A DNA stretch of 64,000 nt from Methylocella sp. (GTDB lineage: Bacteria; Pseudomonadota; Alphaproteobacteria; Rhizobiales; Beijerinckiaceae): NCBI GenBank assembly GCA_037200525.1, contig JBBCGG010000001.1, positions 397,526 through 461,525 of the forward strand, in the 5' to 3' direction. The position numbers were made by a program, and so were the translations under genes. Below are positions 1 to 64,000 of this stretch, piece after piece (position 1 is the first letter of the stretch; every line of letters begins with the position of its first letter). Under the pieces are notes generated by a model. That model made no database searches. It was not told the origin of the DNA and saw only the letters and a list, made by a program, of their open reading frames with translations.

Positions 1-142
1 GGAATGAGATCGGAGGGGGACGAACATCCCCGAACCAGAAGACGAGGTAGATGCCGAAGCCGAGCGCCTTCCGCGTTTGCGACGAAGCGCTCGGGTTGGG
101 CTGACAGACCAAGGTTCGGTCGGTCGGATGAGCGGTGAAGCG

Positions 143-1477
143 CTATTGAAGAGCGGTGTCTTCAGTCGTAGTGCCGGCGTCGAGCAGCCGCAGTCTCTGA
201 GACACCCCACGTTTTACGGAATCTGCGACTGCCTCCGGAAACCAAGTAGGCAAGGTTTCGATGACGGCGTCGATCGTCTTGACAGCGTGAGCGGCGAGAT
301 CGTCGAAGATCGCCTGAACGAGCGAATTTGCGACGCCCGAACTCCCTGCGGTTTGCATAAAATGGCGCGGCATGATCTCGGCGACCGCATAGTGGTGGCT
401 TTTGCCAACCGACATCGCGAGCTTGAATTTGTTACGTCGGATATGGTTGGCGTCGAGGCTCGGTTGCGCCGTCAGGACATCGTAGAGCGGCGTCATTGAA
501 AACCGTCCGCCCGGCCCCAGAAAGACGCTGAAATTCTTAGCGTGGCCGTCCGTCGCGCCGATCAACCAGAACACGATATTGGCTCGCAGGAACGCAGCGA
601 TATCCGCGACGGGCCGGTCGCTGCCCTTTAGAAGCTCCACAATATCGCGCACCCCCGGCCCGCCATCGGACTGGTATTTCTTGGTCGATGGAATCGACAG
701 CGCCTGGCATGTATCTTCCTGTGGCCGGCGCAGCAGGCGACCGTCCTTTGTCCAGAGTCGATCGAAGCGTTCGACGACCAACGTGCGACGGTCGCCGAAA
801 TCCGCAATCTCGGCGGTGGCAGTCGGCACGCCGAGAGCGGCGAGCAGCTTCAGGCAGAGATATTCGTTTTCGACGCTGTTCGACAGGTCGATGCCGTTCG
901 GCAGCGTGCCGATTTGCGGTTTCAGGATATGCGTAGTGGCGGTGGTACCCGTGGGTTTGAACCACTGGCCGTCCTTGCGCAGCAGTGCGGTTTTTTCCTG
1001 TGCGCCTGCGAGCGAAATCCGGAAGTCTTCGTCCTCGCCCATTCCAAGCGGGGCCGACGAGAGGTTTTTGATGATGTCGGCGATGTCGTCTTCGGAGATC
1101 GCTTTGCCGTCGGCGCTGCCGACGACACCGGGATCGACGCCGTTCGGTAGAAACTGGAGCGCGCCGACACAGTCATGTCCGAGTGCGGTCAGCAGGCTGT
1201 AGGCATCCGTGCCCTCTGCGCCGACGCGTTCCGCGACACGCTTTCTGATCGGATCGCTGTCGGGCAGCAGGTTATCGAAGACATTGATGACGGGCGTGCC
1301 GATATATCGATCCTCGCGCAGCGGAAGCGACAGGGAAATCGGGAAGGTCGAGTCCCACGCGAGCCAGTCAGCTTCGTACCGGAAGTCTATCGCGCCGGTA
1401 GCCTCTCGCCGCAGCACGCCAACAAGACGGCCATTCAGGAAAACATTCAGTGGGACGTGCGCCCGCGTCCGTCCCAT
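143..1477 (-). CDS. hipA: HipA-type serine/threonine kinase toxin
   Basis: This is a 444-residue HipA-family kinase, the family's usual length. HipA toxins phosphorylate glutamyl-tRNA synthetase or related targets and induce growth arrest; HipB neutralises them. Visible motifs are the activation-loop segment SLAGAQEKTALL, with the likely autophosphorylated serine at residue 155, the catalytic loop TDGHAKNF with Asp310 and Asn315, and the metal-binding LYDV with Asp333. All key kinase residues are present, so the toxin looks active. The start codon overlaps the hipB stop by one base (TGATG), which implies translational coupling. The target is inferred from the family and is not shown here. Confidence 0.93.
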   Translation of the reverse strand: MGRTRAHVPLNVFLNGRLVGVLRREATGAIDFRYEADWLAWDSTFPISLSLPLREDRYIGTPVINVFDNLLPDSDPIRKRVAERVGAEGTDAYSLLTALGHDCVGALQFLPNGVDPGVVGSADGKAISEDDIADIIKNLSSAPLGMGEDEDFRISLAGAQEKTALLRKDGQWFKPTGTTATTHILKPQIGTLPNGIDLSNSVENEYLCLKLLAALGVPTATAEIADFGDRRTLVVERFDRLWTKDGRLLRRPQEDTCQALSIPSTKKYQSDGGPGVRDIVELLKGSDRPVADIAAFLRANIVFWLIGATDGHAKNFSVFLGPGGRFSMTPLYDVLTAQPSLDANHIRRNKFKLAMSVGKSHHYAVAEIMPRHFMQTAGSSGVANSLVQAIFDDLAAHAVKTIDAVIETLPTWFPEAVADSVKRGVSQRLRLLDAGTTTEDTALQ

Positions 1478-1731
1478 CAGAACAGGTCCTCGATGTCGGC
1501 GGCACTCCCCTGACTGCGCGGCCTGACGACCAGTTCGAGGTTGAGGGCAGAGAGGGCTTCCATCAGGGTGTGCAACTGCACGGCAGGCTCTCCGGCTTCC
1601 AACCGTGAGAGCGTGCCTTGTCGCAGGTGGATTTGCTCGCCCACTGCGCCTTGCGTTCGTCCGGCCTTCTTACGGGCACGGCGCAGGATTGCGCCAAGCT
1701 GTTTTTCCGTGCGGGCAATCTGTTCGGTCAT
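1477..1731 (-). CDS. hipB: HipB-type XRE antitoxin and autorepressor
   Basis: This is an 84-residue helix-turn-helix protein of the XRE class, the antitoxin partner of HipA. The HTH spans about residues 15-65 (LGAILRRARK through LSRLEAGEP). A longer reading frame extends upstream to 1803, but the ATG at 1731 has a strong GGAGG Shine-Dalgarno at 1738-1742, six bases ahead. The upstream extension would run through the operators, so 1731 is chosen. HipB proteins bind DNA as dimers and repress their own operon, alone and with HipA; the operator array just upstream supports that here. Confidence 0.9.
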   Translation of the reverse strand: MTEQIARTEKQLGAILRRARKKAGRTQGAVGEQIHLRQGTLSRLEAGEPAVQLHTLMEALSALNLELVVRPRSQGSAADIEDLF

Positions 1732-1749
1732 GGTAAACCTCCGCATACA

Positions 1750-1850
1750 ACTATACGCGAGCCCGTATAAAAAATCAATATACGTAAATGCGTTTAAAAA
1801 CAAAATATACGCATAAGCGCTTAAAGGTGATTTATACGTGATCGCGTATA
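1750..1850 (-). promoter_or_regulatory. hipBA promoter with four 27-bp-spaced operators
   Basis: Four 18-bp dyads of form TATACG-N6-CGTATA start at 1752, 1779, 1806 and 1833, exactly 27 bp apart. The first and fourth are perfect; the second and third have changes only in the right arm (CGTTTA, CGCTTA). A sigma-70-like promoter reads toward hipB: -35 TTGATT at 1778-1773, a 17-bp spacer, and -10 TATAGT at 1755-1750. The first dyad covers the -10 and spacer. The predicted transcript starts near 1743, right at the ribosome-binding site. By analogy with E. coli hipBA, which also has multiple operators, this is the HipB autoregulation site. Confidence 0.85.
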
Positions 1851-1922
1851 AATTAAGGAAAGCAAATTACATTGCTTCCTTGTTGCGGAGATTGGCGAAA
1901 TAGCCATTATGGACAGAAATCT

Positions 1923-2036
1923 ATGGTGGACCAGGCGATGAAGACCATGTCGGCCAAGGACGCCAGGAATGCCTTCGGCATACTGATCGACATTGCGCGT
2001 GCGGGGCCGGTGACGATTAGGCTCAGGACCTATTAA
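1923..2036 (+). pseudogene. Phd/YefM-type antitoxin, 3' end lost at IS5 junction
   Basis: The reading frame gives about 32 residues typical of a Phd-family antitoxin N-terminus (MSAKDARNAFG, then LIDIARAGPVTI). It then enters the left inverted repeat of the IS5-family element at 2020 and stops at 2036 after a few IS-encoded residues. Phd/YefM antitoxins are normally about 80 residues, so roughly 50 residues and any partner toxin are missing. The start could be the ATG at 1923 or 1938. No rest of the gene lies on the far side of the IS, so this is a truncation and not a simple insertion. Confidence 0.72.
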
Positions 2037-2852
2037 ATTTGCCTGAGATGTGATTCCTGGTCTCCGCATGGGGAGGCTGGGATGAGTGATTTGTTTTTGT
2101 TGGGCGAGCGGCAGATGGCGCGGCTTGCGCCGCATTTTCCTCTGTCGCATGGCGTTCCGCGGGTTGACGACCGTCGGGTGGTCAGCGGAATCGTCTATGT
2201 GATCCGCAACGGCCTGCAATGGAAAGATGCGCCCAAGGATTACGGGCCGCACAAGACGCTTTACAATCGCTTCATCCGCTGGAGCCGGCTCGGCGTCTTC
2301 GACCGCATATTCGCCGCGCTCGCTGGCGAAGGTCCAAAGCCCGAGCGCATCATGATCGACGCCACGCATCTGAAGGCGCATCGCACAGCGGCGAGCCTGC
2401 TCAAAAAGGGGCTCTTCCCCGCCGTATCGGGCGCACGAAAGGCGGACTGAACTCGAAGCTCCACGTCGTTTGCGACGGCGCCGGCAAGCCCCTCGTCATG
2501 TTGCTCTCGGAGGGCCAGATGAGCGACCACAAGGGCGCGCGGCTGATGCTCAAGGCTTTACCGCCCGCTTCAATGTTGATCGCCGACAGGGGCTACGACA
2601 GCAACTGGTTCCGCGCCGCGCTGAAGGCCAGGGGCGTCGAGCCCTGCATCCCGCCAACCAGAAGCCGCAAGCTTCCCATTGCCTATGACAAGACGCTCTA
2701 CCGCCAGCGTCACAAAATCGAGAACATGTTCGCCAAGCTCAAGGACTGGCGGCGCATCGCAACCCGCTATGATCGATGCGCCCACACCTTCTTCTCCGCC
2801 ATCTGCATCGCAGCCGCCGTCCTCTTCTATCTCAATCAATGAGTCCTGAGCC
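2020..2852 (+). mobile_element. IS5-family (IS427-like) element, complete, 833 bp
   Basis: The ends are imperfect inverted repeats: GGCTCAGGACCTATT on the left matches GGCTCAGGACTCATT read from the right end. A TA dinucleotide flanks both sides (2018-2019 and 2853-2854), the usual 2-bp target of this IS group. The element carries a two-frame transposase. The left flank is a Phd antitoxin fragment and the right flank an hsdM fragment, so an adjacent deletion probably accompanied or followed insertion. Confidence 0.88.
2082..2842 (+). CDS. IS5-family transposase, two frames joined by frameshift
   Basis: The first frame (2082-2450) encodes the DUF4096-type N-terminus and first catalytic aspartate (MIDATHLKAH). 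The second frame, read to 2842, carries the remaining DDE parts (IADRGYDS; the IENMFAKLKDWRR motif with the catalytic Glu). The frames overlap at an A5G4 run at 2403-2411, a plausible slippage site; IS427-group elements commonly make a fused protein this way. An AG-rich ribosome-binding site (GGGGAGG) precedes the ATG. No stop codon or deletion damages either part. Confidence 0.87.
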
Positions 2853-2853
2853 T

Positions 2854-3231
2854 AGCCCGTGGACGAAGGAAGTTTGGTACTACGACTACCGCACCAACGT
2901 GCATCACACACTAAAGAAGAAGACGATGCGGTTCGAAGAACTGGTGGACTTTGTAACCTGCTACAACCCCGCCAACCGTCATGAACGCAAGGCGACGTTG
3001 GATCCGGAAACGAACCCGGACGGACGGTGGCGGAAGTTCAACTACGACGCACTGACTACGCGCGATAAGACCAGTCTTGATGTCTTTTGGCTGAAGGACA
3101 AGAGTCTCACCGACCTCGACAATTTGCCGGAGCCGGACGATCTTGCTGCGGAGATCATTGAGAATCTCGAGGCTGGGCTTGATAGCTTCCGGGCGGTTCT
3201 CGCGTCACTTTTCAACAAGAACGTGGCTTAG
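2854..3231 (+). pseudogene. hsdM: hsdM remnant: 3' end of a type I restriction methylase
   Basis: The open frame entering from the right end of the IS encodes 125 residues that match the C-terminus of type I N6-adenine methylases (PWTKEVWYYDYRTN, CYNPANRH, SLDVFWLKDKSL, LDNLPEPDDLA). The catalytic NPPF and SAM-binding motifs would lie about 350 residues upstream and are absent. No hsdS or hsdR follows. It is therefore a scar of a deleted type I restriction system. Function is lost; the assignment rests on recognising the family's C-terminal sequence. Confidence 0.8.
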
Positions 3232-3304
3232 GTCATGGTCATTTTCTGTGAGCGTCGTCGATCGGTCCCCATGTCCGGTTTCGTTATCGAGAAACAGCTG
3301 GATT

Positions 3305-4417
3305 ATGCTTGGGGCACTGAATGATCCCGATGCCGATCTCAAGGAAATCAAGCCACCTTCACCGGTCGTTGTGTCAAGTGCCGAGCACGTGCAGTCGGGG
3401 CTCCCACTCCCCAAATCAGTCCGTGTGCGAACGTTTTCGCCGGCGGAATGGGAGGTGTTCATTGAAGAATGGGCCACATCGTTGGGGAGTGCTTATGTCA
3501 AGGTTCGCCGCTTCAGCGGACCTGGTGACCTTGGTGTCGATATCGCCGGCTTTGCAGACAAAAAAGGCTTTCATGGCGTTTGGGACAATTATCAGTGCAA
3601 ACACTACGGCCATCCACTCAGGCCGAGCGACGTCTGGGTGGAGCTCGGCAAGGTCATCTACTATTCGCACAAGGGGGAGTACGTCCCTCCTCGGAGCTAT
3701 TTTTTCGTTTGCGCGCAGGGGATCGGGACGACCCTGGAGAAGCTGCTAAGTCACGCCACGAAACTGAAGGAAGCGGCAAGGGAGAATTGGGAAAAAAATT
3801 GTCGCGCTGACATCACCGACACCTGTCAGGTGCTGTTGGAAGGAGCTTTGCTCTCCCACTTCGAGAGGTTCGACTTCTCGATCTTTTCATCCAAGTCGCT
3901 TTTGGAACTGATAGAGGCGCATGGTCGTACAGGCTACCATGCTGTGCGCTTTGGAGGTGGCTTAGGACCAAGGCCGGCGACGGCTCTTCCACCTGTTGAT
4001 CCCCATCCTGACGAAAGCCGTTACCTCAGGCAGCTCCTTGACGCGTACGGCCACCATCTCGGCGCAACTCTAAGCTCTGCTGACGACCTGCGATCGCACG
4101 GCGCGCTGACGAAGGACTTCCTTCGGCAACGTGAACGTTTCTATCACGCGGAGTCGCTGAAGAATTTCGCTCGCGACACCGTCCCCGAAGGTACCTTCGC
4201 CGATCTTCAGAATGAAATCTTCCACGGCGTGATCGACCTTTGCGAGGGCAATCACGCAAACGGCTTCGAACGCATGAAGGCCACCGTTGCTCATGCAGCG
4301 AACGTCGCCGGCACATCAAATCCCCTTGCTCCGGCGACAAAGACACAGGATAGGCAGGGAATCTGCCACCAGCTGGCCAATGACGACAGACTAATTTGGG
4401 TGCCCGAGCGTGAGTGA
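3305..4417 (+). CDS. ABC-3C system effector with Mrr-like nuclease domain
   Basis: This 370-residue protein is probably the effector of an ABC-three-component conflict system. Residues 45-110 form a PD-(D/E)XK-like core: a glutamate-bearing helix, then GPGDLGVD with Asp75 and Asp79, then YQCK with Gln97 and Lys99. That is the layout of Mrr-type restriction nucleases. The remaining about 250 residues have no motif I recognise and would be the ABC-3C-specific C-terminal region. The ATG at 3305 is chosen because earlier in-frame starts lie inside the hsdM remnant; its ribosome-binding site is weak. The gene overlaps the next by 8 bp. Nuclease activity is inferred. Confidence 0.72.
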   Translation: MLGALNDPDADLKEIKPPSPVVVSSAEHVQSGLPLPKSVRVRTFSPAEWEVFIEEWATSLGSAYVKVRRFSGPGDLGVDIAGFADKKGFHGVWDNYQCKHYGHPLRPSDVWVELGKVIYYSHKGEYVPPRSYFFVCAQGIGTTLEKLLSHATKLKEAARENWEKNCRADITDTCQVLLEGALLSHFERFDFSIFSSKSLLELIEAHGRTGYHAVRFGGGLGPRPATALPPVDPHPDESRYLRQLLDAYGHHLGATLSSADDLRSHGALTKDFLRQRERFYHAESLKNFARDTVPEGTFADLQNEIFHGVIDLCEGNHANGFERMKATVAHAANVAGTSNPLAPATKTQDRQGICHQLANDDRLIWVPERE

Positions 4418-4901
4418 GCGAGTGGCTTCCAACCCTTTTAACAGCCCTTTGGAAACTGGCGTACGTTCGCTCGCCACTCTTGTGGCCGCTTTTCCGACCG
4501 CGTTCGACATTCAACGCCTGGTCGAAATGGACTACCTTGTCGTGCACTCAGGTGATGCTGGCGGCCCAGAAAGCCTCCACGCACCGCTGCCCCTCCGCGC
4601 CGGTGAGCTGTTGGTTCGGCGTGGACTTATAGAGTCCGGCTTGCGTCTGATGATGAGCCGCTCCCTTGTCGGAAGGTTAACTACCGCAGAAGGCATTACC
4701 TACATCGCGGGAGAGTCAGCTGCGCCATTTATGGCGTTGTTGACCTCCGATTACATCAGTGTGCTGAAGGTTCGAGCTGAGTGGGCCGTGAATAGGTTCC
4801 GCGACGTTCCGACAGACGAAATACGACAGATCACCCACCGGTTATTCGAGGTATGGTCTAGTCAGTTCCAGCCCATTCAGACAGTGGGATTTCGCCGATG
4901 A
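4410..4901 (+). CDS. ABC-3C middle component
   Basis: This 163-residue soluble protein sits between the effector and the ATPase, with overlaps on both sides (8 bp upstream; ATGA downstream). It starts with GTG. Its size, position and the pattern LVRRGLIESGLRLMMSRSLVGR fit the small middle component of ABC-3C systems, thought to bridge effector and ATPase. No catalytic motif is visible. The middle-component assignment depends on operon context more than on a diagnostic motif. Confidence 0.65.
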   Translation: MSERVASNPFNSPLETGVRSLATLVAAFPTAFDIQRLVEMDYLVVHSGDAGGPESLHAPLPLRAGELLVRRGLIESGLRLMMSRSLVGRLTTAEGITYIAGESAAPFMALLTSDYISVLKVRAEWAVNRFRDVPTDEIRQITHRLFEVWSSQFQPIQTVGFRR

Positions 4902-6730
4902 CGGACACGTACCTGCAGCTACGCAGGATCGCATTCATTGGCCCCAAGAAAACCTCTGAGGTTCAGTTCTCTGCGGGGTTGAATGTAATCTGCGGGGCTT
5001 CAGATACTGGAAAATCGTTTCTCGCTGAGACCATCGACTACATGTTGGGAGGATCCACGCTTAGGGAAATCCCAGAACGGATTCCATATGCCGAGATCGC
5101 CTTAGACCTCGCCACGATGGGCGGGGAGACGTGGCGGCTTCAGCGGGCAACTGCTGGGGGCGAGTTCAGGTTGTCGAGTCTTAATGAAGACGCGACTGCG
5201 CCAGCCATAGTGCTGAAACAGAGTCATGCGCACGAAAGGACAGACAATGTTTCAGGTTTCCTACTCGACAAGATCGGTTTACTTGGTCGACGTATTCTCA
5301 AGAGCGGATCGAAAGGCACCACGCAGAGCCTCAGTTTCCGCAATTTAGCTCGCCTCGTTATTGTCCAAGAGGGCGAAATCCAGCAGCGCGGATCACCCTT
5401 CTGGGGCGGCCAATTCACATTGAAGACCCCTGAGCTTGCAACGACAAAGTTGCTACTGACCGGCATCGACGACTCAGCAGTTGTGACAGCAGGTACGTCG
5501 CCAGTACCCGACAGCTCTCAACAGATCGCCCTGATTGATGAACTAATCGCGGATCTCACAACCGGTATAGCGGACGTGGGCACCGAAGAGAGTGCGCTCA
5601 TTGATCAGCTGTCTAAACTCCTTGAGACGATCGAATCGGAGAGAGAAGGCCTTGAGGTCGCGCAATCAGAATTGAACGAGAGACTGATCGCGCGGAGAGC
5701 ATTACTTGGCGAGCATGAAGCGATCGACGGCCGTATCGCCGAGATCGGTGAGTTGCTCGCCCGTTTCGTGCTTCTAGGAGAGCATTATCTCATCGATGTA
5801 CGCCGGCTTTCCGCTATTCAGGAAAGCGGTTCGATGTTTTCTTATCTTGAACAGGCGACGTGCCCACTTTGCGGCGCGGCTCCCAACGAACAGCACATCG
5901 ATGAAAGCTGCGAGGGCGATGTCGAAGTTGTTGTCCGGGCCGCAACCGTTGAGATCGCAAAAATTCAGCGCCTTCAGCGAGAGCTTACCGGTACTGTCGT
6001 GGAACTGGAAGCTGAGGCGCGTCAACTAGCGATAGGTTCTCAAGAGAAGGAAGCGGAATTCACCCGGCTCGATGCTGCCGTTCGAGAGACTCTTTCCCCG
6101 CGGGTAGGAGAGGCTAGAGCCGCATTCTCTTCATTAATTGAGACGCGCTCGCGAGTTCAGAGAGGTCTCGACCTTTTCGATCGCGTTCGAAAGTTGGAGG
6201 GGAGAAAGCAAACGCTAGTGGACGCAGAAGATACCGCTCAAGACAAGCTGCAGGTTACAGTAGGGCTTCCAGAAGCGGTCGCTCATGCACTTTCGCTCAA
6301 GATAGAAACCATTCTTCGCGCTTGGAACTTTCCTGGCGAATGTCACGTGCATTACGACAAGTCCGCGAGTGATTTTGTTATTGATGGCAAGCCACGGGGC
6401 AGTCGCGGAAAGGGGCTCCGCGCAATTACGCACGCAGCTGTCTCAATCGGTCTCTTGGAGTTCTGTCAGGAACACACCCTCCCGCATCCCGGCTTTGTAG
6501 TTCTCGACTCACCATTGCTTGCTTATTTTAAGCCGGAAGGGGATGAGGATATCGCACTTCGCGGAACTGATTTGAAGGAGCGCTTCTATGACTATCTCGT
6601 AGCACATCATAAACAGAATAGTCAGGTCATCATCATCGAGAATCAACACCCGCCCGCCTCCGTCGAGCGGCAGATATCGATGACAGTTTTCACCGGCAAC
6701 CCTTCCGAGGGACGGTTCGGTTTTCTCTGA
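4898..6730 (+). CDS. SMC/Rad50-like ABC ATPase of the ABC-3C system
   Basis: This 610-residue ATPase has an N-terminal Walker A (GASDTGKS, residues 33-40), a central coiled coil of about 200 residues on each side of a CPLC motif (Cys322, Cys325), and a C-terminal Walker B (VVLDSP, near residue 535) preceded by a signature-like SRGKGLR segment. The CPLC at the coiled-coil apex resembles a Rad50 zinc hook. In ABC-3C systems such ATPases are thought to sense foreign nucleic acid and gate the effector. The ATGA overlap with the middle component shows one transcription unit. All ATPase motifs are intact. Confidence 0.8.
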   Translation: MTDTYLQLRRIAFIGPKKTSEVQFSAGLNVICGASDTGKSFLAETIDYMLGGSTLREIPERIPYAEIALDLATMGGETWRLQRATAGGEFRLSSLNEDATAPAIVLKQSHAHERTDNVSGFLLDKIGLLGRRILKSGSKGTTQSLSFRNLARLVIVQEGEIQQRGSPFWGGQFTLKTPELATTKLLLTGIDDSAVVTAGTSPVPDSSQQIALIDELIADLTTGIADVGTEESALIDQLSKLLETIESEREGLEVAQSELNERLIARRALLGEHEAIDGRIAEIGELLARFVLLGEHYLIDVRRLSAIQESGSMFSYLEQATCPLCGAAPNEQHIDESCEGDVEVVVRAATVEIAKIQRLQRELTGTVVELEAEARQLAIGSQEKEAEFTRLDAAVRETLSPRVGEARAAFSSLIETRSRVQRGLDLFDRVRKLEGRKQTLVDAEDTAQDKLQVTVGLPEAVAHALSLKIETILRAWNFPGECHVHYDKSASDFVIDGKPRGSRGKGLRAITHAAVSIGLLEFCQEHTLPHPGFVVLDSPLLAYFKPEGDEDIALRGTDLKERFYDYLVAHHKQNSQVIIIENQHPPASVERQISMTVFTGNPSEGRFGFL

Positions 6731-7196
6731 ACCCCGAGTGCGTATGCGCCTGGCAACGAGGCCGTAACCCGCTGCACGATAGGATGGATGACGAACGACC
6801 GCGAATTATGTGGGTGGGTGGCACAATTTCATCAGGTCAAATTTCAGTCCTTTGGCGCTCCAAATTGTTTGCCGGTCCAGTCTCGAGGACACTCAGACAT
6901 CTCAGAAATTATATAGCGCAAACAATCACATAAGAGTGCCCAGTTTCATCCTGTCCTTCAGGCGCTTGCGCGCGATGTAGCCCGCATCAAGGAAGGCTTG
7001 CAGGTTTGATGCGCCGAGGAGGGAGTTGGCACAGAAAAATCAAATTTCCGATCGGTGTTGCCCCGGTGTTCCTCTGACAGATTTTCGAGGAAGCTCAAAA
7101 AAAGGCAGCTTATACCTCGTCATCGAGAAACTGACTCACGAGGGGTTTTCAACCGGCAGCGGCGTGATTCACCATGGCGAACAATGGAGAGTCGCC
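6731..7196. other. 466-bp gap with a dispersed repeat and an IS630 left flank
   Basis: No gene is supported here. Bases 6905-6955 hold the first copy of a repeat also found near 15,340 and 17,900. The last part probably contains the unresolved left end of the IS630 element. An open frame from 7026 is only the upstream extension of the transposase frame. Confidence 0.6.
6905..6955 (+). repeat. Dispersed repeat, copy A
   Basis: The shared core is ACAAT-ACATA followed by GTGCCCAGTTTCAT. The same order and orientation recur at 15335-15393 and 17899-17960. Copy A shares less flanking sequence than the other two, which also share GGGCGCGCCAA. Confidence 0.7.
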
Positions 7197-7719
7197 ATGG
7201 CCGCCCCGGTTGTCCTTCGAGCGGATTTTGATGGGTTGCAGCTTCGCATGCTGGCGAAGCAGACCAAGGATGCCGCGTTTGCCCGTCGAATGCTGGCGCT
7301 TGCCGAGATTTACGACGGCGGCTTGCGCGGCATGCAGCCCGCATCGGCGGTGTCGGCCTGCAGACCATTCGCGATTGGGTCCTTCGCTTCAACACCAAGG
7401 GTCCCGACGGCTTGAAGGACGGCAAGGCGCCTGGCCAGCCTTCCAGGCTGAAGGACGAGCACCGGCGCGCGCTCGTTCAGATGGTAGAGGCAGGCCCAAA
7501 CCCGGCCATCCATGGCATCGTGCGCTGGCGGCTGATTGACCTGGCGCAGCGGATCTTCGAGGACTATCGCATCTCGGTGACGAAGCAGATCCTGAGCCGG
7601 GAACTGCGCGCCCTGGGTTATCGCAAGCTCTCAGCCCGGCCGCGCCATCACGCCCAGGACGCGGCTGCGGTGGTCGCTTTTAAAAAGACTTCTCCGCCGT
7701 CGTGGAGGCCGTCGCCGAG
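7197..7719 (+). pseudogene. IS630-family transposase, 5' part only, frameshifted
   Basis: The ATG at 7197 begins a typical IS630 helix-turn-helix N-terminus (MAAPVVLRADFDG, then LAEIYDGG). The frame shifts near 7340 and the rest continues in another frame (GVGLQTIRDWVLRFN through SARPRHHAQ), with a further shift near 7690. The frame is cut at 7720 by the left end of an IS3 element, so the DDE catalytic half is missing. Full-length members are about 340 residues. This copy cannot make transposase. Confidence 0.82.
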
Positions 7720-7786
7720 TGGTCTGCCCCCTGAAAAGTGATCCTCCGTGAAGTATGGGCTTATGAGCCTGATGGAGGACTGCGCA

Positions 7787-8065
7787 ATGCCGAGGAAAAG
7801 ACACAAGGCGGAAGAGATCGTCGCGAAGCTACGGCAAGTCGAAGTGCTTAGCGCGCAAGGGCGACCGGTCGCGGAGGCGATCCGCTCGATAGGGGTGACG
7901 GAAGTTACATACTATCGATGGCGGTCGGAATACGGCGGCCTGAAGGGCGATCAGGTGAAGCGGCTGAAGGAGCTGGAGGCGGAGAATACGCGGCTCCGTC
8001 GAGCGGTGTCCGATTTGACGCTTGAGAAGCTGATCCTGAAAGAGGCTGCCTCGGGAAACTTCTGA
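7787..8065 (+). CDS. IS3-family orfA (HTH and leucine zipper)
   Basis: OrfA supplies the DNA-binding part of the IS3 transposase. It encodes 92 residues with an N-terminal helix-turn-helix (EEIVAKLRQVE, TYYRWRSEYGGL) and a C-terminal zipper (RLKELEAENTRLRR). The ATG at 7787 is chosen over upstream in-frame starts because a GGAGGA ribosome-binding site lies about 8 bases before it. It ends in ASGNF-stop, where orfB continues in the -1 frame. Confidence 0.85.
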   Translation: MPRKRHKAEEIVAKLRQVEVLSAQGRPVAEAIRSIGVTEVTYYRWRSEYGGLKGDQVKRLKELEAENTRLRRAVSDLTLEKLILKEAASGNF

Positions 8066-8955
8066 GCTCCGCGCGTCGTCGCGCCTGCGTGGAGCATGTG
8101 ATCGCCGAACATGGCGTTTCCGAGCGGTTCGCTTGCCGGGTTCTCGGTCAGCATCGCTCCACGCAGCGCAAGGTTCCGACCAAGCCCGATGACGAAGCGG
8201 CATTGATCGCCGACATCACGGCGCTCGCCATCCAGTACGGCCGCTATGGCTACCGCCGCATCACGGCGATGTTGTGGGAGCGAGGCTGGAAGGTCAACGT
8301 CAAACGGGTCGAGCGGATCTGGCGACGCGAGGGGCTGAAAGTTCCGGCCAGACAACCCAAGCGCGGGCGTCTCTGGCTCAATGACGGCTCGTGCGTCCGG
8401 CTGCGCCCGCAATGCCCCAACCACGTCTGGTCCTATGACTTCGTCGAGGACCGCACTCATGATGGCAGGAAATATCGCATGCTGAATATCATCGACGAAT
8501 TTACCCGCGAATGCATCGCGATCAGGATTAACCGGCAGCTGAAGGCAGCGGACGTCATCGACGTTCTCTCGGACCTCTTCATCTTGCGAGGGGTTCCGAT
8601 CCACATTCGTTCCGACAACGGCCCGGAGTTCATCGCCAAGGCGTTGCGTGACTGGATTGCCGCCGTCGGCGCGAAGACCGCCTACATCATGCCGGGCAGT
8701 CCCTGGGAGAACGGCTATTGCGAGAGCTTCAACTCGAAGCTGCGCGACGAGCTTTTGAATGGTGAAATCTTCTACACTCTCAAGGAGGCGAAGGTCGTCA
8801 TTGAGCGATGGCGACGCCACTACAACACCGTGCGCCCGCACTCATCGCTGGGCTACAAGCCGCCAGCCCCGGAGACCCTGCAATGGCCGGCTTCGCAATC
8901 CGGACCAGCTTCGCCCGCCACGCCAGCAATAGCGCCAGGGCCGACAATGCACTAA
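8062..8955 (+). CDS. IS3-family orfB integrase (made by -1 frameshift)
   Basis: OrfB is the rve/DDE catalytic domain, made as an OrfAB fusion by programmed -1 frameshifting. The conserved residues are present: Asp in WSYDFVED, Asp in RSDNGPEF, and Glu in the NGYCESFNSKLRDE block, followed by the NTVRPHSSLGY end motif. The first independent start in this frame is near 8089, but the family normally translates from the end of orfA, so the feature begins at the overlap. No damage is seen, so the element may be mobile. Confidence 0.85.
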   Translation: MSSARRRACVEHVIAEHGVSERFACRVLGQHRSTQRKVPTKPDDEAALIADITALAIQYGRYGYRRITAMLWERGWKVNVKRVERIWRREGLKVPARQPKRGRLWLNDGSCVRLRPQCPNHVWSYDFVEDRTHDGRKYRMLNIIDEFTRECIAIRINRQLKAADVIDVLSDLFILRGVPIHIRSDNGPEFIAKALRDWIAAVGAKTAYIMPGSPWENGYCESFNSKLRDELLNGEIFYTLKEAKVVIERWRRHYNTVRPHSSLGYKPPAPETLQWPASQSGPASPATPAIAPGPTMH

Positions 8956-9635
8956 CATTCAAACTGGATCACCCCATGGGGGCAGGCCACTGCTAAGGGC
9001 GTTTGGATCGATCTGTTCCACGCGCTTGCGCAAGCAGGCGGGCCGCCGGCGCAGGTCCTCATCGACTCCTCGGCGGTCAAGGCGCATCGCTCGGCCAGTG
9101 GCGGCAAAGGGGGGAGAAGAATCAGGCCATCGGCCGTTCGCGCGGCGGGCGCACAACCAAAATCCACGCATTGACCGATGCGGACTGCCGCCCGCTGTCT
9201 TTCATGCTCACCGGCGGCCAAATCGCCGATTGCTCGGCGGGCGCGGAGCTTATCGCGCGACTTCCTCCTTGCGAAATCCTCCATGGCGACAAGGGCTACG
9301 ACGCAAATGCGATCCGTCGGCAGGTCGAGGAGCGCGGAGCTATGCCGAATATCCCGCCCAAGGCCAATCGCAGGTGGAAGAACTGCTTCTCGCCCTTCCT
9401 CTATCGAAACCGCAACGCCATCGAACGCATGTTCTGCCGCCTGAAAGACTTCAGGCGCGTGGCTACGCGCTACGACCGAAACGCATTAAACTTCCTCGCC
9501 ACAGTCTGCATCGTAAGCGCCAAGCTGGACCCATATGGCGGAGCGTCTGACGAGCAGGTATTTATGCGGGAGCTGCAATAAATGCTGGTTTGAACTTCTA
9601 TGTCTGCGCATAGGTCTAGGGATAGAAGCTTCCAT

Positions 9636-9989
9636 ATGATCGAGGTGCTTCCTGATCGTCTTGAGGGAGCACCGTCGCAGCTGCGGCGGCGATGGTCGGA
9701 CGAGATCAAAGAACAGGCCGTAGCTGCATCTCTGGTGCCTGGAGCGAATGTCTCGGCGATCGCCCGAGGCATCGGCATCAGTCCCGCGCAGCTTTTTGAT
9801 TGGCGGCGCATGGCCTTACGTAAGGGATCGGCCAGCCTGCCAGCGCCACCGGCGGATGCATCTCTTGAAGTCACGCAGCCCACGCCTTGCGTTATCGAAA
9901 TTGTTGTCGGCGGCGTTGTCATCCGCGCGGATGCGACGGCCGACGAAACACATTTGCGGCGCGTGATCCGCGCGGTTCGTTCGGCATGA
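9636..9989 (+). CDS. tnpA: IS66 accessory protein TnpA
   Basis: This is a 117-residue helix-turn-helix protein of the IS66 OrfA type (RRRWSDEIKEQAV, then GISPAQLFDWRR). It is needed for IS66 transposition together with TnpB, although its exact role is not established. An in-frame ATG at 9600 would add 12 residues; the ATG at 9636 (MIEVLPDR) agrees better with family starts. The stop overlaps the tnpB start (ATGA). Confidence 0.85.
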   Translation: MIEVLPDRLEGAPSQLRRRWSDEIKEQAVAASLVPGANVSAIARGIGISPAQLFDWRRMALRKGSASLPAPPADASLEVTQPTPCVIEIVVGGVVIRADATADETHLRRVIRAVRSA

Positions 9990-10330
9990 TCCCATCGGGC
10001 GTCAAAGTGTTTCTGGCAAGTCACCCGATCGATTTTCGCAAGGGCGTAGACGGTTTGCTGTCCCTGGTCCGTGACAGCGGCAGCGATCCATTCGATGGCG
10101 CGCTTTACGTCTTCCGTGCAAAAAGGGCCGACAGAATCAAAATTGTATTTTGGGATGGATCCGGCGTTTGTCTTTATGCGAAACGTCTTGAGAAAGCGCA
10201 GTTTTGCTGGCCGAAGATCGGGCATAGCCGGATTCAACTCAACCAGGCTCAGTTAATGGCGCTGGTCGATGGGATGGACTGGAAACGCGTTCACGCGGTG
10301 GCAGTGAAACGGCCGGAGTTTGCTGGATAA
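9986..10330 (+). CDS. tnpB: IS66 accessory protein TnpB
   Basis: This 114-residue IS66 Orf2-type protein has the family's conserved blocks (MIPSGVKVFLASHPIDFRKG, DPFDGALYVFRAK, IVFWDGSG, FCWPK). It overlaps tnpA by four bases, so the two are translationally coupled. Full length and undamaged. Confidence 0.92.
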   Translation: MIPSGVKVFLASHPIDFRKGVDGLLSLVRDSGSDPFDGALYVFRAKRADRIKIVFWDGSGVCLYAKRLEKAQFCWPKIGHSRIQLNQAQLMALVDGMDWKRVHAVAVKRPEFAG

Positions 10331-10395
10331 AACGCCTGCGACAGAGTGAATCGGGCGTTTCAATAGGGCGGCAATCGCGGGCAAAATGTGCTCTT

Positions 10396-11997
10396 ATGAG
10401 CCCCATGGTAGTGCCTGGCTCCAAGCTCCCCGACGACGTTGATGCGCTCAAGGCCATGGTGTTGGCCATGACTGAAAAAGCGGCTCGCGCGGAAGCTCTT
10501 GAAGCCGAAGTTGCCGATCTCAAAGCCTTGAATGCGAGCGCCGACGAACGCATCGCGCGACTGACCTCCATCCTCAAGGCATTGGAACGGGCAAGGTTCG
10601 GGCGCCGCTCCGAGAAGCTTGGCTCGAAAGCTCTTGATGACGAACAGAGTGCCTTCGTCTTCGACGAGATTGAAACGGGGATCGGAGCCATCCAGGCCGA
10701 ACTCGACAAGCGGCCCAGTCCCGATAAGGCCAAACGAGCCGCACGTCCCCGCAAAGGTTTTGCCGCCCATCTCGAGCGGCTCGAAATCGTCATCGAACCG
10801 GACACTCTTCCCGAGAATGAAGGCAAACAGAAGATCCTGATCGGCGAAGATGTCTCCGAGCGGCTCGATGTCACGCCGGCCAAGTTCCGCGTCATCGTCA
10901 CGCGCCGGCCTAAATACGCATTCAAGAATGAGGATGGTGTCATCCAGGCTCCAGCGCCGGCCCATATCATCGAGGGCGGCGTTCCGACGGAAGCTCTCCT
11001 GGCGCTTATTGCCGTTTCCAAATATGCCGATGGCCTGCCGCTTTACCGGCAAGAGGCCATCTACACGCGCGACAAGGTGGAACTCAATCGCGCCCTGATG
11101 GCCCAATGGATGGGCCGGCTCGGGTTTGAACTTGAGATCCTCTCTGAACACGTCCTCACCCGGATCAAACAGGCGGAAAGAATCTTCGCCGACGAAACGA
11201 CCTTGCCGACCTTGGCGCCCGGTTCCGGCAGCACAAAGACAGCCTATCTCTGGGCCTATGCGAGAGACGATCGCCCCTTTGGCGGCAGCGGCCCGCCGAT
11301 GGTTGCCTATCGCTTCGAAGATAGCCGGTCTGGCGATTGTGTCGCCCGTCATCTCGGTGGTTATAGGGGCATTCTGCAGGTCGACGGATATACGGCCTAC
11401 AATCGCCTCGCGAGGCCAGACCGCGGCAATGACGCCGTCACGCTCGCGGGATGTTGGAGCCATGTCCGGAGACGATTTTACGAACTGCACGTCAATGGCA
11501 GCTCCGAGCTTGCCACGGCTACGATTGAACGCATGACCCATCTATGGGAGGTCGAGGAAAACGTCCGGGGCAAAGAGCCAGAAGTGCGCGCTGCGGCCCG
11601 GCAAGAAACTGCGGTGGCGATCGTCGCTGATCTGTTCAGGCTTTGGCAAGATGCGCTCCCACGTATCTCCGGCAAGTCTAAGCTCGCCGAGGCGATACGT
11701 TACGCCATCTCACGCCGGGCGACGCTCGAACGCTTCCTGAATGATGGCCGCATCGAGATCGACTCCAACATCGTAGAGCGTGCAATCCGGCCGCAAACAA
11801 TCACACGAAAAAACTCACTCTTCGCCGGCAGCGATGGTGGAGGCCGTACTTGGGCATCCATAGCCACATTGCTGCAAACTGCAAAAATGAACGACATCGA
11901 TCCTCAGGCCTGGCTCACCCAGACACTCGAGCGCGTCGCAAACGGCTGGCCCAATGCCGAAATCGATGCCCTCATGCCCTGGAAATACGCCGCCTGA
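10396..11997 (+). CDS. tnpC: IS66 transposase TnpC
   Basis: This 533-residue IS66 transposase has an N-terminal coiled coil with a zipper (about residues 15-65), a zinc-finger-like region, and the DDE domain. The acidic residues are visible in FADETTL, QVDGYTAYNR and the later NIVERAIRP segment, and the usual KNSLFAGSDGG motif and C-terminal region follow. Length is normal. The element appears complete and potentially active. Confidence 0.93.
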   Translation: MSPMVVPGSKLPDDVDALKAMVLAMTEKAARAEALEAEVADLKALNASADERIARLTSILKALERARFGRRSEKLGSKALDDEQSAFVFDEIETGIGAIQAELDKRPSPDKAKRAARPRKGFAAHLERLEIVIEPDTLPENEGKQKILIGEDVSERLDVTPAKFRVIVTRRPKYAFKNEDGVIQAPAPAHIIEGGVPTEALLALIAVSKYADGLPLYRQEAIYTRDKVELNRALMAQWMGRLGFELEILSEHVLTRIKQAERIFADETTLPTLAPGSGSTKTAYLWAYARDDRPFGGSGPPMVAYRFEDSRSGDCVARHLGGYRGILQVDGYTAYNRLARPDRGNDAVTLAGCWSHVRRRFYELHVNGSSELATATIERMTHLWEVEENVRGKEPEVRAAARQETAVAIVADLFRLWQDALPRISGKSKLAEAIRYAISRRATLERFLNDGRIEIDSNIVERAIRPQTITRKNSLFAGSDGGGRTWASIATLLQTAKMNDIDPQAWLTQTLERVANGWPNAEIDALMPWKYAA

Positions 11998-12064
11998 ACG
12001 GCCTCGGCTAAGCGCTTACTCTGCATCGCCGCTACCGTTTGCTACTGGTTGTGAGTCTGGACCC

Positions 12065-12387
12065 TAGTTTGACGCCGCCGCGCGGTCGAGCTTTATTCAT
12101 GTCTGCACCCAACCCGCGCGGCCCCCCTGCCGGTCTTGAGTCGTCCCTGAACAAGCATTCCCCCTGAATTACTCATGGGGCAGATTGCCTGCAAAATCAG
12201 AACGTTGGAGGCGGAGATGCCAAGTGTGGAAGAACGTTGGGGCGATATAGATTGGTCTCGGATGTACGATCCGAGCAAAGTAACTGAAATAGTATCTAGC
12301 AAGACCATTAACAACTGGGCGAAAATACACCCTTTGACAATAATCCCCAATAGAATAGATTAAACTTTAATTCCTGTAGATTTGAGT
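12065..12387. other. Gap between IS5 copy 1 and the cupin remnant, with one weak small ORF
   Basis: The stretch is more AT-rich than its neighbours. A 62-residue frame at 12175-12363 (+) has no recognised homolog and no clear ribosome-binding site. I see no other support for a gene. Confidence 0.4.
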
Positions 12388-12665
12388 ATGTTCCGATTGG
12401 TGTCTATTACTACGGTCTCTCCCGGGGTTAAGGTCGTACCACATTCACACGACGAACCTGTATTCCGTCTTTTTTTAAAAGGCTCTGTCATGCTTAATGG
12501 CGTTCGCTACGAAGCGGCGGATTGGGTTCTCATACCGAAGGATGCAGAGTCGAACTTGAAACAGAAGAGGGCTACACAGCGCTAGTCAATTATGGGATGA
12601 GATGTGGAGCACCTCCCAATGACGATGTTCTTTCGCCATCAAGAACTAAGCCCGAGCATGACTAG
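12388..12665 (+). pseudogene. Small cupin-domain protein, frameshifted
   Basis: The first frame has a cupin core (HSHDEPVFRLFLKG, then YEAADWVLIPKD). The expected continuation (VELETEEGYTALVNYG, ending at 12665) lies in another frame, entered near 12545. Joined, they would give a single-domain cupin of about 92 residues. A TTG two codons upstream is an alternative start. Its metal ligands are only partly recognisable. It is AT-richer than its surroundings and lies between two IS elements. Confidence 0.6.
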
Positions 12666-12789
12666 CACAAGCATCTCTCGTCGCATCGCCTAGCTGAATC
12701 TAGTGACAAGGACTTTTTAGGGCACGAAACATACGAGTATGACTGCTCCTATGTCGCTATACCGAAGTGAGGTCATGGGAGTAGCATTA

Positions 12790-13627
12790 GGGCCCAGACC
12801 CATAAAATGGTTGGCGTGAGAGGCGGGTTGTGATTCACAGCTTCCGAAAGGAAGCGACTATGAATCGGGATCAATTCTGGCTGACGGACGCGCAGTTCGC
12901 GAAGATCGCGCCGCATCTTCCCACGGACACGCGCGGCAAGGCGGGCGTCGATGATCGCCGGGTGATCAGCGGGATCATTCATGTGCTGAAATCTGGCGGA
13001 CGCTGGATTGACGCGCCGCTGGAGTACGGGCCAAAGAAGACTCTCTACAATCGCTACGTTCGCTGGGCTGCTAAGGGCGTTTGGATCGATCTGTTCCACG
13101 CGCTTGCGCAAGCAGGCGGGCCGCCGGCGCAGGTCCTCATCGACTCCTCGGCGGTCAAGGCGCATCGCTCGGCCAGTGGCGGCAAAGGGGGGAGAAGAAT
13201 CAGGCCATCGGCCGTTCGCGCGGCGGGCGCACAACCAAAATCCACGCATTGACCGATGCGGACTGCCGCCCGCTGTCTTTCATGCTCACCGGCGGCCAAA
13301 TCGCCGATTGCTCGGCGGGCGCGGAGCTTATCGCGCGACTTCCTCCTTGCGAAATCCTCCATGGCGACAAGGGCTACGACGCAAATGCGATCCGTCGGCA
13401 GGTCGAGGAGCGCGGAGCTATGCCGAATATCCCGCCCAAGGCCAATCGCAGGTGGAAGAACTGCTTCTCGCCCTTCCTCTATCGAAACCGCAACGCCATC
13501 GAACGCATGTTCTGCCGCCTGAAAGACTTCAGGCGCGTGGCTACCCGCTACGATCGAAACGCCATAAACTTCCTCGCGACAGTCTGCATCGCCGCTACCG
13601 TCAGCTACTGGTTGTGAGTCTGGACCC
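12790..13627 (+). mobile_element. IS5-family element copy 2, complete, 838 bp
   Basis: The ends are inverted repeats, GGGCCCAGACCCATAA on the left against GGGTCCAGACTCACAA read from the right. A TA target duplication flanks them (12788-12789 and 13628-13629). The insertion sits at the extreme 3' end of the minus-strand gene 13601-14953. It is the parent type of truncated copy 1 at 8990-12064. Confidence 0.92.
12860..13617 (+). CDS. IS5-family transposase (copy 2), two frames joined by frameshift
   Basis: The first frame starts at ATG 12860, behind an AAGGAAG ribosome-binding site. It carries the N-terminal DUF4096 region and first Asp (LIDSSAVKAH). The second frame, to 13617, carries HGDKGYDA and the IERMFCRLKDFRR block with the catalytic Glu. 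The frames meet at an A3G6 run at 13184-13192, likely a programmed slip site. Both halves are intact. Confidence 0.88.
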
Positions 13628-14953
13628 TAGTATTTTGTCCCTCCCAAACTTCGGCGAAAGGGGAGGCATCATCTGCACACCGTCCTTTTCAAAAATCGCG
13701 TGAATCAAAATGCCGGCGGCCGGATTGGAAAGCTTCGCAACTGTGTCAGGTTCAGCTCGAAGATACACGTCGGCGCGTTGATACATATAATAATTACTTA
13801 TATCCACGCCCGTCGATCCGTTAGATGTCAGCAGCAGCTTTGGCTGATCGCCGCTGATCACGCCGACGAGGACCGACATAGTGGGCAGCCTTCGAGTACT
13901 GCCGTCTTCCTTCTTCTGCCACGACTGGAAACGGGAGCCCGTCACGACCGACACATAGTGGGTGAGTACGCTCGTATCGGTACCCGCGTTTGTCGTCACG
14001 GCGCACTGATACAACAAGATAATGTCGACCGGTTCCTCGGGATACTCCCTAAAGTACCAGTCTGCCCACACGTGGCACTTCGCGATCGATGCCGTATTTG
14101 ACAAGCGAAGAATGATCATCCGGCAAAAGTCGCCGGTCTCGTTCTTCGTGTGCTTGTACAGGTTTTCGCAGCCTTTGCGTATAGCGTCGTTGAAATTGGC
14201 CTGCTCGTTGGGCGCAATAGGGGCCATGACTCGGCAGCATGAGCTCACGCCAAAGGCGCTTAGGGACGGGTACTGAGGCGCCATGCCCTTGATCTGGATA
14301 GTGAAGGGCCTATCAAGCTCGCCGCCCATTTTACCCGCCTTTAAGTCCTTCAGGCAGTTACCGATATCTGTTTTCAAAGTGCCAAAAGCCGCTGCATTCA
14401 TTGGCGCGTGCGCCAGCACGTTAATTTCGGCGTCATTGAAGCCTTGGGCCGCGAGCTGAGCCTTGAATTCTGCATCGAAAGCGGCACTCTCCTTCAAGAA
14501 ATCTTGTTCGGGGCGAGACTGTCCATGATTCTTGATCGACACGAAGACACGAGACTCGTCTCTCAGGACAAGCGTTCCGTCAAAACCAGGCATTCCTTCG
14601 GGCGCGGGGGTGACCCGACAAAATTGTCGAGAGAAGAGGTTGAGCGCCAAAATTTCGAAGACCGCGCCCGTCGACTGGCCCGCATCTCCCGTTTTGATGG
14701 CATGCACTTGGCCTGCCAGCCAAGAAGGAGATTCCTTGTGAAGCCGCTCGACGGCGTCTCCAAAATTGAGAAGTTCAATGCATGCGAGACCGTCCTGACG
14801 CCGCCACAGAACCTGCAACGGATGCGTGCCCTCGGCTTCGAGCCATGCCTCTTCAAAGGCAAGCGCTAATGCTGCCAGCTTCGCCTTCAGTTCGGCTTCC
14901 GCCCCCTGAACCGGGCATTGCCGCGTCGACAGATAATCCTTCGTCATTCCCAT
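13601..14953 (-). CDS. Unrecognised protein with a possible PD-(D/E)XK nuclease core
   Basis: I do not recognise this 450-residue protein as a named family. Residues 97-146 resemble a nuclease core: a glutamate-bearing helix (GAVFEILAL), then PGFDG, then VFVSIKNHG, i.e. E, D and xIK in the right order. No signal peptide or membrane span is visible. The last eight residues are encoded by the end of IS5 copy 2. Removing the IS and one TA restores an end reading ILMLLP-stop, so only four native residues were replaced. The start overlaps the stop of the upstream cut-off gene (TGATG); an ATG two codons later is possible. Its place in a defence-rich region suggests, but does not prove, a defence or DNA-processing role. 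Confidence 0.7.
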   Translation of the reverse strand: MGMTKDYLSTRQCPVQGAEAELKAKLAALALAFEEAWLEAEGTHPLQVLWRRQDGLACIELLNFGDAVERLHKESPSWLAGQVHAIKTGDAGQSTGAVFEILALNLFSRQFCRVTPAPEGMPGFDGTLVLRDESRVFVSIKNHGQSRPEQDFLKESAAFDAEFKAQLAAQGFNDAEINVLAHAPMNAAAFGTLKTDIGNCLKDLKAGKMGGELDRPFTIQIKGMAPQYPSLSAFGVSSCCRVMAPIAPNEQANFNDAIRKGCENLYKHTKNETGDFCRMIILRLSNTASIAKCHVWADWYFREYPEEPVDIILLYQCAVTTNAGTDTSVLTHYVSVVTGSRFQSWQKKEDGSTRRLPTMSVLVGVISGDQPKLLLTSNGSTGVDISNYYMYQRADVYLRAEPDTVAKLSNPAAGILIHAIFEKDGVQMMPPLSPKFGRDKILGSRLTTSS

Positions 14954-15189
14954 CAGCCTAAATTTTCTGTGAGAACACCACGCTTTTCGAGCATCACGCC
15001 CGCGGGACCCGAACTGAGCGCCACCTCACGGCCGGTCTCGGCCGAAAAGCGCTTCAAGACCGCGCCGAGTGCGCCTTTCATGCTGGCCGCCGAATAGACG
15101 ATGAGCGCTTTCGGCGCGTCGGCGGCTTGAGCGACAGCCGAACCGGCGAGCAGTAGAACCGTACCGAGTGATGACCAACGGAGAAGCAT
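14953..15189 (-). pseudogene. Molybdate-binding-protein-like gene, N-terminal fragment
   Basis: The 78-residue frame has a signal peptide (LLLAGSAVAQA) followed by the start of a ModA-like periplasmic binding protein (LIVYSAASMKGAL, then ETGREVALSSGPAG). Full-length members are about 250 residues. After about residue 67 the family pattern is lost and the frame stops at the start of the next gene. It is probably a truncated remnant. The ligand (molybdate or another oxyanion) cannot be judged from this part. Confidence 0.62.
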
Positions 15190-15334
15190 CGAAGGGCGAC
15201 TCGATGAACGGTGATGTCGGCCTGCGTTTATCCCTTTGACGTGCGCAACGCCATGCCGTCCGCTTTCGAGGCGCCCCGCGAAAGTTTGAATGACCGTCTT
15301 GGCCGCGAATCGGACCTGTCTTTCGCCACACTCA

Positions 15335-15393
15335 GGAATCTATAGGCGAAACAATGACATAGCGGTGCCCAGTTTCATTCTCTCGGGCGCGCC
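15335..15393 (+). repeat. Dispersed repeat, copy B
   Basis: It shares ACAATGACATA, GTGCCCAGTTTCAT and GGGCGCGCCAA with copy C at 17899-17960 and the first two blocks with copy A at 6905-6955. It overlaps the 3' end of the recombinase remnant. Confidence 0.7.
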
Positions 15394-15880
15394 AAATTTC
15401 CACCACACCAGAACAAAACTGGGCACTCCGGCCGGAGCCGCCCCGCCGCCCATCACAAGACGCTCCAAAACGTCGCGTCGCCCGCGGATGCGGATTTCCG
15501 CGTCTTCGACCTCGACCTGGTCGATCAATAGCGCGCAGGTAGGAGCGGCGGAACGGTATGGGTCCGCTGGTGACGTTGGTTCGCATGACGCCCGCGAAGG
15601 CGGCGATCCTGTCTTCCGCGATCCGCGTCTCCGGGCGAAGTTGAGAGAAGGCGCGGTCCAGCGCGGCCTTGGCGTGGTCGCACTCAGCTTTCAGCGCCGC
15701 GACGCGTTCCTTCAGCGTCGGATCGGCGAAGCCGGCGACGCTGTTTTCGATTGCCTGATAGAGGCGTGACAATCGGGTATCCGCGTCCGCAACCTTGTTT
15801 TGCAGCGCCGTCATGCGGTGGGCATGATCGTTGTTGCGCGGGGCCTGCCGTTCGAGGAGTCCGCCGAGAAGGGCGCGCAT
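15340..15880 (-). pseudogene. Serine recombinase, C-terminal remnant with frameshift
   Basis: The frame from 15880 encodes the coiled-coil C-terminal part of a large serine recombinase (DTRLSRLYQAIE, LKERVAALKAE, DRIAAFAGVMR). Near 15530 the expected sequence jumps to another frame (IDQVEVEDAEIRIRGRRDVL). The catalytic resolvase domain and the zinc ribbon are absent upstream, where the metallophosphatase gene ends. The remnant may mark an old integrated element; its 3' end runs into repeat copy B. Confidence 0.68.
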
Positions 15881-15928
15881 ACGGTCGCGCAGGAATCAAA
15901 CCGCCCCTTTCGGTACGCCGAGCAGGTC

Positions 15929-17521
15929 TTAGTGCCGAACGATTTGTCCAAGCTCTTTCAAAGTTGAGGTGACGAGTGAAATCGATATCGCCCCGGCCTG
16001 GTCGATCTCCATCAGGTAGGCGGAGGGCAATTGGATATCCTTCGCGAGCGGCCCCTCGGCTGGATGATGCAGCGAGCCGCACGAGATAACGAGAGGTCCG
16101 CCCTTTGGATCTCCGTCGACATCATTTAAGTATCTTGCGACAAAGGGCATGTGGAGATGGCCGTTGACCGTGGCCGCTACGTTGTTGCGCCTTGCGAAGG
16201 CGAGTACATCGCCGGCATCCAGACAACGGAGATACCAGATTGCCGGTCCTCCCGATGGTAGAAGTAAATGATGATGAAGCACAACAACGGCAACATCGCC
16301 TGGCTTCCGAGCCGCCTTAAGCAGATTTTCTGCTTTGCGCAATTGGTCGGGTCCCACATATCCCAACGCGTTGGTGGCAGGTCCGGAACTCTCGCGGCCG
16401 TTGCTGTTGAGCAAGACCAGTAGTATCTGGTCGATCCGCACCACGCTCGGAAAGCCGTTTCCAACGTTTTCGGGCATCGCGATGCGCCCGAGGTTCGACA
16501 TGACTTCTTTCTCTGAGTACGAAGGCCCACGACTGGGCGCGTTATAATTGGCGAAGTGGACGTCATGATTTCCGGGGATCGCGAACACGGGAACGCACAA
16601 GCGCTTCGTAACGGATCCAACGCGCTCCCAGGCTGCCGGATCGCCGGTGTCGGTGACGTCGCCCACCAAGACTACCGCGGTGGGCTTGCTCTTCTGAACG
16701 AAATCTAACATTCGCATCAGGGTGATCTGAGACTCCACTTTGCTGAGCATGACGGGCCTACCGTGGGAAGCGACGTGAAGGTCGGAAAGGAATAGTAGCT
16801 TCGTGGCGGCGCTGGATGTCGGCGAGCTTGTGTCGTCTGCGGGGTAGCTCGCGGATATCGGATGGCTTGAAGCAAACGCTCGCCGTTCGGGCCAGATGTA
16901 GACCCACGAAACGGAAACCAAGGTCCACAAACTGCGCAAGAACTGCCTGCCCGGCTCTAGCGAGATCATTACGGATAGAAAAATGTTCCGGACCGCCCAG
17001 GGTGTGGTCGCCGCCGCAACCGTGACTTGGGCCCAGAACAGCCAATTGGGCAGCCAGGAAGGCCTATCGTGCCACAGCACGAAGGTGCACTTTGCGCTTA
17101 CGAAAAGAAAGTTCGCCAAGAGGGCGGAAAGCGCCGTGAAGAGTACGAATTGCTCCAGCTGTCTGATGGTCAGAGAAATCGCGACCAGGAGGGGTTTGGA
17201 CCAGACGTAAAGCCAGGAAGATGCAATGCTCAGGGCCGCGATCGCCGTGATCCCGGCAATTGCTTCGGGGGCGCCGATCTCGGAGAGATTTCGGCACAAC
17301 CAGGAGAACTGGACGAAGTAGTTATCGTAGTCAGTAGGGAACAGAAAGGTGATGGCGAGCAACAGAGCGTACCATCGCGTGACCGACAGGGCGAGATTCG
17401 TCGCGAAGCCCTGCTCGTAGTTAATCGGCTTATCCGCATTGATCCCTATACGCAAAAAAGAGATCACGAGCATGAGCACGGCAACGGGTATCCATCGCCA
17501 CGAAGGAATCCAATCCATCAT
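15929..17521 (-). CDS. Membrane-anchored metallophosphoesterase
   Basis: The 530-residue protein has an N-terminal region with about five hydrophobic spans (residues 10-210) and a C-terminal calcineurin-type phosphoesterase. All metal motifs are present: SDLHV (Asp247, His249), GDVTD (287-291), GNHD (317-320), LHHHL and NGHLHM. It probably hydrolyses a phosphoester at the membrane, but the substrate is unknown; class III cyclic-nucleotide-type enzymes are one option. It is single, with no operon partner. Although it lies between decayed mobile-element remnants, the frame is intact. The start at 17521 (MMDWIPSW) leads directly into the first span. Confidence 0.82.
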   Translation of the reverse strand: MMDWIPSWRWIPVAVLMLVISFLRIGINADKPINYEQGFATNLALSVTRWYALLLAITFLFPTDYDNYFVQFSWLCRNLSEIGAPEAIAGITAIAALSIASSWLYVWSKPLLVAISLTIRQLEQFVLFTALSALLANFLFVSAKCTFVLWHDRPSWLPNWLFWAQVTVAAATTPWAVRNIFLSVMISLEPGRQFLRSLWTLVSVSWVYIWPERRAFASSHPISASYPADDTSSPTSSAATKLLFLSDLHVASHGRPVMLSKVESQITLMRMLDFVQKSKPTAVVLVGDVTDTGDPAAWERVGSVTKRLCVPVFAIPGNHDVHFANYNAPSRGPSYSEKEVMSNLGRIAMPENVGNGFPSVVRIDQILLVLLNSNGRESSGPATNALGYVGPDQLRKAENLLKAARKPGDVAVVVLHHHLLLPSGGPAIWYLRCLDAGDVLAFARRNNVAATVNGHLHMPFVARYLNDVDGDPKGGPLVISCGSLHHPAEGPLAKDIQLPSAYLMEIDQAGAISISLVTSTLKELGQIVRH

Positions 17522-18606
17522 CTTTCGGTTGTCCGTATCAGAAGCGATCGCAAGCGGCGATGAATGGCCGCGACGGACCTTATCCGATCGAGGCTCACGG
17601 TCGCCTCGCCGGCATGTTTGACTTCAGTATTAAACCGACATCGGCATTTGATCTGACAGCGCAGCCCGTCGACACAACAGCATCGGCGGCAGCGGAGGAG
17701 TTTCCGTTGAGGGTCCAACCGAACGCCTTTGAAAACAGCAGTTCTCCGTAGTTCTCCCCGTCGGGTTGTTCGCGCTGCGTACCACCTCGCGCCGACGAAG
17801 TTCCGCGAGCACATGCCGTGCAATTCGAGGAGCCTGGAAATCGGAGCATCTTTCAGGTCCGGGAGCATAGCGGGATTCGGCTCCGCATTCGAACCGGAGA
17901 AATTACATCGCACAAACAATGACATAGGAGTGCCCAGTTTCATCCTGTCGGGCGCGCCAACAATTTCAAATACTTATGTGGGCTTCGCGTGGACGGCATT
18001 TTTCCACACGGGGCAATATCCGGGGCAACAGAAATCATTAAATTTCGTTAAGGCTTGCCGGATGCTACGCACGCTTCCCTCCAGTGCGGCCCAGTTCCTG
18101 AGTCTACCGGCGCCTGTCTAGTCCCAAACAGACAGGACACGCTTCGGCTGGGAAGCGCCGTCGCGGCTCATCGGCTCGATCAAATCATTGAACGCTTCCG
18201 GCGGTTGGCGAAAAACAAAGCATCAGCTTCAGTCAGCAGATATGACCGTTATGATATAACATAATATGCTTGAGTAAAAGCAATTCGCAGCGGGGACAAA
18301 GATTACAAACGTAACATATTTCCCTTGGTGGTGACATTTCTGGGTAGCATCCTTCCTCCGAAAGCTACGTTCGGCGTAGAGCGTTTGTTTCAATAAAAAT
18401 ACAATAGAATTTAAGCCAGCCAGTTATCGATGCTGCCAATGCAACTCTTGCTGCTGCGATCTGTGCAGGTGCTGCGGCATTTTTACACTGTGTATCCATT
18501 TGGCCACAATGACCGAGATTCTCACTTACGTGAAGTTGAAGTGACGACCATTGTTTCTTAACTTGAATTGGTTCAGTGGTGAGTCGGGATCTACTAAGGA
18601 GAAATT
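17522..18606. other. 1.1-kb non-coding gap with repeat copy C and an AT-rich porin leader
   Basis: No frame has codon bias or family resemblance. Repeat copy C lies at 17899-17960. From about 18240 to 18600 the sequence becomes AT-rich, as is common upstream of strongly expressed outer-membrane genes; I cannot fix a promoter within it. Confidence 0.55.
17899..17960 (+). repeat. Dispersed repeat, copy C
   Basis: The block reads ACAATGACATA, GTGCCCAGTTTCATCCTGTC, GGGCGCGCCAA, in the same orientation as copies A and B. It stands alone here, with no recombinase frame attached. Confidence 0.7.
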
Positions 18607-19362
18607 ATGTTCAGACGTATTTTACTAGCTTCAGTCGGCGCCGTGGCGCTAGCGAGCTCCGCTCTTGCAGCCGATCTTCCGTCGCGTGCGCCGCCGCCAG
18701 TCTATCTGCCGCCGGCGCCGATCTTCACCTGGACCGGCATCTATATCGGCGGTCAGGTCGGATACGCCTGGGGAAATCAAAACATCAGCTCCAGCAGCCC
18801 CTTCGGTTTCGATAGCTTCAGTTCAAACAATGATGGGGTCATCGGCGGCGCGCATGTCGGCTATAACCTTCAGCTGAGCCAGTTCGTCATTGGTCTCGAA
18901 GGCAGCGTCGATGGCTCGAGCCTGAACAAGAGCATTACCCGCGGGGGATTCGTACCAGTCACCTATAGCGCCAACCTCGGCGTTCAAGGTTCCGTCCGCG
19001 GCCGCGTCGGCTATGCCTGGGATCGCGTTTTGTTGTACGCCACCGGCGGCGTCGCCTTTGGTGGAGTCGACAGCAGCATTTCGTCTCCATTTGGCTTCGA
19101 CAGCGCGTCGTCCACCCGCGTCGGCTGGACAGTCGGCGGCGGTCTGGAATATGCCATCACCAACAATTGGTCGATCCGGGCCGAATATCGCTATACCGAT
19201 TTCGGTCACTCCTCGATCTTCGCGTCCAATTCATTCAACGAACCCGGTATCGGCGGCGGCGGTTTCTCCAATCGCCACATCGTCGAGAACCAGGTGCAGG
19301 TTGGCTTCAGCTACAAGTTCGACACGTTTGCGCCGCCCGCGCCGATTGTCGCCAAGTACTGA
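18607..19362 (+). CDS. Omp25/RopB-type outer-membrane beta-barrel protein
   Basis: This 251-residue small porin belongs to the family abundant in Hyphomicrobiales outer membranes. It has a cleavable signal peptide (ASSALAA, cut near residue 22), a proline-rich linker, then an eight-strand barrel with the family motifs WTGIYIGGQVGYAWG, RGRVGYAWDR and AEYRYTDFG, ending in GFSYKF plus a short tail. An AAGGAG ribosome-binding site lies 6-7 bases before the ATG. It is monocistronic, with a hairpin following. It probably serves as a structural envelope protein; specific transport is not shown. Confidence 0.93.
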   Translation: MFRRILLASVGAVALASSALAADLPSRAPPPVYLPPAPIFTWTGIYIGGQVGYAWGNQNISSSSPFGFDSFSSNNDGVIGGAHVGYNLQLSQFVIGLEGSVDGSSLNKSITRGGFVPVTYSANLGVQGSVRGRVGYAWDRVLLYATGGVAFGGVDSSISSPFGFDSASSTRVGWTVGGGLEYAITNNWSIRAEYRYTDFGHSSIFASNSFNEPGIGGGGFSNRHIVENQVQVGFSYKFDTFAPPAPIVAKY

Positions 19363-19398
19363 GATCTAGATCGTTGTCTTTTCTTCAGGGGAAGCAGG

Positions 19399-19425
19399 AA
19401 GGCTCGGCCGAAATGGCGGAGCCTT
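19399..19425 (+). terminator. Probable terminator after the porin gene
   Basis: AAGGCTC at 19399-19405 pairs with GAGCCTT at 19419-19425 around a GC-rich partly paired loop, followed by CTTAT. The U-tract is short, so termination may be partial. Confidence 0.6.
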
Positions 19426-19816
19426 CTTATCTGAAGCTCTTGGGCGTTTCTTCCCCGTTGGTTTGACCAGGGTCAAGTTTCGCACTGGTCAAAAAAGGCG
19501 AGGTCTCCAAAGCCCCGCCGAGAGCCGGGCCGTTTCGCCACCCCCTTGAGCTTCTCCTTTCAGGTTATTCGAGGCCCAACGATCGAGACCGGTAGCTTTT
19601 GTACGGCTGCCCCCGCCGCTCTCTCCGGGCCGGCGGGGGTTCTCGTTCAAAGAGCTCGATTCTCAACGTGGCCCGCGTGCTCGTTCCCGCGCCGCACCTT
19701 CTGTCTGCTGAGCATTAGCGCCAGGTACGCGTCCGTTCGAGGTCATCCGTGATCCGAGAGGCCGGAGCCAATGAGCCCATGATAGGTTGCATCCGAACTG
19801 CCTCTGTTGTGATGGG
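19426..19816. other. 391-bp gap with one strong hairpin
   Basis: No gene is supported. A perfect 9-bp stem, CCCCCGCCG at 19610-19618 with CGGCGGGGG at 19631-19639, could terminate transcription from either side, but neither arm is followed by a clear U-run. Confidence 0.45.
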
Positions 19817-20092
19817 CTATGAATCTAGCGACGGGAGCAGTTCGCGATTCAACAGGCTTTCAAGTTCGCCGTCGGCGGCTTTTCTCCGATTCTGTTCCAC
19901 GTTTTCGACGTAGAAAGCCAGGAGCAGGGACAGAACGCCGCTACCGATCCAAAAGTAATCTAACCACGGCGCCGGATCGTCGGGTGGCCCTTCCGACCAT
20001 CCTCCAAGGTCGAATAGCCCCGCAGCGATGCTCAAGATGAAAAAGAGGGTCGACGCGACCTCTAAGATTGCAGCTGCACCGAAATATGGCAT
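19817..20092 (-). CDS. Small two-span membrane protein, hypothetical
   Basis: I do not recognise a family. From the ATG at 20092 the product is 91 residues with two hydrophobic segments (AAAILEVASTLFFILSIAAG and WIGSGVLSLLLAFYV) and a charged C-terminus (EQNRRKAADGE). A longer frame to 20260 exists, but its extra residues are basic and non-hydrophobic, and a purine-rich AAGGGACAGG stretch precedes 20092. It is divergent from the AraC regulator at 20313. Confidence 0.5.
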   Translation of the reverse strand: MPYFGAAAILEVASTLFFILSIAAGLFDLGGWSEGPPDDPAPWLDYFWIGSGVLSLLLAFYVENVEQNRRKAADGELESLLNRELLPSLDS

Positions 20093-20312
20093 GGCCTGTC
20101 CCTTCGATTTCCTTCGATTTTGCAACCTACCGTTGTCGGAAATTTGCACTCGCAGCGTTATCGCGGTTTGCCTTTCAAAGGTCGTTTCTTGCCCACCTCT
20201 CGGGCGGCTGTAGAGCTTCCCAAAAGATGGCGGCAAGTTGCGCGCGAAATCCGCAGCCATACTTTCAGCGAAATCCTGAGCGAATTCCGTTTAAGGATCG
20301 AAAGGGCGTTCA

Positions 20313-21221
20313 ATGGAGATAAACGACGGTGGCGCGAAATACGGAGACGTCACCAGTCACGTGCTATCGTCGTCGTCCAGGCGGGAGTGGTCCGGCCTGT
20401 ACACCGAATTAAGAGCGCACAGCGATTTTTACCTTCCGTCGTTCGTTCAAAAGACGACGGAAGTCGCCCTGCTACTCCGAGGCGGTGGCAAGGTCACGCA
20501 CCGCATTAATGGCGACCTGCACAAAACCAGCGGTGCTCCCGGTGTAATTTGGCTGTTTGGCGACAAGGCGTCAGTCGATTTCCTCCATGCATCTCACGCA
20601 TTCTCGGGAGGCTCACAGGTCATTCACCTCTACCTCAACCCCGAGCTTTTTTCGTCCCAAGCTCTTGGCGACGCAGCCGATGAATCACTCGAAGCAGATC
20701 TCAAATCCTTCGGCGGATTCCGCGATCCGCTCATCGAGCAGATCGGCCGCGCGATCGTCGCGGAAATGGAAGCCGAAACCTCGTCCGGAAAACTCTTCGT
20801 CGAAGCGCTGACCAGCACGCTCGCGGCGCGCCTGCTGCATAGCTACACATGGTCAGCAGGCGATCGCTCACCCGCGCTCAGCGTCCCTAAAGGACTCGAC
20901 AGCCAGCGCCTGCGCAGAGTGTTGGATTTCATCGAAGCCAACCTGGAGGGCGACCTCACCATAGAGCGGATGGCGTCGATAGCGTGCCTCAGCCGCTTCT
21001 ACTTCGCCCGCGCATTCAAGGCATCCACTGGTCAATCGCCCCACCAGTATGTCAGCGTCCGACGCCTGGAACGCGCTAAATCGCTCATTCTCGGCGCCGA
21101 CCGCTCGCTAGCCGACATTGCCGATAGCCTGAACTTTTCTTCCCACGCTAATTTCACCAGGGCCTTCCGCCGCATCGTCGGCCAGACTCCCTCTCAGTTT
21201 CGTCGAAGCGGCCTCGCCTGA
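20313..21221 (+). CDS. AraC-family transcriptional regulator
   Basis: This is a 302-residue regulator. The C-terminal about 100 residues hold the double helix-turn-helix of AraC/XylS proteins (IERMASIACLSRFYFARAFKASTGQSP, then SLADIADSLNFSSHANFTRAFRRIVGQTP). The N-terminal 180 residues are a ligand-binding, cupin-like region with HRING and a valine/leucine core. The effector is unknown. Possible targets are the divergent small membrane gene or the gene itself. A weak AATGGAG stretch covers the start. Confidence 0.9.
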   Translation: MEINDGGAKYGDVTSHVLSSSSRREWSGLYTELRAHSDFYLPSFVQKTTEVALLLRGGGKVTHRINGDLHKTSGAPGVIWLFGDKASVDFLHASHAFSGGSQVIHLYLNPELFSSQALGDAADESLEADLKSFGGFRDPLIEQIGRAIVAEMEAETSSGKLFVEALTSTLAARLLHSYTWSAGDRSPALSVPKGLDSQRLRRVLDFIEANLEGDLTIERMASIACLSRFYFARAFKASTGQSPHQYVSVRRLERAKSLILGADRSLADIADSLNFSSHANFTRAFRRIVGQTPSQFRRSGLA

Positions 21222-21408
21222 TCGCTGCTGAAAATTAGCGCCAGCTGCCGTCCTTTCGAGGTCATGGCGACCCAAATCCGAATGCGCGCCCATAGCGTGC
21301 GGTGCAGCGATAGGGCTACGCAGTCTCCTCTTTCACGGCGGCGAACGCCGTGCTCAGCGCGGCCGGGGAATTCTAAGACCGAGCTCGTGGCCGATGCCAC
21401 TGGCAGAA

Positions 21409-21660
21409 TTAACAGTTGCTGCAAATTCTGTTTTCAAGATGCTCGTCTCGATCGCGGATCGTGCGATGCGTGAGCGTTGGGGCCTTGGAGTCCCCACGGC
21501 GCGGCGTAGTCGCGTCCGCCGCGGCCAAATACTCTAGCTTCATTGATTCTTCAGCGCTTTGATAGGAAGGAGGGACCGCAGGCGCAGTCGTAGTTGTTTC
21601 CGCATGAGCTGACGCGCTCACTATAATGCCCATGAGGACCAATAGGTTGATTTTGGCCAT
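21409..21660 (-). CDS. Small exported protein, hypothetical
   Basis: The 83-residue product begins with a clear signal peptide (LLVLMGIIVSASAHA, cleavage near residue 20). The mature part is about 63 residues, threonine/proline-rich, with two cysteines in the C-terminal CSNC. A good ribosome-binding site (AGGAGA) lies before the ATG. No family is recognised. The CxxC-like ending could bind metal or form a disulfide; that is speculation. Confidence 0.55.
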   Translation of the reverse strand: MAKINLLVLMGIIVSASAHAETTTTAPAVPPSYQSAEESMKLEYLAAADATTPRRGDSKAPTLTHRTIRDRDEHLENRICSNC

Positions 21661-22033
21661 GGCCTTCTCCTGTCCTGTGGTTTTTGACCAGGGGAAGGTG
21701 CAGAGATCGGGTTACGGCGCGATTTCAGCGTTGGAGAATAGCGTTACAGCGATAACGCTCACTTGATGCGCCGCCGTCGCATTCGCCGACCGACGCGTCT
21801 TCGAGGGCGTTGGAGATGTCTGTGCCGATCTGACTAAGACTGCGTCATCGGTGGCAGCCCTCCCCGGGATGCTGTTCCGCGGAGACGCATCGCTACAGCT
21901 GCGAGGGCGTCAGCCAAGACGAACTGACGGTGGTAGTTGCGACTTCGCCGGAGTGACGCTAACGGCGTCCCACAAAATGTCGGCGCGCGCCCCCTCAAAA
22001 CGCCGGGCGAACGGCGAGGAATGGGTCTGGGCC
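21661..22033. other. 373-bp gap, nothing recognised
   Basis: Several short frames overlap here on both strands, none with a ribosome-binding site plus a recognisable product. Confidence 0.4.
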
Positions 22034-22243
22034 TTAATCGACCGGTCTTCCCCGTCGAGCCGCCGCGCATAGAAAATCGAGCTCGCCACGCAAAAAGCAG
22101 TCATCAAGGGGACTGTTCCGCCGAGGAATCTGGTCGGCTGAACGCATCTCCCCTTCTATAGATACCCAGCTCCTGTGCCGCCCTGAACTCGCAAGTTCTC
22201 GCGCGCGCCTGACCACCCGCTGACGCTCAACGGCCGTGCGCAT
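22034..22243 (-). CDS. Small basic hypothetical protein
   Basis: The 69-residue frame starts behind a near-ideal AAGGAGG ribosome-binding site about nine bases before the ATG. Its first half (RARELASSGRHRSWVSIE) resembles short arginine-rich proteins common in alphaproteobacteria; the second half resembles nothing I know and may be shifted. The strong translation signal is the main evidence. Confidence 0.45.
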   Translation of the reverse strand: MRTAVERQRVVRRARELASSGRHRSWVSIEGEMRSADQIPRRNSPLDDCFLRGELDFLCAAARRGRPVD

Positions 22244-22434
22244 CTGCTCACCCTCCTTGTGGTGATTACATTGGCGTTAACGCAATTCCCCTCAATGCAG
22301 ATGCGCTAGATCCGGATTTTTTTGCTGTGAATTCCAGCGTCGTTTGCCGCCATTTGCTGGCGGGCGATCGCTCCGCCACGCCAATCTCCACGCAGGATCG
22401 GCGGGATGCATTTTTCGCCGTCTGACTGGCCCAG

Positions 22435-22644
22435 CTAACGCTTCTGCAAGCGAAACTCCTTGCCAGTCAGGCCAGGCAGCACGCGACTGAGGTTCGAGTC
22501 ATCGATCTCGGCCGCCGAACCTTTAATTGGATAGCCATCGATTATGTCCCGAATGGCTTCGAGCGTGCCCATCCGCGTGCTGTAAAGGTAGCAGCTCTTG
22601 ATTGGGCTCCATTTTTTATATCGATAGACGGTAATTTTGGCCAT
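22435..22644 (-). CDS. Small hypothetical protein
   Basis: From the ATG at 22644 (MAKITVYRYKKW) the product is 69 residues, soluble, with a regular alpha/beta look and a basic C-terminus (GKEFRLQKR). The longer frame to 22710 lacks a ribosome-binding site. Short proteins of this kind, starting MAKITVY, occur in several Rhizobiales genomes as hypothetical genes. Function unknown. Confidence 0.55.
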   Translation of the reverse strand: MAKITVYRYKKWSPIKSCYLYSTRMGTLEAIRDIIDGYPIKGSAAEIDDSNLSRVLPGLTGKEFRLQKR

Positions 22645-22849
22645 GGCCCGCACCGAGCTTCGGTTGCTCCACCCCGTTTCAGAGGATACGGCGTTTACTT
22701 CAGGTTGCAATAAATTTTTTGCGTAAAAACTATTATCTTTGGTTGTAATATCAAAAGATATTTTCCGCCCGAGTTTTACGGTTCGGATCGGCCATTTGCG
22801 CGAGCGCGAGCGGCCAAATCTCCCGTTCGGCCTGAGCTAAAGGGAACAT

Positions 22850-23881
22850 TCAGTTAAGAGGCGCAGCTGAATTTGGCGGCTTCGACGACGCTGTGGCGCG
22901 CGGAGAGGATTGCGGGTCGATCTGCACGGTGCCGGTCATGCCGGCGACCAGCGGCACATCGCTCGGCGGTTTATCAATCCGGATATGCACCGGCACGCGT
23001 TGCGCCAAACGCACCCAAGTGAAAATCGGGTTGACCGAAGCAAGACCAGCCGAATCCGGATCGACATTTGCATTGCTGATGCCGCGAGCGATGCCGTCGA
23101 CATGGCCAAGCATGACCTCATTGGAGCCCAACAGCTTGATTTTGGCCGGGTCGCCATCGCGGATCGACCGGAGATTTGTCTCCTCGAAATAGCCATCGAC
23201 CCAGAATGAATCGGCGTCGATAACCGAAATCGTCGTCTCTCCGACTTTGGCGTAATTGCCGAGCTGCGCGAGAAGATTGGTTACGTAGCCGTTGACCGGA
23301 GAGCGGATCCGCGTCCGCTCGAGGTTGACCTTGGCGCGGTCCAAGTTGGCCAACGCCTGCTGATAGACGGCCTGGGCGCTCAACGCGTTGCTGGCGTAGA
23401 TCTGCTGCTCTTCGACCGAGGTGGACAGCGTCGTTAACTTCTCGCGGCGCGCCGCCTCCGTGCGTTTGTTTTGCCACTCTGCATTGGCCTGATCCAACGC
23501 CGCCTGCTCCAACTGAACCGCTATGGTGTAGTCGGTCGGGTCGATCACCATCAAGAGGTCATTCTTATGCACGAACTGATTGTCGGACACTGGAAGTTCG
23601 ACAATGCGTCCGGCCACTTCAGGCGCGATCGTCACGACATAGACCCGCACTCTGCCATCGCGCGTCCAAGGCGTCGTCATATAGGCCTGCCACATTGCAT
23701 AGCCCAGCGCGCTGGCGAGCGCGACGACGCAGAACGTTATTAGAACAGGAACGACGCGCCGATGCGCCTTCGTCGCGTTGTGGGCCGGGGCGCCATCGCG
23801 AACGCTTGCTTTGGGCGAGGCCCCGCCGCGGCCGTCGCCGTCTGTCGTCATCGGATCAGATCTCAAATTTACATCGGCCAT
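22850..23881 (-). CDS. HlyD-family membrane-fusion protein (AaeA/EmrA type)
   Basis: This is the periplasmic adaptor of an efflux system. It has a short cytoplasmic N-terminus, one membrane anchor (VPVLITFCVVALASALGYAM), a biotinyl-lipoyl-like half (VAPEVAGRIVELPVSDNQFV), a coiled-coil hairpin, and a beta-barrel segment (RIRSPVNGYVTNLLAQLGNY). The ATG at 23881 is chosen over one 15 codons upstream, which would overlap DUF1656 far more. It is the third gene of the FUSC-DUF1656-HlyD operon, which matches the aaeBXA layout for aromatic carboxylate export. Confidence 0.88.
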   Translation of the reverse strand: MADVNLRSDPMTTDGDGRGGASPKASVRDGAPAHNATKAHRRVVPVLITFCVVALASALGYAMWQAYMTTPWTRDGRVRVYVVTIAPEVAGRIVELPVSDNQFVHKNDLLMVIDPTDYTIAVQLEQAALDQANAEWQNKRTEAARREKLTTLSTSVEEQQIYASNALSAQAVYQQALANLDRAKVNLERTRIRSPVNGYVTNLLAQLGNYAKVGETTISVIDADSFWVDGYFEETNLRSIRDGDPAKIKLLGSNEVMLGHVDGIARGISNANVDPDSAGLASVNPIFTWVRLAQRVPVHIRIDKPPSDVPLVAGMTGTVQIDPQSSPRATASSKPPNSAAPLN

Positions 23882-23888
23882 CGTAGTT

Positions 23889-24092
23889 TCAACGGGCGAC
23901 CAACAGGACGATAGACGAAAGCACAATCATGTAGACCGCGAACATGAACAAAGCAGGATGCCACACATGTGGCAACAGGCCGAAATGGTCCGCTATGTGC
24001 TGCAGCGGAACAAAAATGAGCCAAGCCGCCGCTATCATAATCGAGATCGGCGCGACGCAGACGCCGAATAAATCGATCTCGGTGAATTTCAT
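23889..24092 (-). CDS. DUF1656 two-span membrane protein (AaeX-like)
   Basis: This 67-residue inner-membrane protein has two spans (ISIMIAAAWLIFVPL and PALFMFAVYMIVLSSIVLLV) and the DUF1656 opening EIDLFGV. Such proteins sit between FUSC permeases and HlyD adaptors; their role in efflux is unclear. The ATG at 24092 has a GGAGC ribosome-binding site and overlaps the FUSC stop (ATGA), which settles the start. Confidence 0.88.
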   Translation of the reverse strand: MKFTEIDLFGVCVAPISIMIAAAWLIFVPLQHIADHFGLLPHVWHPALFMFAVYMIVLSSIVLLVAR

Positions 24093-26146
24093 TGGAGCGC
24101 TCCATCGAAGTAGGGCGCATGTTGAGCAAGCGCTTCCGACAAGGCGCAAATGCGCCCGCGCGCCCGAAGCGCGCGCGTCGCCGCCAGCCCCGGCGCCGCA
24201 GCGAGCGCGCGATCGAGATCCGCAAGGCTTTTGATCGCAGCCTCGCTATCGCCTCGCGCTAAGGCGTCAAGAGCTGGATCGAGACTGGAGCTCGCGGCAA
24301 ATTGGGGAATGATGCGGCGAAGCCAGATAATCTCTTCCCCCGCCGAAAGAGCAGTCGCGAGCCGCGCGACTTGCAGCGGGTCGGCTTGCGTCGGCAACGC
24401 AGATAGACGGCTGTAGACCTTGCCGGCCCAGTCCTCCGTCGACGGAAGCGGGCCCGTCGCGAGGCGCCGCAGATCCCCTAGAGTGAGCGCCAAGAGCCGG
24501 CGAACGCGCGTCGCGGGAGATAATTGCGGCAGCAGATGCAGCGCCAAAACTCCGGCTCCCGTTCCGGCGACGATGGCGACCGCCGCGTTGCTGAATTGCT
24601 GGATATCGTAGCTCATTGGATTGGCGGGCGCGAGGATAGGAATGAAGTTCGCCGTCACGGCCGTGAACATTGGCCCCCGCCACAACTGAAGGGCGGCGGC
24701 AGGCACAAGCACAAGACCTATCGCGATGCTGAAGCCAGGGAAAGTCACCACATTTGGCAATATCGCAAACAGCACGATCCCGGCAAGAATTGCCGTCACG
24801 CCTGTGCCAAGCATGAAACTCATGGCTACCGGGCTGGCTTGATCGCCCCTTGTTGGGAACAATATGACGACAATCGCGGCGAAGGCCAACGCCAGGGCGC
24901 CGCTCGGCCATGCGGTTGCTATCCAAAAAAGCGCGGCCGCCGCCATTGTGGCGATCACCCGAATCCCATTGATGAGGGGAGGAAGCAAATCAGGCGTCCG
25001 CACGCGGGCCAGACGTGTGACAGCCTGAGCGCTGGCCGGATCAGTCAACAGCGCAAGCCCGTTGAACAAATGCGAAATGCCGAGCAGCCCAGCTGCGGTC
25101 TGATCAGCCAGGAGCCGCAACGATGGAGCATCGGCGGGCAGCGTAATCAGCGCTCGCGCTGCGGCCCGGCAAACTCGACGAAGATGCGAGGGATCGGCCG
25201 CCCAGAGAGCCGCGTCGCCCGGCGCCGGCGCCGCAGATAATTCCTTCGGGACATATCCCAAAATCAGCTCGCCCTCGCGCCGATCCTGGTCGATTGGCAG
25301 CCGCTCCAGATGGCCGGCGATCGTGCGCCAACGCGCGACCGCATCGAGCGACCCGTCCACAGCAGCCTGCAATACCCGCGTGCGGTAACGCAGGTCTGAA
25401 GCCTCTCCGATCGCTTCGTCGATAGCCGCATCGAGCCCGCTGATGCGCTGGGTCAAATTGCGTCGAATTGGTCGCGCCTGCGCCTGCTCGGGTCCAGCGA
25501 GCAAGAAGCTTCCGGCCAGCCCTCGGGTCAACTCGGCGGCGACGCCGGCAAGCTGGGCGGCCAAGCGGCGCCGGGCGTTCCCAAAGTCAGTGCCGGCGAG
25601 CACGACGCCTGCAGAAACTATGCCGATGCTGATCTCGGTTGCGCGGGTCACGGCGAGCTGAAAGGCCTGCCCGTTCAAACCGCCGACCGCGCCAAGTTGG
25701 TCCTCGGCTATGATCACGGCCGTAAAGCCGGCCAGCGCCGCCGCGTAGGACGCGAAGTTGCGCAAGATTGTCGCGATGAAACCGCAGGCCGCGCACCAAA
25801 ATGCCAGGCTGAGAAAAAAACCGAGGCGGCTTTGCGGAAAAAGCGCCGTCAGAACCACAATCGCCACGGCGCCGACAATCGTGCCCACCATGCGGAATGA
25901 GGCCTTGCGCAACGAAGCCCCAAGACTTGGCTGGCAGACGATCGCCGCCGACGTGCCAGCCCAATATGCGTTGTCGAGCTCAAGCGCGAATGCGACGAAG
26001 AGCGCGAGGCAGACAGAAGCCCAAAGGCGCAGCCCAAAAAGAACCGCCGGACCGGCGGGCCGGATCGCGCGAGCCAAACGCTGCGCGTCGGGCCAATTGA
26101 TTCGACCCCAAGGCAGGTCGCGCTTCCAAAGTCCGGCTTCGATCAT
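24089..26146 (-). CDS. FUSC-family aromatic-acid/fusaric-acid efflux permease
   Basis: The 685-residue protein has two blocks of hydrophobic spans (about residues 30-190 and 375-535), each followed by a large cytoplasmic region, the layout of AaeB and fusaric-acid resistance permeases. It probably expels hydroxylated aromatic acids using the proton motive force, with the HlyD adaptor reaching the outer membrane. It is the first gene of a coupled three-gene operon. No outer-membrane factor or dedicated LysR regulator is adjacent. Confidence 0.88.
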   Translation of the reverse strand: MIEAGLWKRDLPWGRINWPDAQRLARAIRPAGPAVLFGLRLWASVCLALFVAFALELDNAYWAGTSAAIVCQPSLGASLRKASFRMVGTIVGAVAIVVLTALFPQSRLGFFLSLAFWCAACGFIATILRNFASYAAALAGFTAVIIAEDQLGAVGGLNGQAFQLAVTRATEISIGIVSAGVVLAGTDFGNARRRLAAQLAGVAAELTRGLAGSFLLAGPEQAQARPIRRNLTQRISGLDAAIDEAIGEASDLRYRTRVLQAAVDGSLDAVARWRTIAGHLERLPIDQDRREGELILGYVPKELSAAPAPGDAALWAADPSHLRRVCRAAARALITLPADAPSLRLLADQTAAGLLGISHLFNGLALLTDPASAQAVTRLARVRTPDLLPPLINGIRVIATMAAAALFWIATAWPSGALALAFAAIVVILFPTRGDQASPVAMSFMLGTGVTAILAGIVLFAILPNVVTFPGFSIAIGLVLVPAAALQLWRGPMFTAVTANFIPILAPANPMSYDIQQFSNAAVAIVAGTGAGVLALHLLPQLSPATRVRRLLALTLGDLRRLATGPLPSTEDWAGKVYSRLSALPTQADPLQVARLATALSAGEEIIWLRRIIPQFAASSSLDPALDALARGDSEAAIKSLADLDRALAAAPGLAATRALRARGRICALSEALAQHAPYFDGALQ

Positions 26147-26449
26147 CCCGCTCTCCGCTATCGCGGCCTAACGCAGATTTAGCGCATTGTCGACAACAGC
26201 CTGAACCGCCTGAGCCGCGCGCGTCTACCATCGCGGGTTCGCTCAAGGCGGGCCACCGTTCGAATTGCAATTGTAACATTCTGGCAGCGTCCATAAGCGC
26301 ATCGGCTAGTCCCGGACCCCGCCGGCGTCGAATGGACGCATTTCAGACCTTCGTTCGCATTGCGACACTGCGGATTCATCGCTAGACGAAGCCGGTTTCC
26401 GGGTAGCTGTTTCGCGATGCAGCCGGCGTAATGAGAGATTTTGCCAAGG
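26147..26449. other. 303-bp divergent gap between FUSC and P450 genes
   Basis: It should hold both promoters. I see no clear operator or RNA feature. Confidence 0.4.
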
Positions 26450-27691
26450 ATGTACAAAGATGAATTGCGTGAGGATGTAGCATCGTCCTCCCATGCCGAC
26501 CGGAGCCATGTCGACCGGAGCGCGAGCGATGAGCGTAAGACTGCCAATCTAGCGGGAGCAGATCACGGACCGGCGCTCGAACGGCAAGCTGATGGAAGCG
26601 TCAGGATCTGCAGTTTCGAGCTCGCCAGTCAGCTCCTTCGCAGCGGCTGCGTCAGGCAGGCGGGCTTCAACGCCGAACTCGTCGCCCGCCTTCCCCAGAA
26701 GAATGTCTCGGTGCTGTTTAAGGATGGCGATGAGCACCGTCGGCAACGCTCGGCGGTCGCGCGCTTCTTTGCGCCAGCGGTCGTCGTTGAGCGTTACCGG
26801 CGCGTGATGACGGAGATGAGCGTCCGGCTCGTCGATCAACTCCGGCAGCGACGGCGCGCGGCGCTCGATGATATGAGTCTCGATCTTTCCGTTGCGGTGG
26901 CCGCCGAGATCGTAGGCCTCACCGACAGCTTATGCGCCGGACTCGGCAAGCGCCTGAACCGCTTTTTCACAATGGAGAGCCCCGCGAAGGTCGGATCATT
27001 TCGCGGGGCTGCATATGTCGCGCGGGCGCAATTGCACCTGCTCCTCGTCTATTTGTTGGACGTGCGGCCCGCCATACGCAGCCGCAGACGGTCGCGGCGC
27101 GAGGACCTGATATCGCATCTCATCGAACAAGGATGGTCAAACTTCGACATCCTGACCGAATGCGTGACCTATGGCACGGCAGGCATGTCTACAACGCGCG
27201 AGTTCATTGTCATCGCCGCTTGGCACCTCCTCGAGCGCGAAGATTTACGGAGACGATTCCTTTCGACCGATGATCAGGGTCGGAGCGATATTTTGGAGGA
27301 GATCCTGCGTCTCGAACCGGCGGTCGGCACGCTCTTTCGACGCACAAATGTCGCTCTGACGCTCAATGATCGCGGCCGGACGGAGGAAATTCCATCGGAC
27401 ACGCTCGTCGCCATCGACGTGCGGGGAGTCAACTCCGATCAAACTGCGGCTGGCGCTTGTCCCCACCAACTAGATCCTGATCGTCGCCGGCGCGGCCCCG
27501 CCGCTCATATGAGTTTCGGCGATGGTCCTCATCGATGCCCGGGGGCTTCGGTCGCGCTGCAAGAGACATCCGTTTTTCTTGATCACCTTTTGCGCGTCCC
27601 CGGCATTCGGCTCGTCTGCGCGCCAGAAATCAGCTGGAATGGCGTCACGATGGGATATGTCCTGCGCGGGGCAATTCTCGCCTTGGACTGA
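26450..27691 (+). CDS. Cytochrome P450
   Basis: This is a soluble bacterial-type P450 of about 413 residues. Visible motifs are the I-helix oxygen-activation AGMSTT, the ExxR pair in EEILRLEP, and the heme-binding loop FGDGPHRCPG with the cysteine ligand. All are intact, so it should bind heme and activate oxygen. The substrate is unknown, and no ferredoxin or reductase gene is adjacent. A TTG at 26441 is an alternative start with a GAGAG stretch before it; ATG 26450 is favoured by codon type only. Confidence 0.88.
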   Translation: MYKDELREDVASSSHADRSHVDRSASDERKTANLAGADHGPALERQADGSVRICSFELASQLLRSGCVRQAGFNAELVARLPQKNVSVLFKDGDEHRRQRSAVARFFAPAVVVERYRRVMTEMSVRLVDQLRQRRRAALDDMSLDLSVAVAAEIVGLTDSLCAGLGKRLNRFFTMESPAKVGSFRGAAYVARAQLHLLLVYLLDVRPAIRSRRRSRREDLISHLIEQGWSNFDILTECVTYGTAGMSTTREFIVIAAWHLLEREDLRRRFLSTDDQGRSDILEEILRLEPAVGTLFRRTNVALTLNDRGRTEEIPSDTLVAIDVRGVNSDQTAAGACPHQLDPDRRRRGPAAHMSFGDGPHRCPGASVALQETSVFLDHLLRVPGIRLVCAPEISWNGVTMGYVLRGAILALD

Positions 27692-27875
27692 TCGCATGGA
27701 GCCATCATGGCAGCTCGTCCTCGTTTAATTAGCTAATCCCAACGAGCGCAATTGACTGATTAGTCGACGGGGCGTTAGCGTGCGACGCGATAGGCAGCGC
27801 CGTCTTACGGGACGGGGCTAAGCGCGCCGGCCGCATCATAGCTCACGGCCTCACGGCCAGACCAAGGACCAAACT

Positions 27876-28988
27876 TTGTCAAACGCCCCAGACCCCTCGA
27901 CGCGATATCGCCTGCGGTCGCTGAAGGACAAGGGCGCGATCGGCAAATTGGGTCTGATCGGCGCAATCATTTTGGGCGTCGTCGTATGCTTTGCCTATGT
28001 CGCCGGCTGGCTCTCGCCTAATCTATTAACGCCGGCAGGAATGGTCGATGCCTTCCAGGAGGTCAACGGCGTCCATCCCGGCTTCCGCCGCAATCACGCC
28101 AAGGGCGTTTGCATCGCGGGTTATTTCGAGAGCAATGGCCAGGGCGCGCGCTTCTCCACGGCCGCCGTCTTTCCGCCAGGCCGCGTACCCGTCATCGGCC
28201 GTTTCGCCTTCTCTGGCGGCAAGCCCTATGTACCTGACAGCCCAACGCTGGTGCGCAGTTTGGCGCTGAGCTTTCGCCCCTTCAATGGAGAGGAGTGGCG
28301 CACCGCCATGGTCAACATACCGGTTTTTACGGTTAAAAACGTAGATGGTTTCCATGATCAAATACTCGCCTCAAAACCGGACCCCGCAACGGGCAAGCCC
28401 GACCCCGCTAAGATGACGGCATTTTTCGCCGCGCACCCGGAGGCGGTCGCTGCTTCGCGGCTCATCAAGGCCAAACCTTTTTCATCCGGCTTCGCCAACG
28501 CCGACTATAATGCGCTCAACACGTTTCGTTTCATCAACGCCGCTGGCGTCTCGACGCCGGTTCGCTGGTCGGCGATCGCGGTTGAGCCGTTTGAGCCCGA
28601 GACCCCTGACCAAACCGCGACGCCGGACAAGAATTACCTCTTCGACGCCGTCATTGCGCGCATCGAGCGCGGACCGCTGCAGTGGCGTCTTGTCGTCGCG
28701 ATCGGCCAAGCCGGGGATCCGACCAACAACGCCACGCTCCCGTGGCCCGAGGACCGCGAGCATGTCGATGTCGGGACGCTCACCATCGATCACGTCGAGA
28801 GCGAAGCGCCGGGCAATTGCCGCGACGTCAATTTCGATCCCCTGGTGCTGCCTGCGGGCATAGAGCCATCCGACGATCCCCTGCTCAGCGCGCGATCAGG
28901 CGCCTATTCCAATTCTTTCACACGGCGCGCGGGCGAGAAAAAAGAGCCTAGCGCGGTGCAGACCCCCGTCGCTGGCAAGGGCGCATGA
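27876..28988 (+). CDS. Membrane-anchored catalase-family (SrpA-like) heme protein
   Basis: The 370-residue product has an N-terminal membrane anchor (IGAIILGVVVCFAYVAGWL) and a shortened catalase fold. Recognisable are the distal His region (HPGFRRNHAKG) and the proximal heme-tyrosine region (DPLLSARSGAYSNSFTRR). Such SrpA/YdeN-like proteins are thought to be periplasmic peroxidases. The start is TTG, with AAGGA upstream. It overlaps the next gene, a cytochrome b561, by four bases; the pair recurs in proteobacteria and suggests electron supply from quinol to the peroxidase. Confidence 0.85.
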   Translation: MSNAPDPSTRYRLRSLKDKGAIGKLGLIGAIILGVVVCFAYVAGWLSPNLLTPAGMVDAFQEVNGVHPGFRRNHAKGVCIAGYFESNGQGARFSTAAVFPPGRVPVIGRFAFSGGKPYVPDSPTLVRSLALSFRPFNGEEWRTAMVNIPVFTVKNVDGFHDQILASKPDPATGKPDPAKMTAFFAAHPEAVAASRLIKAKPFSSGFANADYNALNTFRFINAAGVSTPVRWSAIAVEPFEPETPDQTATPDKNYLFDAVIARIERGPLQWRLVVAIGQAGDPTNNATLPWPEDREHVDVGTLTIDHVESEAPGNCRDVNFDPLVLPAGIEPSDDPLLSARSGAYSNSFTRRAGEKKEPSAVQTPVAGKGA

Positions 28989-29578
28989 CCATGGCGCAAT
29001 ATCCGCAGTTCCCCATCTTCTCACGCATTCTGCACTGGACGATGGCGGTCATGATCATCGCCATGTTGTTCATTGGCATAGGCATGGTCGCTTCGTTGTC
29101 GGACTATCACTGGCTGATCTCGATCCACAAGCCGCTGGGCGTCCTGATCCTCATCCTGGTGGCGATCCGTCTGATCAACCGCCTTTTCAATCCCGCCCCT
29201 CCTTTACCCGAAGGGATGCCTCCATTGCTGCGCTTCGCGGCGCATGCATCGCATATCGCGCTCTACGCGTTGATGTTCGCGTTGCCGCTTGTCGGTTGGG
29301 GAATGCTATCGGCGGCGCGCTATCCCATCGTGCTTTATGGATCGCTGCAATTGCCGCCGATCCTGCCTCGTGACGCCGCTCTCTATGCAGAGCTGCGAAC
29401 GGCTCATACCGTTCTAGCGTTTCTGCTATTCGCGACTTTCGTCGCTCATCTCGGCGCGGCGCTGATGCACGCGTTGATTTTCCGGGACGGCGTATTCCCG
29501 AGCATGGCCTCCTGGAAAGTTCGCGAGAGCGCGGCTGCGAGGCGCAGCGGCGATGCGCCTACCGCGTCGAATGTCTGA
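28985..29578 (+). CDS. Cytochrome b561
   Basis: This 197-residue four-helix membrane diheme cytochrome takes electrons from the quinone pool. Spans are visible in MAVMIIAMLFIGIGMV, LGVLILILVAIRL, ASHIALYALMFALPLVGW and VLAFLLFATFVAHLGAAL. Candidate heme histidines are His17 (ILHW), the one in SIHKPLG, and those in the later AHTV and AHLG segments. The start overlaps the catalase-like gene (ATGA), so the two are made together and probably form one redox unit. Confidence 0.9.
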   Translation: MTMAQYPQFPIFSRILHWTMAVMIIAMLFIGIGMVASLSDYHWLISIHKPLGVLILILVAIRLINRLFNPAPPLPEGMPPLLRFAAHASHIALYALMFALPLVGWGMLSAARYPIVLYGSLQLPPILPRDAALYAELRTAHTVLAFLLFATFVAHLGAALMHALIFRDGVFPSMASWKVRESAAARRSGDAPTASNV

Positions 29579-29622
29579 CGATCGGCGCGAGGGGCGTTAT
29601 CGCCGCGCTATCGCAACTTTAC

Positions 29623-30912
29623 CTATCCGGCGGCCGCGAGGCGACGCTTCGGAGCGCGCCGAGCCGCGACAATCGCCTCCATTTCACTGACGAGGATGGC
29701 TGAGTCGATCTCAGCGGTCATGGCCTTTCCTAATCGGCGCGCGGCAACGCGAAAATGAGGCTCTTCGATAAGACGCTTCAATGTGGCCGCAATCTCCGTT
29801 TCGGGGGCGTTCGGCGGCAAGACAAGCCCCGCGCCCTGGGCCTCCACCCGCATTGCATTGTCGTTCTGATCGCGTCCCATCGGCATCACCAGCAGCGGCA
29901 GGCCGTGGATCAACGCGCGGCTCACCGTGCCGTGGCCGCCGTGAGTCACGACGAGAGATGCTTCTTTCATCACCAGATCATGCGGGGCGCTGTGCAGCAA
30001 TGTCACGTTGTTCGGCGCATGCAGAGTCGCTCCCTCCAGCGCGGGGCCAGTTGTCGCGACGGCATCTATTTCGATCGCGCCCAGAGCGTTGACGACCCGC
30101 TGCAGCGCATCGGCTTGGTTCTGAAACGTCGTGCTGAACGACACCAAAGCGCGCGGCCGGTCCGATCCTTGCGGCCAGGGCGCGATCCATGGCTTCGACC
30201 AGCCGGGCGGATCGAGCAACGGCCCGACATACCGCACATTCTCAGGGAGGTAATCCGCCGGAAAGTCGAACGCCGAACCAATGGCCAGGAGGACGCGTTC
30301 AGGCCGGTCGTAGAGGTCCAGCACATGACCAAGGGCGTCGAGCCCAAGGCCCATGCGCGTCGCGTTCAACGCGGGCAGCCACTCGTTTAGGGTCGCTGCA
30401 AATTGCATTCTTGCGGCATCAACTTCTGCGCGAGCTTCGGGCGTGCGCGGCGACGATAAACCGCTTCCGATCGGCGGCGTCCCCGGCAGCGGCCGCAAGC
30501 TGACATGAGGCGAAAACATAGCGCATGGCATCTTCGCCGCTTCCGCAGCCATCGCGGAGCCTAACAAAATATTGTGAGCGAGAAGAGCATCTGTCGGCTC
30601 GCGCTCGAGCTCGTCCCGCGTATCCGCGGCATAGGCTGGCGCCGGTCCAAACAGGATATTATCGCAAAGGCCTCTCACTTCATCCGATGGATCGAGCTTT
30701 GCAAATTTACTCATGATGTCCGAATAGCTAGGCGCGCGCCGCCACGCGGCGAACCCGAACCCGGCCGCCTCCACCTCATCGCGCAGCTCCAGATCGGCGA
30801 TGAACCGAACTCCGTGACCGGCGCGGCTCAACTGCCGCGCGGCGGTCAGCAGCGGGCCAAGGTTGCCTGCGGCGCCGAAGCAGGCCAGCAAAAAATTTTG
30901 AGACATCGGCAT
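29623..30912 (-). CDS. UGT/MGT-type family 1 glycosyltransferase
   Basis: This 429-residue GT-B enzyme transfers sugar from a nucleotide sugar to a small acceptor. The donor-binding signature is clear (VVTHGGHGTVSRALIHGLPLL, then MGRDQNDNAMRVE), and the N-terminal acceptor half begins FLLACFGAAGNLGPLL. The acceptor may be a macrolide, sterol, carotenoid or phenolic; nothing nearby settles it. GGGGAG lies ahead of two possible ATG starts (30912 and 30906). Confidence 0.88.
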   Translation of the reverse strand: MPMSQNFLLACFGAAGNLGPLLTAARQLSRAGHGVRFIADLELRDEVEAAGFGFAAWRRAPSYSDIMSKFAKLDPSDEVRGLCDNILFGPAPAYAADTRDELEREPTDALLAHNILLGSAMAAEAAKMPCAMFSPHVSLRPLPGTPPIGSGLSSPRTPEARAEVDAARMQFAATLNEWLPALNATRMGLGLDALGHVLDLYDRPERVLLAIGSAFDFPADYLPENVRYVGPLLDPPGWSKPWIAPWPQGSDRPRALVSFSTTFQNQADALQRVVNALGAIEIDAVATTGPALEGATLHAPNNVTLLHSAPHDLVMKEASLVVTHGGHGTVSRALIHGLPLLVMPMGRDQNDNAMRVEAQGAGLVLPPNAPETEIAATLKRLIEEPHFRVAARRLGKAMTAEIDSAILVSEMEAIVAARRAPKRRLAAAG

Positions 30913-31336
30913 CTTCTCCCCATGCGGCTCGAGCCTTCGAGGAAGGCAAAGAGACTGGACATGACGAGAGGATTAAGCGCTCCAAGCTGCCGCCTCATTT
31001 CACCCGGCGGCAAAATGGCGACATTTGTAGCAGTCCCGGAGGCGGGCGGACCACGCCGTTGCGGCTCTCTGAACCGTCAATCATCATCGGTCGGCGCTGC
31101 GGGCTTTGCGGTCGGGCGCCGCCAAAGCGATCCGCGCCGTTAATTGGCTGTCAGCGGGGCCAATCGTGGCGCGGCGCAGTCTCGACGCGGCAAGCAGGAG
31201 CCGCGCCGATTTGCAGGGAGAGCAGTCACGGATCGCAATGCGTCGAACGCCGGTCCTTTGGCGATAGAGGCGAGCAACACCATCCAGACGACCGGCGCCG
31301 ATTAGCGGTCCTGATTTGCCCTAACGTTGGCTCCGG
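30913..31336. other. 424-bp gap, nothing recognised
   Basis: It lies between two minus-strand genes and should hold the glycosyltransferase promoter. No gene or strong hairpin is visible. Confidence 0.4.
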
Positions 31337-32605
31337 TCATTCAGGCATAACTTCGGGCTTGTTCTTCGGGAACTTCGCGATTGTCGCTTCGCTCACGTTC
31401 AAGTGTTGGGCGACCAGCGCCGGCGGCGTATGGGTGACCCAATCGGACAGCGAAACATCTGCGAATTTGGGCGCTTTGAACACTTCGAGGAACTGCAGAT
31501 CGGTGTCGCCGGTGTTCTTGATGTAGTGCCCGAGGTTCTTCTTCACATAGCCGACGTCGCCCGCGTTGAAATCCATCGTGACGGCGTTCGGCCCGGTGTT
31601 GAAGATCGTCATGCGACCTTTGCCTTTGATCCAATATTGCCATTCATCGGCGAAGGGATGCCAATGCATTTCCCGGATGCCGCCGGGATGCACCGTCACC
31701 AGAGCCGCAGCGACCGTCGTGGCGACGGTGAAGTTTGTGCTGTCGGCGATACGCACCGAACCGCCCTTCGTCTCTCGCGACGGAGCCATCGATCCGAGCG
31801 AGAATGTGAACGGGTGCGGCGGAGTGCCGCGTCCGCTCACCGCGGCCCGGTCGGCTTCGAGATCGCCGGGCAAATTGCCCTGGAAAATGTAGAGATCGCG
31901 CAGAGGAATGTTCGCAAAGGTGTCGGCGGGAACTCCGAAGTTTTCAGCCAGAATCTCTGGAGGCGTGTGGGTGAACCATTCATTCATCAAGAGAGTCGAG
32001 AATTCAGAGGCGTGCCCGTCATCGAAGCAGATAAGAAATTCGCAACCGTCCGAGCCAATCCCTTGCAGCGAGTGCGGCAGGCCGGCGGGGAAATACCAAA
32101 GGTCGCCCTCTTTCACGTCAGCGATATAAGGCCGGCCGAACTCGTCGAGAACGGTGATGCGGCAATTGCCATAGGTCATGTAGGCCCACTCGGCGAATTG
32201 GTGCCAGTGCATCTCGCGGATGCCGCCGGCAGTCAGCCGCATGTTGACGCCGGAGATGGTGTCCGCAACCGCAAATTCGGATTGCGTCACTTCGCGCGCC
32301 CAGCCGCCGTTTTGAATGCGCCTTGGCGCGTTGTTGAATGTCGCCCAAGGCAGCGGCATGCTGCCGACGTCGGTTGGCGGCGGGGAAAACGCCGATGGAA
32401 ACTGGCCGCTGATGGTGGTGTCTTGCGAACCAGGATCTACGACGCTTCGTGGATTTGTGGCGTTGATTGCGCCTTGCGGCGGATCATTCGGATTGCCGAA
32501 GGCGATCGGCGATTTTTCCGGCGCCCCTATTGCTCCGGCCATGGACGCCGCCGTGGCGACACCCCCTACGGCAGTCGCCGCCAACACTTTGCGCCGTGAA
32601 ATCAT
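31337..32605 (-). CDS. Tat-exported bicupin oxalate decarboxylase (OxdC/OxdD family)
   Basis: The 422-residue enzyme has a Tat leader (SRRKVLAATAVGG) and two cupin domains. The N-terminal Mn site has His133, His135, Glu139 and His178; the C-terminal site has the matching HWHPFADEW and a later LGHYI histidine. The lid segment reads SEFST (200-204), keeping the glutamate that distinguishes decarboxylase from oxidase activity in Bacillus OxdC. It should convert oxalate to formate and CO2 in the periplasm. AGGAG precedes the ATG. A second member lies at 54131-55336. Confidence 0.88.
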   Translation of the reverse strand: MISRRKVLAATAVGGVATAASMAGAIGAPEKSPIAFGNPNDPPQGAINATNPRSVVDPGSQDTTISGQFPSAFSPPPTDVGSMPLPWATFNNAPRRIQNGGWAREVTQSEFAVADTISGVNMRLTAGGIREMHWHQFAEWAYMTYGNCRITVLDEFGRPYIADVKEGDLWYFPAGLPHSLQGIGSDGCEFLICFDDGHASEFSTLLMNEWFTHTPPEILAENFGVPADTFANIPLRDLYIFQGNLPGDLEADRAAVSGRGTPPHPFTFSLGSMAPSRETKGGSVRIADSTNFTVATTVAAALVTVHPGGIREMHWHPFADEWQYWIKGKGRMTIFNTGPNAVTMDFNAGDVGYVKKNLGHYIKNTGDTDLQFLEVFKAPKFADVSLSDWVTHTPPALVAQHLNVSEATIAKFPKNKPEVMPE

Positions 32606-33060
32606 TGCTCACTCCTGTTTGATACCTTGATTCCCAAAGGCGTGTTTTCCTACTGTTTATTCCGTACGGTGGAAAGCTCGAAGTTGCGCCGCCTTTCGAC
32701 TGCTCCCTGCATCCGCGGCGTCACCAAAAGGCGAGGTTCGTGGGGCGCCGGCGCGGCGGGCGCATAGTTGAGCGGCATTTCGGTCTCCGACGCTCATTCA
32801 GGCAAGTCCGCTCCGCAAAGGCGGATGATTATCGACGTTCGGCTTGACCAATTTTCCAATAGAAGCTTAACTATGAGGCAATAATAAAGCGAGGGCTTAA
32901 CATTAAGCCGCCGGGACATTCCTGGATTCCCTGGGGAGGGAGCAGCAGTGCGGAACGCAGATTCTGTCTCCATGCAACCTAAACCCCTCCCCTTTGCAGC
33001 CATGCCGCACAGCGAGGACGCGGAAGCGCGGCGTGAAACGTCGGGAGAAAACCCTGCGCG
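32606..33060. other. 455-bp gap upstream of the sugar-binding remnant
   Basis: AT-rich around 32840-32900. No complete gene is visible. A long minus-strand frame across this region and the next gene is only a shadow. Confidence 0.45.
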
Positions 33061-33284
33061 ACAGCCGTCGGCGTGGCGCGCGCCATCGCGGACCTTGGCG
33101 AGGCGGAGAGAGTGGCCGCCATAGGTTTCGATTGCAACCTAGGCTTGCAGTCTTTCGTAAAAGACGCCGCGCTGCAGGCTATTCGGCGCAAGGCTGCTTC
33201 TAGATGGATCAATAGGCGTCGCCACCGAAAATCATCGATGCCGGAGTCGCGGTCCTCGCCAAGGCGAATATCGACGCGTCCTAA
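33061..33284 (+). pseudogene. Sugar ABC transporter binding protein, decayed 3' end
   Basis: A frame at 33061 reads VGVARAIADLG, then VAAIGFDCNLGLQSFVKD and ALQAI, which is the C-terminal lobe of an RbsB-type periplasmic sugar-binding protein. After an internal loss, another frame gives the typical tail KIIDAGVAVLAKANIDAS, with stop at 33284. The first about 250 residues are gone. It lies 93 bp upstream of a dehydrogenase, consistent with the former layout of a sugar uptake and oxidation operon. Confidence 0.6.
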
Positions 33285-33377
33285 GCCAACAACATCCTCA
33301 ATTGAGAAAATACGCGCTCTCCTAAAAGCAAGGCGCGTCGTCCGAAGCGCTCCCGCCAATTTTCTGGAGTTCACGCA

Positions 33378-34154
33378 ATGCGACTGAAAGATAAGAACGC
33401 CCTCGTCACGGCCGCCGGGCAGGGCATCGGCAGAGCCGCTGTTTTGGCCTATCTGCGCGAAGGCGCGAATGTCCTTGCGACCGACGTCAACGCCAAGGCA
33501 TTGGCCTCGCTGCAGGAGGAGGCCCGCGCGCTGGGGGCTATCGATCGGCTGCGCATCCGGTCGCTCGACGTCACCGATGCGGCGGCGATCGAAGCCCTGC
33601 CCAAAGAGACAGGTCCGCATCCGTTTAATGTGCTTTTCAACTGCGCCGGCTATGTCCATGCCGGCAGCGTTTTGGACTGCAGCGAAAAGGACTGGCAGTT
33701 CGCCTGGGAGATCAATGTCAGCTCGATGTTCCGGCTGATACGCGTTTTGCTGCCCGGCATGCGCGATAACGGCGGCGGCTCCATCATCAACATGTCGTCG
33801 GTCGTCTCCAGCGTGAAAGGCGTGCCGAACCGCTTCGTCTACAGCGCGACCAAAGCGGCCGTGATCGGACTCACCAAGTCGGTGGCGGCGGATTTCGTTG
33901 GCCAGGGCATCCGCTGCAACGCCATCTGTCCCGGCACTGTCGAATCGCCTTCGCTGGGCGAACGCATTACGGAGCAGGCCCGGCGCGAAGGCCGCGAGGT
34001 CGCGGATGTGCGCGCCGCCTTCATCGCGCGCCAGCCCATGGGGCGCGTCGGCCGCGTCGATGAGATAGCGGCGCTGGCGGTCTACCTCGCCTCCGACGAA
34101 TCGGCGTTCACGACCGGCGCGCTGCATGTCGTCGATGGCGGCATGTCGAATTAA
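33378..34154 (+). CDS. Short-chain dehydrogenase (SDR), sugar-acid type
   Basis: This 258-residue classical SDR has the NAD-binding TAAGQGIGRA, the NCAG motif, the catalytic serine in NMSSVVS, and YSATK with the catalytic Tyr-Lys. The C-terminal GRVGRVDEIAALAVYLASDE and the overall look resemble 2-keto-3-deoxy-L-fuconate dehydrogenase and DHRS6-like hydroxybutyrate dehydrogenases. With the sugar-binding remnant upstream and a lactonase downstream, oxidation of a sugar or deoxysugar acid is likely. GGAG precedes the ATG. Confidence 0.85.
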   Translation: MRLKDKNALVTAAGQGIGRAAVLAYLREGANVLATDVNAKALASLQEEARALGAIDRLRIRSLDVTDAAAIEALPKETGPHPFNVLFNCAGYVHAGSVLDCSEKDWQFAWEINVSSMFRLIRVLLPGMRDNGGGSIINMSSVVSSVKGVPNRFVYSATKAAVIGLTKSVAADFVGQGIRCNAICPGTVESPSLGERITEQARREGREVADVRAAFIARQPMGRVGRVDEIAALAVYLASDESAFTTGALHVVDGGMSN

Positions 34155-34480
34155 TCTCTGCGCTATGCCCCAAAGGGCGTGAAGGCGCAGGACAAAAGCA
34201 ACAGTGGGGGCCAGCGTTAGACGGCTCGCGCCGCGCGGCTGCGTCTGAATTTTTGGATGGCGCCTCCCCTCGCTTGCATGGGGAAGGCCAGGCTTGCTTC
34301 GAGGAGATATTGGAAGCGGCAAGCTCCCTTGCCAAACGAAGCGATCTGTCTCTAAAACACGCGGCAAGAGGCCGCAGCGTATCCAAGCGTAATTGCGCGC
34401 AATGGATTGTTCGAGGCGCCCAATCGTAGCCGGCGAGCGCGCCAATCCGCTTTCGCCGGCGGCGACAAAAAGGATTGAAG
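34155..34480. other. 326-bp gap between the two SDR genes
   Basis: Frames in this stretch look protein-like over 30-40 codons but match no family I recognise. It may contain another decayed gene of the sugar cluster. Confidence 0.35.
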
Positions 34481-35335
34481 ATGACTAACGCCGCTCTCAC
34501 CCCAGGCTCCGTCGCAGTCGTCACAGGCGGCGCAGCGGGCATCGGTCTTGCCGCTGCGAAGCGATTTGCGCAGCTGGGACTCCGCGTCTGCATCGCGGAT
34601 CTCGGCGAGGGCCGACTTGCTCGGGCGGCCGAAGCGATCGCCGCCCTGGCCGCAGGCGGCGCAAATGATGTGATGAGTTTTGAGACAGACGTCAGTCAAG
34701 TGGAAGATTTACGCCGGCTCGACGCCGCCGTTCGCGATCGTTTCGGCGGCGCGGATGTCCTGATGAACAACGCCGGCGTCCAACCCGGCAGCGGCATTTT
34801 CGGGCCAGCTGAAAACTGGCGGCGGGTACTCGACGTGAACCTGTGGGGCGTGATTCACGGCTCGCAGATTTTTGCGCCCGGCATGATCGAGAGAGGCCGA
34901 CCGGGCCTCATCATCAACACAGGCTCGAAGCAGGGAATCACGACTCCCCCAGGAGATCCGGCCTACAATGTCTCCAAGGCCGGCGTGAAAGCCTTCACGG
35001 AGGCGCTGCAACACGAACTTCGCAACACAACGGAGGGCCGGCTTACCGCCCATCTGCTCATTCCCGGCTTCGTATTTACCGATTTGACCGCGCGAGGCCG
35101 CAGCGAGAAGCCGGCAGGGGCCTGGACCCCTGAACAGACCGTCGACTTCATGATGGAGCGGCTAAACGCCGGAGATTTCTACATTCTATGTCCTGACAAC
35201 GACGCGCCTCGCCCGCTTGACGAACGGCGCATCCTCTGGGCTGCGGGCGACATCGTTGAGAATCGGCCGCCGTTGTCGCGCTGGCATCCGGATTATGCAA
35301 AAGCCTTCGAGGCCTTTAGTCGAAATCAGGGCTAA
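34481..35335 (+). CDS. Short-chain dehydrogenase (SDR)
   Basis: This is a 284-residue classical SDR. It has the cofactor motif TGGAAGIG, NNAG, and YNVSK with the catalytic Tyr and Lys; the usual catalytic serine is seen in INTGSKQG. The C-terminus is longer than usual and ends in an SDR segment with a WHPDY motif. The substrate is unknown. The ATG at 34481 is chosen; a TTG two codons upstream is possible. It is followed by the lactonase in the same direction. Confidence 0.85.
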   Translation: MTNAALTPGSVAVVTGGAAGIGLAAAKRFAQLGLRVCIADLGEGRLARAAEAIAALAAGGANDVMSFETDVSQVEDLRRLDAAVRDRFGGADVLMNNAGVQPGSGIFGPAENWRRVLDVNLWGVIHGSQIFAPGMIERGRPGLIINTGSKQGITTPPGDPAYNVSKAGVKAFTEALQHELRNTTEGRLTAHLLIPGFVFTDLTARGRSEKPAGAWTPEQTVDFMMERLNAGDFYILCPDNDAPRPLDERRILWAAGDIVENRPPLSRWHPDYAKAFEAFSRNQG

Positions 35336-35437
35336 GCGGCGGCTTCCGCCGCGCCCTCATAAGCCGCGGCTCGGCCTTGGCCTCGATGGAGCTTAAGGCG
35401 AGGCGCAAATAGCCCCGAGCGATTGTAGAGGGTCCCA

Positions 35438-36373
35438 ATGTGGCGGCAGAGCGAAACTTATCCCGACCCGGCGGTCGAAGTTCTTGATCCGCGCTTTCTG
35501 AAATATCGCATAACAAATGCAGCGGTCGAGCGGCTCGCCACGGGCATGCGTTTCGGCGAGGGGCCGGTGTGGTTCGGCGATGGCCGCTTCCTCCTGTGGA
35601 GCGACATCCCCAACAATCGCATCATGCGATGGGAGGAAGAAACCGGCTCCGTCTCGGTATTCCGGAAGCCGTCGAACTTCGCCAATGGCAACACGCGCGA
35701 CCGTCAGGGGCGCCTCATCACCTGCGAGCATGGAGCGCGTCGGGTAACGCGCACTGAGTATGACGGCGCGAAGACCGTCCTCATCGACCGGTTCGACGGC
35801 AAGCGCCTGAATTCTCCCAACGATGTGGTGGTCAAGAGCGACGACAGCATCTGGTTCACCGATCCGCCCTTCGGCATCCTCAGCGACTATGAGGGGGCGA
35901 AGGCCCCGTCTGAACTGCCGACGAATGTTTATCGCCTCGATCCGCAGACTGGACAGGCGGAGGTTGTCGCCAACGACATCTCCAATCCCAACGGCCTCTG
36001 TTTCTCGCCGGATGAAAGCCGCCTCTATATCGTGGAATCCGGATCGAAGCCGAAACGCATCCGGGTCTATGACGTTGAGAACGGACGGTGCCTCAACTCA
36101 GGCCGAATCTTCGCCGACGGAGGCGAGCGCGGCGCGCCGGACGGCTTCCGGTGCGATGCGGACGGCAATCTCTGGGCCGGCTGGGGCACGGGGCCGGAGC
36201 TCAACGGCGTGATGGTGTTCGATCCCGATGGATCGCGCATCGGGCGCATCGCTTTGCCCGAGCGCTGCGCCAATCTCTGCTTCGGCGGGGCCGCGCATAA
36301 TCGCCTGTTCATGGCGGCCGGGCAGTCGCTTTACGCCCTTTACGTTGACGCCAAAGCGGCCGTCGCCACATAG
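35438..36373 (+). CDS. SMP-30/gluconolactonase-family lactonase
   Basis: This 311-residue six-bladed beta-propeller hydrolyses sugar lactones with a divalent metal. Family motifs are visible: FGEGPVWF with the metal-binding glutamate, LNSPNDVVV with the metal-binding Asn, NPNGLCFSPDES, and APDGFRCDADGNLW with the catalytic/metal Asp. It probably opens the lactone made by one of the upstream dehydrogenases. GAGGG lies before the ATG. Confidence 0.9.
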   Translation: MWRQSETYPDPAVEVLDPRFLKYRITNAAVERLATGMRFGEGPVWFGDGRFLLWSDIPNNRIMRWEEETGSVSVFRKPSNFANGNTRDRQGRLITCEHGARRVTRTEYDGAKTVLIDRFDGKRLNSPNDVVVKSDDSIWFTDPPFGILSDYEGAKAPSELPTNVYRLDPQTGQAEVVANDISNPNGLCFSPDESRLYIVESGSKPKRIRVYDVENGRCLNSGRIFADGGERGAPDGFRCDADGNLWAGWGTGPELNGVMVFDPDGSRIGRIALPERCANLCFGGAAHNRLFMAAGQSLYALYVDAKAAVAT

Positions 36374-36583
36374 CGTCATCCCATGGATCGCAGGCGGATT
36401 TAGCCGCTTTTCATTCGCTGATTGACATTCCCCAGCCATCCGACCACGCTGCCTCTAAAGTCAAGAAACGTACTGCTTTTCCGCAGATCTCCTGACTGCC
36501 TCGGTTCAGACAGGCGCCCCGGCATGAAGGCCGCCTGCGATCGATCCCCGCCCGCGCGGCGCCACAGATTCCGGAGCATAGCG

Positions 36584-37726
36584 ATGCGTCTTTCGATGTT
36601 CGCCCCCGCCCCGAGGCTGGGTTTTGTCGCGGCTCCCGCCTTCATCATTCTTATCCTAGCCGCAACGCTTGCCGAAACCCTGGCGGCGGATCTGGCCCCG
36701 ACGCGCGTCGGGGTCGTGACGGCAGCCAAAGAGCCCATCAATCCCGCCAAGGAGTTTGTCGGCCGCATCGAGGCTGTGGAGCGCGTTAGCGTGCGCGCCC
36801 GCGTCACAGGCTTCTTGCAGGAGGTCCTGTTCAAGGAAGGCGATATCGTCAAGGAAGGGGCGCAGCTTTATCGCATCGAGTCGGAGCCCTTCGAGGCCGC
36901 GGTGCAGCAGGCCCAGGGCGCGCTCGTCAAGGCGCAGGGGCAGGCGGCGAACGCCAAGACTCAGCTCGATCGCGCTGAAACGCTGTTGAAAAGCCAATCC
37001 GGATCGGTCGCCGTGCGCGACCAGAGGCTCGCCGAAGAGCAAACGGCGAAGGGCGACGTCCTCGTCGCTGAAGCAAATCTCCAGACCGCGAAGATCAACC
37101 TTGGCTATACCGAGATCACGGCGCCGATTGCGGGCATGATCGGCCGCACGAGCGTCACTAAAGGCAATGTGGTCGGGCCAGATAGCGGCGTTCTGACGAC
37201 GATCGTCAGCCAGGATCCCATGTATGTCACGGTGCCTGTCAGCCAGCGCGAGTTCCTTCAGTTGAAAGGCGACGAGCGCCAATCCGCGAGCGCGGCGTTA
37301 ACGGTCCATCTCCGCTTTTCTGACGGCTCAGCCTATGAGTTTCCCGGCCGAATCAACTTTATCGACGTCTCGGTGGACAAGGCGACCGATGCCGTTCTGG
37401 TGCGGGCGAGCGTGCCCAACCCCCAGGGACTCCTGATCGACGGCCAGCTGGTCAAGGTCGCCATTCAGGGCGATGAGCCGGAAGAAAAGGTGGTGGTCCC
37501 GCAAGCGGCCCTCATCGCCGATCAGCAAGGCGTCTATGTCTTCGTCGTCGAGGATGGCAAGGCCATTGTCCGTCGCCTGAAGCTCGGCGGCGAGAGAGGC
37601 GCCGACGTCATCGTCGAGTCGGGGCTCAACGGCGGCGAGCAGGTCATCGTCGAAGGCATGGAGGCCTTGCGTCCCGGCGCGCCGGTGATTGCGTCGCCGG
37701 TTCCAAAGTCCCCCGGCCGGAGCTGA
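36584..37726 (+). CDS. RND efflux periplasmic adaptor (AcrA/MexE family)
   Basis: This 380-residue adaptor has an N-terminal signal or anchor segment, the lipoyl half (GRIEAVERVSVRARVTGFL), a coiled-coil hairpin (residues about 100-160), then the barrel (YTEITAPIAGMIGR) and membrane-proximal domains. The ATG at 36584 has a GGAG ribosome-binding site; a frame extending to 36422 has no recognisable leader. It ends 3 bp before the RND pump gene. No outer-membrane channel gene is in the operon. Confidence 0.9.
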   Translation: MRLSMFAPAPRLGFVAAPAFIILILAATLAETLAADLAPTRVGVVTAAKEPINPAKEFVGRIEAVERVSVRARVTGFLQEVLFKEGDIVKEGAQLYRIESEPFEAAVQQAQGALVKAQGQAANAKTQLDRAETLLKSQSGSVAVRDQRLAEEQTAKGDVLVAEANLQTAKINLGYTEITAPIAGMIGRTSVTKGNVVGPDSGVLTTIVSQDPMYVTVPVSQREFLQLKGDERQSASAALTVHLRFSDGSAYEFPGRINFIDVSVDKATDAVLVRASVPNPQGLLIDGQLVKVAIQGDEPEEKVVVPQAALIADQQGVYVFVVEDGKAIVRRLKLGGERGADVIVESGLNGGEQVIVEGMEALRPGAPVIASPVPKSPGRS

Positions 37727-37729
37727 TCC

Positions 37730-40700
37730 ATGATCTCCTCGGTATTCGTCGATCGGCCGAGACTCGCAATCGTCATCGCGCTGGTGACTGTCGTCGCCGG
37801 ATTGGTTTCATTGCTGGCGATCCCCATCGCGCAATATCCGGACATCGTCCCACCGCAGGTCTCGGTCACGACATCTTACCCCGGCGCCTCCGCCAGCGTG
37901 GTCGAATCGACAGTTGCGCAGCCGCTCGAAAGCCAGGTCGTCGGCGTCGACAAAGCGATCTACATGAAGAGCGTCAGCGGCGACGACGGCAGCTATTCGC
38001 TGCTCGTCTCCTTCGAACTTGGCACAAATCCCGACATCAATACCGTCAACGTCAACAACCGGGTGCAGACCGCGCTTTCCAAGCTGCCCGAGGACGTCCA
38101 GCGCCAGGGCGTCAACGTCAAGAAGCAATCCTCCGCCCTGCTCGGCGTCATCGCCCTCTATTCGCCGAAGCGCACCCATGATGAGCTGTTCATCTCCAAT
38201 TATACGACGATAAACCTCCTCGACGACATCAGGAGCACCGCGGGCGTCGGCGACGCCAAGCTGTTCGCCGCGCAGGACTACGCCATCAGGGTCTGGGTGC
38301 AGACCGATCGCCTGACCGGGCTTGGCCTCACCTCGGCCGACATCATCAAGGCGGTCAGGAGCCAGAATGTGCAGGCAGCGGTCGGGCGCATTGGCGCGCG
38401 GCCGATATCCGATGACCAGCAGCTGCAGCTCAACATCCAGACCAAGGGGCGGCTGGCGTCGGTCGCGGACTTCGAGAAAATCATCGTCCGCACCAATCCT
38501 GACGGCTCTGTGCTACGCCTCTCCGACGTCGCTCGGCTTGAGCTCGGCGCGTCGAACCTTGACCGCGCGACGCGCCTAAACGGCGCCCCGGCGACGCTGA
38601 TTGGCGTCTATCAGTCGCCCGGCGCCAACGCGCTGCAGACGCTCACCGCGGTCAAAGCCAAGCTGGCCGAGGCGCAGAAAAGCTTTCCCGACGACCTCGA
38701 GTGGAAGGTTACCTACGACCCGACCACCTTTGTTTCCGCCACCATCAAAGTGGTCGAGCATACGCTCATCGAGGCCTTCGTCCTCGTCGTGCTCGTGGTC
38801 TTCCTCTTCCTCGGCAATCTGCGGGCGACCTTGATCCCGACGATTGCGGTGCCGGTAAGTCTGATCGGCACTTTCGTGGTCCTGAACGCGATCGGCTATT
38901 CCGCCAACACCGTCTCGCTGCTAGCCATAGTGCTGGCGATCGGCATCGTCGTCGACGACGCCATCGTCGTGGTCGAGGCGGTCGAGGCCAAGATGGAGAG
39001 CCATCCTGAGCTTTCGCCGGCTGAGGCGACCAAGATCGCGATGGGCGAGATCACCGCGCCAATCATCGCGATCACCTTGGTGCTGCTTTCGGTCTTCGTT
39101 CCCGTCGCGTTCATTCCGGGCATCACCGGCGAATTGTTCCGACAGTTCGCCGTCACCGTCGCGGTCTCGATGTTTCTTTCTGCCATCAACGCGCTGACTC
39201 TGTCGCCGGCGCTATGCGCGATCCTTTTGAAGCCGCACCACGGACCGCGGCGTGGCCCCATCGGCATGGTCATGCGCGGCATCGATCATGTGCGGGACGC
39301 CTATGGCGCCGTCGTGGCGCGTCTCGTGCGGATCTCCGTCATTGGCCTTGTTATGGTTGCGGCGTCGGTTTTCGGCATCCTCGCCCTCAACAAAATCACG
39401 CCGACAGGTTTCTTGCCGGAAGAGGACCAGGGCGCGTTCTTCGTTGTGGTTCAACTGCCCGACGCCGCCTCGATCGGCCGCACCAGCGACGCCATCGAAG
39501 AGGTCGAGACTATTCTCAAACAGGAGCCCGCAATCGCCGACTATTCGTCGATCGTCGGACTGAACTTCATCGACAATTATTCGCAGCCCAACGCCGCATT
39601 CATCATCGTTTCGCTGAAACCCTTCGACGAGCGAAAGGACGCGGCCGATGGAGCGCCCGCCCTCATTGCGCGATTGGGCCAAAAACTTGCGTCCGTGCGA
39701 GGCGCGCGCGCAATTCCTCTCGCGCCGCCGCCAATCATCGGACTCGGCACCGGCGGCGGCTTCAGTTATGTGCTGCGCGCCCTGGGGAGCAGCGATCCGA
39801 AGGCGCTATCGCAGGTCCTGCGCGGTCTGTTGATCGCCGCCAATCAAGACCCGAAGCTCTCGCGCGTCTTTAGCACTTTCTCGGCCAGCAACCCTTCGAT
39901 CTATCTCGATATCGACCGCGACAAGGCGCAGATTTTGGGCGTCGACATCAGCGACGTCTTCCAGGCGCTGCAAACCTCGCTCGGGGGCATCTATATAAAC
40001 GACGTCAATTTGTTCGGCAGAACCTGGCAGGTTCAGGCGCAGGCCGAATCCAGCGACCGCAAGTCGATCGACGACATCAATCGCATCAACGTCCGCAGCA
40101 AAGACGGTAAGATGATCGCGCTGCGCAGCCTCGTCGAAACCAAAGTCGTCGTCGGTCCGCAAGCGCTGATCCGCTACAATAATCGCCTCGCGGTGACGGT
40201 GCAGGGCTCGCCAGCGCCGGGCGTTTCTTCGGGCCAGGCGCTAAACGCCATGGAGAGCGTCGCGGCGAAATCGCTCCCGAGCGGTTATCGCGGCGAATGG
40301 ACCGATATTTCCTACCAAGAGAAGCGCGCCGAGGGAAAAACGGCGATCATCCTTGCTTTTGCGGTGCTGTTCGCCTTTCTCTTCCTCGTCGCTCTCTATG
40401 AGAGCTGGACGATCCCCGTGCCCGTGCTTCTTTCAGTCACCATCGGCATCCTTGGCGCCTTCGCGGCAATCGTCGTCGCCCATCTGACGCTCGATCTCTA
40501 TGCCCAGATCGGCATGATCGTGCTGATCGGCCTTGCAGCCAAGAATGGCATCCTCATCGTCGAATTCGCCAAAGAGCGTCGCGAACATGGCGCGCCTCTG
40601 CTGGAGGCTGCAACGGAAGGCGCAAGGCTGCGGTTCCGGCCGGTGATGATGACATCCTTCGCCTTCATTCTCGGCCTTACGCCGCTGGTGTTTGGCACAG

Positions 40701-40882
40701 GAGCCGCCATGCTGGCGCGCCGGAACGTCTCGACGCCGGTGTTTGGCGGCATGATCGCCGCATCCTTCATCGGCATATTTGCAATTCCCGCTCTTTACGT
40801 GATGTTCCAGGCGCTGCGCGAGAGGGTGAAAGGCGGCGGCGGCAAGAAAAACGCCGCAAACCCGCCGACGCCCGCGGAATAA
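37730..40882 (+). CDS. RND multidrug efflux pump (HAE1 family)
   Basis: This 1,050-residue inner-membrane proton antiporter resembles MexF/AcrB-type pumps. Twelve spans, two large periplasmic loops and the proton-relay aspartates in TM4 ([12 protein letters not shown]) are visible. The N-terminus ([15 protein letters not shown]) and the switch-loop region look normal. It is made with the preceding adaptor. No regulator is adjacent. Substrates are not deducible. Confidence 0.93.
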
Positions 40883-40958
40883 GATCCGCGCTACCTCCTC
40901 TCGTCCCCTGCTTGAGAAGCTCGCATGGGCGAAGAAGGAGCCGCCGCGACGCCGGTTG

Positions 40959-41432
40959 TCAGGCGCCGGAAAGACTCTTGCAGATCACCTTCGACGCCAA
41001 CTCGTCGGTCAAACGATGGACAGCGGCCGACTGCTCCGGCGAGAGGCTTTGATCCATCTGGTTCATCGCCGAGCCAAAGAGCAGCGCATGTCTCGCCCGC
41101 TCGGCTGCTTCGTCGAGGCGTTCGCCTGCCGCCAAACGTCTTTCATAATCCTGGGTCAGGCGCTCGAGCCGCAGCATGGAGCTGGCGAAATCGCGCCATG
41201 CGGAGTCCTGGTTCGGATCAATTCGCGCCAAGCGACGGACTTCTTCGAGCCGCCCCGCAAGATCTCCCGGCGCGGGAACGCCCGCCGCCTGATCGAAGCT
41301 GCTTCGCACCACGCCGAATCCGCTTGAGCCGCCAAAATCCCCCGCAATGCCGACAATGACGCCTATCCCCGCGACGGCGAGCGCAGCCGCAAAGCGCGGC
41401 GCCTTGAAGATACCGAACGCACGTAATCCCAT
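40959..41432 (-). CDS. Small exported or anchored protein with a Spy/CpxP-like tail
   Basis: From the ATG at 41432 the product is 157 residues: an N-terminal hydrophobic segment (FAAALAVAGIGVIVGIAG) and a helical C-terminal part rich in Glu, Arg and Leu, including SPEQSAAVHRLTDEL, reminiscent of the LTxxQ repeat of Spy/CpxP chaperones. The similarity is loose. A longer frame to 41525 is possible. It is divergent from the J-domain gene at 41717. Confidence 0.5.
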   Translation of the reverse strand: MGLRAFGIFKAPRFAAALAVAGIGVIVGIAGDFGGSSGFGVVRSSFDQAAGVPAPGDLAGRLEEVRRLARIDPNQDSAWRDFASSMLRLERLTQDYERRLAAGERLDEAAERARHALLFGSAMNQMDQSLSPEQSAAVHRLTDELASKVICKSLSGA

Positions 41433-41716
41433 GATGGCGCCGCTCGACCAAATCTCTCGGAGGTTGCAATTATAGCAAGTTGCAAATCGCCGCTTGCTGA
41501 AATCTATTAGCGACATATGCAGCAAAGCATTGCTCTTTTCAATGAGCGCCCTTACCCTTGCTTGGCTCGATTCGGGTTTTTCAATTATTGCTTTTCATTA
41601 GCCGGACCTATTGCGCTCGGAATCATCGTTACAGCGCACCTCGGGTCGGTTTTCTCACAGCCGTTGGTCGGGCCTTGTTCGCGGCGTCTCGCGTTGGAGA
41701 GGGGATATCCCCGCCT

Positions 41717-42451
41717 ATGAATCTCGGGATGATCCTTAGTTCGGCTGCGCTCGGCATCTCCCTTGCCGTCAGCGCTTTCAAGCTGGTTGACTGGCTGGTT
41801 CATTCCGACCCGCGCACGCTCGCCCGCGCAGCCCGCTGGTCGCTTTTCGTTGCGGCTGCGGCCTCTGGTCCGATCCTGATCATCCTGCTGCTGTATCAGC
41901 AGTGGACGATCGCCATGGCGTTCGGCGCCGCCATGCTGGCTGCGCCAGCGGTGATCAACTGGCGGGTTTTCATTCCGCGCCGGACGTTTCGACCGATGTG
42001 GAGCGAAAGCTCCCCGCTCGACGAAATGCGCGGAGATGTCGGCCAACCGCCGCCAGACCCGGAGCTCGTGCGCCGGGCCGCCATCGTGCTCGAAGATTAT
42101 CTGATCCACGCCGGACACCCCGAAGTCAGCGCGCGAATCGACGGCGGGCGGCGCCCGCTCGCGGAGGAGAGCAGGTCGCTTCGGAGCGAGGGGCCAACGG
42201 TTGTCGAGGAGGCGCTGGAGATCCTGGGGCTCGATGCGGGAGCCACGGCGACGGCGGTTCGCGCCGCCCACCGCAGGCTGATGCAACTTGTCCACCCCGA
42301 TCGCGGCGGCTCGAACTATCTCGCCACAAAGATCAACTGGGCGAAGGATGTGCTGCTCGCGGAAGCCGCGCGAAAGCCGAGGGCGGCGACCCGCAGGACG
42401 CGGGATCCGTCAAAGCGAGCAGCTAGCGGGAATACAGGCAAAGACACATAA
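41717..42451 (+). CDS. Membrane J-domain protein (DnaJ/TIM14-like)
   Basis: The 244-residue protein has two or three N-terminal spans (residues 5-100), a linker, and a C-terminal J-domain ([14 protein letters not shown] through [14 protein letters not shown]) with the HPD motif intact. J-domains stimulate a Hsp70 partner; a C-terminal J-domain on a membrane anchor is the TIM14/PAM18 and DjlA-like layout. It may recruit DnaK to the membrane. The ATG at 41717 is followed directly by the first span; the upstream frame is not convincing. It lies 114 bp upstream of the NosZ-like operon. Confidence 0.75.
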
Positions 42452-42565
42452 GCAAAGACACATAAGAAGCGCAAACGAGGTTGGTCGCGACCGGGCGAGC
42501 CGGATGCGAAACGCCGGTTTTTGCGCGGCAAAGCTCCGCCGGGGGGCGGTCGGACAGGAGGGGTC

Positions 42566-44416
42566 ATGAACGAGTTCAACAAGCCTGCGAAGGTCAGCGA
42601 CGCGGAAAAAGTCGATATCAATCTTCCTCTGCCCCCTGAAAGGGAGAGCCTGTCCGCTAACGTAGGCCAAACGCAGGTCGAGGCCTTCATCGCCCGCCGC
42701 TCCGAAGTCGCCAAGTCGGATCATGAAGCGTTCCAGGACTATCTGCGTGAGAAGCAGGCGCGGGCCCTTGCTGCACGAGTGGAGACAGCCCCGGCGATCG
42801 AGAAGAAGAAGACAAAGATCACGCGTCGCAATATCTTCAAGGCGGGGGCTGCGACAGCAATCGTCGGGGAAGCGGCGGCGCTCGGCTATCATGCGGCGCA
42901 AAGCGGCGCTCTCGGCGCGCTTGGCGTCGGCGGCGCGAGCCAAGGGCAAGCCGCGAGCGCCGCGATTCCCAGCCACGCGCAGCAGCAGCCGATCGCTCGC
43001 GAATTGATCGATTCGAGAGCGGATTTTGGCGGACGAAGCCTCGGCAAATGGGTGGCCGTGCTGCCAACCAAACTCGGCGGCGGAGTCTATGCGCTCGACC
43101 TCAATACCAATAGGGTGCTGGCCTCGATCTGGTATTGGAACTACGGCGACTTCAATCCGATCGCGCATCATCTCTGCGCGTTCCCCAGCGCCGACCCCTA
43201 CAACAGCTTCGAATTCATCAATAGCACGCAGGGCGGCAAAAATTCGCTGATCTACGGCATCCCGACCAATATCACTGAGCCCGCGCCCGGCTTCAACATC
43301 TACCGCGTCCGTTATGACGGGGCGCAGATGCAGTTGATGGAAAACGTGTCTGAGGCGACTGGCCTTGGCCTTGGCGTGCACGTCACGATTAATCCGAAAG
43401 ACGCTCAGTCCTATTTCGTGACCGACGGGCAAAAAGACATCGCCGCCTGCTTCGATCGGACCACCTCGCGGGTCAAAGCGGCGCTGAAGTTCGATTGGAA
43501 GTCGAATTCAAGCGAGTTGGCGCGCGCCTGGCAGGACGGCGGCGTTCTGAAGATCTCGAAGATCTATCCGAACGGCGCCAGCGGCAAATATGACTACCTC
43601 GGCACCAAGGGGCAGAAGATCGATTGGGAGATGGTGCCCATGGGAGAGCTGTTCGTCGAGGAAGGCACCTTACCTGGCGATGATCCCATGAGCCTCACCG
43701 GCGCCGATGGAACGATCTGGCATCCGACCGGACGATGGGCCGCGACCGTCGTTCGCCTCTGCGGCGGAATAGCCATCCTCGACGCCGAGAACAATTTTGA
43801 CCCGGTCGCCTTTCTCCAGTTCAACGCCAATTCGCAAGATCAGTACGCAGTCGTGAAAGTCGCCGACGATCACTGGGAGGTGACCTTCGACAAGATCCAT
43901 TCGCCGGGGCACGAGATCGGCTTTTCGCCGGACGGCCGCTTTCTCTGCATGATGAACAACCTGCGGGAAAACAACTGCTCGGTGTTCTCCACCGTCGACG
44001 CCGATCCGCGCAATTGGAAGAAGATCGCTCACGTCGAGGACCCCCTATGGAGAGGCAAGTACCCCAATCCGTTCCATATGGTGTTTTCGCTCGACTCCAA
44101 AAAGCTGTATCTGTCGGTGCTGCATCCATCGCCCGCGGCCAGCGGCATCATGGTGGTCGACACTGATACGTGGACCATCAAAAAGGAGATCCAGGGCATC
44201 GGCCCGGATCTGCAGACTCCGGCCATCACCTATGACGGCAAATATGTCATCGTCCCCTTCAGCGGCTTCCAGCGGCTGTCGAGCGGAATCGCGGTGATCG
44301 AGACTGAAACTGACAGTCTGATCGGCATTCTTCCGAGTTCGGGAGGACACCATGACTGCGTGATTGTCCCGACCGAATTGGCGCACATGAAGCACACCCG
44401 CTCGTGCACGTTGTAA
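42566..44416 (+). CDS. Tat-exported NosZ-like beta-propeller lacking the CuA domain
   Basis: The 616-residue protein has a long N-terminal leader with a twin-arginine motif (TRRNIF, Arg87-Arg88) and a hydrophobic stretch, then a beta-propeller resembling the catalytic domain of nitrous-oxide reductase. Histidines sit where NosZ has its seven CuZ ligands: His201-His202 (IAHHL), His272, His386 (IWHPTG), His449 (SPGHEIGFSPDG), His504 (NPFHMVFS) and His596 (GHHDCVIV, compare PHDC in NosZ). The C-terminal CuA cupredoxin of true NosZ is missing; the chain ends about 20 residues after the last histidine. AGGAGG before ATG 42566 fixes the start. The alignment is from memory. N2O reduction is not established. 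Confidence 0.7.
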   Translation: MNEFNKPAKVSDAEKVDINLPLPPERESLSANVGQTQVEAFIARRSEVAKSDHEAFQDYLREKQARALAARVETAPAIEKKKTKITRRNIFKAGAATAIVGEAAALGYHAAQSGALGALGVGGASQGQAASAAIPSHAQQQPIARELIDSRADFGGRSLGKWVAVLPTKLGGGVYALDLNTNRVLASIWYWNYGDFNPIAHHLCAFPSADPYNSFEFINSTQGGKNSLIYGIPTNITEPAPGFNIYRVRYDGAQMQLMENVSEATGLGLGVHVTINPKDAQSYFVTDGQKDIAACFDRTTSRVKAALKFDWKSNSSELARAWQDGGVLKISKIYPNGASGKYDYLGTKGQKIDWEMVPMGELFVEEGTLPGDDPMSLTGADGTIWHPTGRWAATVVRLCGGIAILDAENNFDPVAFLQFNANSQDQYAVVKVADDHWEVTFDKIHSPGHEIGFSPDGRFLCMMNNLRENNCSVFSTVDADPRNWKKIAHVEDPLWRGKYPNPFHMVFSLDSKKLYLSVLHPSPAASGIMVVDTDTWTIKKEIQGIGPDLQTPAITYDGKYVIVPFSGFQRLSSGIAVIETETDSLIGILPSSGGHHDCVIVPTELAHMKHTRSCTL

Positions 44417-45645
44417 CGCCCCGCGTTGCTCCCCGCTGGCTGCTGCTCAGCGTCGCCCTGCAGAATCTCGGCCGCCGCAAGACGCGCACGAGCCTGCTCG
44501 TGGCTGCGGTCGCCGTCAGTTGCGCCATTGTCTTCGCGGGTTCGGTCACGATGAGCAGCATCGAGACCAGCATGGAGATCGGATTCAGCCGGCTCGGCGC
44601 CGATCTGATGCTCGTCTCGCAGGATGCGCTGACAAACATCGCCGTCGCTCTTCTGACGGTGGAGCCAACCGACCGGACTGTCGATGCCGACCTCCTGGAG
44701 CGCGCCAACGTCGCCGGCATCGGCAAGGCCGCGCCCCAGCGGGTTTTTCGCACCGTGCAGTCGGGTTTGGGCGGCCACGAAGAGATGGCGGACCTCATCG
44801 GATTTGATCCGCTGCGCGACTTCACCATCCAGCCCTGGATCTCGGAGCGGCTCGGTCGCGCGATGGAACCGGACGACGTCATCCTCGGCGCCGCCCACAA
44901 CCTGCCTCTTGGCTCCGAAATCACCATCTTCGGCAAGCCCTTCCACGTCTTCGCCCGGCTCGGCGGCACGGGGGCCGGTACGCACGAGCGTGGCTATTTT
45001 ATGCAGTCATCGAGCCTGCTGGCTCTTGCGCCGGCGATCCGCGAACGCACTGGCGGCGTCCCGCCGATGCTCGAGCCCGGCAAGGTGACGGGGTTTCTCG
45101 TCGAACTGGCGCCGGGGGCCAGCGAACTGCAGGCGCGTTTTGCTCTGCTGTCCAAGCTCTCAGGCATCAAGGTGGTTACCGGCGGATCCTTACTCACCGG
45201 CATCCGCCAAGGGCTCACCGCCCTGCTCGCCGGCACGCTTGGTCTTGTCGCGTTGATGTTCGCAAGCACGGCCGTAATGGTGAGCATATTGTTCTCTGCC
45301 ATCATCTCCGAGCGCCGGAGCGAACTCGGCTTGCTGAAGGCCATCGGCGCCAGACGGTCGCAAATCGTCGGAATGATGGTGATCGAGGCGGTGGCGGCGA
45401 CCGGCGCGGGCGGCGCGATCGGCGTATTGCTCGGCATGCTTTTGCTGCGGCTGTTCGAGCGATCGCTCGTTTATCACCTGACGCAACTTGGAATTCCGTT
45501 TCTTTGGCTTGACCGCGCGAGCGCCGCGCTGGTCGCCCTCGCCTGCGTTGCAGCCGCCGCGCTCATTGGAGCCGTCGGCGCGCTGGCCCCGGCCTGGCGC
45601 GCCAGCCGCCATGAGACCTATGATCTTATCCGCGGCGAGGGCTGA
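44404..45645 (+). CDS. FtsX/MacB-type ABC permease
   Basis: The 413-residue permease has one N-terminal span (TSLLVAAVAVSCAIVFAG), a periplasmic domain of about 190 residues, and three C-terminal spans with the FtsX block (ERRSELGLLKAIGARRSQI). MacB/LolC-type permeases move or gate lipoproteins and envelope substrates mechanically and do not transport through a channel. The GTG start overlaps the NosZ-like stop by 13 bp, so coupling is tight. With the LolD-type ATPase next, it stands where NosY stands in nos clusters, but NosY is a different family. Confidence 0.88.
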   Translation: MHVVTPRVAPRWLLLSVALQNLGRRKTRTSLLVAAVAVSCAIVFAGSVTMSSIETSMEIGFSRLGADLMLVSQDALTNIAVALLTVEPTDRTVDADLLERANVAGIGKAAPQRVFRTVQSGLGGHEEMADLIGFDPLRDFTIQPWISERLGRAMEPDDVILGAAHNLPLGSEITIFGKPFHVFARLGGTGAGTHERGYFMQSSSLLALAPAIRERTGGVPPMLEPGKVTGFLVELAPGASELQARFALLSKLSGIKVVTGGSLLTGIRQGLTALLAGTLGLVALMFASTAVMVSILFSAIISERRSELGLLKAIGARRSQIVGMMVIEAVAATGAGGAIGVLLGMLLLRLFERSLVYHLTQLGIPFLWLDRASAALVALACVAAAALIGAVGALAPAWRASRHETYDLIRGEG

Positions 45646-45648
45646 GCC

Positions 45649-46341
45649 GTGCTGAACTGTCTCGCCCTCACCAAAACCTATCGCACGGACCGAGGCTTCG
45701 TGGACGCCGTGCGAGAAGTCGATCTCGAAGTGGGGGCCGGCCGATATGCGGCGATCATTGGCCGTTCGGGCTCGGGTAAATCCTCCCTCCTTGCAATGAT
45801 CGGCGGCCTGAGCCGGCCGACAACGGGCAAGATTTTAATCGAAGGGGCCGATATCTGGTCGCTTGGCGACGACGCGCTGGCGCATTTTCGCAATCGCCGG
45901 ATCGGCTACATCTTCCAGTTCGCAAGCCTGCTGCCGACGCTCCGGGCGATCGACAATGTCGCCTTGCCGCTTCTCCTCGATCGCTGCGGGAAGAAAGATG
46001 ACCCATATGCACGCGCCATCAAGCTCCTCACTGAGGTCGGACTTGGCTCCCATCTCGACGCCTACCCCTCCGAAATGTCGGCGGGCGAGCAGCGGCGGAC
46101 GGCGATCGCGCGGGCGTTGATCAATGACCCGATCCTGCTGCTGGCCGACGAACCAACGTCGGATCTCGACGAGCAGACCGAGCGCGAAATCATGGAGCTT
46201 TTGTTGGGGGTCAACCGCGAGCGGAAAACGACCTTGATCCTCGTGACCCACAATCTCGCGTTAGCCGCTGAGGCCGAACAGGTCGTGCAGATCGCCGACG
46301 GCGTGATCGCCATGAGCCGCGCGAGGAAAGCCGCATCGTGA
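45649..46341 (+). CDS. LolD/MacB-type ABC ATPase
   Basis: This 230-residue ATPase has Walker A (GRSGSGKS), a Q-loop in YIFQFAS, a signature in which SAGEQRR replaces the standard SGGQQQR, Walker B (LLLADEPTSD) and the H-loop histidine in LVTHN. It starts with GTG three bases after the permease stop and overlaps the next gene by four. It powers the FtsX-type permease. The altered signature still has the essential Ser and Gly. Confidence 0.9.
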   Translation: MLNCLALTKTYRTDRGFVDAVREVDLEVGAGRYAAIIGRSGSGKSSLLAMIGGLSRPTTGKILIEGADIWSLGDDALAHFRNRRIGYIFQFASLLPTLRAIDNVALPLLLDRCGKKDDPYARAIKLLTEVGLGSHLDAYPSEMSAGEQRRTAIARALINDPILLLADEPTSDLDEQTEREIMELLLGVNRERKTTLILVTHNLALAAEAEQVVQIADGVIAMSRARKAAS

Positions 46342-47207
46342 CGCGGCCGCCTAAACTCCCGGATCTCGGCCAGCTTACGGATGCGCAAAAGGACGAACTT
46401 ATCGTCAGCCTCTGGGAGACCCTCGTCGCGCTCGATGGCTCTGATCGGGCGCCGGCCTCCGCCGCGGCGGCGCCTCAGCCCGCGTTCGCGGCGTCGTCAG
46501 CCTCTGTGGACTCCTTGCGCGCCCAAATCCGCGACGCCGCTCCATCCCGGCGCGCGCTCGCTTCATCGGCGGTCTCCAAAGGCATCGGACGCGGGCTCGA
46601 CTTCCTCGATTCGCGGCTCTTGCAGATCTTCCTGCTTGTGATCGGGGTGTGGTTCCTCGCCGACTTTGGCGTCGGCTGGAGCCAGCGACGCGCCCTCGCC
46701 GAGCGCGGCAAGGCGGATCTCGCGCTTCGCAACGCGGCGTTCTCCAATCTTTACGTGGAATTGACGCGAGTCGCATACGAGCCGGACGGCAAGTCCTACC
46801 GGGCGACGATCTACATGCAGAATGCAAATCCCGCGGCGCCGCTCTATGTGATGCTCAATCCGCCCCGCGTCTTCGTCCAATCGGGCCTGACCTGGCGAGA
46901 AACGCCGTCGCAGGCTCCCGCCGGGAGCGCCTGGGGCGTGGTCAAGCTCGACGGCGGGCGCGAATACTCGCTGACGTTCCAGGCCGACGTGCAGGACTGG
47001 TCACAGTTGATTCCGGGTTACATGCACGTGCTGATTCAGAGCGACATGCTGATCAGCCAAAGCAGCGAGCCCAAGGACGACATCGTCGAGCGCAACAATC
47101 GTTTTTACGTCTACCTGAAACCGCAGGGCGCGGACGACGCATGGATCAAAAGCCGCTCGAATTTCCCCGGCCTCCCGCCGATATTCATTCCGATGCCGCC
47201 GCATTAG
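46338..47207 (+). CDS. Single-span membrane protein of the NosZ-like operon, unknown
   Basis: I do not recognise a family. The 289-residue product has a cytoplasmic N-terminus (LPDLGQLTDAQKDELIVSLWE), an Ala/Pro-rich linker, one membrane span (about residues 93-113) and a 170-residue periplasmic domain with beta-rich segments (YRATIYMQNANPAAPLYVML, YSLTFQADVQDW). No cysteine or clear metal motif is seen. The GTG start overlaps the ATPase stop. As the last of four coupled genes it may assist assembly or docking of the NosZ-like protein. Confidence 0.68.
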   Translation: MTRPPKLPDLGQLTDAQKDELIVSLWETLVALDGSDRAPASAAAAPQPAFAASSASVDSLRAQIRDAAPSRRALASSAVSKGIGRGLDFLDSRLLQIFLLVIGVWFLADFGVGWSQRRALAERGKADLALRNAAFSNLYVELTRVAYEPDGKSYRATIYMQNANPAAPLYVMLNPPRVFVQSGLTWRETPSQAPAGSAWGVVKLDGGREYSLTFQADVQDWSQLIPGYMHVLIQSDMLISQSSEPKDDIVERNNRFYVYLKPQGADDAWIKSRSNFPGLPPIFIPMPPH

Positions 47208-47305
47208 GCGGCAACAACGCTTCTCTTGATATCGATTGCTCGTTTCCTATGATAGAAACGCTGCAAAATGTCGCGCGTAGCCTGAATTTTCTTCAATGCG
47301 GCGCC

Positions 47306-47323
47306 GTGGCATGGTCCCTGCTT
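47306..47323 (+). promoter_or_regulatory. Possible sigma-54 promoter for the pot-like operon
   Basis: TGGCATG, four bases, then CTGCTT gives the required GG-N10-GC spacing (GG at 47308-47309, GC at 47320-47321). Two consensus positions differ (T for C after TGGCA; C for T before TGC). It lies 35 bp ahead of the chosen potA-like start. Enhancer sites were not identified. Confidence 0.45.
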
Positions 47324-47357
47324 GGGAAAGGGTTGCCTGGGGATGAGGGAAGGCGGC

Positions 47358-48494
47358 ATGCAGTCATTGACGTCTGGGCGTCTGTCCCACCCGCACTATC
47401 GCATTGGTCTTGACGATTCCGTGGTCGAGCGCCGCTTGGCGCAGGGGGCGCCAGCCGATCCGCCGTCCGTGATGATCCACGATAATGAGGCCGCAAAGCT
47501 GGTGCAGGCTCAGAACGTCACGAAGACTTTCGGGACGGGATCTGGGGCCGTCACCGCTCTCGACGATGTCTCGCTCACCATCATGGCGAACGAATTTTTC
47601 ACGCTCCTTGGACCGTCCGGCTGCGGCAAGACCACGTTGTTGCGATTGCTCGCAGGGTTTGAACACCCAAGTTCCGGGGTCATTCTGCTCGACAACAAGC
47701 ATGTGGCGAGCGATCCGCCCAACAAACGGCCAGTCAACACCGTATTCCAGTCCTATGCGCTGTTTCCCCACATGACGGTCGAGCAAAACGTCGCCTTCGG
47801 ACTCGAGCGCCAGGGTCTGCGCGGCCCGAAAGTGACGGAGCGAGTCGCCGCGATGCTGCGCCTCGTGCGGCTCGAAGCCATGGCGAAGCGCCGCCCCGAC
47901 CAGCTCTCGGGCGGCCAGCAGCAGCGCGTCGCGCTCGCCCGAGCGCTTGCGCCGCAGCCGCGACTGCTGCTGCTCGACGAGCCGCTGTCAGCTCTTGACC
48001 TGAAGCTGCGGCGCGGCATGCAGGCCGAGCTGAAGCGCATCCAGCGCGAAACCGGCATCACCTTCCTGCTCGTCACCCATGATCAGGAGGAAGCCCTGTC
48101 AATGTCAGACAGGATCGCCGTGATGTCGGGAGGCCGCATCCTCCAGCTCGGCCGTCCGCCCGACATATACGAGCATCCAAGCTGCCGGTTCGTAGCGGAC
48201 TTCATCGGGGAAGCTAATGTGCTTCCCGGCTCGCTCGTCGGTCTTCCGGCCGCCTTCGCGGCGATCCGGCCTGAGCGAGTTGTGCTTTTGGCGGGACCCG
48301 GGACTCAGGAATCAGGGCTTCCCGGACGCATTGTCGAGATTACCTATCTCGGGGCCAGGACATCCTATTCGATCGCCCTCAATGAGGGTTTGACCATCAA
48401 AGCGGAGCGGGCGGATTTGCCGGCCTCGCTTGCGCCTGGCGATGCGGTCAGCTGCCAATTCCCGCCTGCCGCGCTCGTTCCGCTGGAGGCCTGA
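47358..48494 (+). CDS. potA: Polyamine-type ABC transporter ATPase (PotA-like)
   Basis: The ATPase has Walker A (GPSGCGKT), the Q-loop ([13 protein letters not shown]), signature LSGGQQQR, Walker B ([12 protein letters not shown]) and a C-terminal TOBE domain (residues about 300-378). It energises uptake by the two permeases that follow. The start is uncertain: ATG 47358 has GGGAAGG ahead of it, ATG 47343 is upstream, and ATG 47472 would give a more standard N-terminus. It is the first gene of a four-gene transport operon. Confidence 0.88.
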
Positions 48495-48497
48495 TTC

Positions 48498-49382
48498 TTG
48501 GTCTTCGCATCGGGTAAACGCGATCGCGCGGCGCTGCTGGCCGGACCAGCGCTCTTGACCATTGTGATCTTCATGCTTTTGCCCATGACGATCGCGCTCG
48601 TATATTCCTTCATGACGCCGAGCCCTTATGGCGGGGTGCGGCCTCCGTTCACGGTCGGCTCCTACGTCCGGTTCTTCTATGACCGCGACCTCGACGATTC
48701 CCTCATTTTCGACGTCACCTACCTTCAGATCTTCGCCCGCTCGCTAATCCAGGCGGTTCTGACGACGCTAGGCTGCTTCCTCATCGGGCTGCCGCTCGCC
48801 TGGTATATGGCGACGCGCCCGCCGCGCATGCGCCAGATTTTGGTGCTGCTCGTCACCATCCCGTTCTGGACCAACCTGCTCATCCGCACTTATTGCTGGG
48901 TATTGCTGCTACGCGACCAAGGGCTCGTCAACGAGGGGCTCGAAGCCATTGGCGTGATCAATGCGCCAATCACCTTCCTGTATTCCGACGGCGCAATCTT
49001 GCTCGGGCTCATCTATTCGAGCCTGCCGTTCATGGCGCTGCCGATCTACGGCTCTTTGGAAAAGGTCGATCCGCGCATGATCGAGGCGGCCTACGATCTT
49101 TATGCCGACAGGTGGGCGATCATGCGCAAGCTGGTCTGGCCCCTCGCGAAGCCCGGCGTCGCGGCCGGAGCGCTGCTGGTCTTCGTGCCGGCGCTCGGGG
49201 CCTTTTTGCAGCCGGACATTCTCGGCGGCGGCAAAAAGCTGATGATCGGCACCTTGATCCAACAACAATTCACGACCTCGCGCGACTGGTCCTTCGGGGC
49301 CGCGCTGTCGATGATTCTCATGGCTTTCGTTTTGGGATCGCTGATGTGGAGCGCTTGGCGGCGCGCTCGAATCGAGGCATGA
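48498..49382 (+). CDS. potB: Polyamine-type ABC permease (PotB-like)
   Basis: This 294-residue inner-membrane permease has six spans and the EAA motif (EAAYDLYADRWAIMRKLVWPLAKPG) that contacts the ATPase. It begins with TTG three bases after the potA-like stop, with no better start nearby. The stop overlaps the next start (ATGA). Order ATPase-permease-permease-binding protein is the classic potABCD arrangement. Confidence 0.9.
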   Translation: MVFASGKRDRAALLAGPALLTIVIFMLLPMTIALVYSFMTPSPYGGVRPPFTVGSYVRFFYDRDLDDSLIFDVTYLQIFARSLIQAVLTTLGCFLIGLPLAWYMATRPPRMRQILVLLVTIPFWTNLLIRTYCWVLLLRDQGLVNEGLEAIGVINAPITFLYSDGAILLGLIYSSLPFMALPIYGSLEKVDPRMIEAAYDLYADRWAIMRKLVWPLAKPGVAAGALLVFVPALGAFLQPDILGGGKKLMIGTLIQQQFTTSRDWSFGAALSMILMAFVLGSLMWSAWRRARIEA

Positions 49383-50185
49383 GCGCCAAGGGGGGCTTCA
49401 ACTGGCGCAGAATGCCCGAGTACCGCGTCATAAGCCTTCTCGCGCTGGCGTTTCTTTACGCCCCGCTCGCAGTTCTCATCATTTTCGCGTTCAACGCCAA
49501 CCGGGCGGCCCTGATCTGGACCGGGTTCAGCACGCAATGGTTCGTCAAGGCCATTGCAAATGAAGACTTGCGCCGGTCCGCCATCAACAGCCTGATCGTG
49601 GCCGCCGTCGCGACGCCCGTTTCGACTCTGGTTGCAATCCCGGCGGCGCTGGCGTTCGAGCGAGCGAAGTTCTTTCCGGGACGCGCGTCCGGCGAAGCCC
49701 TGGTCGCCATGCCATTGATCGCGCCGGAAATCGTCACCGCCATAGCGACCCTGATTTTCTTCAGCGCGATCGGCCTCCGCGCCGGGCTCGGGAACGTCAT
49801 CCTGGCCCATATCGTGTTCTGCATCCCATTCGCGCTGCTGCCGATCCGGGCTCGACTCAGGGATATGCCTCGCGACATCGAGGATGCGGCGCGCGACCTT
49901 TATGCCGACAAATGGCAGGTCTTCCGTCGCGTGACCTTGCCGCTTCTGATGCCGGGCATCGTCGCCGGAGCGACGCTCGCCTTCGTGGTGTCGCTCGACG
50001 ACTTCCTGATCACGCTGATGGTGGCTCCCGCGGGCGCCACGACCCTGCCGGTCTATCTGTACGGGATGCTGCGTCTTGGCGTGACGCCCGAAGCCAACGC
50101 CGCCGCGACCATCCTATTGGTCGTGTCCATCGCGACCGTCGTCCTTTCATTCTTTCTAGCCCGGAGTCGGACCCTGAAAGCCTGA
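49379..50185 (+). CDS. potC: Polyamine-type ABC permease (PotC-like)
   Basis: This 268-residue permease has six spans and the EAA loop (DAARDLYADKWQVFRRVTLPLLMPG). The ATG at 49379 overlaps the potB-like stop by four bases; a longer open frame upstream is only the shadow of potB. It forms a heterodimer channel with PotB. Confidence 0.9.
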   Translation: MSAKGGFNWRRMPEYRVISLLALAFLYAPLAVLIIFAFNANRAALIWTGFSTQWFVKAIANEDLRRSAINSLIVAAVATPVSTLVAIPAALAFERAKFFPGRASGEALVAMPLIAPEIVTAIATLIFFSAIGLRAGLGNVILAHIVFCIPFALLPIRARLRDMPRDIEDAARDLYADKWQVFRRVTLPLLMPGIVAGATLAFVVSLDDFLITLMVAPAGATTLPVYLYGMLRLGVTPEANAAATILLVVSIATVVLSFFLARSRTLKA

Positions 50186-50212
50186 AGCTCCTGCAACATG
50201 AGGATCCTGCCG

Positions 50213-51253
50213 ATGAAACATATGATTTTGAAGTCCCTCGCGGCGACCGCGATCGTGGCCGGTCTGGCGGCGGCGAGCGCCGCCCATGCCGCAGGCGAGC
50301 TCTATATCTACAATTGGACCGATTACACCTCGCCCGATTTGATCGCGAAGTTCGAGAAGGAGACCGGAATCAAGGTGACGCTCGACACCTACGATTCCAA
50401 CGAGACCCTCCTCGCCAAATTGAAATCGGGCTCGGCTGGATACGACATCGTGATCATGTCGTCCGATTTCGTGCCGATCTTCACCAAGGAAGGCCTGATC
50501 CAGAAGATCGACGCGCCCAAATTGCCGGGTTACGACAACATGGAAGCGCGCTGGCGGAGCCCAGCCTGGGATAAGGACAACCAATATACGATCCCCTACG
50601 ACTGGGGCGTGACGGCGTTCTCGGTAAATACAAAATTCATCAAGGAGCCGGCCGACTCGCTGAAGCTCCTTTTCGAGCCGCCCGCGGAAGCCAAGGGCAA
50701 GGTCGGCATGTTTGGCTCGCCAAGCGAGGTCATCTCGCTTGCCGAGATGTATCTCGGCTTGCCCCCCTGCCAGACCGATACTGCCAACATGAAGAAAGTG
50801 TCGGAGCTGCTTGAGCGGCAGGCCCCAAGCGTCAAGGTTTACAATTCCGACGGCATCATCGACCGGCAAGGCTCCGGCGAGACCTGGATCCACGAGGTCT
50901 GGAGCGGCGACTCTGCGCGCGCGCGCGCCAATAACCCCGACATCAAGTTCATCTTCCCGAAGGAGGGAGTCGTCGCCTGGATGGACAACATCGGAGTGCC
51001 GACCAGCGCGAAAGACCCAGAGAACGCCAAGCTATTCATCGAATTCATGATGAAGCCGGAAAACAGCGGGCTATCGTCGAACTTTACCCATTATGCCAGC
51101 GCCGTCTCCGGCAGCGACGCTTATTATGATTCGGCTCTGAAAGACGCGCCTGAGCTCAAGGTCCCAGCCGGCACCAAAATGACCTTTACGCCGGTGTGTC
51201 CCGAAGAGGCGATCAAACTGATGGATCGCGTCTGGACCAAACTCAAGAAATAA
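50213..51253 (+). CDS. potD: Polyamine-type periplasmic binding protein (PotD/PotF-like)
   Basis: The 346-residue product has a signal peptide (AGLAAASAAHA, cut near residue 24) and the PotD/PotF fold, opening with ELYIYNWTDY. Aromatic and acidic residues typical of polyamine pockets are visible (YDWGV, TWIHEVWSGDS, WMDNIGVP). Putrescine or spermidine is the likely ligand. The ATG at 50213 has AGGA nine bases upstream; ATG 50198 is less likely. Confidence 0.88.
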   Translation: MKHMILKSLAATAIVAGLAAASAAHAAGELYIYNWTDYTSPDLIAKFEKETGIKVTLDTYDSNETLLAKLKSGSAGYDIVIMSSDFVPIFTKEGLIQKIDAPKLPGYDNMEARWRSPAWDKDNQYTIPYDWGVTAFSVNTKFIKEPADSLKLLFEPPAEAKGKVGMFGSPSEVISLAEMYLGLPPCQTDTANMKKVSELLERQAPSVKVYNSDGIIDRQGSGETWIHEVWSGDSARARANNPDIKFIFPKEGVVAWMDNIGVPTSAKDPENAKLFIEFMMKPENSGLSSNFTHYASAVSGSDAYYDSALKDAPELKVPAGTKMTFTPVCPEEAIKLMDRVWTKLKK

Positions 51254-51327
51254 GCGCATCGAAAGGCAGGCTGCCGGGGCCTCGACTCCTGTTGAAGGGC
51301 GTCGAGACCGCCGCTCGGCGCAGCCTC

Positions 51328-52359
51328 TCAGGGATAGTCAACCTGTCGCTGATCGACGCGCGGGCTGACTTCCCGGTGATCTGAGGCGGCGGATTTCGCT
51401 TCATGATGCAGTGCTTCCTTGAGCTTGCCGCGCTCGAACAAGATGACGACAATCAAGGAAATGCAAAGCGGAAGAATAAGATAGAAGAGCCGGAACACGA
51501 GGAGGGCGGTCAGCACTTCAACTTGCGGGGTCGCAGGCATGGCCTTGATGAACAAAAGCTCGAAAACGCCGATACCGCCGGGAGCATTCGACACCAGCGC
51601 GGCCGAAAACGTTGCGAGAAAAACGCCGAGCACGACGAAATAGCCGGGATTGCCCACCGCCGGCAAAGCAAAATAGATGATGCCCGCAGCGCCCAAAAGC
51701 TCCAGCGGCGCGGCGAGAAGTTGCCTGATGGCGATGCCGGGCCCCGGATACTCGAGCCGAAACCCCCGAATGATCAGCGGCGGAAATTTGAAAATGGAGC
51801 CGATCACATAGACCGCCACCAAGATCAGCAAGACGATCCCGATTGCGAAGGCTGTCGTCGGGTCGGTGAAATAGTCCGGCAATATGCCGCCAAATCGCGA
51901 TAGCTGATTTGGTTCGAACACGAGAATAAGGCCGCCCATCAGCATGGTGCCAAGGCCAAAGGTGAGCGAGCAAATGGCGACGAGAATTGCAACCTGCGCC
52001 GCAGTCAGCCCTTTGGAATGATAGGCGCGATAGCGCACCATTCCGCCCGATACGACGGTCGCGCCAATATTATGCGCGATGGCGTAAGTGGTGAAGGAGC
52101 AAAGCGAAATGAAAACCCAGGAAATATGCGTGATTCTGAGGTGACGCAGCGCAATTCTGTCGTACCAGGCCAGCGCGCCATAGGCGACGAAAGTCGAGCC
52201 GATCGCCAAAAGATAGCGCGACGGAGGAATCGCCTGGAGCTGACGCCAGACTTCCGGCCCGACGGATTGGCCGCGAAACTCCCGGTACAGAAGCCAAACG
52301 GAGATGCCAACCGCGATCACGCCGATCGCGGGCCAGACAAAATCAAAGATGCGTTTCAT
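51328..52359 (-). CDS. YbhN/UPF0104-family membrane protein (LPG-synthase-like)
   Basis: The 343-residue protein has about eight spans and the UPF0104 pattern (HNIGATVVSGGMVRYRAY, then NAPGGIGVFELLF) of the membrane domain of lysylphosphatidylglycerol synthases. The soluble aminoacyl-transferase domain of MprF is absent. Such proteins are linked to lipid flipping or hopanoid/lipid modification. It stands alone, convergent with the pot-like operon. Confidence 0.85.
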   Translation of the reverse strand: MKRIFDFVWPAIGVIAVGISVWLLYREFRGQSVGPEVWRQLQAIPPSRYLLAIGSTFVAYGALAWYDRIALRHLRITHISWVFISLCSFTTYAIAHNIGATVVSGGMVRYRAYHSKGLTAAQVAILVAICSLTFGLGTMLMGGLILVFEPNQLSRFGGILPDYFTDPTTAFAIGIVLLILVAVYVIGSIFKFPPLIIRGFRLEYPGPGIAIRQLLAAPLELLGAAGIIYFALPAVGNPGYFVVLGVFLATFSAALVSNAPGGIGVFELLFIKAMPATPQVEVLTALLVFRLFYLILPLCISLIVVILFERGKLKEALHHEAKSAASDHREVSPRVDQRQVDYP

Positions 52360-52791
52360 GACGCTCCCGACAGGATGGCCGCGCTTTCCTATGTCTTACC
52401 GCATCATGCCGAAAAGCAGCAGAGTTTTCGAAACCATGCCCGAAGAAAGCTTCGCGGCGCTTGCGCATCAGACGCAGGGGCCGTCTTTGGCGGCGCCGTT
52501 AAGGAGCCGCGCCGCAATTCATTCGGTTTTGAGCATATGTCTTAAATCATCGCGTTGTGGCTAAACATCCGGAGCGCCTTTTGCGAGCGTAGAACAATGA
52601 GCGGCAAGAACAACTGCGCCGCCGCACCGCAAAAACTTGGGTCCAGGCGACGCCCCCAATGCCGCCCATGATCGCCCATTGACCTCGTTGCTATTTTGTG
52701 AAGTTTTTACTTACGGCCGCCAATAAAAAGCGAATCACGAAGTCACGAGATTTTCATCTAAGCGGCCCAAAGAGCACAATGGAGCTCCGCG
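52360..52791. other. 432-bp gap, nothing recognised
   Basis: No gene is visible. An AT-rich zone around 52690-52780 probably holds the promoter of the DUF2853 gene. Confidence 0.45.
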
Positions 52792-52971
52792 ATGACTGAT
52801 CATCTTGCCGACGTCAAAAAATACGCCAAAAAGCCCGTCAACGAGGCCGCGCTGGCCGCCATGGAGAAGACCTATCGGCTCGTGCTGAGCCAACCTGACT
52901 CGAAATATGTAGCGTGCAGCGATCCGGCCGAACGGGAGACGGTGCGCGAAAACTTTCTCAAAAAGAAACTA

Positions 52972-53837
52972 GGCCGTGGTGACGAATTCGGCGTTTGGGG
53001 GATTCTCGCGAGGATCTTTCCATGATTCAAGGCTGATTTTTGGAGATCAGCCTTGATGATTCGGGATGTCGATGCGCTGCGAGACGATCAATGGGAGCGG
53101 CTTTGTGATCTTGTGCCAGGCGGAAGAGCCGGCCAGCGCGGGCCGCGCTGCGACAATCGACGCTTCGTCGACGCGCTGTTATGGATGGCCCGCTCGGGCG
53201 GCCGCTGGCGCGATCTGCCCGAACGCTTCGGCGACCATCAGGCGGTGAAACGCCGCTACTATCGCTGGATCGAGCGCGGCGCCTTGGACGGATTTCTTGA
53301 GGCATTCACCGCCGAGGCCGATCTCGAATGGCTGATGATCGACTCAACAATCGTGCGCGCCCATCAGCACGCGGCCGGCGCAAGGATCGCCAAAGGGGGG
53401 CGGATGCCCATGGCCTGGGCCGCTCTCGCGGTGGTTTGAGCACCAAAATCCACGCCGCGACAGACGCGCTCGGCAACCCCGTTCGGCTCCTTCTCGGACC
53501 TGGGCAGCGCAACGACATCACAAAAGCGCACGCCCTGATCGAAGGCTTTGCGGCCGATGCGATCATCGCCGATAAAGGTTATGACGCCAATCACTTGCGC
53601 AAGGCTGTTCTTATGCGTGAGGCTGAGCCGGTGATCCCATCAAAATCCAATCGCCGCGCGCCGCTCCCCTACGACAAGGCGCTCTACAAGGAGCGCAATC
53701 TCGTCGAGCGTTTCTTCAATAAACTGAAGCAGTTCCGGCGCGTCGCAACCCGATACGACAAGCTCCTCGCAAACTACCGAGGCTTCGTATTGCTCGCCGC
53801 TATTGCTATCATGCTCAGGTAATTCGTCACTACTGCC
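52972..53837 (+). mobile_element. IS5-family element (third type), complete, 866 bp
   Basis: The ends are inverted repeats, GGCCGTGGTGACGAATT on the left against GGCAGTAGTGACGAATT read from the right. A TA target duplication flanks them (52970-52971 and 53838-53839), and excising the element restores the host gene exactly. Its transposase differs in sequence from the other two IS5-type elements in the window. Confidence 0.93.
53056..53822 (+). CDS. IS5-family transposase (third type), two frames joined by frameshift
   Basis: The first frame (53056-53439) carries the DUF4096 N-terminus and first Asp (LMIDSTIVRAHQH). The second, ending at 53822, carries IADKGYDA and LVERFFNKLKQFRR with the catalytic Glu. 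The frames join at an A3G6 run (53392-53400), the same position as in the other copies. Both halves are intact. Confidence 0.87.
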
Positions 53838-53984
53838 TAGGGGTTCACGCCGGAGATCTCGACGGAGCCATTAATGCCGTCTGCGAAGCAATGAAAGAAG
53901 ATCGGACGAAGTCTCGGCTGACCTTTTATTATTTGCTCGCCGAGCATTTCGACAAGCTGAACGAATTTGCCTGATTGAACAATG

Positions 53985-54015
53985 AGCGACCGGCGCGCAT
54001 TCGCCGCCGGTCGCT
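53985..54015 (+). terminator. Strong hairpin after the DUF2853 gene
   Basis: AGCGACCGGCG (53985-53995) pairs perfectly with CGCCGGTCGCT (54005-54015) around a 9-base loop, ten bases after the stop codon, followed by ATTTC. It is a likely intrinsic terminator with a short U-run, and could act on either strand. Confidence 0.7.
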
Positions 54016-54130
54016 ATTTCGCGGTCTTGAGCGCCGCCGTCGCTTCAGCTCGGCGGCGGGCGGCATGTCAATTCCGAGCGGCCCCTAAGGCTTAGTCGCA
54101 GGTCCCGCGCTGGCGGAACCCGCGCAAAGA

Positions 54131-55336
54131 TCAGCCGGCTTTATGAATATGCTCGGAGGTCTTGGGGAATTTGTCGAACGAGTCGTCGCTGACGCCAAAA
54201 TTGTTCGCGAGGAGATAGTTCGGGCTCGCCGCCATCCAGTCCGAAAGGGTGATTTCCTGGTATTCGCCCGAATCGAACGTGATCACGATCTCGACATCCT
54301 GGTTGCCGACATTGCGAATCGCATGTCCATATCCCGCCGGGATATAGGCGACGTCGCCAGGGACGAAGCTCTTGACCTTGCCGCGTCCTCCCGAACCGAA
54401 CAGGGCCACCTCGGCCTGACCGTTCAGATAGTAGTGCCATTCATTCGCATTGGGGTGCCAGTGCATCTCGCGTATCGAGCCGGGCTTCAGCGTCATCACG
54501 CCGCCGGACATCGACTTCGACATCGGGAACTCCTTCTGGGTCGCAAGACGCAGTTGGCCGCCCTTGGTGTCGATTTTGGGAGCAAGATCCATGAGCGAGT
54601 ATTTATGCGTCAGGCCGGGCGGCAGGAGCACTTCCCTGGCGCGCGACTCCGGAATGATCGGCCCTGCGTTGATATAGGTCTCGCCCTTGGGCAGCGTGTC
54701 GAAGAAACTGGCCGGAATGCCGAAGTTCTCGGCGAGCAAGTCCTTTGGCGTCAGGCTGATCCAGTCGGTGATCGAGAACGTGCCGTGCTCCGAGAATGCG
54801 CCATTGTCGAACGAAAGGATGAAATGGCAGGGTTTGTCGCCGATCGTCTGGATCGAGTGGCCGTGACCTTTGGGGAAGAACCAGACATCGCCCGGCCCGA
54901 AGTTCGCGACCTCTCTTTGGCCGAACGGATCGAGGACCATCACCTGGCATCGGCCGTCGAGAACAAAGGCCCATTCGGCCGCGATCGCGTGCCAGTGCAG
55001 CTCGCGCGAGGCTCCGGGCTCAAGGTACATGTGCACCCCGGCGATGCCTTTGGAGATCGGGAAATTCTCGACGGTGGCTTCCTTGGCCCAGCCGCCTGAG
55101 GTCACCTTCGGCTTGCCGGCGTCCAAGGAGAAATGAAAGTCGGGCAAAGCCTCGACATCGCCAGCGCTGTGATGGACGATCTTTTCGCCGGCCGGCAGCG
55201 AAGTCGAATTTAATGCGAAACCGCCATCGCCCGGCTGGGCGACGAAGCCGTCCGCTCTCGCAGAGCCAGCCGCAGCTGCGATCAAACCGCCGGCCGCGCC
55301 AACGGCCAAGAGATTCCGGCGCGAATAATCCGTCAT
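54131..55336 (-). CDS. Tat-exported bicupin oxalate decarboxylase-family protein, second copy
   Basis: The 401-residue bicupin has a Tat leader (SRRNLLAVGAAGG). The first Mn site has His114, His116, Glu121 and His160; the second is in REMHWHPNANEW and the YGHAI histidine. The lid reads SEHGT (182-186) and keeps the glutamate associated with decarboxylation, though the lid differs from the first copy. It is only moderately similar to 31337-32605, so it is not a recent duplicate. AAGGAATT precedes the ATG in an AT-rich leader. Confidence 0.85.
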   Translation of the reverse strand: MTDYSRRNLLAVGAAGGLIAAAAGSARADGFVAQPGDGGFALNSTSLPAGEKIVHHSAGDVEALPDFHFSLDAGKPKVTSGGWAKEATVENFPISKGIAGVHMYLEPGASRELHWHAIAAEWAFVLDGRCQVMVLDPFGQREVANFGPGDVWFFPKGHGHSIQTIGDKPCHFILSFDNGAFSEHGTFSITDWISLTPKDLLAENFGIPASFFDTLPKGETYINAGPIIPESRAREVLLPPGLTHKYSLMDLAPKIDTKGGQLRLATQKEFPMSKSMSGGVMTLKPGSIREMHWHPNANEWHYYLNGQAEVALFGSGGRGKVKSFVPGDVAYIPAGYGHAIRNVGNQDVEIVITFDSGEYQEITLSDWMAASPNYLLANNFGVSDDSFDKFPKTSEHIHKAG

Positions 55337-55509
55337 GCTTTAATTCCTTATATTCTCTTTATATTACTTTAATATTTGCTGACTTGGCCCCTAGCTGGGG
55401 TTGCGCGACTTCGGTATTTGCCTGAATTACATTCGCAACGGAAGACCTGTCGCCATGATCACTGCGATTACCGTTACCGATATACAATCGCGCCGCGCGG
55501 TTCCGCCAT

Positions 55510-57026
55510 TCAATCAAGTTTGAACAGCTGCCTGATGCGGTCGGACAAACGCTTCGCCGAGCGATCTTCATGGTTCGCCACGCCAGCCTCATCGGCCTCA
55601 GCAAGAGCGCGGCGGCGGGACAGGACGCGGCCGAGCTCTTCCGAGAGGGTCGGGCGCTCTCTAAGAAGGGGCGCAAGATCTTCCGTTTTTATGTCGTAGA
55701 CAATCGAACGCGTCAAGGCGCGCACCGAGCCGCTTTGCGGCTCGCCCAAAAGAAAACCCGCCTCGCCGCAATAGTCGCCCGGGGCCAATCGCGCCAATTC
55801 ATACTCGCGCCCATCCTTCGAAATGTAGATGGCGACCACCCCTGATCGCAGGATTGTCAGCGCTTGCGACACGGCCCCCTGCTGAAGCACCATATCACCA
55901 GCCGCGTAGGCCTTCCGGGTCATCTTTCCGGCGAGGACCGTCTTTTGCTGTTCGCTAAGCGAGGAGAAGAGCGGCAGCCAATGGACGAGCGCGAGAGGCG
56001 CGGCGAGACCATCTTCGCTATCGGGCGCAGACGTCGAGATTTCGATGCTGCCCGGCGTCGGAGCGAATCTCATTCCGGCTGCCATGATGCAACGGAAAAG
56101 GCGATCCAGCACTTCGTTCTGGGCGGCGCCGACGATCGATCGGTCACGAATCCTATAACTTATCTCCAGTTCAATCTCAGAGGCGCTCAGCGTCTTGATC
56201 GACACCGTCGGCGGCGGCGCGCGCAAGATCAAGTTGCAACTGGCCAGACGCTCCAGGGCCACCTCCACGGCTCGCGATGGAAGCACAGACGGCTGCAGAC
56301 GAATTAAAGTTGTCGCGCCATGCGTCTCGTTCGGACTGCTTCTGTTGACGAGCTTTGCTTTGGCGAGGACGCTGTTGGGAATGACGGCAAGATCATTGCT
56401 GGCCGTCAGGAGGTGAACGGCTTGCCAATTGGCTTCAATGATGCGGCAATGATGCGGCCTTCGAAGCCGCTATCGACGACAATCCAGTCTCCGATACTGT
56501 AGGATCGCCCGAGACTGATGGCGATCCCCGAAAAAACATCGGCGAGCGTGCTCTGCAACGCCAGACCAAGGATGATCGCAACCGCGCCCGATGTGGCCAG
56601 AAGCGCGCCGACCGCGAAATGAAGGACGTTGCTGGCGATCGCCAGAGCGACCCCGAGATAGATGAGCGCGGCTAAAAGCTGTTGGAACAATTGGCTTTCG
56701 TTCGGCTTTCGCTCGAAGATCACGAAGGCGCGGACGAAGGCGACGAGGCTCCAGCCGAGCGCGCACCACCACAGAATTACGAGGAAGTAGATGCCCAACT
56801 GATGCGCGGCGCTTGCGCTCGACGCAGGTTGCGGCTGGTAGGGCTCGACGCCGTGAGCAAGCAGCGATGTGGTCAGAGCGACGAATAAGCCCGTCTGCCC
56901 AATCGCCCTCCACACAGCGCCGAGTCGCGGCGATAGAGCGAGGACTGAAAGGCCCGCGAGGAGAAGCGCCGCTGCGTCCGCCGCGGCTTGCGAATGCTCG
57001 GCGATAAATTGCGGCCAGAATGGCAC
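55510..57026 (-). pseudogene. MscS-type channel with cyclic-nucleotide-binding domain, frameshifted
   Basis: The 5' part (from ATG 57026) encodes four or five spans and the MscS pore and beta region (VALAIASNVLHFAVGALL, LQSTLADVFSGIAI, GDWIVVDSGFEGRI). The frame is then broken at an 11-bp tandem duplication. The continuation (EANWQAVHLL, VIPNSVLAKAK) lies in another frame and leads into a C-terminal cyclic-nucleotide-binding domain (YAAGDMVLQQGAVS, PGDYCGEAGFLLGE). Removing one copy of the duplication gives an intact 501-residue protein of the known MscS-cNMP class. As it stands, the channel would end soon after the pore region, and the cNMP part could only start internally. Confidence 0.85.
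56436..56457 (+). repeat. 11-bp tandem duplication breaking the MscS-cNMP gene
   Basis: CAATGATGCGG occurs twice in direct succession (56436-56446 and 56447-56457). Eleven bases shift the frame by two, exactly the offset between the two halves of the gene. Confidence 0.9.
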
Positions 57027-57411
57027 TTATTTTTCTCTCGTCAAACCCCGGGCGTCGCCGCTCGCATCCTAATCTTCGGCCAGGACTCTCCGCCGAGGAG
57101 CGCCTTCGACATCGTTCGAATTGAAGGTTGAGCGCGGCTGAACCGGATGCCCCATTTAGCTCGCCGCCAGCCGTTTTCACAAGGCGTCTTCACCCGCTCG
57201 CTCGAAACGCCCCGCCCGAACGGAACATGGCGCAAACGGCGGCGCATCAAAACCTCGCCGTTTTGCCATATGCGCGTTTTGCCATATGCGCAATGAAGGA
57301 GCTATGCTCGGCTCGGCGAGACTTGCAGAGTTCTCAGCCCAGACTACGCGTCAAAACAACCACATAGAATGGTCGGTTCAGTTTGACGCGATCTCATCTC
57401 CCGGAGACAAA
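57027..57411. other. 385-bp divergent gap, nothing recognised
   Basis: It lies between the MscS-type gene and the alcohol dehydrogenase and should hold both promoters. The open frame upstream of the GTG at 57412 is not convincing as coding. A short direct repeat, CGTTTTGCCATATGCGC, partly overlaps itself near 57260-57290. Confidence 0.4.
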
Positions 57412-58425
57412 GTGAAAGCCGTTGGCTATCGAAAATCCCTACCCATCGCCGCCGCAGATTCGCTGCTTGATCTCGACCTGCCCATCCCGGTCCCGGGGCC
57501 GCGCGATCTGCTCGTCGCCGTCAAGGCCGTTTCGGTCAATCCCGTCGATACGAAGGTGCGAATGCGATCCGCGCCGGACGCGGGAGACGTGAAGATTTTG
57601 GGCTGGGACGCGGTCGGCGTGGTCGAAGCCGCGGGCAAGGACGTGACTTTATTCAAGCCGGGCGACGAGGTGTTTTATGCCGGATCGATCACCCGCCCGG
57701 GAACAAACGCCGAGTTCCACCTCGTCGATGAACGGATCGTCGGACACAAGCCCAAAACCCTTTCCATCGCCGAAGCGGCAGCTTTGCCCCTGACTACGAT
57801 CACCGCTTGGGAATTGCTATTCGACCGTCTCGGCGTTGGCCGAGGCGAGCGCTCCGCCGGCGGCAGTCTGCTCATCGTCGGCGGAGCTGGCGGCGTCGGC
57901 TCGATTCTCATTCAGCTTGCCCGCCGCCTCACCGGCCTCACCGTCATCGCCACGGCATCGCGTCCGCAAACCCGCAATTGGTGCCTCGATCTCGGCGCCC
58001 ATCACGTCATCGACCATGCCAAGCCGCTCCCAGAGGAGTTGAAGAAGCTTGGCGTCGCAGAGATCGATTATATCGCCAGCCTGACCGCCACCGAGCAGCA
58101 TTTTCCCGCAATCGTCGAAGTCATTAAACCGCAAGGCCGATTCGGCGTGATCGACGACCCCAAGACTCTCGACATCAATCCTCTGAAGCGAAAGGCGGTG
58201 TCCGCCCACTGGGAATCGATGTTCACGCGATCTATGTTTGAAACCGAAGATATGATCGCGCAACATAGGCTGCTGAACGAGGTCGCCGACCTCATTGACG
58301 CAGGGGTGATCCGCACCACGCTTGCCGACAATCTTGGACCGATCAACGCCGCCAATCTGAAGAAGGCGCATGCTCTGATCGAGAGTGGAAAGGCCAAGGG
58401 CAAGATCGTTCTGCAGGGATTTTGA
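57412..58425 (+). CDS. Zinc-binding alcohol dehydrogenase/quinone oxidoreductase family protein
   Basis: This 337-residue MDR-superfamily protein belongs to the adh_fam_1 group. The substrate half has VSVNPVDTKVR and GWDAVGVVEAAG; the NADPH-binding GGAGGVGSILIQLAR is clear. The catalytic zinc ligands of true alcohol dehydrogenases are largely missing, so it is more likely an NADPH-dependent quinone or enone reductase. The GTG start has GGAG upstream. It is convergent with the TetR gene. Confidence 0.88.
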   Translation: MKAVGYRKSLPIAAADSLLDLDLPIPVPGPRDLLVAVKAVSVNPVDTKVRMRSAPDAGDVKILGWDAVGVVEAAGKDVTLFKPGDEVFYAGSITRPGTNAEFHLVDERIVGHKPKTLSIAEAAALPLTTITAWELLFDRLGVGRGERSAGGSLLIVGGAGGVGSILIQLARRLTGLTVIATASRPQTRNWCLDLGAHHVIDHAKPLPEELKKLGVAEIDYIASLTATEQHFPAIVEVIKPQGRFGVIDDPKTLDINPLKRKAVSAHWESMFTRSMFETEDMIAQHRLLNEVADLIDAGVIRTTLADNLGPINAANLKKAHALIESGKAKGKIVLQGF

Positions 58426-58451
58426 CGGCGCGTCTCTTGGCGCACACGCCG

Positions 58452-59135
58452 TCAGACGGGAGCAGTCAAGCGCGGCGTCGGTTCGGCTTTCTTCGGCATG
58501 CAGCCTTGCAGGAATTGCTCGACCGCCGCCTCCACCATCCGCTTGATCTCGGCGGCGGCCGGCGGCCGCCGCACGCCGATGAGGCATTGAAACCTTATTG
58601 TCCCAGACAACATTTCGAGAAAATGATCGGCCGCTTTGTGGCTATCTGGCAGCTGAAGCTGACCCCGTTCGATCTGGCGGTCGAAAAATTCCGCAAGGAA
58701 TTCCCGGCTGCGGCCCGGACCCAGTTTCCAGTATTGTTCGGCGATTTCCGGGATGCGCGGCGCTTCGGCGATGATGAGGCGATTGAGGCTGAGAGTCGAG
58801 GCGGAGGTCACGATGTCCAGATAGCGGATGCCGACCTCCTCCAGCACCTCGCGGGGGGGACGCGGCGCTAATTTTTCCGGGGCCAAGCCCTCAAAGATCG
58901 TCTCGCACGTCTCGATGATAAGGGCCTCGAACAGGCCTTGCTTACCGCCGAACAGCCCATAGAGCGTCTGCCGCGATCCGCCGGACCGCGAGATCACATC
59001 ATCCAAAGTGGCTTCGGCGAAGCCCTTTTCCTGGAAAACCTCGCGCGCGGCCTCCATAAAGGCCTCCCTCCGCGCCGCGAGACGTTTGCTCGGCTGCGTC
59101 CCGGCAAAGTCGACATTTGAGGGGGCCACTTTCAT
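58452..59135 (-). CDS. TetR-family repressor of the adjacent RND operon
   Basis: The 227-residue regulator has an N-terminal helix-turn-helix (FMEAAREVFQEKGFAEATLDDVISRSGGSRQTLY in pattern: entry helix, recognition helix SRQTLYGLFGGK) and a C-terminal AefR-type domain. It is divergent from the RND pump at 59218, across an 82-bp gap with repeated sequence, the standard layout for local repression relieved by a pump substrate. Confidence 0.88.
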   Translation of the reverse strand: MKVAPSNVDFAGTQPSKRLAARREAFMEAAREVFQEKGFAEATLDDVISRSGGSRQTLYGLFGGKQGLFEALIIETCETIFEGLAPEKLAPRPPREVLEEVGIRYLDIVTSASTLSLNRLIIAEAPRIPEIAEQYWKLGPGRSREFLAEFFDRQIERGQLQLPDSHKAADHFLEMLSGTIRFQCLIGVRRPPAAAEIKRMVEAAVEQFLQGCMPKKAEPTPRLTAPV

Positions 59136-59151
59136 TCACAACCTGGTTACA

Positions 59152-59193
59152 CATATGATACGTACTTGATATGTACTGTACGATACAATACGT
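59152..59193. promoter_or_regulatory. Probable TetR operator in the divergent gap
   Basis: An 11-bp tandem repeat, TGATACGTACT (59156-59166) and TGATATGTACT (59167-59177), is followed by GTACGATACAATACGT, which repeats GATAC and TACGT. The segment is rich in GTAC-centred dyads and lies between the two start codons. Promoter elements probably overlap it, but I could not assign them firmly. Confidence 0.6.
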
Positions 59194-59217
59194 CAAGGTA
59201 GACCTCCGGAGTTTATT

Positions 59218-62200
59218 ATGGGCATAGTCGCATTCGCGCTTCGCTACCGCCACACCTTTTATGTGCTGGCATTCATGATGCTGTTTCTTGGCGGCAGCGC
59301 GATCCTGACGACGCCCAAGGACATTTTCCCCAGCATCAACATCCCAGTGGTTACGGTCATTTGGCAGTATACCGGGCTGACGCCGGAGGAAATGGAGCAG
59401 CGCGTCACCACCTACAGCGAATATTCGATCAGCTCCGCCGTCAGCGACGTCCGCACCATCGAGAGCCAAACGCTGTCCGGCATCGCGGTCGAGAAGATTT
59501 ACTTTCAGCCTGGCGTCAGCATCGATCTCGCGATCGCCCAGATCGTCTCCGGCTCCGATTCGATCCGCGCGCTGATGCCGGCCGGCATTCAGCCGCCGAC
59601 GATCGTCCAGTATAATGCCTCATCGGTCGCCGTGCTTCAGCTTAGTTTGAGTTCTGACCAGCTGAACGAGCAGCAGCTCTATGATTACGGCATCTATCAG
59701 ATGCGCCAAGCCTTGGCTCCGATCCCCGGCATCACGCTGCCGACGCCCTATGGCGGCAAATATCGACAGATCATGGTCGATCTCGACCCCGACGCGCTCC
59801 GGGCGAGGGGCATAACCCCGAACGATATCGTCACCGCCGTCAACGCTTCAAGCCTGACCTTGCCCGCGGGCGACGTGAAGATGGGCGATCAGCAGTTCAT
59901 CGTTAAAGTCAACACGTTGGCCCCTTCGATCGCCGACCTCAACCGCGTGCCTGTCAAGCAGGTTGGCGGCGCCACCGTCTATCTCTCCGACGTCGCGCAT
60001 GTTCGCGACGGCTGGGCGGTGCAGCAGAACATCGTGCGAGCCGAAGGCAAGCGCTCCGTCCTTTTGACCATCATCAAGAACGGCAACGCCTCCACTCTCG
60101 ACGTGGTCAATCGCGTGAAGGCGGCTCTGCCCGAGATCCAAAAGGCGGCGCCTCCCGGCATGAACATAGACCTCTTGTTCGACCAGTCCGTGTTCGTGCA
60201 GAACGCGATCAACAGCGTGCTGCAGGAAGGGGCGATCGCCGCCGCCCTGACCGCCCTGATGATCCTCATCTTCCTTGGCTCATGGCGCTCCACAATCGTC
60301 GTCATGGTGGCGATTCCGCTGTCAATTCTGACGTCGATTGCCGTGCTGGCGGCGCTTGGCCAGACAATCAACACGATGACTCTCGGCGGCCTGGCGCTGG
60401 CGGTCGGCATCCTCGTTGACGACAGCACCGTCACGATCGAGAACACCCATCGCCTGCTTGAGGAAGGCGAGCCCTTCGACAAAGCCGTGCTGGACGGCGC
60501 TTCCGGCATCGCGATTCCGACGCTGATCTCCACGCTGGCCATTTGCTGCGTGTTCGTCTCGGTGTTCTTTTTGCAGGGGGCTGCGCGTTATCTCTTCACC
60601 CCGCTGGCCATGGCGGTGGTGTTCGCCATGCTCGCCTCCTACTGCATCGCGCGCACGCTAACCCCGATCATGATCGGGCTTTTGATCCGCACGGAGCATG
60701 AGAACCACGGCGCCGCCAAGGGCTGGTTTGGCCGCTTTCATGACGGATTCAACGTGCGGTTCGATCGTTTCCGCGACTTTTATGGTTGGCTGCTCGCCGG
60801 CATTCTGCGGCGGACCATATTGACGCCGACGATCGCCGTGCTTGTCGTGATCGGGGCAGGCGCGCTCTCGCTCAACATCGGTTCCGACTTCTTTCCGGCC
60901 GTCGACGCTGGCCTGATCCAGTTGCACGTGCGGGCCCCCGCGCGCACGCGCGTCGAACGCACCGAGCAGATCTTCCAGGCGGTCGAGGACAATATCCGCG
61001 CGGACGTCGCGCCTAAGGATCTGAAACTGATCCTCGACAATATTGGTTTGCCGCAGCGGCTCTATAATCTTGCCTTCACCGATGGCAGCGCCATCGGCGT
61101 CAACGACGGCATCATCCAAATCGAGCTCGGCGAAGGTCACGAGCCCACCGCGCAGATCATCAAAAAGCTGCGCGCCGAACTGCCGGCAGCGTTTCCCGAC
61201 GTTCTCTTCTATTTCCAACCCGCCGATCTCGTCACCCAAGTGCTGAACTTTGGCGTGCCGACGCAGATCGACGTGCAGGTTCAGGGGAAAGACCGCGAAA
61301 ACAACAAGAAGATCGCCGCGGCGTTGCAGGAGAAAATGTTTAAGGTTCCCGGCCTCGTCGACGCCCATATCCAGCAAGAGCTGAACGCGCCCGAGCTGTA
61401 CTACACCGTCGACCGCACCCGCGCGCAGCAGCTCCAGCTGAAGACGCAGGACGTGGGCAATAACATCAACATCAGCCTCAGTTCCTCGGAACAGGTCTCG
61501 CCTAATTTCTGGACCGATCCGAAAAATGGCATCCCGTACTTCATGGCGGTGCAGACGCCCGAATATCGCACCTCCAATAAGAACCAGCTCGACAATACTC
61601 CGCTTGCCAGCGGTCTCGATCCCAGCGGCACTCCAATACCCACCGTGCTTGGCAATATCGCCACGGCGCAGCGCATCGGCGTGCAATCGGTCTTCAACCA
61701 GTCCAACATTCAAGCGGTCTATGACGTTTATGGCAGCACGCAGGACCACGATCTCGGCAGCATATCGACGGCGATCAACAAGATTGTCGCCGAGGTCGAG
61801 CCTCAGCTCAAACCCGGCAATCACATTGTCGTTCGCGGCCAGATCGAGAGCATGAATTCAGCGTTCGGCAATTTGACGATGGGGCTGTTGTTCGCCGCCG
61901 TCTTCGTTTACATGCTGATGGTCGTCAATTATCAGAGCTTCCTCGATCCGCTTGCGGTGATCCTGGCTTTGCCTGGCGCCGGCGCAGGGATTATCTTGCT
62001 GCTGTTCGTCACCGGCACCACGCTGAGCGTGCCTTCCCTGATGGGGTCGATCATGGCGATCGGCGTTGCTTCGGCAAACTCGATTTTGTTGGTCACCTTC
62101 GCACGTGAGCAGCGCGAGGCTGGGATGAGCGCGTTCGAGGCCGCGTTGTCGGCTGGCACCACGCGACTTCGCCCGGTTCTGATGACAGCCGCCGCAATGA

Positions 62201-62403
62201 TCGTCGGCATGATTCCAATGGCGATCGGCGGCCCCGGGGAAGAGCAGAATGCGGTGCTGGCGCGCGCGGTCATCGGCGGCGTCGCCGTCGGCACCATGAC
62301 CACTTTGTTGTTTGTTCCGTTCCTCTATTCCGTGATCGGCCGTTTTGAACGGCTGGACTCGGAGGCCCATGCGGGCCCGGCTCATCAAGGAGCTTCGTCA
62401 TGA
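59218..62403 (+). CDS. RND efflux pump (AcrB/MdtC-like), second system
   Basis: This 1,061-residue RND transporter has twelve spans and two large periplasmic loops. TM4 carries VDDSTVTIENTH with the proton-relay aspartates. The opening (FALRYRHTFYVLAF) and DIFPSINIPVVTV resemble the group of pumps that lie next to TetR regulators in Hyphomicrobiales. A CCGGAG ribosome-binding site precedes the ATG. Unusually, the pump precedes its adaptor. Confidence 0.92.
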   Translation: MGIVAFALRYRHTFYVLAFMMLFLGGSAILTTPKDIFPSINIPVVTVIWQYTGLTPEEMEQRVTTYSEYSISSAVSDVRTIESQTLSGIAVEKIYFQPGVSIDLAIAQIVSGSDSIRALMPAGIQPPTIVQYNASSVAVLQLSLSSDQLNEQQLYDYGIYQMRQALAPIPGITLPTPYGGKYRQIMVDLDPDALRARGITPNDIVTAVNASSLTLPAGDVKMGDQQFIVKVNTLAPSIADLNRVPVKQVGGATVYLSDVAHVRDGWAVQQNIVRAEGKRSVLLTIIKNGNASTLDVVNRVKAALPEIQKAAPPGMNIDLLFDQSVFVQNAINSVLQEGAIAAALTALMILIFLGSWRSTIVVMVAIPLSILTSIAVLAALGQTINTMTLGGLALAVGILVDDSTVTIENTHRLLEEGEPFDKAVLDGASGIAIPTLISTLAICCVFVSVFFLQGAARYLFTPLAMAVVFAMLASYCIARTLTPIMIGLLIRTEHENHGAAKGWFGRFHDGFNVRFDRFRDFYGWLLAGILRRTILTPTIAVLVVIGAGALSLNIGSDFFPAVDAGLIQLHVRAPARTRVERTEQIFQAVEDNIRADVAPKDLKLILDNIGLPQRLYNLAFTDGSAIGVNDGIIQIELGEGHEPTAQIIKKLRAELPAAFPDVLFYFQPADLVTQVLNFGVPTQIDVQVQGKDRENNKKIAAALQEKMFKVPGLVDAHIQQELNAPELYYTVDRTRAQQLQLKTQDVGNNINISLSSSEQVSPNFWTDPKNGIPYFMAVQTPEYRTSNKNQLDNTPLASGLDPSGTPIPTVLGNIATAQRIGVQSVFNQSNIQAVYDVYGSTQDHDLGSISTAINKIVAEVEPQLKPGNHIVVRGQIESMNSAFGNLTMGLLFAAVFVYMLMVVNYQSFLDPLAVILALPGAGAGIILLLFVTGTTLSVPSLMGSIMAIGVASANSILLVTFAREQREAGMSAFEAALSAGTTRLRPVLMTAAAMIVGMIPMAIGGPGEEQNAVLARAVIGGVAVGTMTTLLFVPFLYSVIGRFERLDSEAHAGPAHQGASS

Positions 62404-63644
62404 ACAGCATGCCACCAGACATAGCATTTAAGCCAGACGCTCCGGAGAATCCGAAAGGGCAGCAACCGGAAGACGGACGGAAGGGGCGCATAGCCCGGAT
62501 GCTTGGTTTTGTCGCTGTCGCGACCGTAGCGGGACTGGTCGGCTTCGGCATCTGGAGCAAATCGAGCCGCAACGCCGATGCAGACGCCGTCCTGCAGGCG
62601 CGCGAGAACGTGATTCCGAAGGTGCGCACCATGATTGCGCAGGAAGATACGAAGCCCCGCACGATTGAGCTGACGGGCAATATGGCGGCGTTCGATAGCG
62701 CGACGATTTTTGCCCGCGCTACTGGCTATATCAGCGTCAGAAATGTCGATATCGGCAGCAAGATGCACAAAGGGGATGTGCTCGCGGTGATTGCCGCCCC
62801 TGATCTCGATCAACAGCTCGCCCAGGCAAAGGCGCAGCTTGTGCAGTTCGATGCGGCTGTCCAGCAAGCGCAAGCCAATGCGGACCTCGGCCGCGTCACC
62901 GACCAACGGACATCGCGGCTCGTCGCTCAAGGATGGTCGAGCGAGCAGCAAGGCGACAACGACAGGCTGACGTCGGCCTCTCGCGTGGCGGCGCTCGCGG
63001 TAGCGCGCGCAAATGTGCTGGCGCAGCAGGCCGCCGTGAATCGTTTAGAAGAGCTGACTCAATTCGAGCAGATCAAGGCCCCGTTCGATGGCGTGATTAC
63101 AAGCCGCCTCATCGATGTCGGCAGTCTCGTCGCCGCCGACGCGAACAACGGAACGCCTTTATTCTCGATCGCTCGCACCGACGTTCTGCGCGTGCAGGTC
63201 TTTGTGCCGCAAACCTTTACCTTTGGAATTTCGGACGGAGATGATGCAACGGCCACAGTGTCGGAATTGCCGGGCCAGGTGTTCCACGGCAAGGTCGCGC
63301 GCAACGCGAAAGCGCTGTCGGCTGGCACTCGCACGCTGCTGATGGAGGTCGACGTCGATAATAAGGACAGCGTGCTGTCGGCGGGTCTCTACAGCGTCAT
63401 CCATTTGCAGGTGCGCCGGATGAACCCGGTCATCGTCATTCCTTCGCAGGCGGTGATCTTCAATTCGGACGGGCTGAAGACGGCTGTTGTCTCGGATGGC
63501 AAGGTCGAACTCCGCAAGATCGATCTTGAATTGGACAATGGCGCCACCGTCGAGGTGAGGTCTGGGCTAAAGCCCGGCGATCAAATCATTCTCAGTCCGC
63601 CGGCGAACGTGACCAACGGCATGCGGGTCACAACGACAACCTGA
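62400..63644 (+). CDS. RND efflux periplasmic adaptor, second system
   Basis: This 414-residue adaptor has one N-terminal membrane segment (MLGFVAVATVAGLVGFGIW), the lipoyl half (GNMAAFDSATIFARATGYI), a coiled coil (residues 135-210), then the barrel (IKAPFDGVITSRLIDVGSLV) and membrane-proximal domain. The ATG overlaps the pump stop (ATGA), so the two are coupled. No outer-membrane factor follows; the next gene is an aldo/keto reductase. Confidence 0.9.
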   Translation: MNSMPPDIAFKPDAPENPKGQQPEDGRKGRIARMLGFVAVATVAGLVGFGIWSKSSRNADADAVLQARENVIPKVRTMIAQEDTKPRTIELTGNMAAFDSATIFARATGYISVRNVDIGSKMHKGDVLAVIAAPDLDQQLAQAKAQLVQFDAAVQQAQANADLGRVTDQRTSRLVAQGWSSEQQGDNDRLTSASRVAALAVARANVLAQQAAVNRLEELTQFEQIKAPFDGVITSRLIDVGSLVAADANNGTPLFSIARTDVLRVQVFVPQTFTFGISDGDDATATVSELPGQVFHGKVARNAKALSAGTRTLLMEVDVDNKDSVLSAGLYSVIHLQVRRMNPVIVIPSQAVIFNSDGLKTAVVSDGKVELRKIDLELDNGATVEVRSGLKPGDQIILSPPANVTNGMRVTTTT

Positions 63645-63678
63645 GAGCGGGCGCGCAACCGATCCAACGGGAGTGGAG

Positions 63679-64000
63679 ATGGTTATTCAAACAATAAGAA
63701 AAGTCGAGCATGCGGAGATTCCAGGAAGCTCGCTCAAGGTTTCACGCGTCGCGCTCGGCGCCTGGGCCATAGGCGGTTGGATGTGGGGCGGGACCGATGA
63801 ATCCGAATCGATCGCCACTATCCGCGCCGCTCTGGAGCATGGCGTCAACGTCATTGATACGGCCCCGGTCTATGGGTTTGGCCGCTCAGAGGAAATCGTC
63901 GGCAAGGCTTTGGCTGAGGGCGGTCTGCGCGATGACGCCGTTATCGCCACAAAGGCCGGCCTTGAGTGGAAAGACGGCAAAGTCTTCCGCAACGCCAGCC
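63679..64000 (+). CDS. Aldo/keto reductase, 5' part (runs off the window)
   Basis: The first 107 residues are visible: SRVALGAWAIGGW with the family's opening, NVIDTAPVYGFGRSEEIVG with the catalytic Asp and Tyr, and VIATKAGLEW with the catalytic Lys. It is an NADPH-dependent reductase of the YajO/Tas-like kind. GGGAG lies before the ATG, 34 bp after the RND adaptor, so it may belong to the same TetR-controlled transcript. Confidence 0.88.
   Translation, partial: MVIQTIRKVEHAEIPGSSLKVSRVALGAWAIGGWMWGGTDESESIATIRAALEHGVNVIDTAPVYGFGRSEEIVGKALAEGGLRDDAVIATKAGLEWKDGKVFRNAS

Follow-up and report, generated by a model that had tools for sequence, protein, structure and literature searches.

We report that a propeller gene of Methylocella, lying in a 64,000-nucleotide stretch of DNA (the window, meaning this whole analysed stretch), encodes a protein that, by sequence homology, belongs to the thiocyanate dehydrogenase (TcDH) family. 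It carries a glutamine, Gln550, where TcDH has the active-site residue His482, and shares this feature with a clade that we call Q-type. With moderate confidence, we read the Q-type protein as a periplasmic copper oxidoreductase forming a distinct Gln-type subfamily of TcDH, with an altered site and altered chemistry, and its substrate or role has probably changed.

Table 1. Positions in the window of the gene, the residues discussed and the neighbouring genes.
Feature	Positions	Strand	Basis or detail
Membrane protein with J-like domain near C-terminus, start uncertain	41558..42451	+	Pfam DnaJ E 2.9e-5, below cut-off
TcDH-family propeller gene, Q-type, 616 aa	42566..44416	+	N-terminal arm, RR motif 87-88, propeller about 158-616
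Arm ahead of RR motif, about residues 35-70	42668..42775	+	Alignments
His386 codon, counted as CuZ ligand in the original prediction	43721..43723	+	40-row alignment
His520 codon (TcDH position 453)	44123..44125	+	40-row alignment
Gln550 codon (TcDH His482)	44213..44215	+	40-row alignment
FtsX/MacB-type ABC permease, start codon uncertain	44404..45645	+	Pfam FtsX E 3.6e-16
LolD-like ABC ATPase	45649..46341	+	Pfam/NCBIfam, loci comparison
Membrane-anchored accessory protein, one hydrophobic helix (89-107), C-terminus -MPPH	46338..47207	+	Loci comparison

Results

A propeller of the thiocyanate dehydrogenase family

The open reading frame is a genuine gene, with GGAGG directly 5' of its ATG, and is present as a single copy in the window's genome (one 5.24-Mb contig). 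It is under purifying selection, as four pairwise comparisons give a dN/dS of ~0.08 against Methylocella tundrae, 0.09 against Chelatococcus, ~0.08 against Ancylobacter and 0.17 against Reyranella. Searching solved structures with phmmer yielded nine strong matches (E about 5e-146 to 3e-157). Four of them are named thiocyanate dehydrogenase (5oex, 5f75, 6sji and 6uwe), and the other five, titled only 'Twin-arginine translocation signal domain-containing protein' (8q9x, 8yu5, 8p3l, 8p3m and 8bpn), we take to be TcDH entries too, the 8Q9X chain being presumably that of Pelomicrobium. Homology extends over the full propeller (5oex, E 2.9e-147 over residues 158-615; 8q9x, E 1.6e-156 over 158-614), with 49% identity to the TcDH of T. 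paradoxus (5F75/5OEX) and 52% to the 8Q9X chain. When a ten-row profile (A2) was run against solved structures, TcDH supplied the only strong matches, and the next one was hydrazine synthase beta, over ~70 positions at E 5e-6. According to the accessible text of PMC9456337, TcDH forms homodimers, its seven-bladed propellers hold three coppers in a central tunnel, and it converts thiocyanate to cyanate and sulfur and passes the electrons to a cytochrome c.

The original prediction had seen in this protein a relative of nitrous-oxide reductase (NosZ), with equivalents of all seven CuZ ligands but no CuA domain, and knew of no description of such a form. Two of its observations hold: histidines are present at 201, 202, 272, 386, 449, 504 and 596, and the chain stops 20 residues past the last HHD motif (H596), with no CuA domain. 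The solved TcDH chains match the enzyme to within 2 residues of their own ends, so that they too are without a further C-terminal domain and a CuA-less ending is normal for the family. A CuA-less propeller of such form is therefore not new, being known as thiocyanate dehydrogenase.

The family comparison does not lead to NosZ. Neither Pfam nor NCBIfam matched the enzyme to NosZ at any E value up to 1, and comparing a TcDH family profile with 20 NosZ sequences gave a non-significant result (probability 1.4%, E 0.038). Before their CuA part, these 20 sequences share eight histidines without exception, of which seven are presumably the CuZ ligands. In the non-significant alignment only three TcDH/NosZ pairs coincide, H381/H326, H437/H380 and H528/H492, so the other correspondences are by order only; register is lost over the first half, and NosZ His431 falls in an insert after the stretch holding position 482. 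The three TcDH residues are H449, H504 and H596 of our enzyme, and it is there that the predicted NosZ-like local contexts survive. The likeness thus amounts to three histidines with matching contexts and others in similar order, as opposed to the lack of significant sequence similarity and of a CuA domain and the Gln at one site. In the window's genome no NosZ exceeded the cut-off, and two short matches covered the CuA end of the model. We rejected a NosZ origin on the missing family match, the strong TcDH matches and the non-significant profile comparison. A CuA-less nitrous-oxide reductase could claim the three late-chain histidines and their (non-significant) contexts, but it is very improbable given a TcDH family membership, the lack of any NosZ family match, the lack of a NosZ over the cut-off in this genome and the replacement of His482. 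What remains of the original idea is a copper-type propeller that would need a separate electron partner, in keeping with a TcDH-like site and no CuA.

A twin-arginine motif, TRRNIFK, occupies residues 86-92, and its RR is invariant in a 20-row alignment. The Pfam TAT model, on the other hand, scores E 0.25, far under its cut-off. RR stands at position 87, compared with about 34 reported for Thioalkalivibrio TcDH. In the arm ahead of it, R44, D52, F56, Y59, L60 and K63 are invariant in 20 QI rows, and the QI arm finds no aligned counterpart in the QII and L040 rows compared. The same 20 rows also have an invariant Glu after RR, E102 (42869-42871), an odd residue within a Tat hydrophobic region.

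Glutamine at one active-site position

The active-site list given in the accessible part of PMC6504805 has 13 residues: K103, H135, H136, Q156, H206, E288, D314, H381, H437, H482, H528, D529 and R544. Their equivalents in the window enzyme are K169, H201, H202, Q222, H272, E355, D381, H449, H504, Q550, H596, D597 and R612. We compared these sites in 40 rows, namely 28 of clade QI, 4 of clade QII, 6 Cus-linked TcDH homologues (L040 and L059-L063, such as have been reported for Thiohalobacter and Guyparkeria) and 2 solved chains. The rows exclude L017, which duplicates the record of G013/L043, L021-L030, which are short pieces of copies already present in longer loci, and PDB chains that are engineered or repeated. 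Twelve of the 13 residues are invariant in 40/40 rows. The remaining one, His482, is Gln in 32/32 Q-type rows and His in the 8 others, in a sample to which the nearest branch contributes two His-type sequences only and in which many QI rows are close kin. The window enzyme accordingly carries 12 of the 13 residues instead of the full set, as it does not share His482 with the TcDH of Thioalkalivibrio paradoxus and the 8Q9X chain, with which it has the Tat motif and the other 12 in common. Since Gln550 is common to all 32 clade members compared, a local mutation or sequence error was ruled out.

Position 453 varies in step with 482, being His (His520) in 32/32 Q-type rows, Trp in the two solved chains and Ala in 6/6 Cus-linked rows; Trp452-Trp453 of solved TcDH is Leu-His in the window enzyme. 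From the propeller topology, our guess is that His520 lies near the copper site. Among solved chains, 6sji and 8yu5 have Gln at the 482 position and 5oex and 8q9x have His; the first two we take to be engineered TcDH mutants. Further, at 25 positions a residue shared by at least 95% of the Q-type rows is absent from every His-type row. With the 13 sites excluded, these Q-specific positions lie close to active-site residues only moderately more often than do other Q-conserved ones (P 0.03, 0.07 and 0.006 for windows of 2, 3 and 4 residues). An essential His and an essential Lys of TcDH are described, with no residue number, in the accessible text of PMC9456337, and we infer that this histidine is His482.

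His386, counted in the original prediction as a CuZ ligand (tp position 319), is absent from the active-site list in the accessible part of PMC6504805. Both solved reference chains have Asp there, for which reason we rejected it as seventh ligand; one Q-type row has Tyr, and the other 37 of 40 rows have His. The sites aligned with TcDH are instead 201, 202, 272, 449, 504, 550 and 596, and because Gln550 replaces His482 the supposedly full CuZ-type set is incomplete. The same Gln makes another suggestion of the original prediction, a propeller with a new reaction, more likely.

The residues of the site presumably cluster around copper as they do in TcDH. In the electron-exit route modelled in the accessible text of PMC9456337, K103 and H528 are kept in 40/40 rows, and Y164 is Tyr in 30/32 and Phe in 2/32 Q-type rows; it is Asn in 6/6 Cus-linked rows, so Tyr164 seems dispensable for TcDH in general. 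These observations bear on whether the protein is an enzyme at all. By losing one catalytic histidine, a TcDH could have become a non-catalytic copper-binding propeller (a sensor, chaperone or store), and both the loss of a listed His in 32/32 Q-type rows and the association of QI with a membrane J-protein fit this. However, an enzyme that no longer worked should have shed further site residues, so the retention of all other 12 in 40/40 rows counts against it, as does the near-complete conservation of the modelled electron-exit residues, and we consider it quite unlikely.

The Q-type clade

In a maximum-likelihood tree (built without columns 453 and 482, with a midpoint root for drawing only and a long 5oex branch), four groups each fall on one side of a branch: QI, QII, the Cus-linked rows and the two solved chains. 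QI and QII are joined at support 98/90, with a single His/Gln change on the tree. QI hosts comprise Methylocella, including M. tundrae, Chelatococcus, Ancylobacter, an Aquabacter MAG, and Xanthobacteraceae and Reyranella MAGs, while QII was found in three Methylocella species and one other genus of the same family, so the Q-type branch has been seen so far only in alphaproteobacteria. A TcDH homologue of the alphaproteobacterium Afipia is already in print, as the accessible text of PMC8061750 indicates. As for the Gln form, the matches listed for literature on thiocyanate dehydrogenase, copper, methanotrophs and Methylocella included no paper on it, which is not proof of absence.

The gene is common in Methylocella (11/15 genomes searched) and rare beyond it. 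Counting the window's own genome each time, strong matches were found in 4/397 genomes of the order sample (one of them, G210, His-type), 3/385 of the class sample and 2/398 of the phylum sample. The class of G623 yielded long homologues in 5/369 genomes, every one of them His-type, plus a partial weak match in a sixth. M. tundrae T4 carries a 90%-identical copy, annotated 'hypothetical protein', on plasmid p1. The cassette described below thus sits on a 304-kb plasmid in M. tundrae T4 (L048) but, in the window's genome, on its one contig of 5.24 Mb, so it may be mobile.

The Cus-linked homologues belong to the same family and have the 12 residues in common with the Q-type, but they keep His482, and identity, measured for L040, is 33-35%. 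Their loci also differ from those of the Q-type in having a redoxin gene adjoining TcDH and Cus-type RND genes, in SoxB-positive genomes. One of them, L059, contains a short piece of TcDH gene (10598-10909) downstream of the full copy; it resembles a 52-residue TcDH fragment reported for Guyparkeria, there upstream, in the accessible part of PMC6504805.

Neighbouring genes

The permease gene overlaps the end of the enzyme gene, and an FtsX permease was called in 28/31 loci. It is missing from L014, which stops at a contig end, from L039, where no call was made, and from the His-type locus L040. All accessory proteins aligned (29/29) end in MPPH. Pfam yields nothing for it up to E 1, and four loci (L017, L036, L037 and L039) encode it as a fusion with the ATPase. 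Gene calling overlooked both the ATPase and the accessory gene in L005 and L064, but translated search recovered the -MPPH protein from these genomes. Across 40 genomes searched in this way (30 of Q-type, 6 of His-type and 4 genus members that yielded no TcDH gene; L013 and L014 not in the set, which also served for the J-protein, cyanase, SoxB and redoxin counts), the -MPPH protein was present in 30/30 Q-type genomes and 0/10 others, the match in G007 being partial and containing a stop. In the L015 genome (G1484), J-protein and -MPPH matches fall on two contigs, C91 and C136, and a second cassette is likely there.

Upstream of the enzyme gene, the J-protein has a long match in every QI genome but that of Ancylobacter sp. 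Lp-2, L008 (25/26), and some of these matches, several in number, read through a stop; the other 14 genomes have J-domain-sized matches only, or none. That the J-protein contacts the QI arm is a guess. Adjoining its gene is one for an LTXXQ-like small protein (40959-41525, minus strand; Pfam E 0.019, under the cut-off), with a homologue in 7/31 loci. RND-type efflux pump genes lie further upstream (36422-40882, plus strand). They were rejected as part of the system: besides the window, L045 (Q-type) and L040 are the only ones of the 31 loci with an RND protein nearby, at low identity.

An ATPase and a permease beside a copper propeller recall NosDFY, an ATPase plus permease next to NosZ that serves it, and the subunits are of the LolD and FtsX types found in LolCDE-type systems. 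The cassette differs from both in combining an FtsX/MacB-type permease with the single-helix -MPPH protein. In the accessible text of PMC5328954 and PMC5744179, two permease/ATPase pairs come after the TcDH gene of Thioalkalivibrio, along with a permease that has one helix at its N-terminus and three at its C-terminus and a hypothetical protein with a single N-terminal helix, and these genes are up on thiocyanate. Adjacent ABC genes, as those papers give them, and a single-helix protein are hence common to these operons and the Q-type loci, and the ABC cassette may belong to the whole branch and not to the Gln form. By contrast, fcc, copCD and tatA, reported at Thioalkalivibrio TcDH, were not seen among the Q-type neighbours scanned.

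Metabolic context

The sulfur-oxidising context of described TcDHs, taken from the SoxB marker, is not that of Q-type genomes. SoxB exceeded the cut-off in 6/6 His-type but 1/30 Q-type genomes, the single Q-type SoxB being split over two contigs. The window's genome has two partial SoxB matches below the cut-off; such matches occur in several Q-type genomes and likewise in 10/14 control genomes. A redoxin-fold gene lies by TcDH in 6/6 His-type genomes, and 0/30 Q-type genomes have it; redoxin is proposed as sulfur acceptor in the accessible part of PMC6504805. From these redoxin and SoxB counts, the Q-type does not look part of lithotrophic thiocyanate oxidation. Cyanase is encoded in 15/30 Q-type genomes, the window's included, so that cyanate use is possible in half of them, but also in 3/6 His-type genomes and 3/4 genus members with no TcDH gene found, and in 0/4 QII; given this lack of association we rejected a link to cyanase.

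Thiocyanate may still be a nitrogen source for Q-type hosts. The protein could then be a working thiocyanate dehydrogenase for nitrogen supply or detoxification, in which Gln permits the same reaction, perhaps at lower pH. The 12 retained active-site residues, the cyanase of half the Q-type genomes and ABC genes of the kind described for Thioalkalivibrio in the accessible text of PMC5328954 and PMC5744179 all agree with it. It is nonetheless rather unlikely: His482 stands on the active-site list in PMC6504805 and an essential, unnumbered His is described in PMC9456337, as far as the accessible parts of both go, redoxin is absent and SoxB nearly absent from Q-type genomes, and cyanase does not track the gene.

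Discussion

We favour a Gln-type subfamily of periplasmic copper oxidoreductases with altered chemistry, for which the following course can be proposed. The enzyme would be exported to the periplasm by Tat, and its copper would be inserted with the help of the FtsX-LolD ATPase and the -MPPH protein, by analogy with what NosDFY does for NosZ. A TcDH-like copper site would be held by six histidines and Asp381 and ringed by Glu355, Lys169, Gln222, Asp597 and Arg612. There, a small and probably anionic or pseudohalide-like substrate would undergo a two-electron oxidation, and the electrons would leave via Lys169/His596 and Tyr230 to a soluble cytochrome c. Gln at the His482 position together with His at 453 would imply acid-base chemistry or copper geometry unlike that of TcDH, and through it a different substrate, pH range or product.

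More tentatively, the Q-type may be a copper enzyme class of its own that arose from TcDH, with a rearranged site in which His520 perhaps stands in for the lost histidine, a new small-molecule substrate and an undescribed FtsX-LolD-MPPH machine for copper loading. Its hosts would be alphaproteobacteria, facultative methanotrophs among them, that lack the markers of sulfur oxidation tested here. We hold this possible as a whole, though with less conviction than a subfamily within TcDH.

A natural clade with Gln at the position of His482, and with the rest of the site under selection, is a ready experiment on the role of that histidine. To our knowledge, three-copper propellers are known from one reaction, and the Q-type clade offers a probe of whether this fold supports others. 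The cassette, in turn, makes copper delivery to such sites testable by gene deletion, and Methylocella tundrae T4, which we take to be a methanotroph, is an example of a host for that question, with a sequenced plasmid that carries the cassette.
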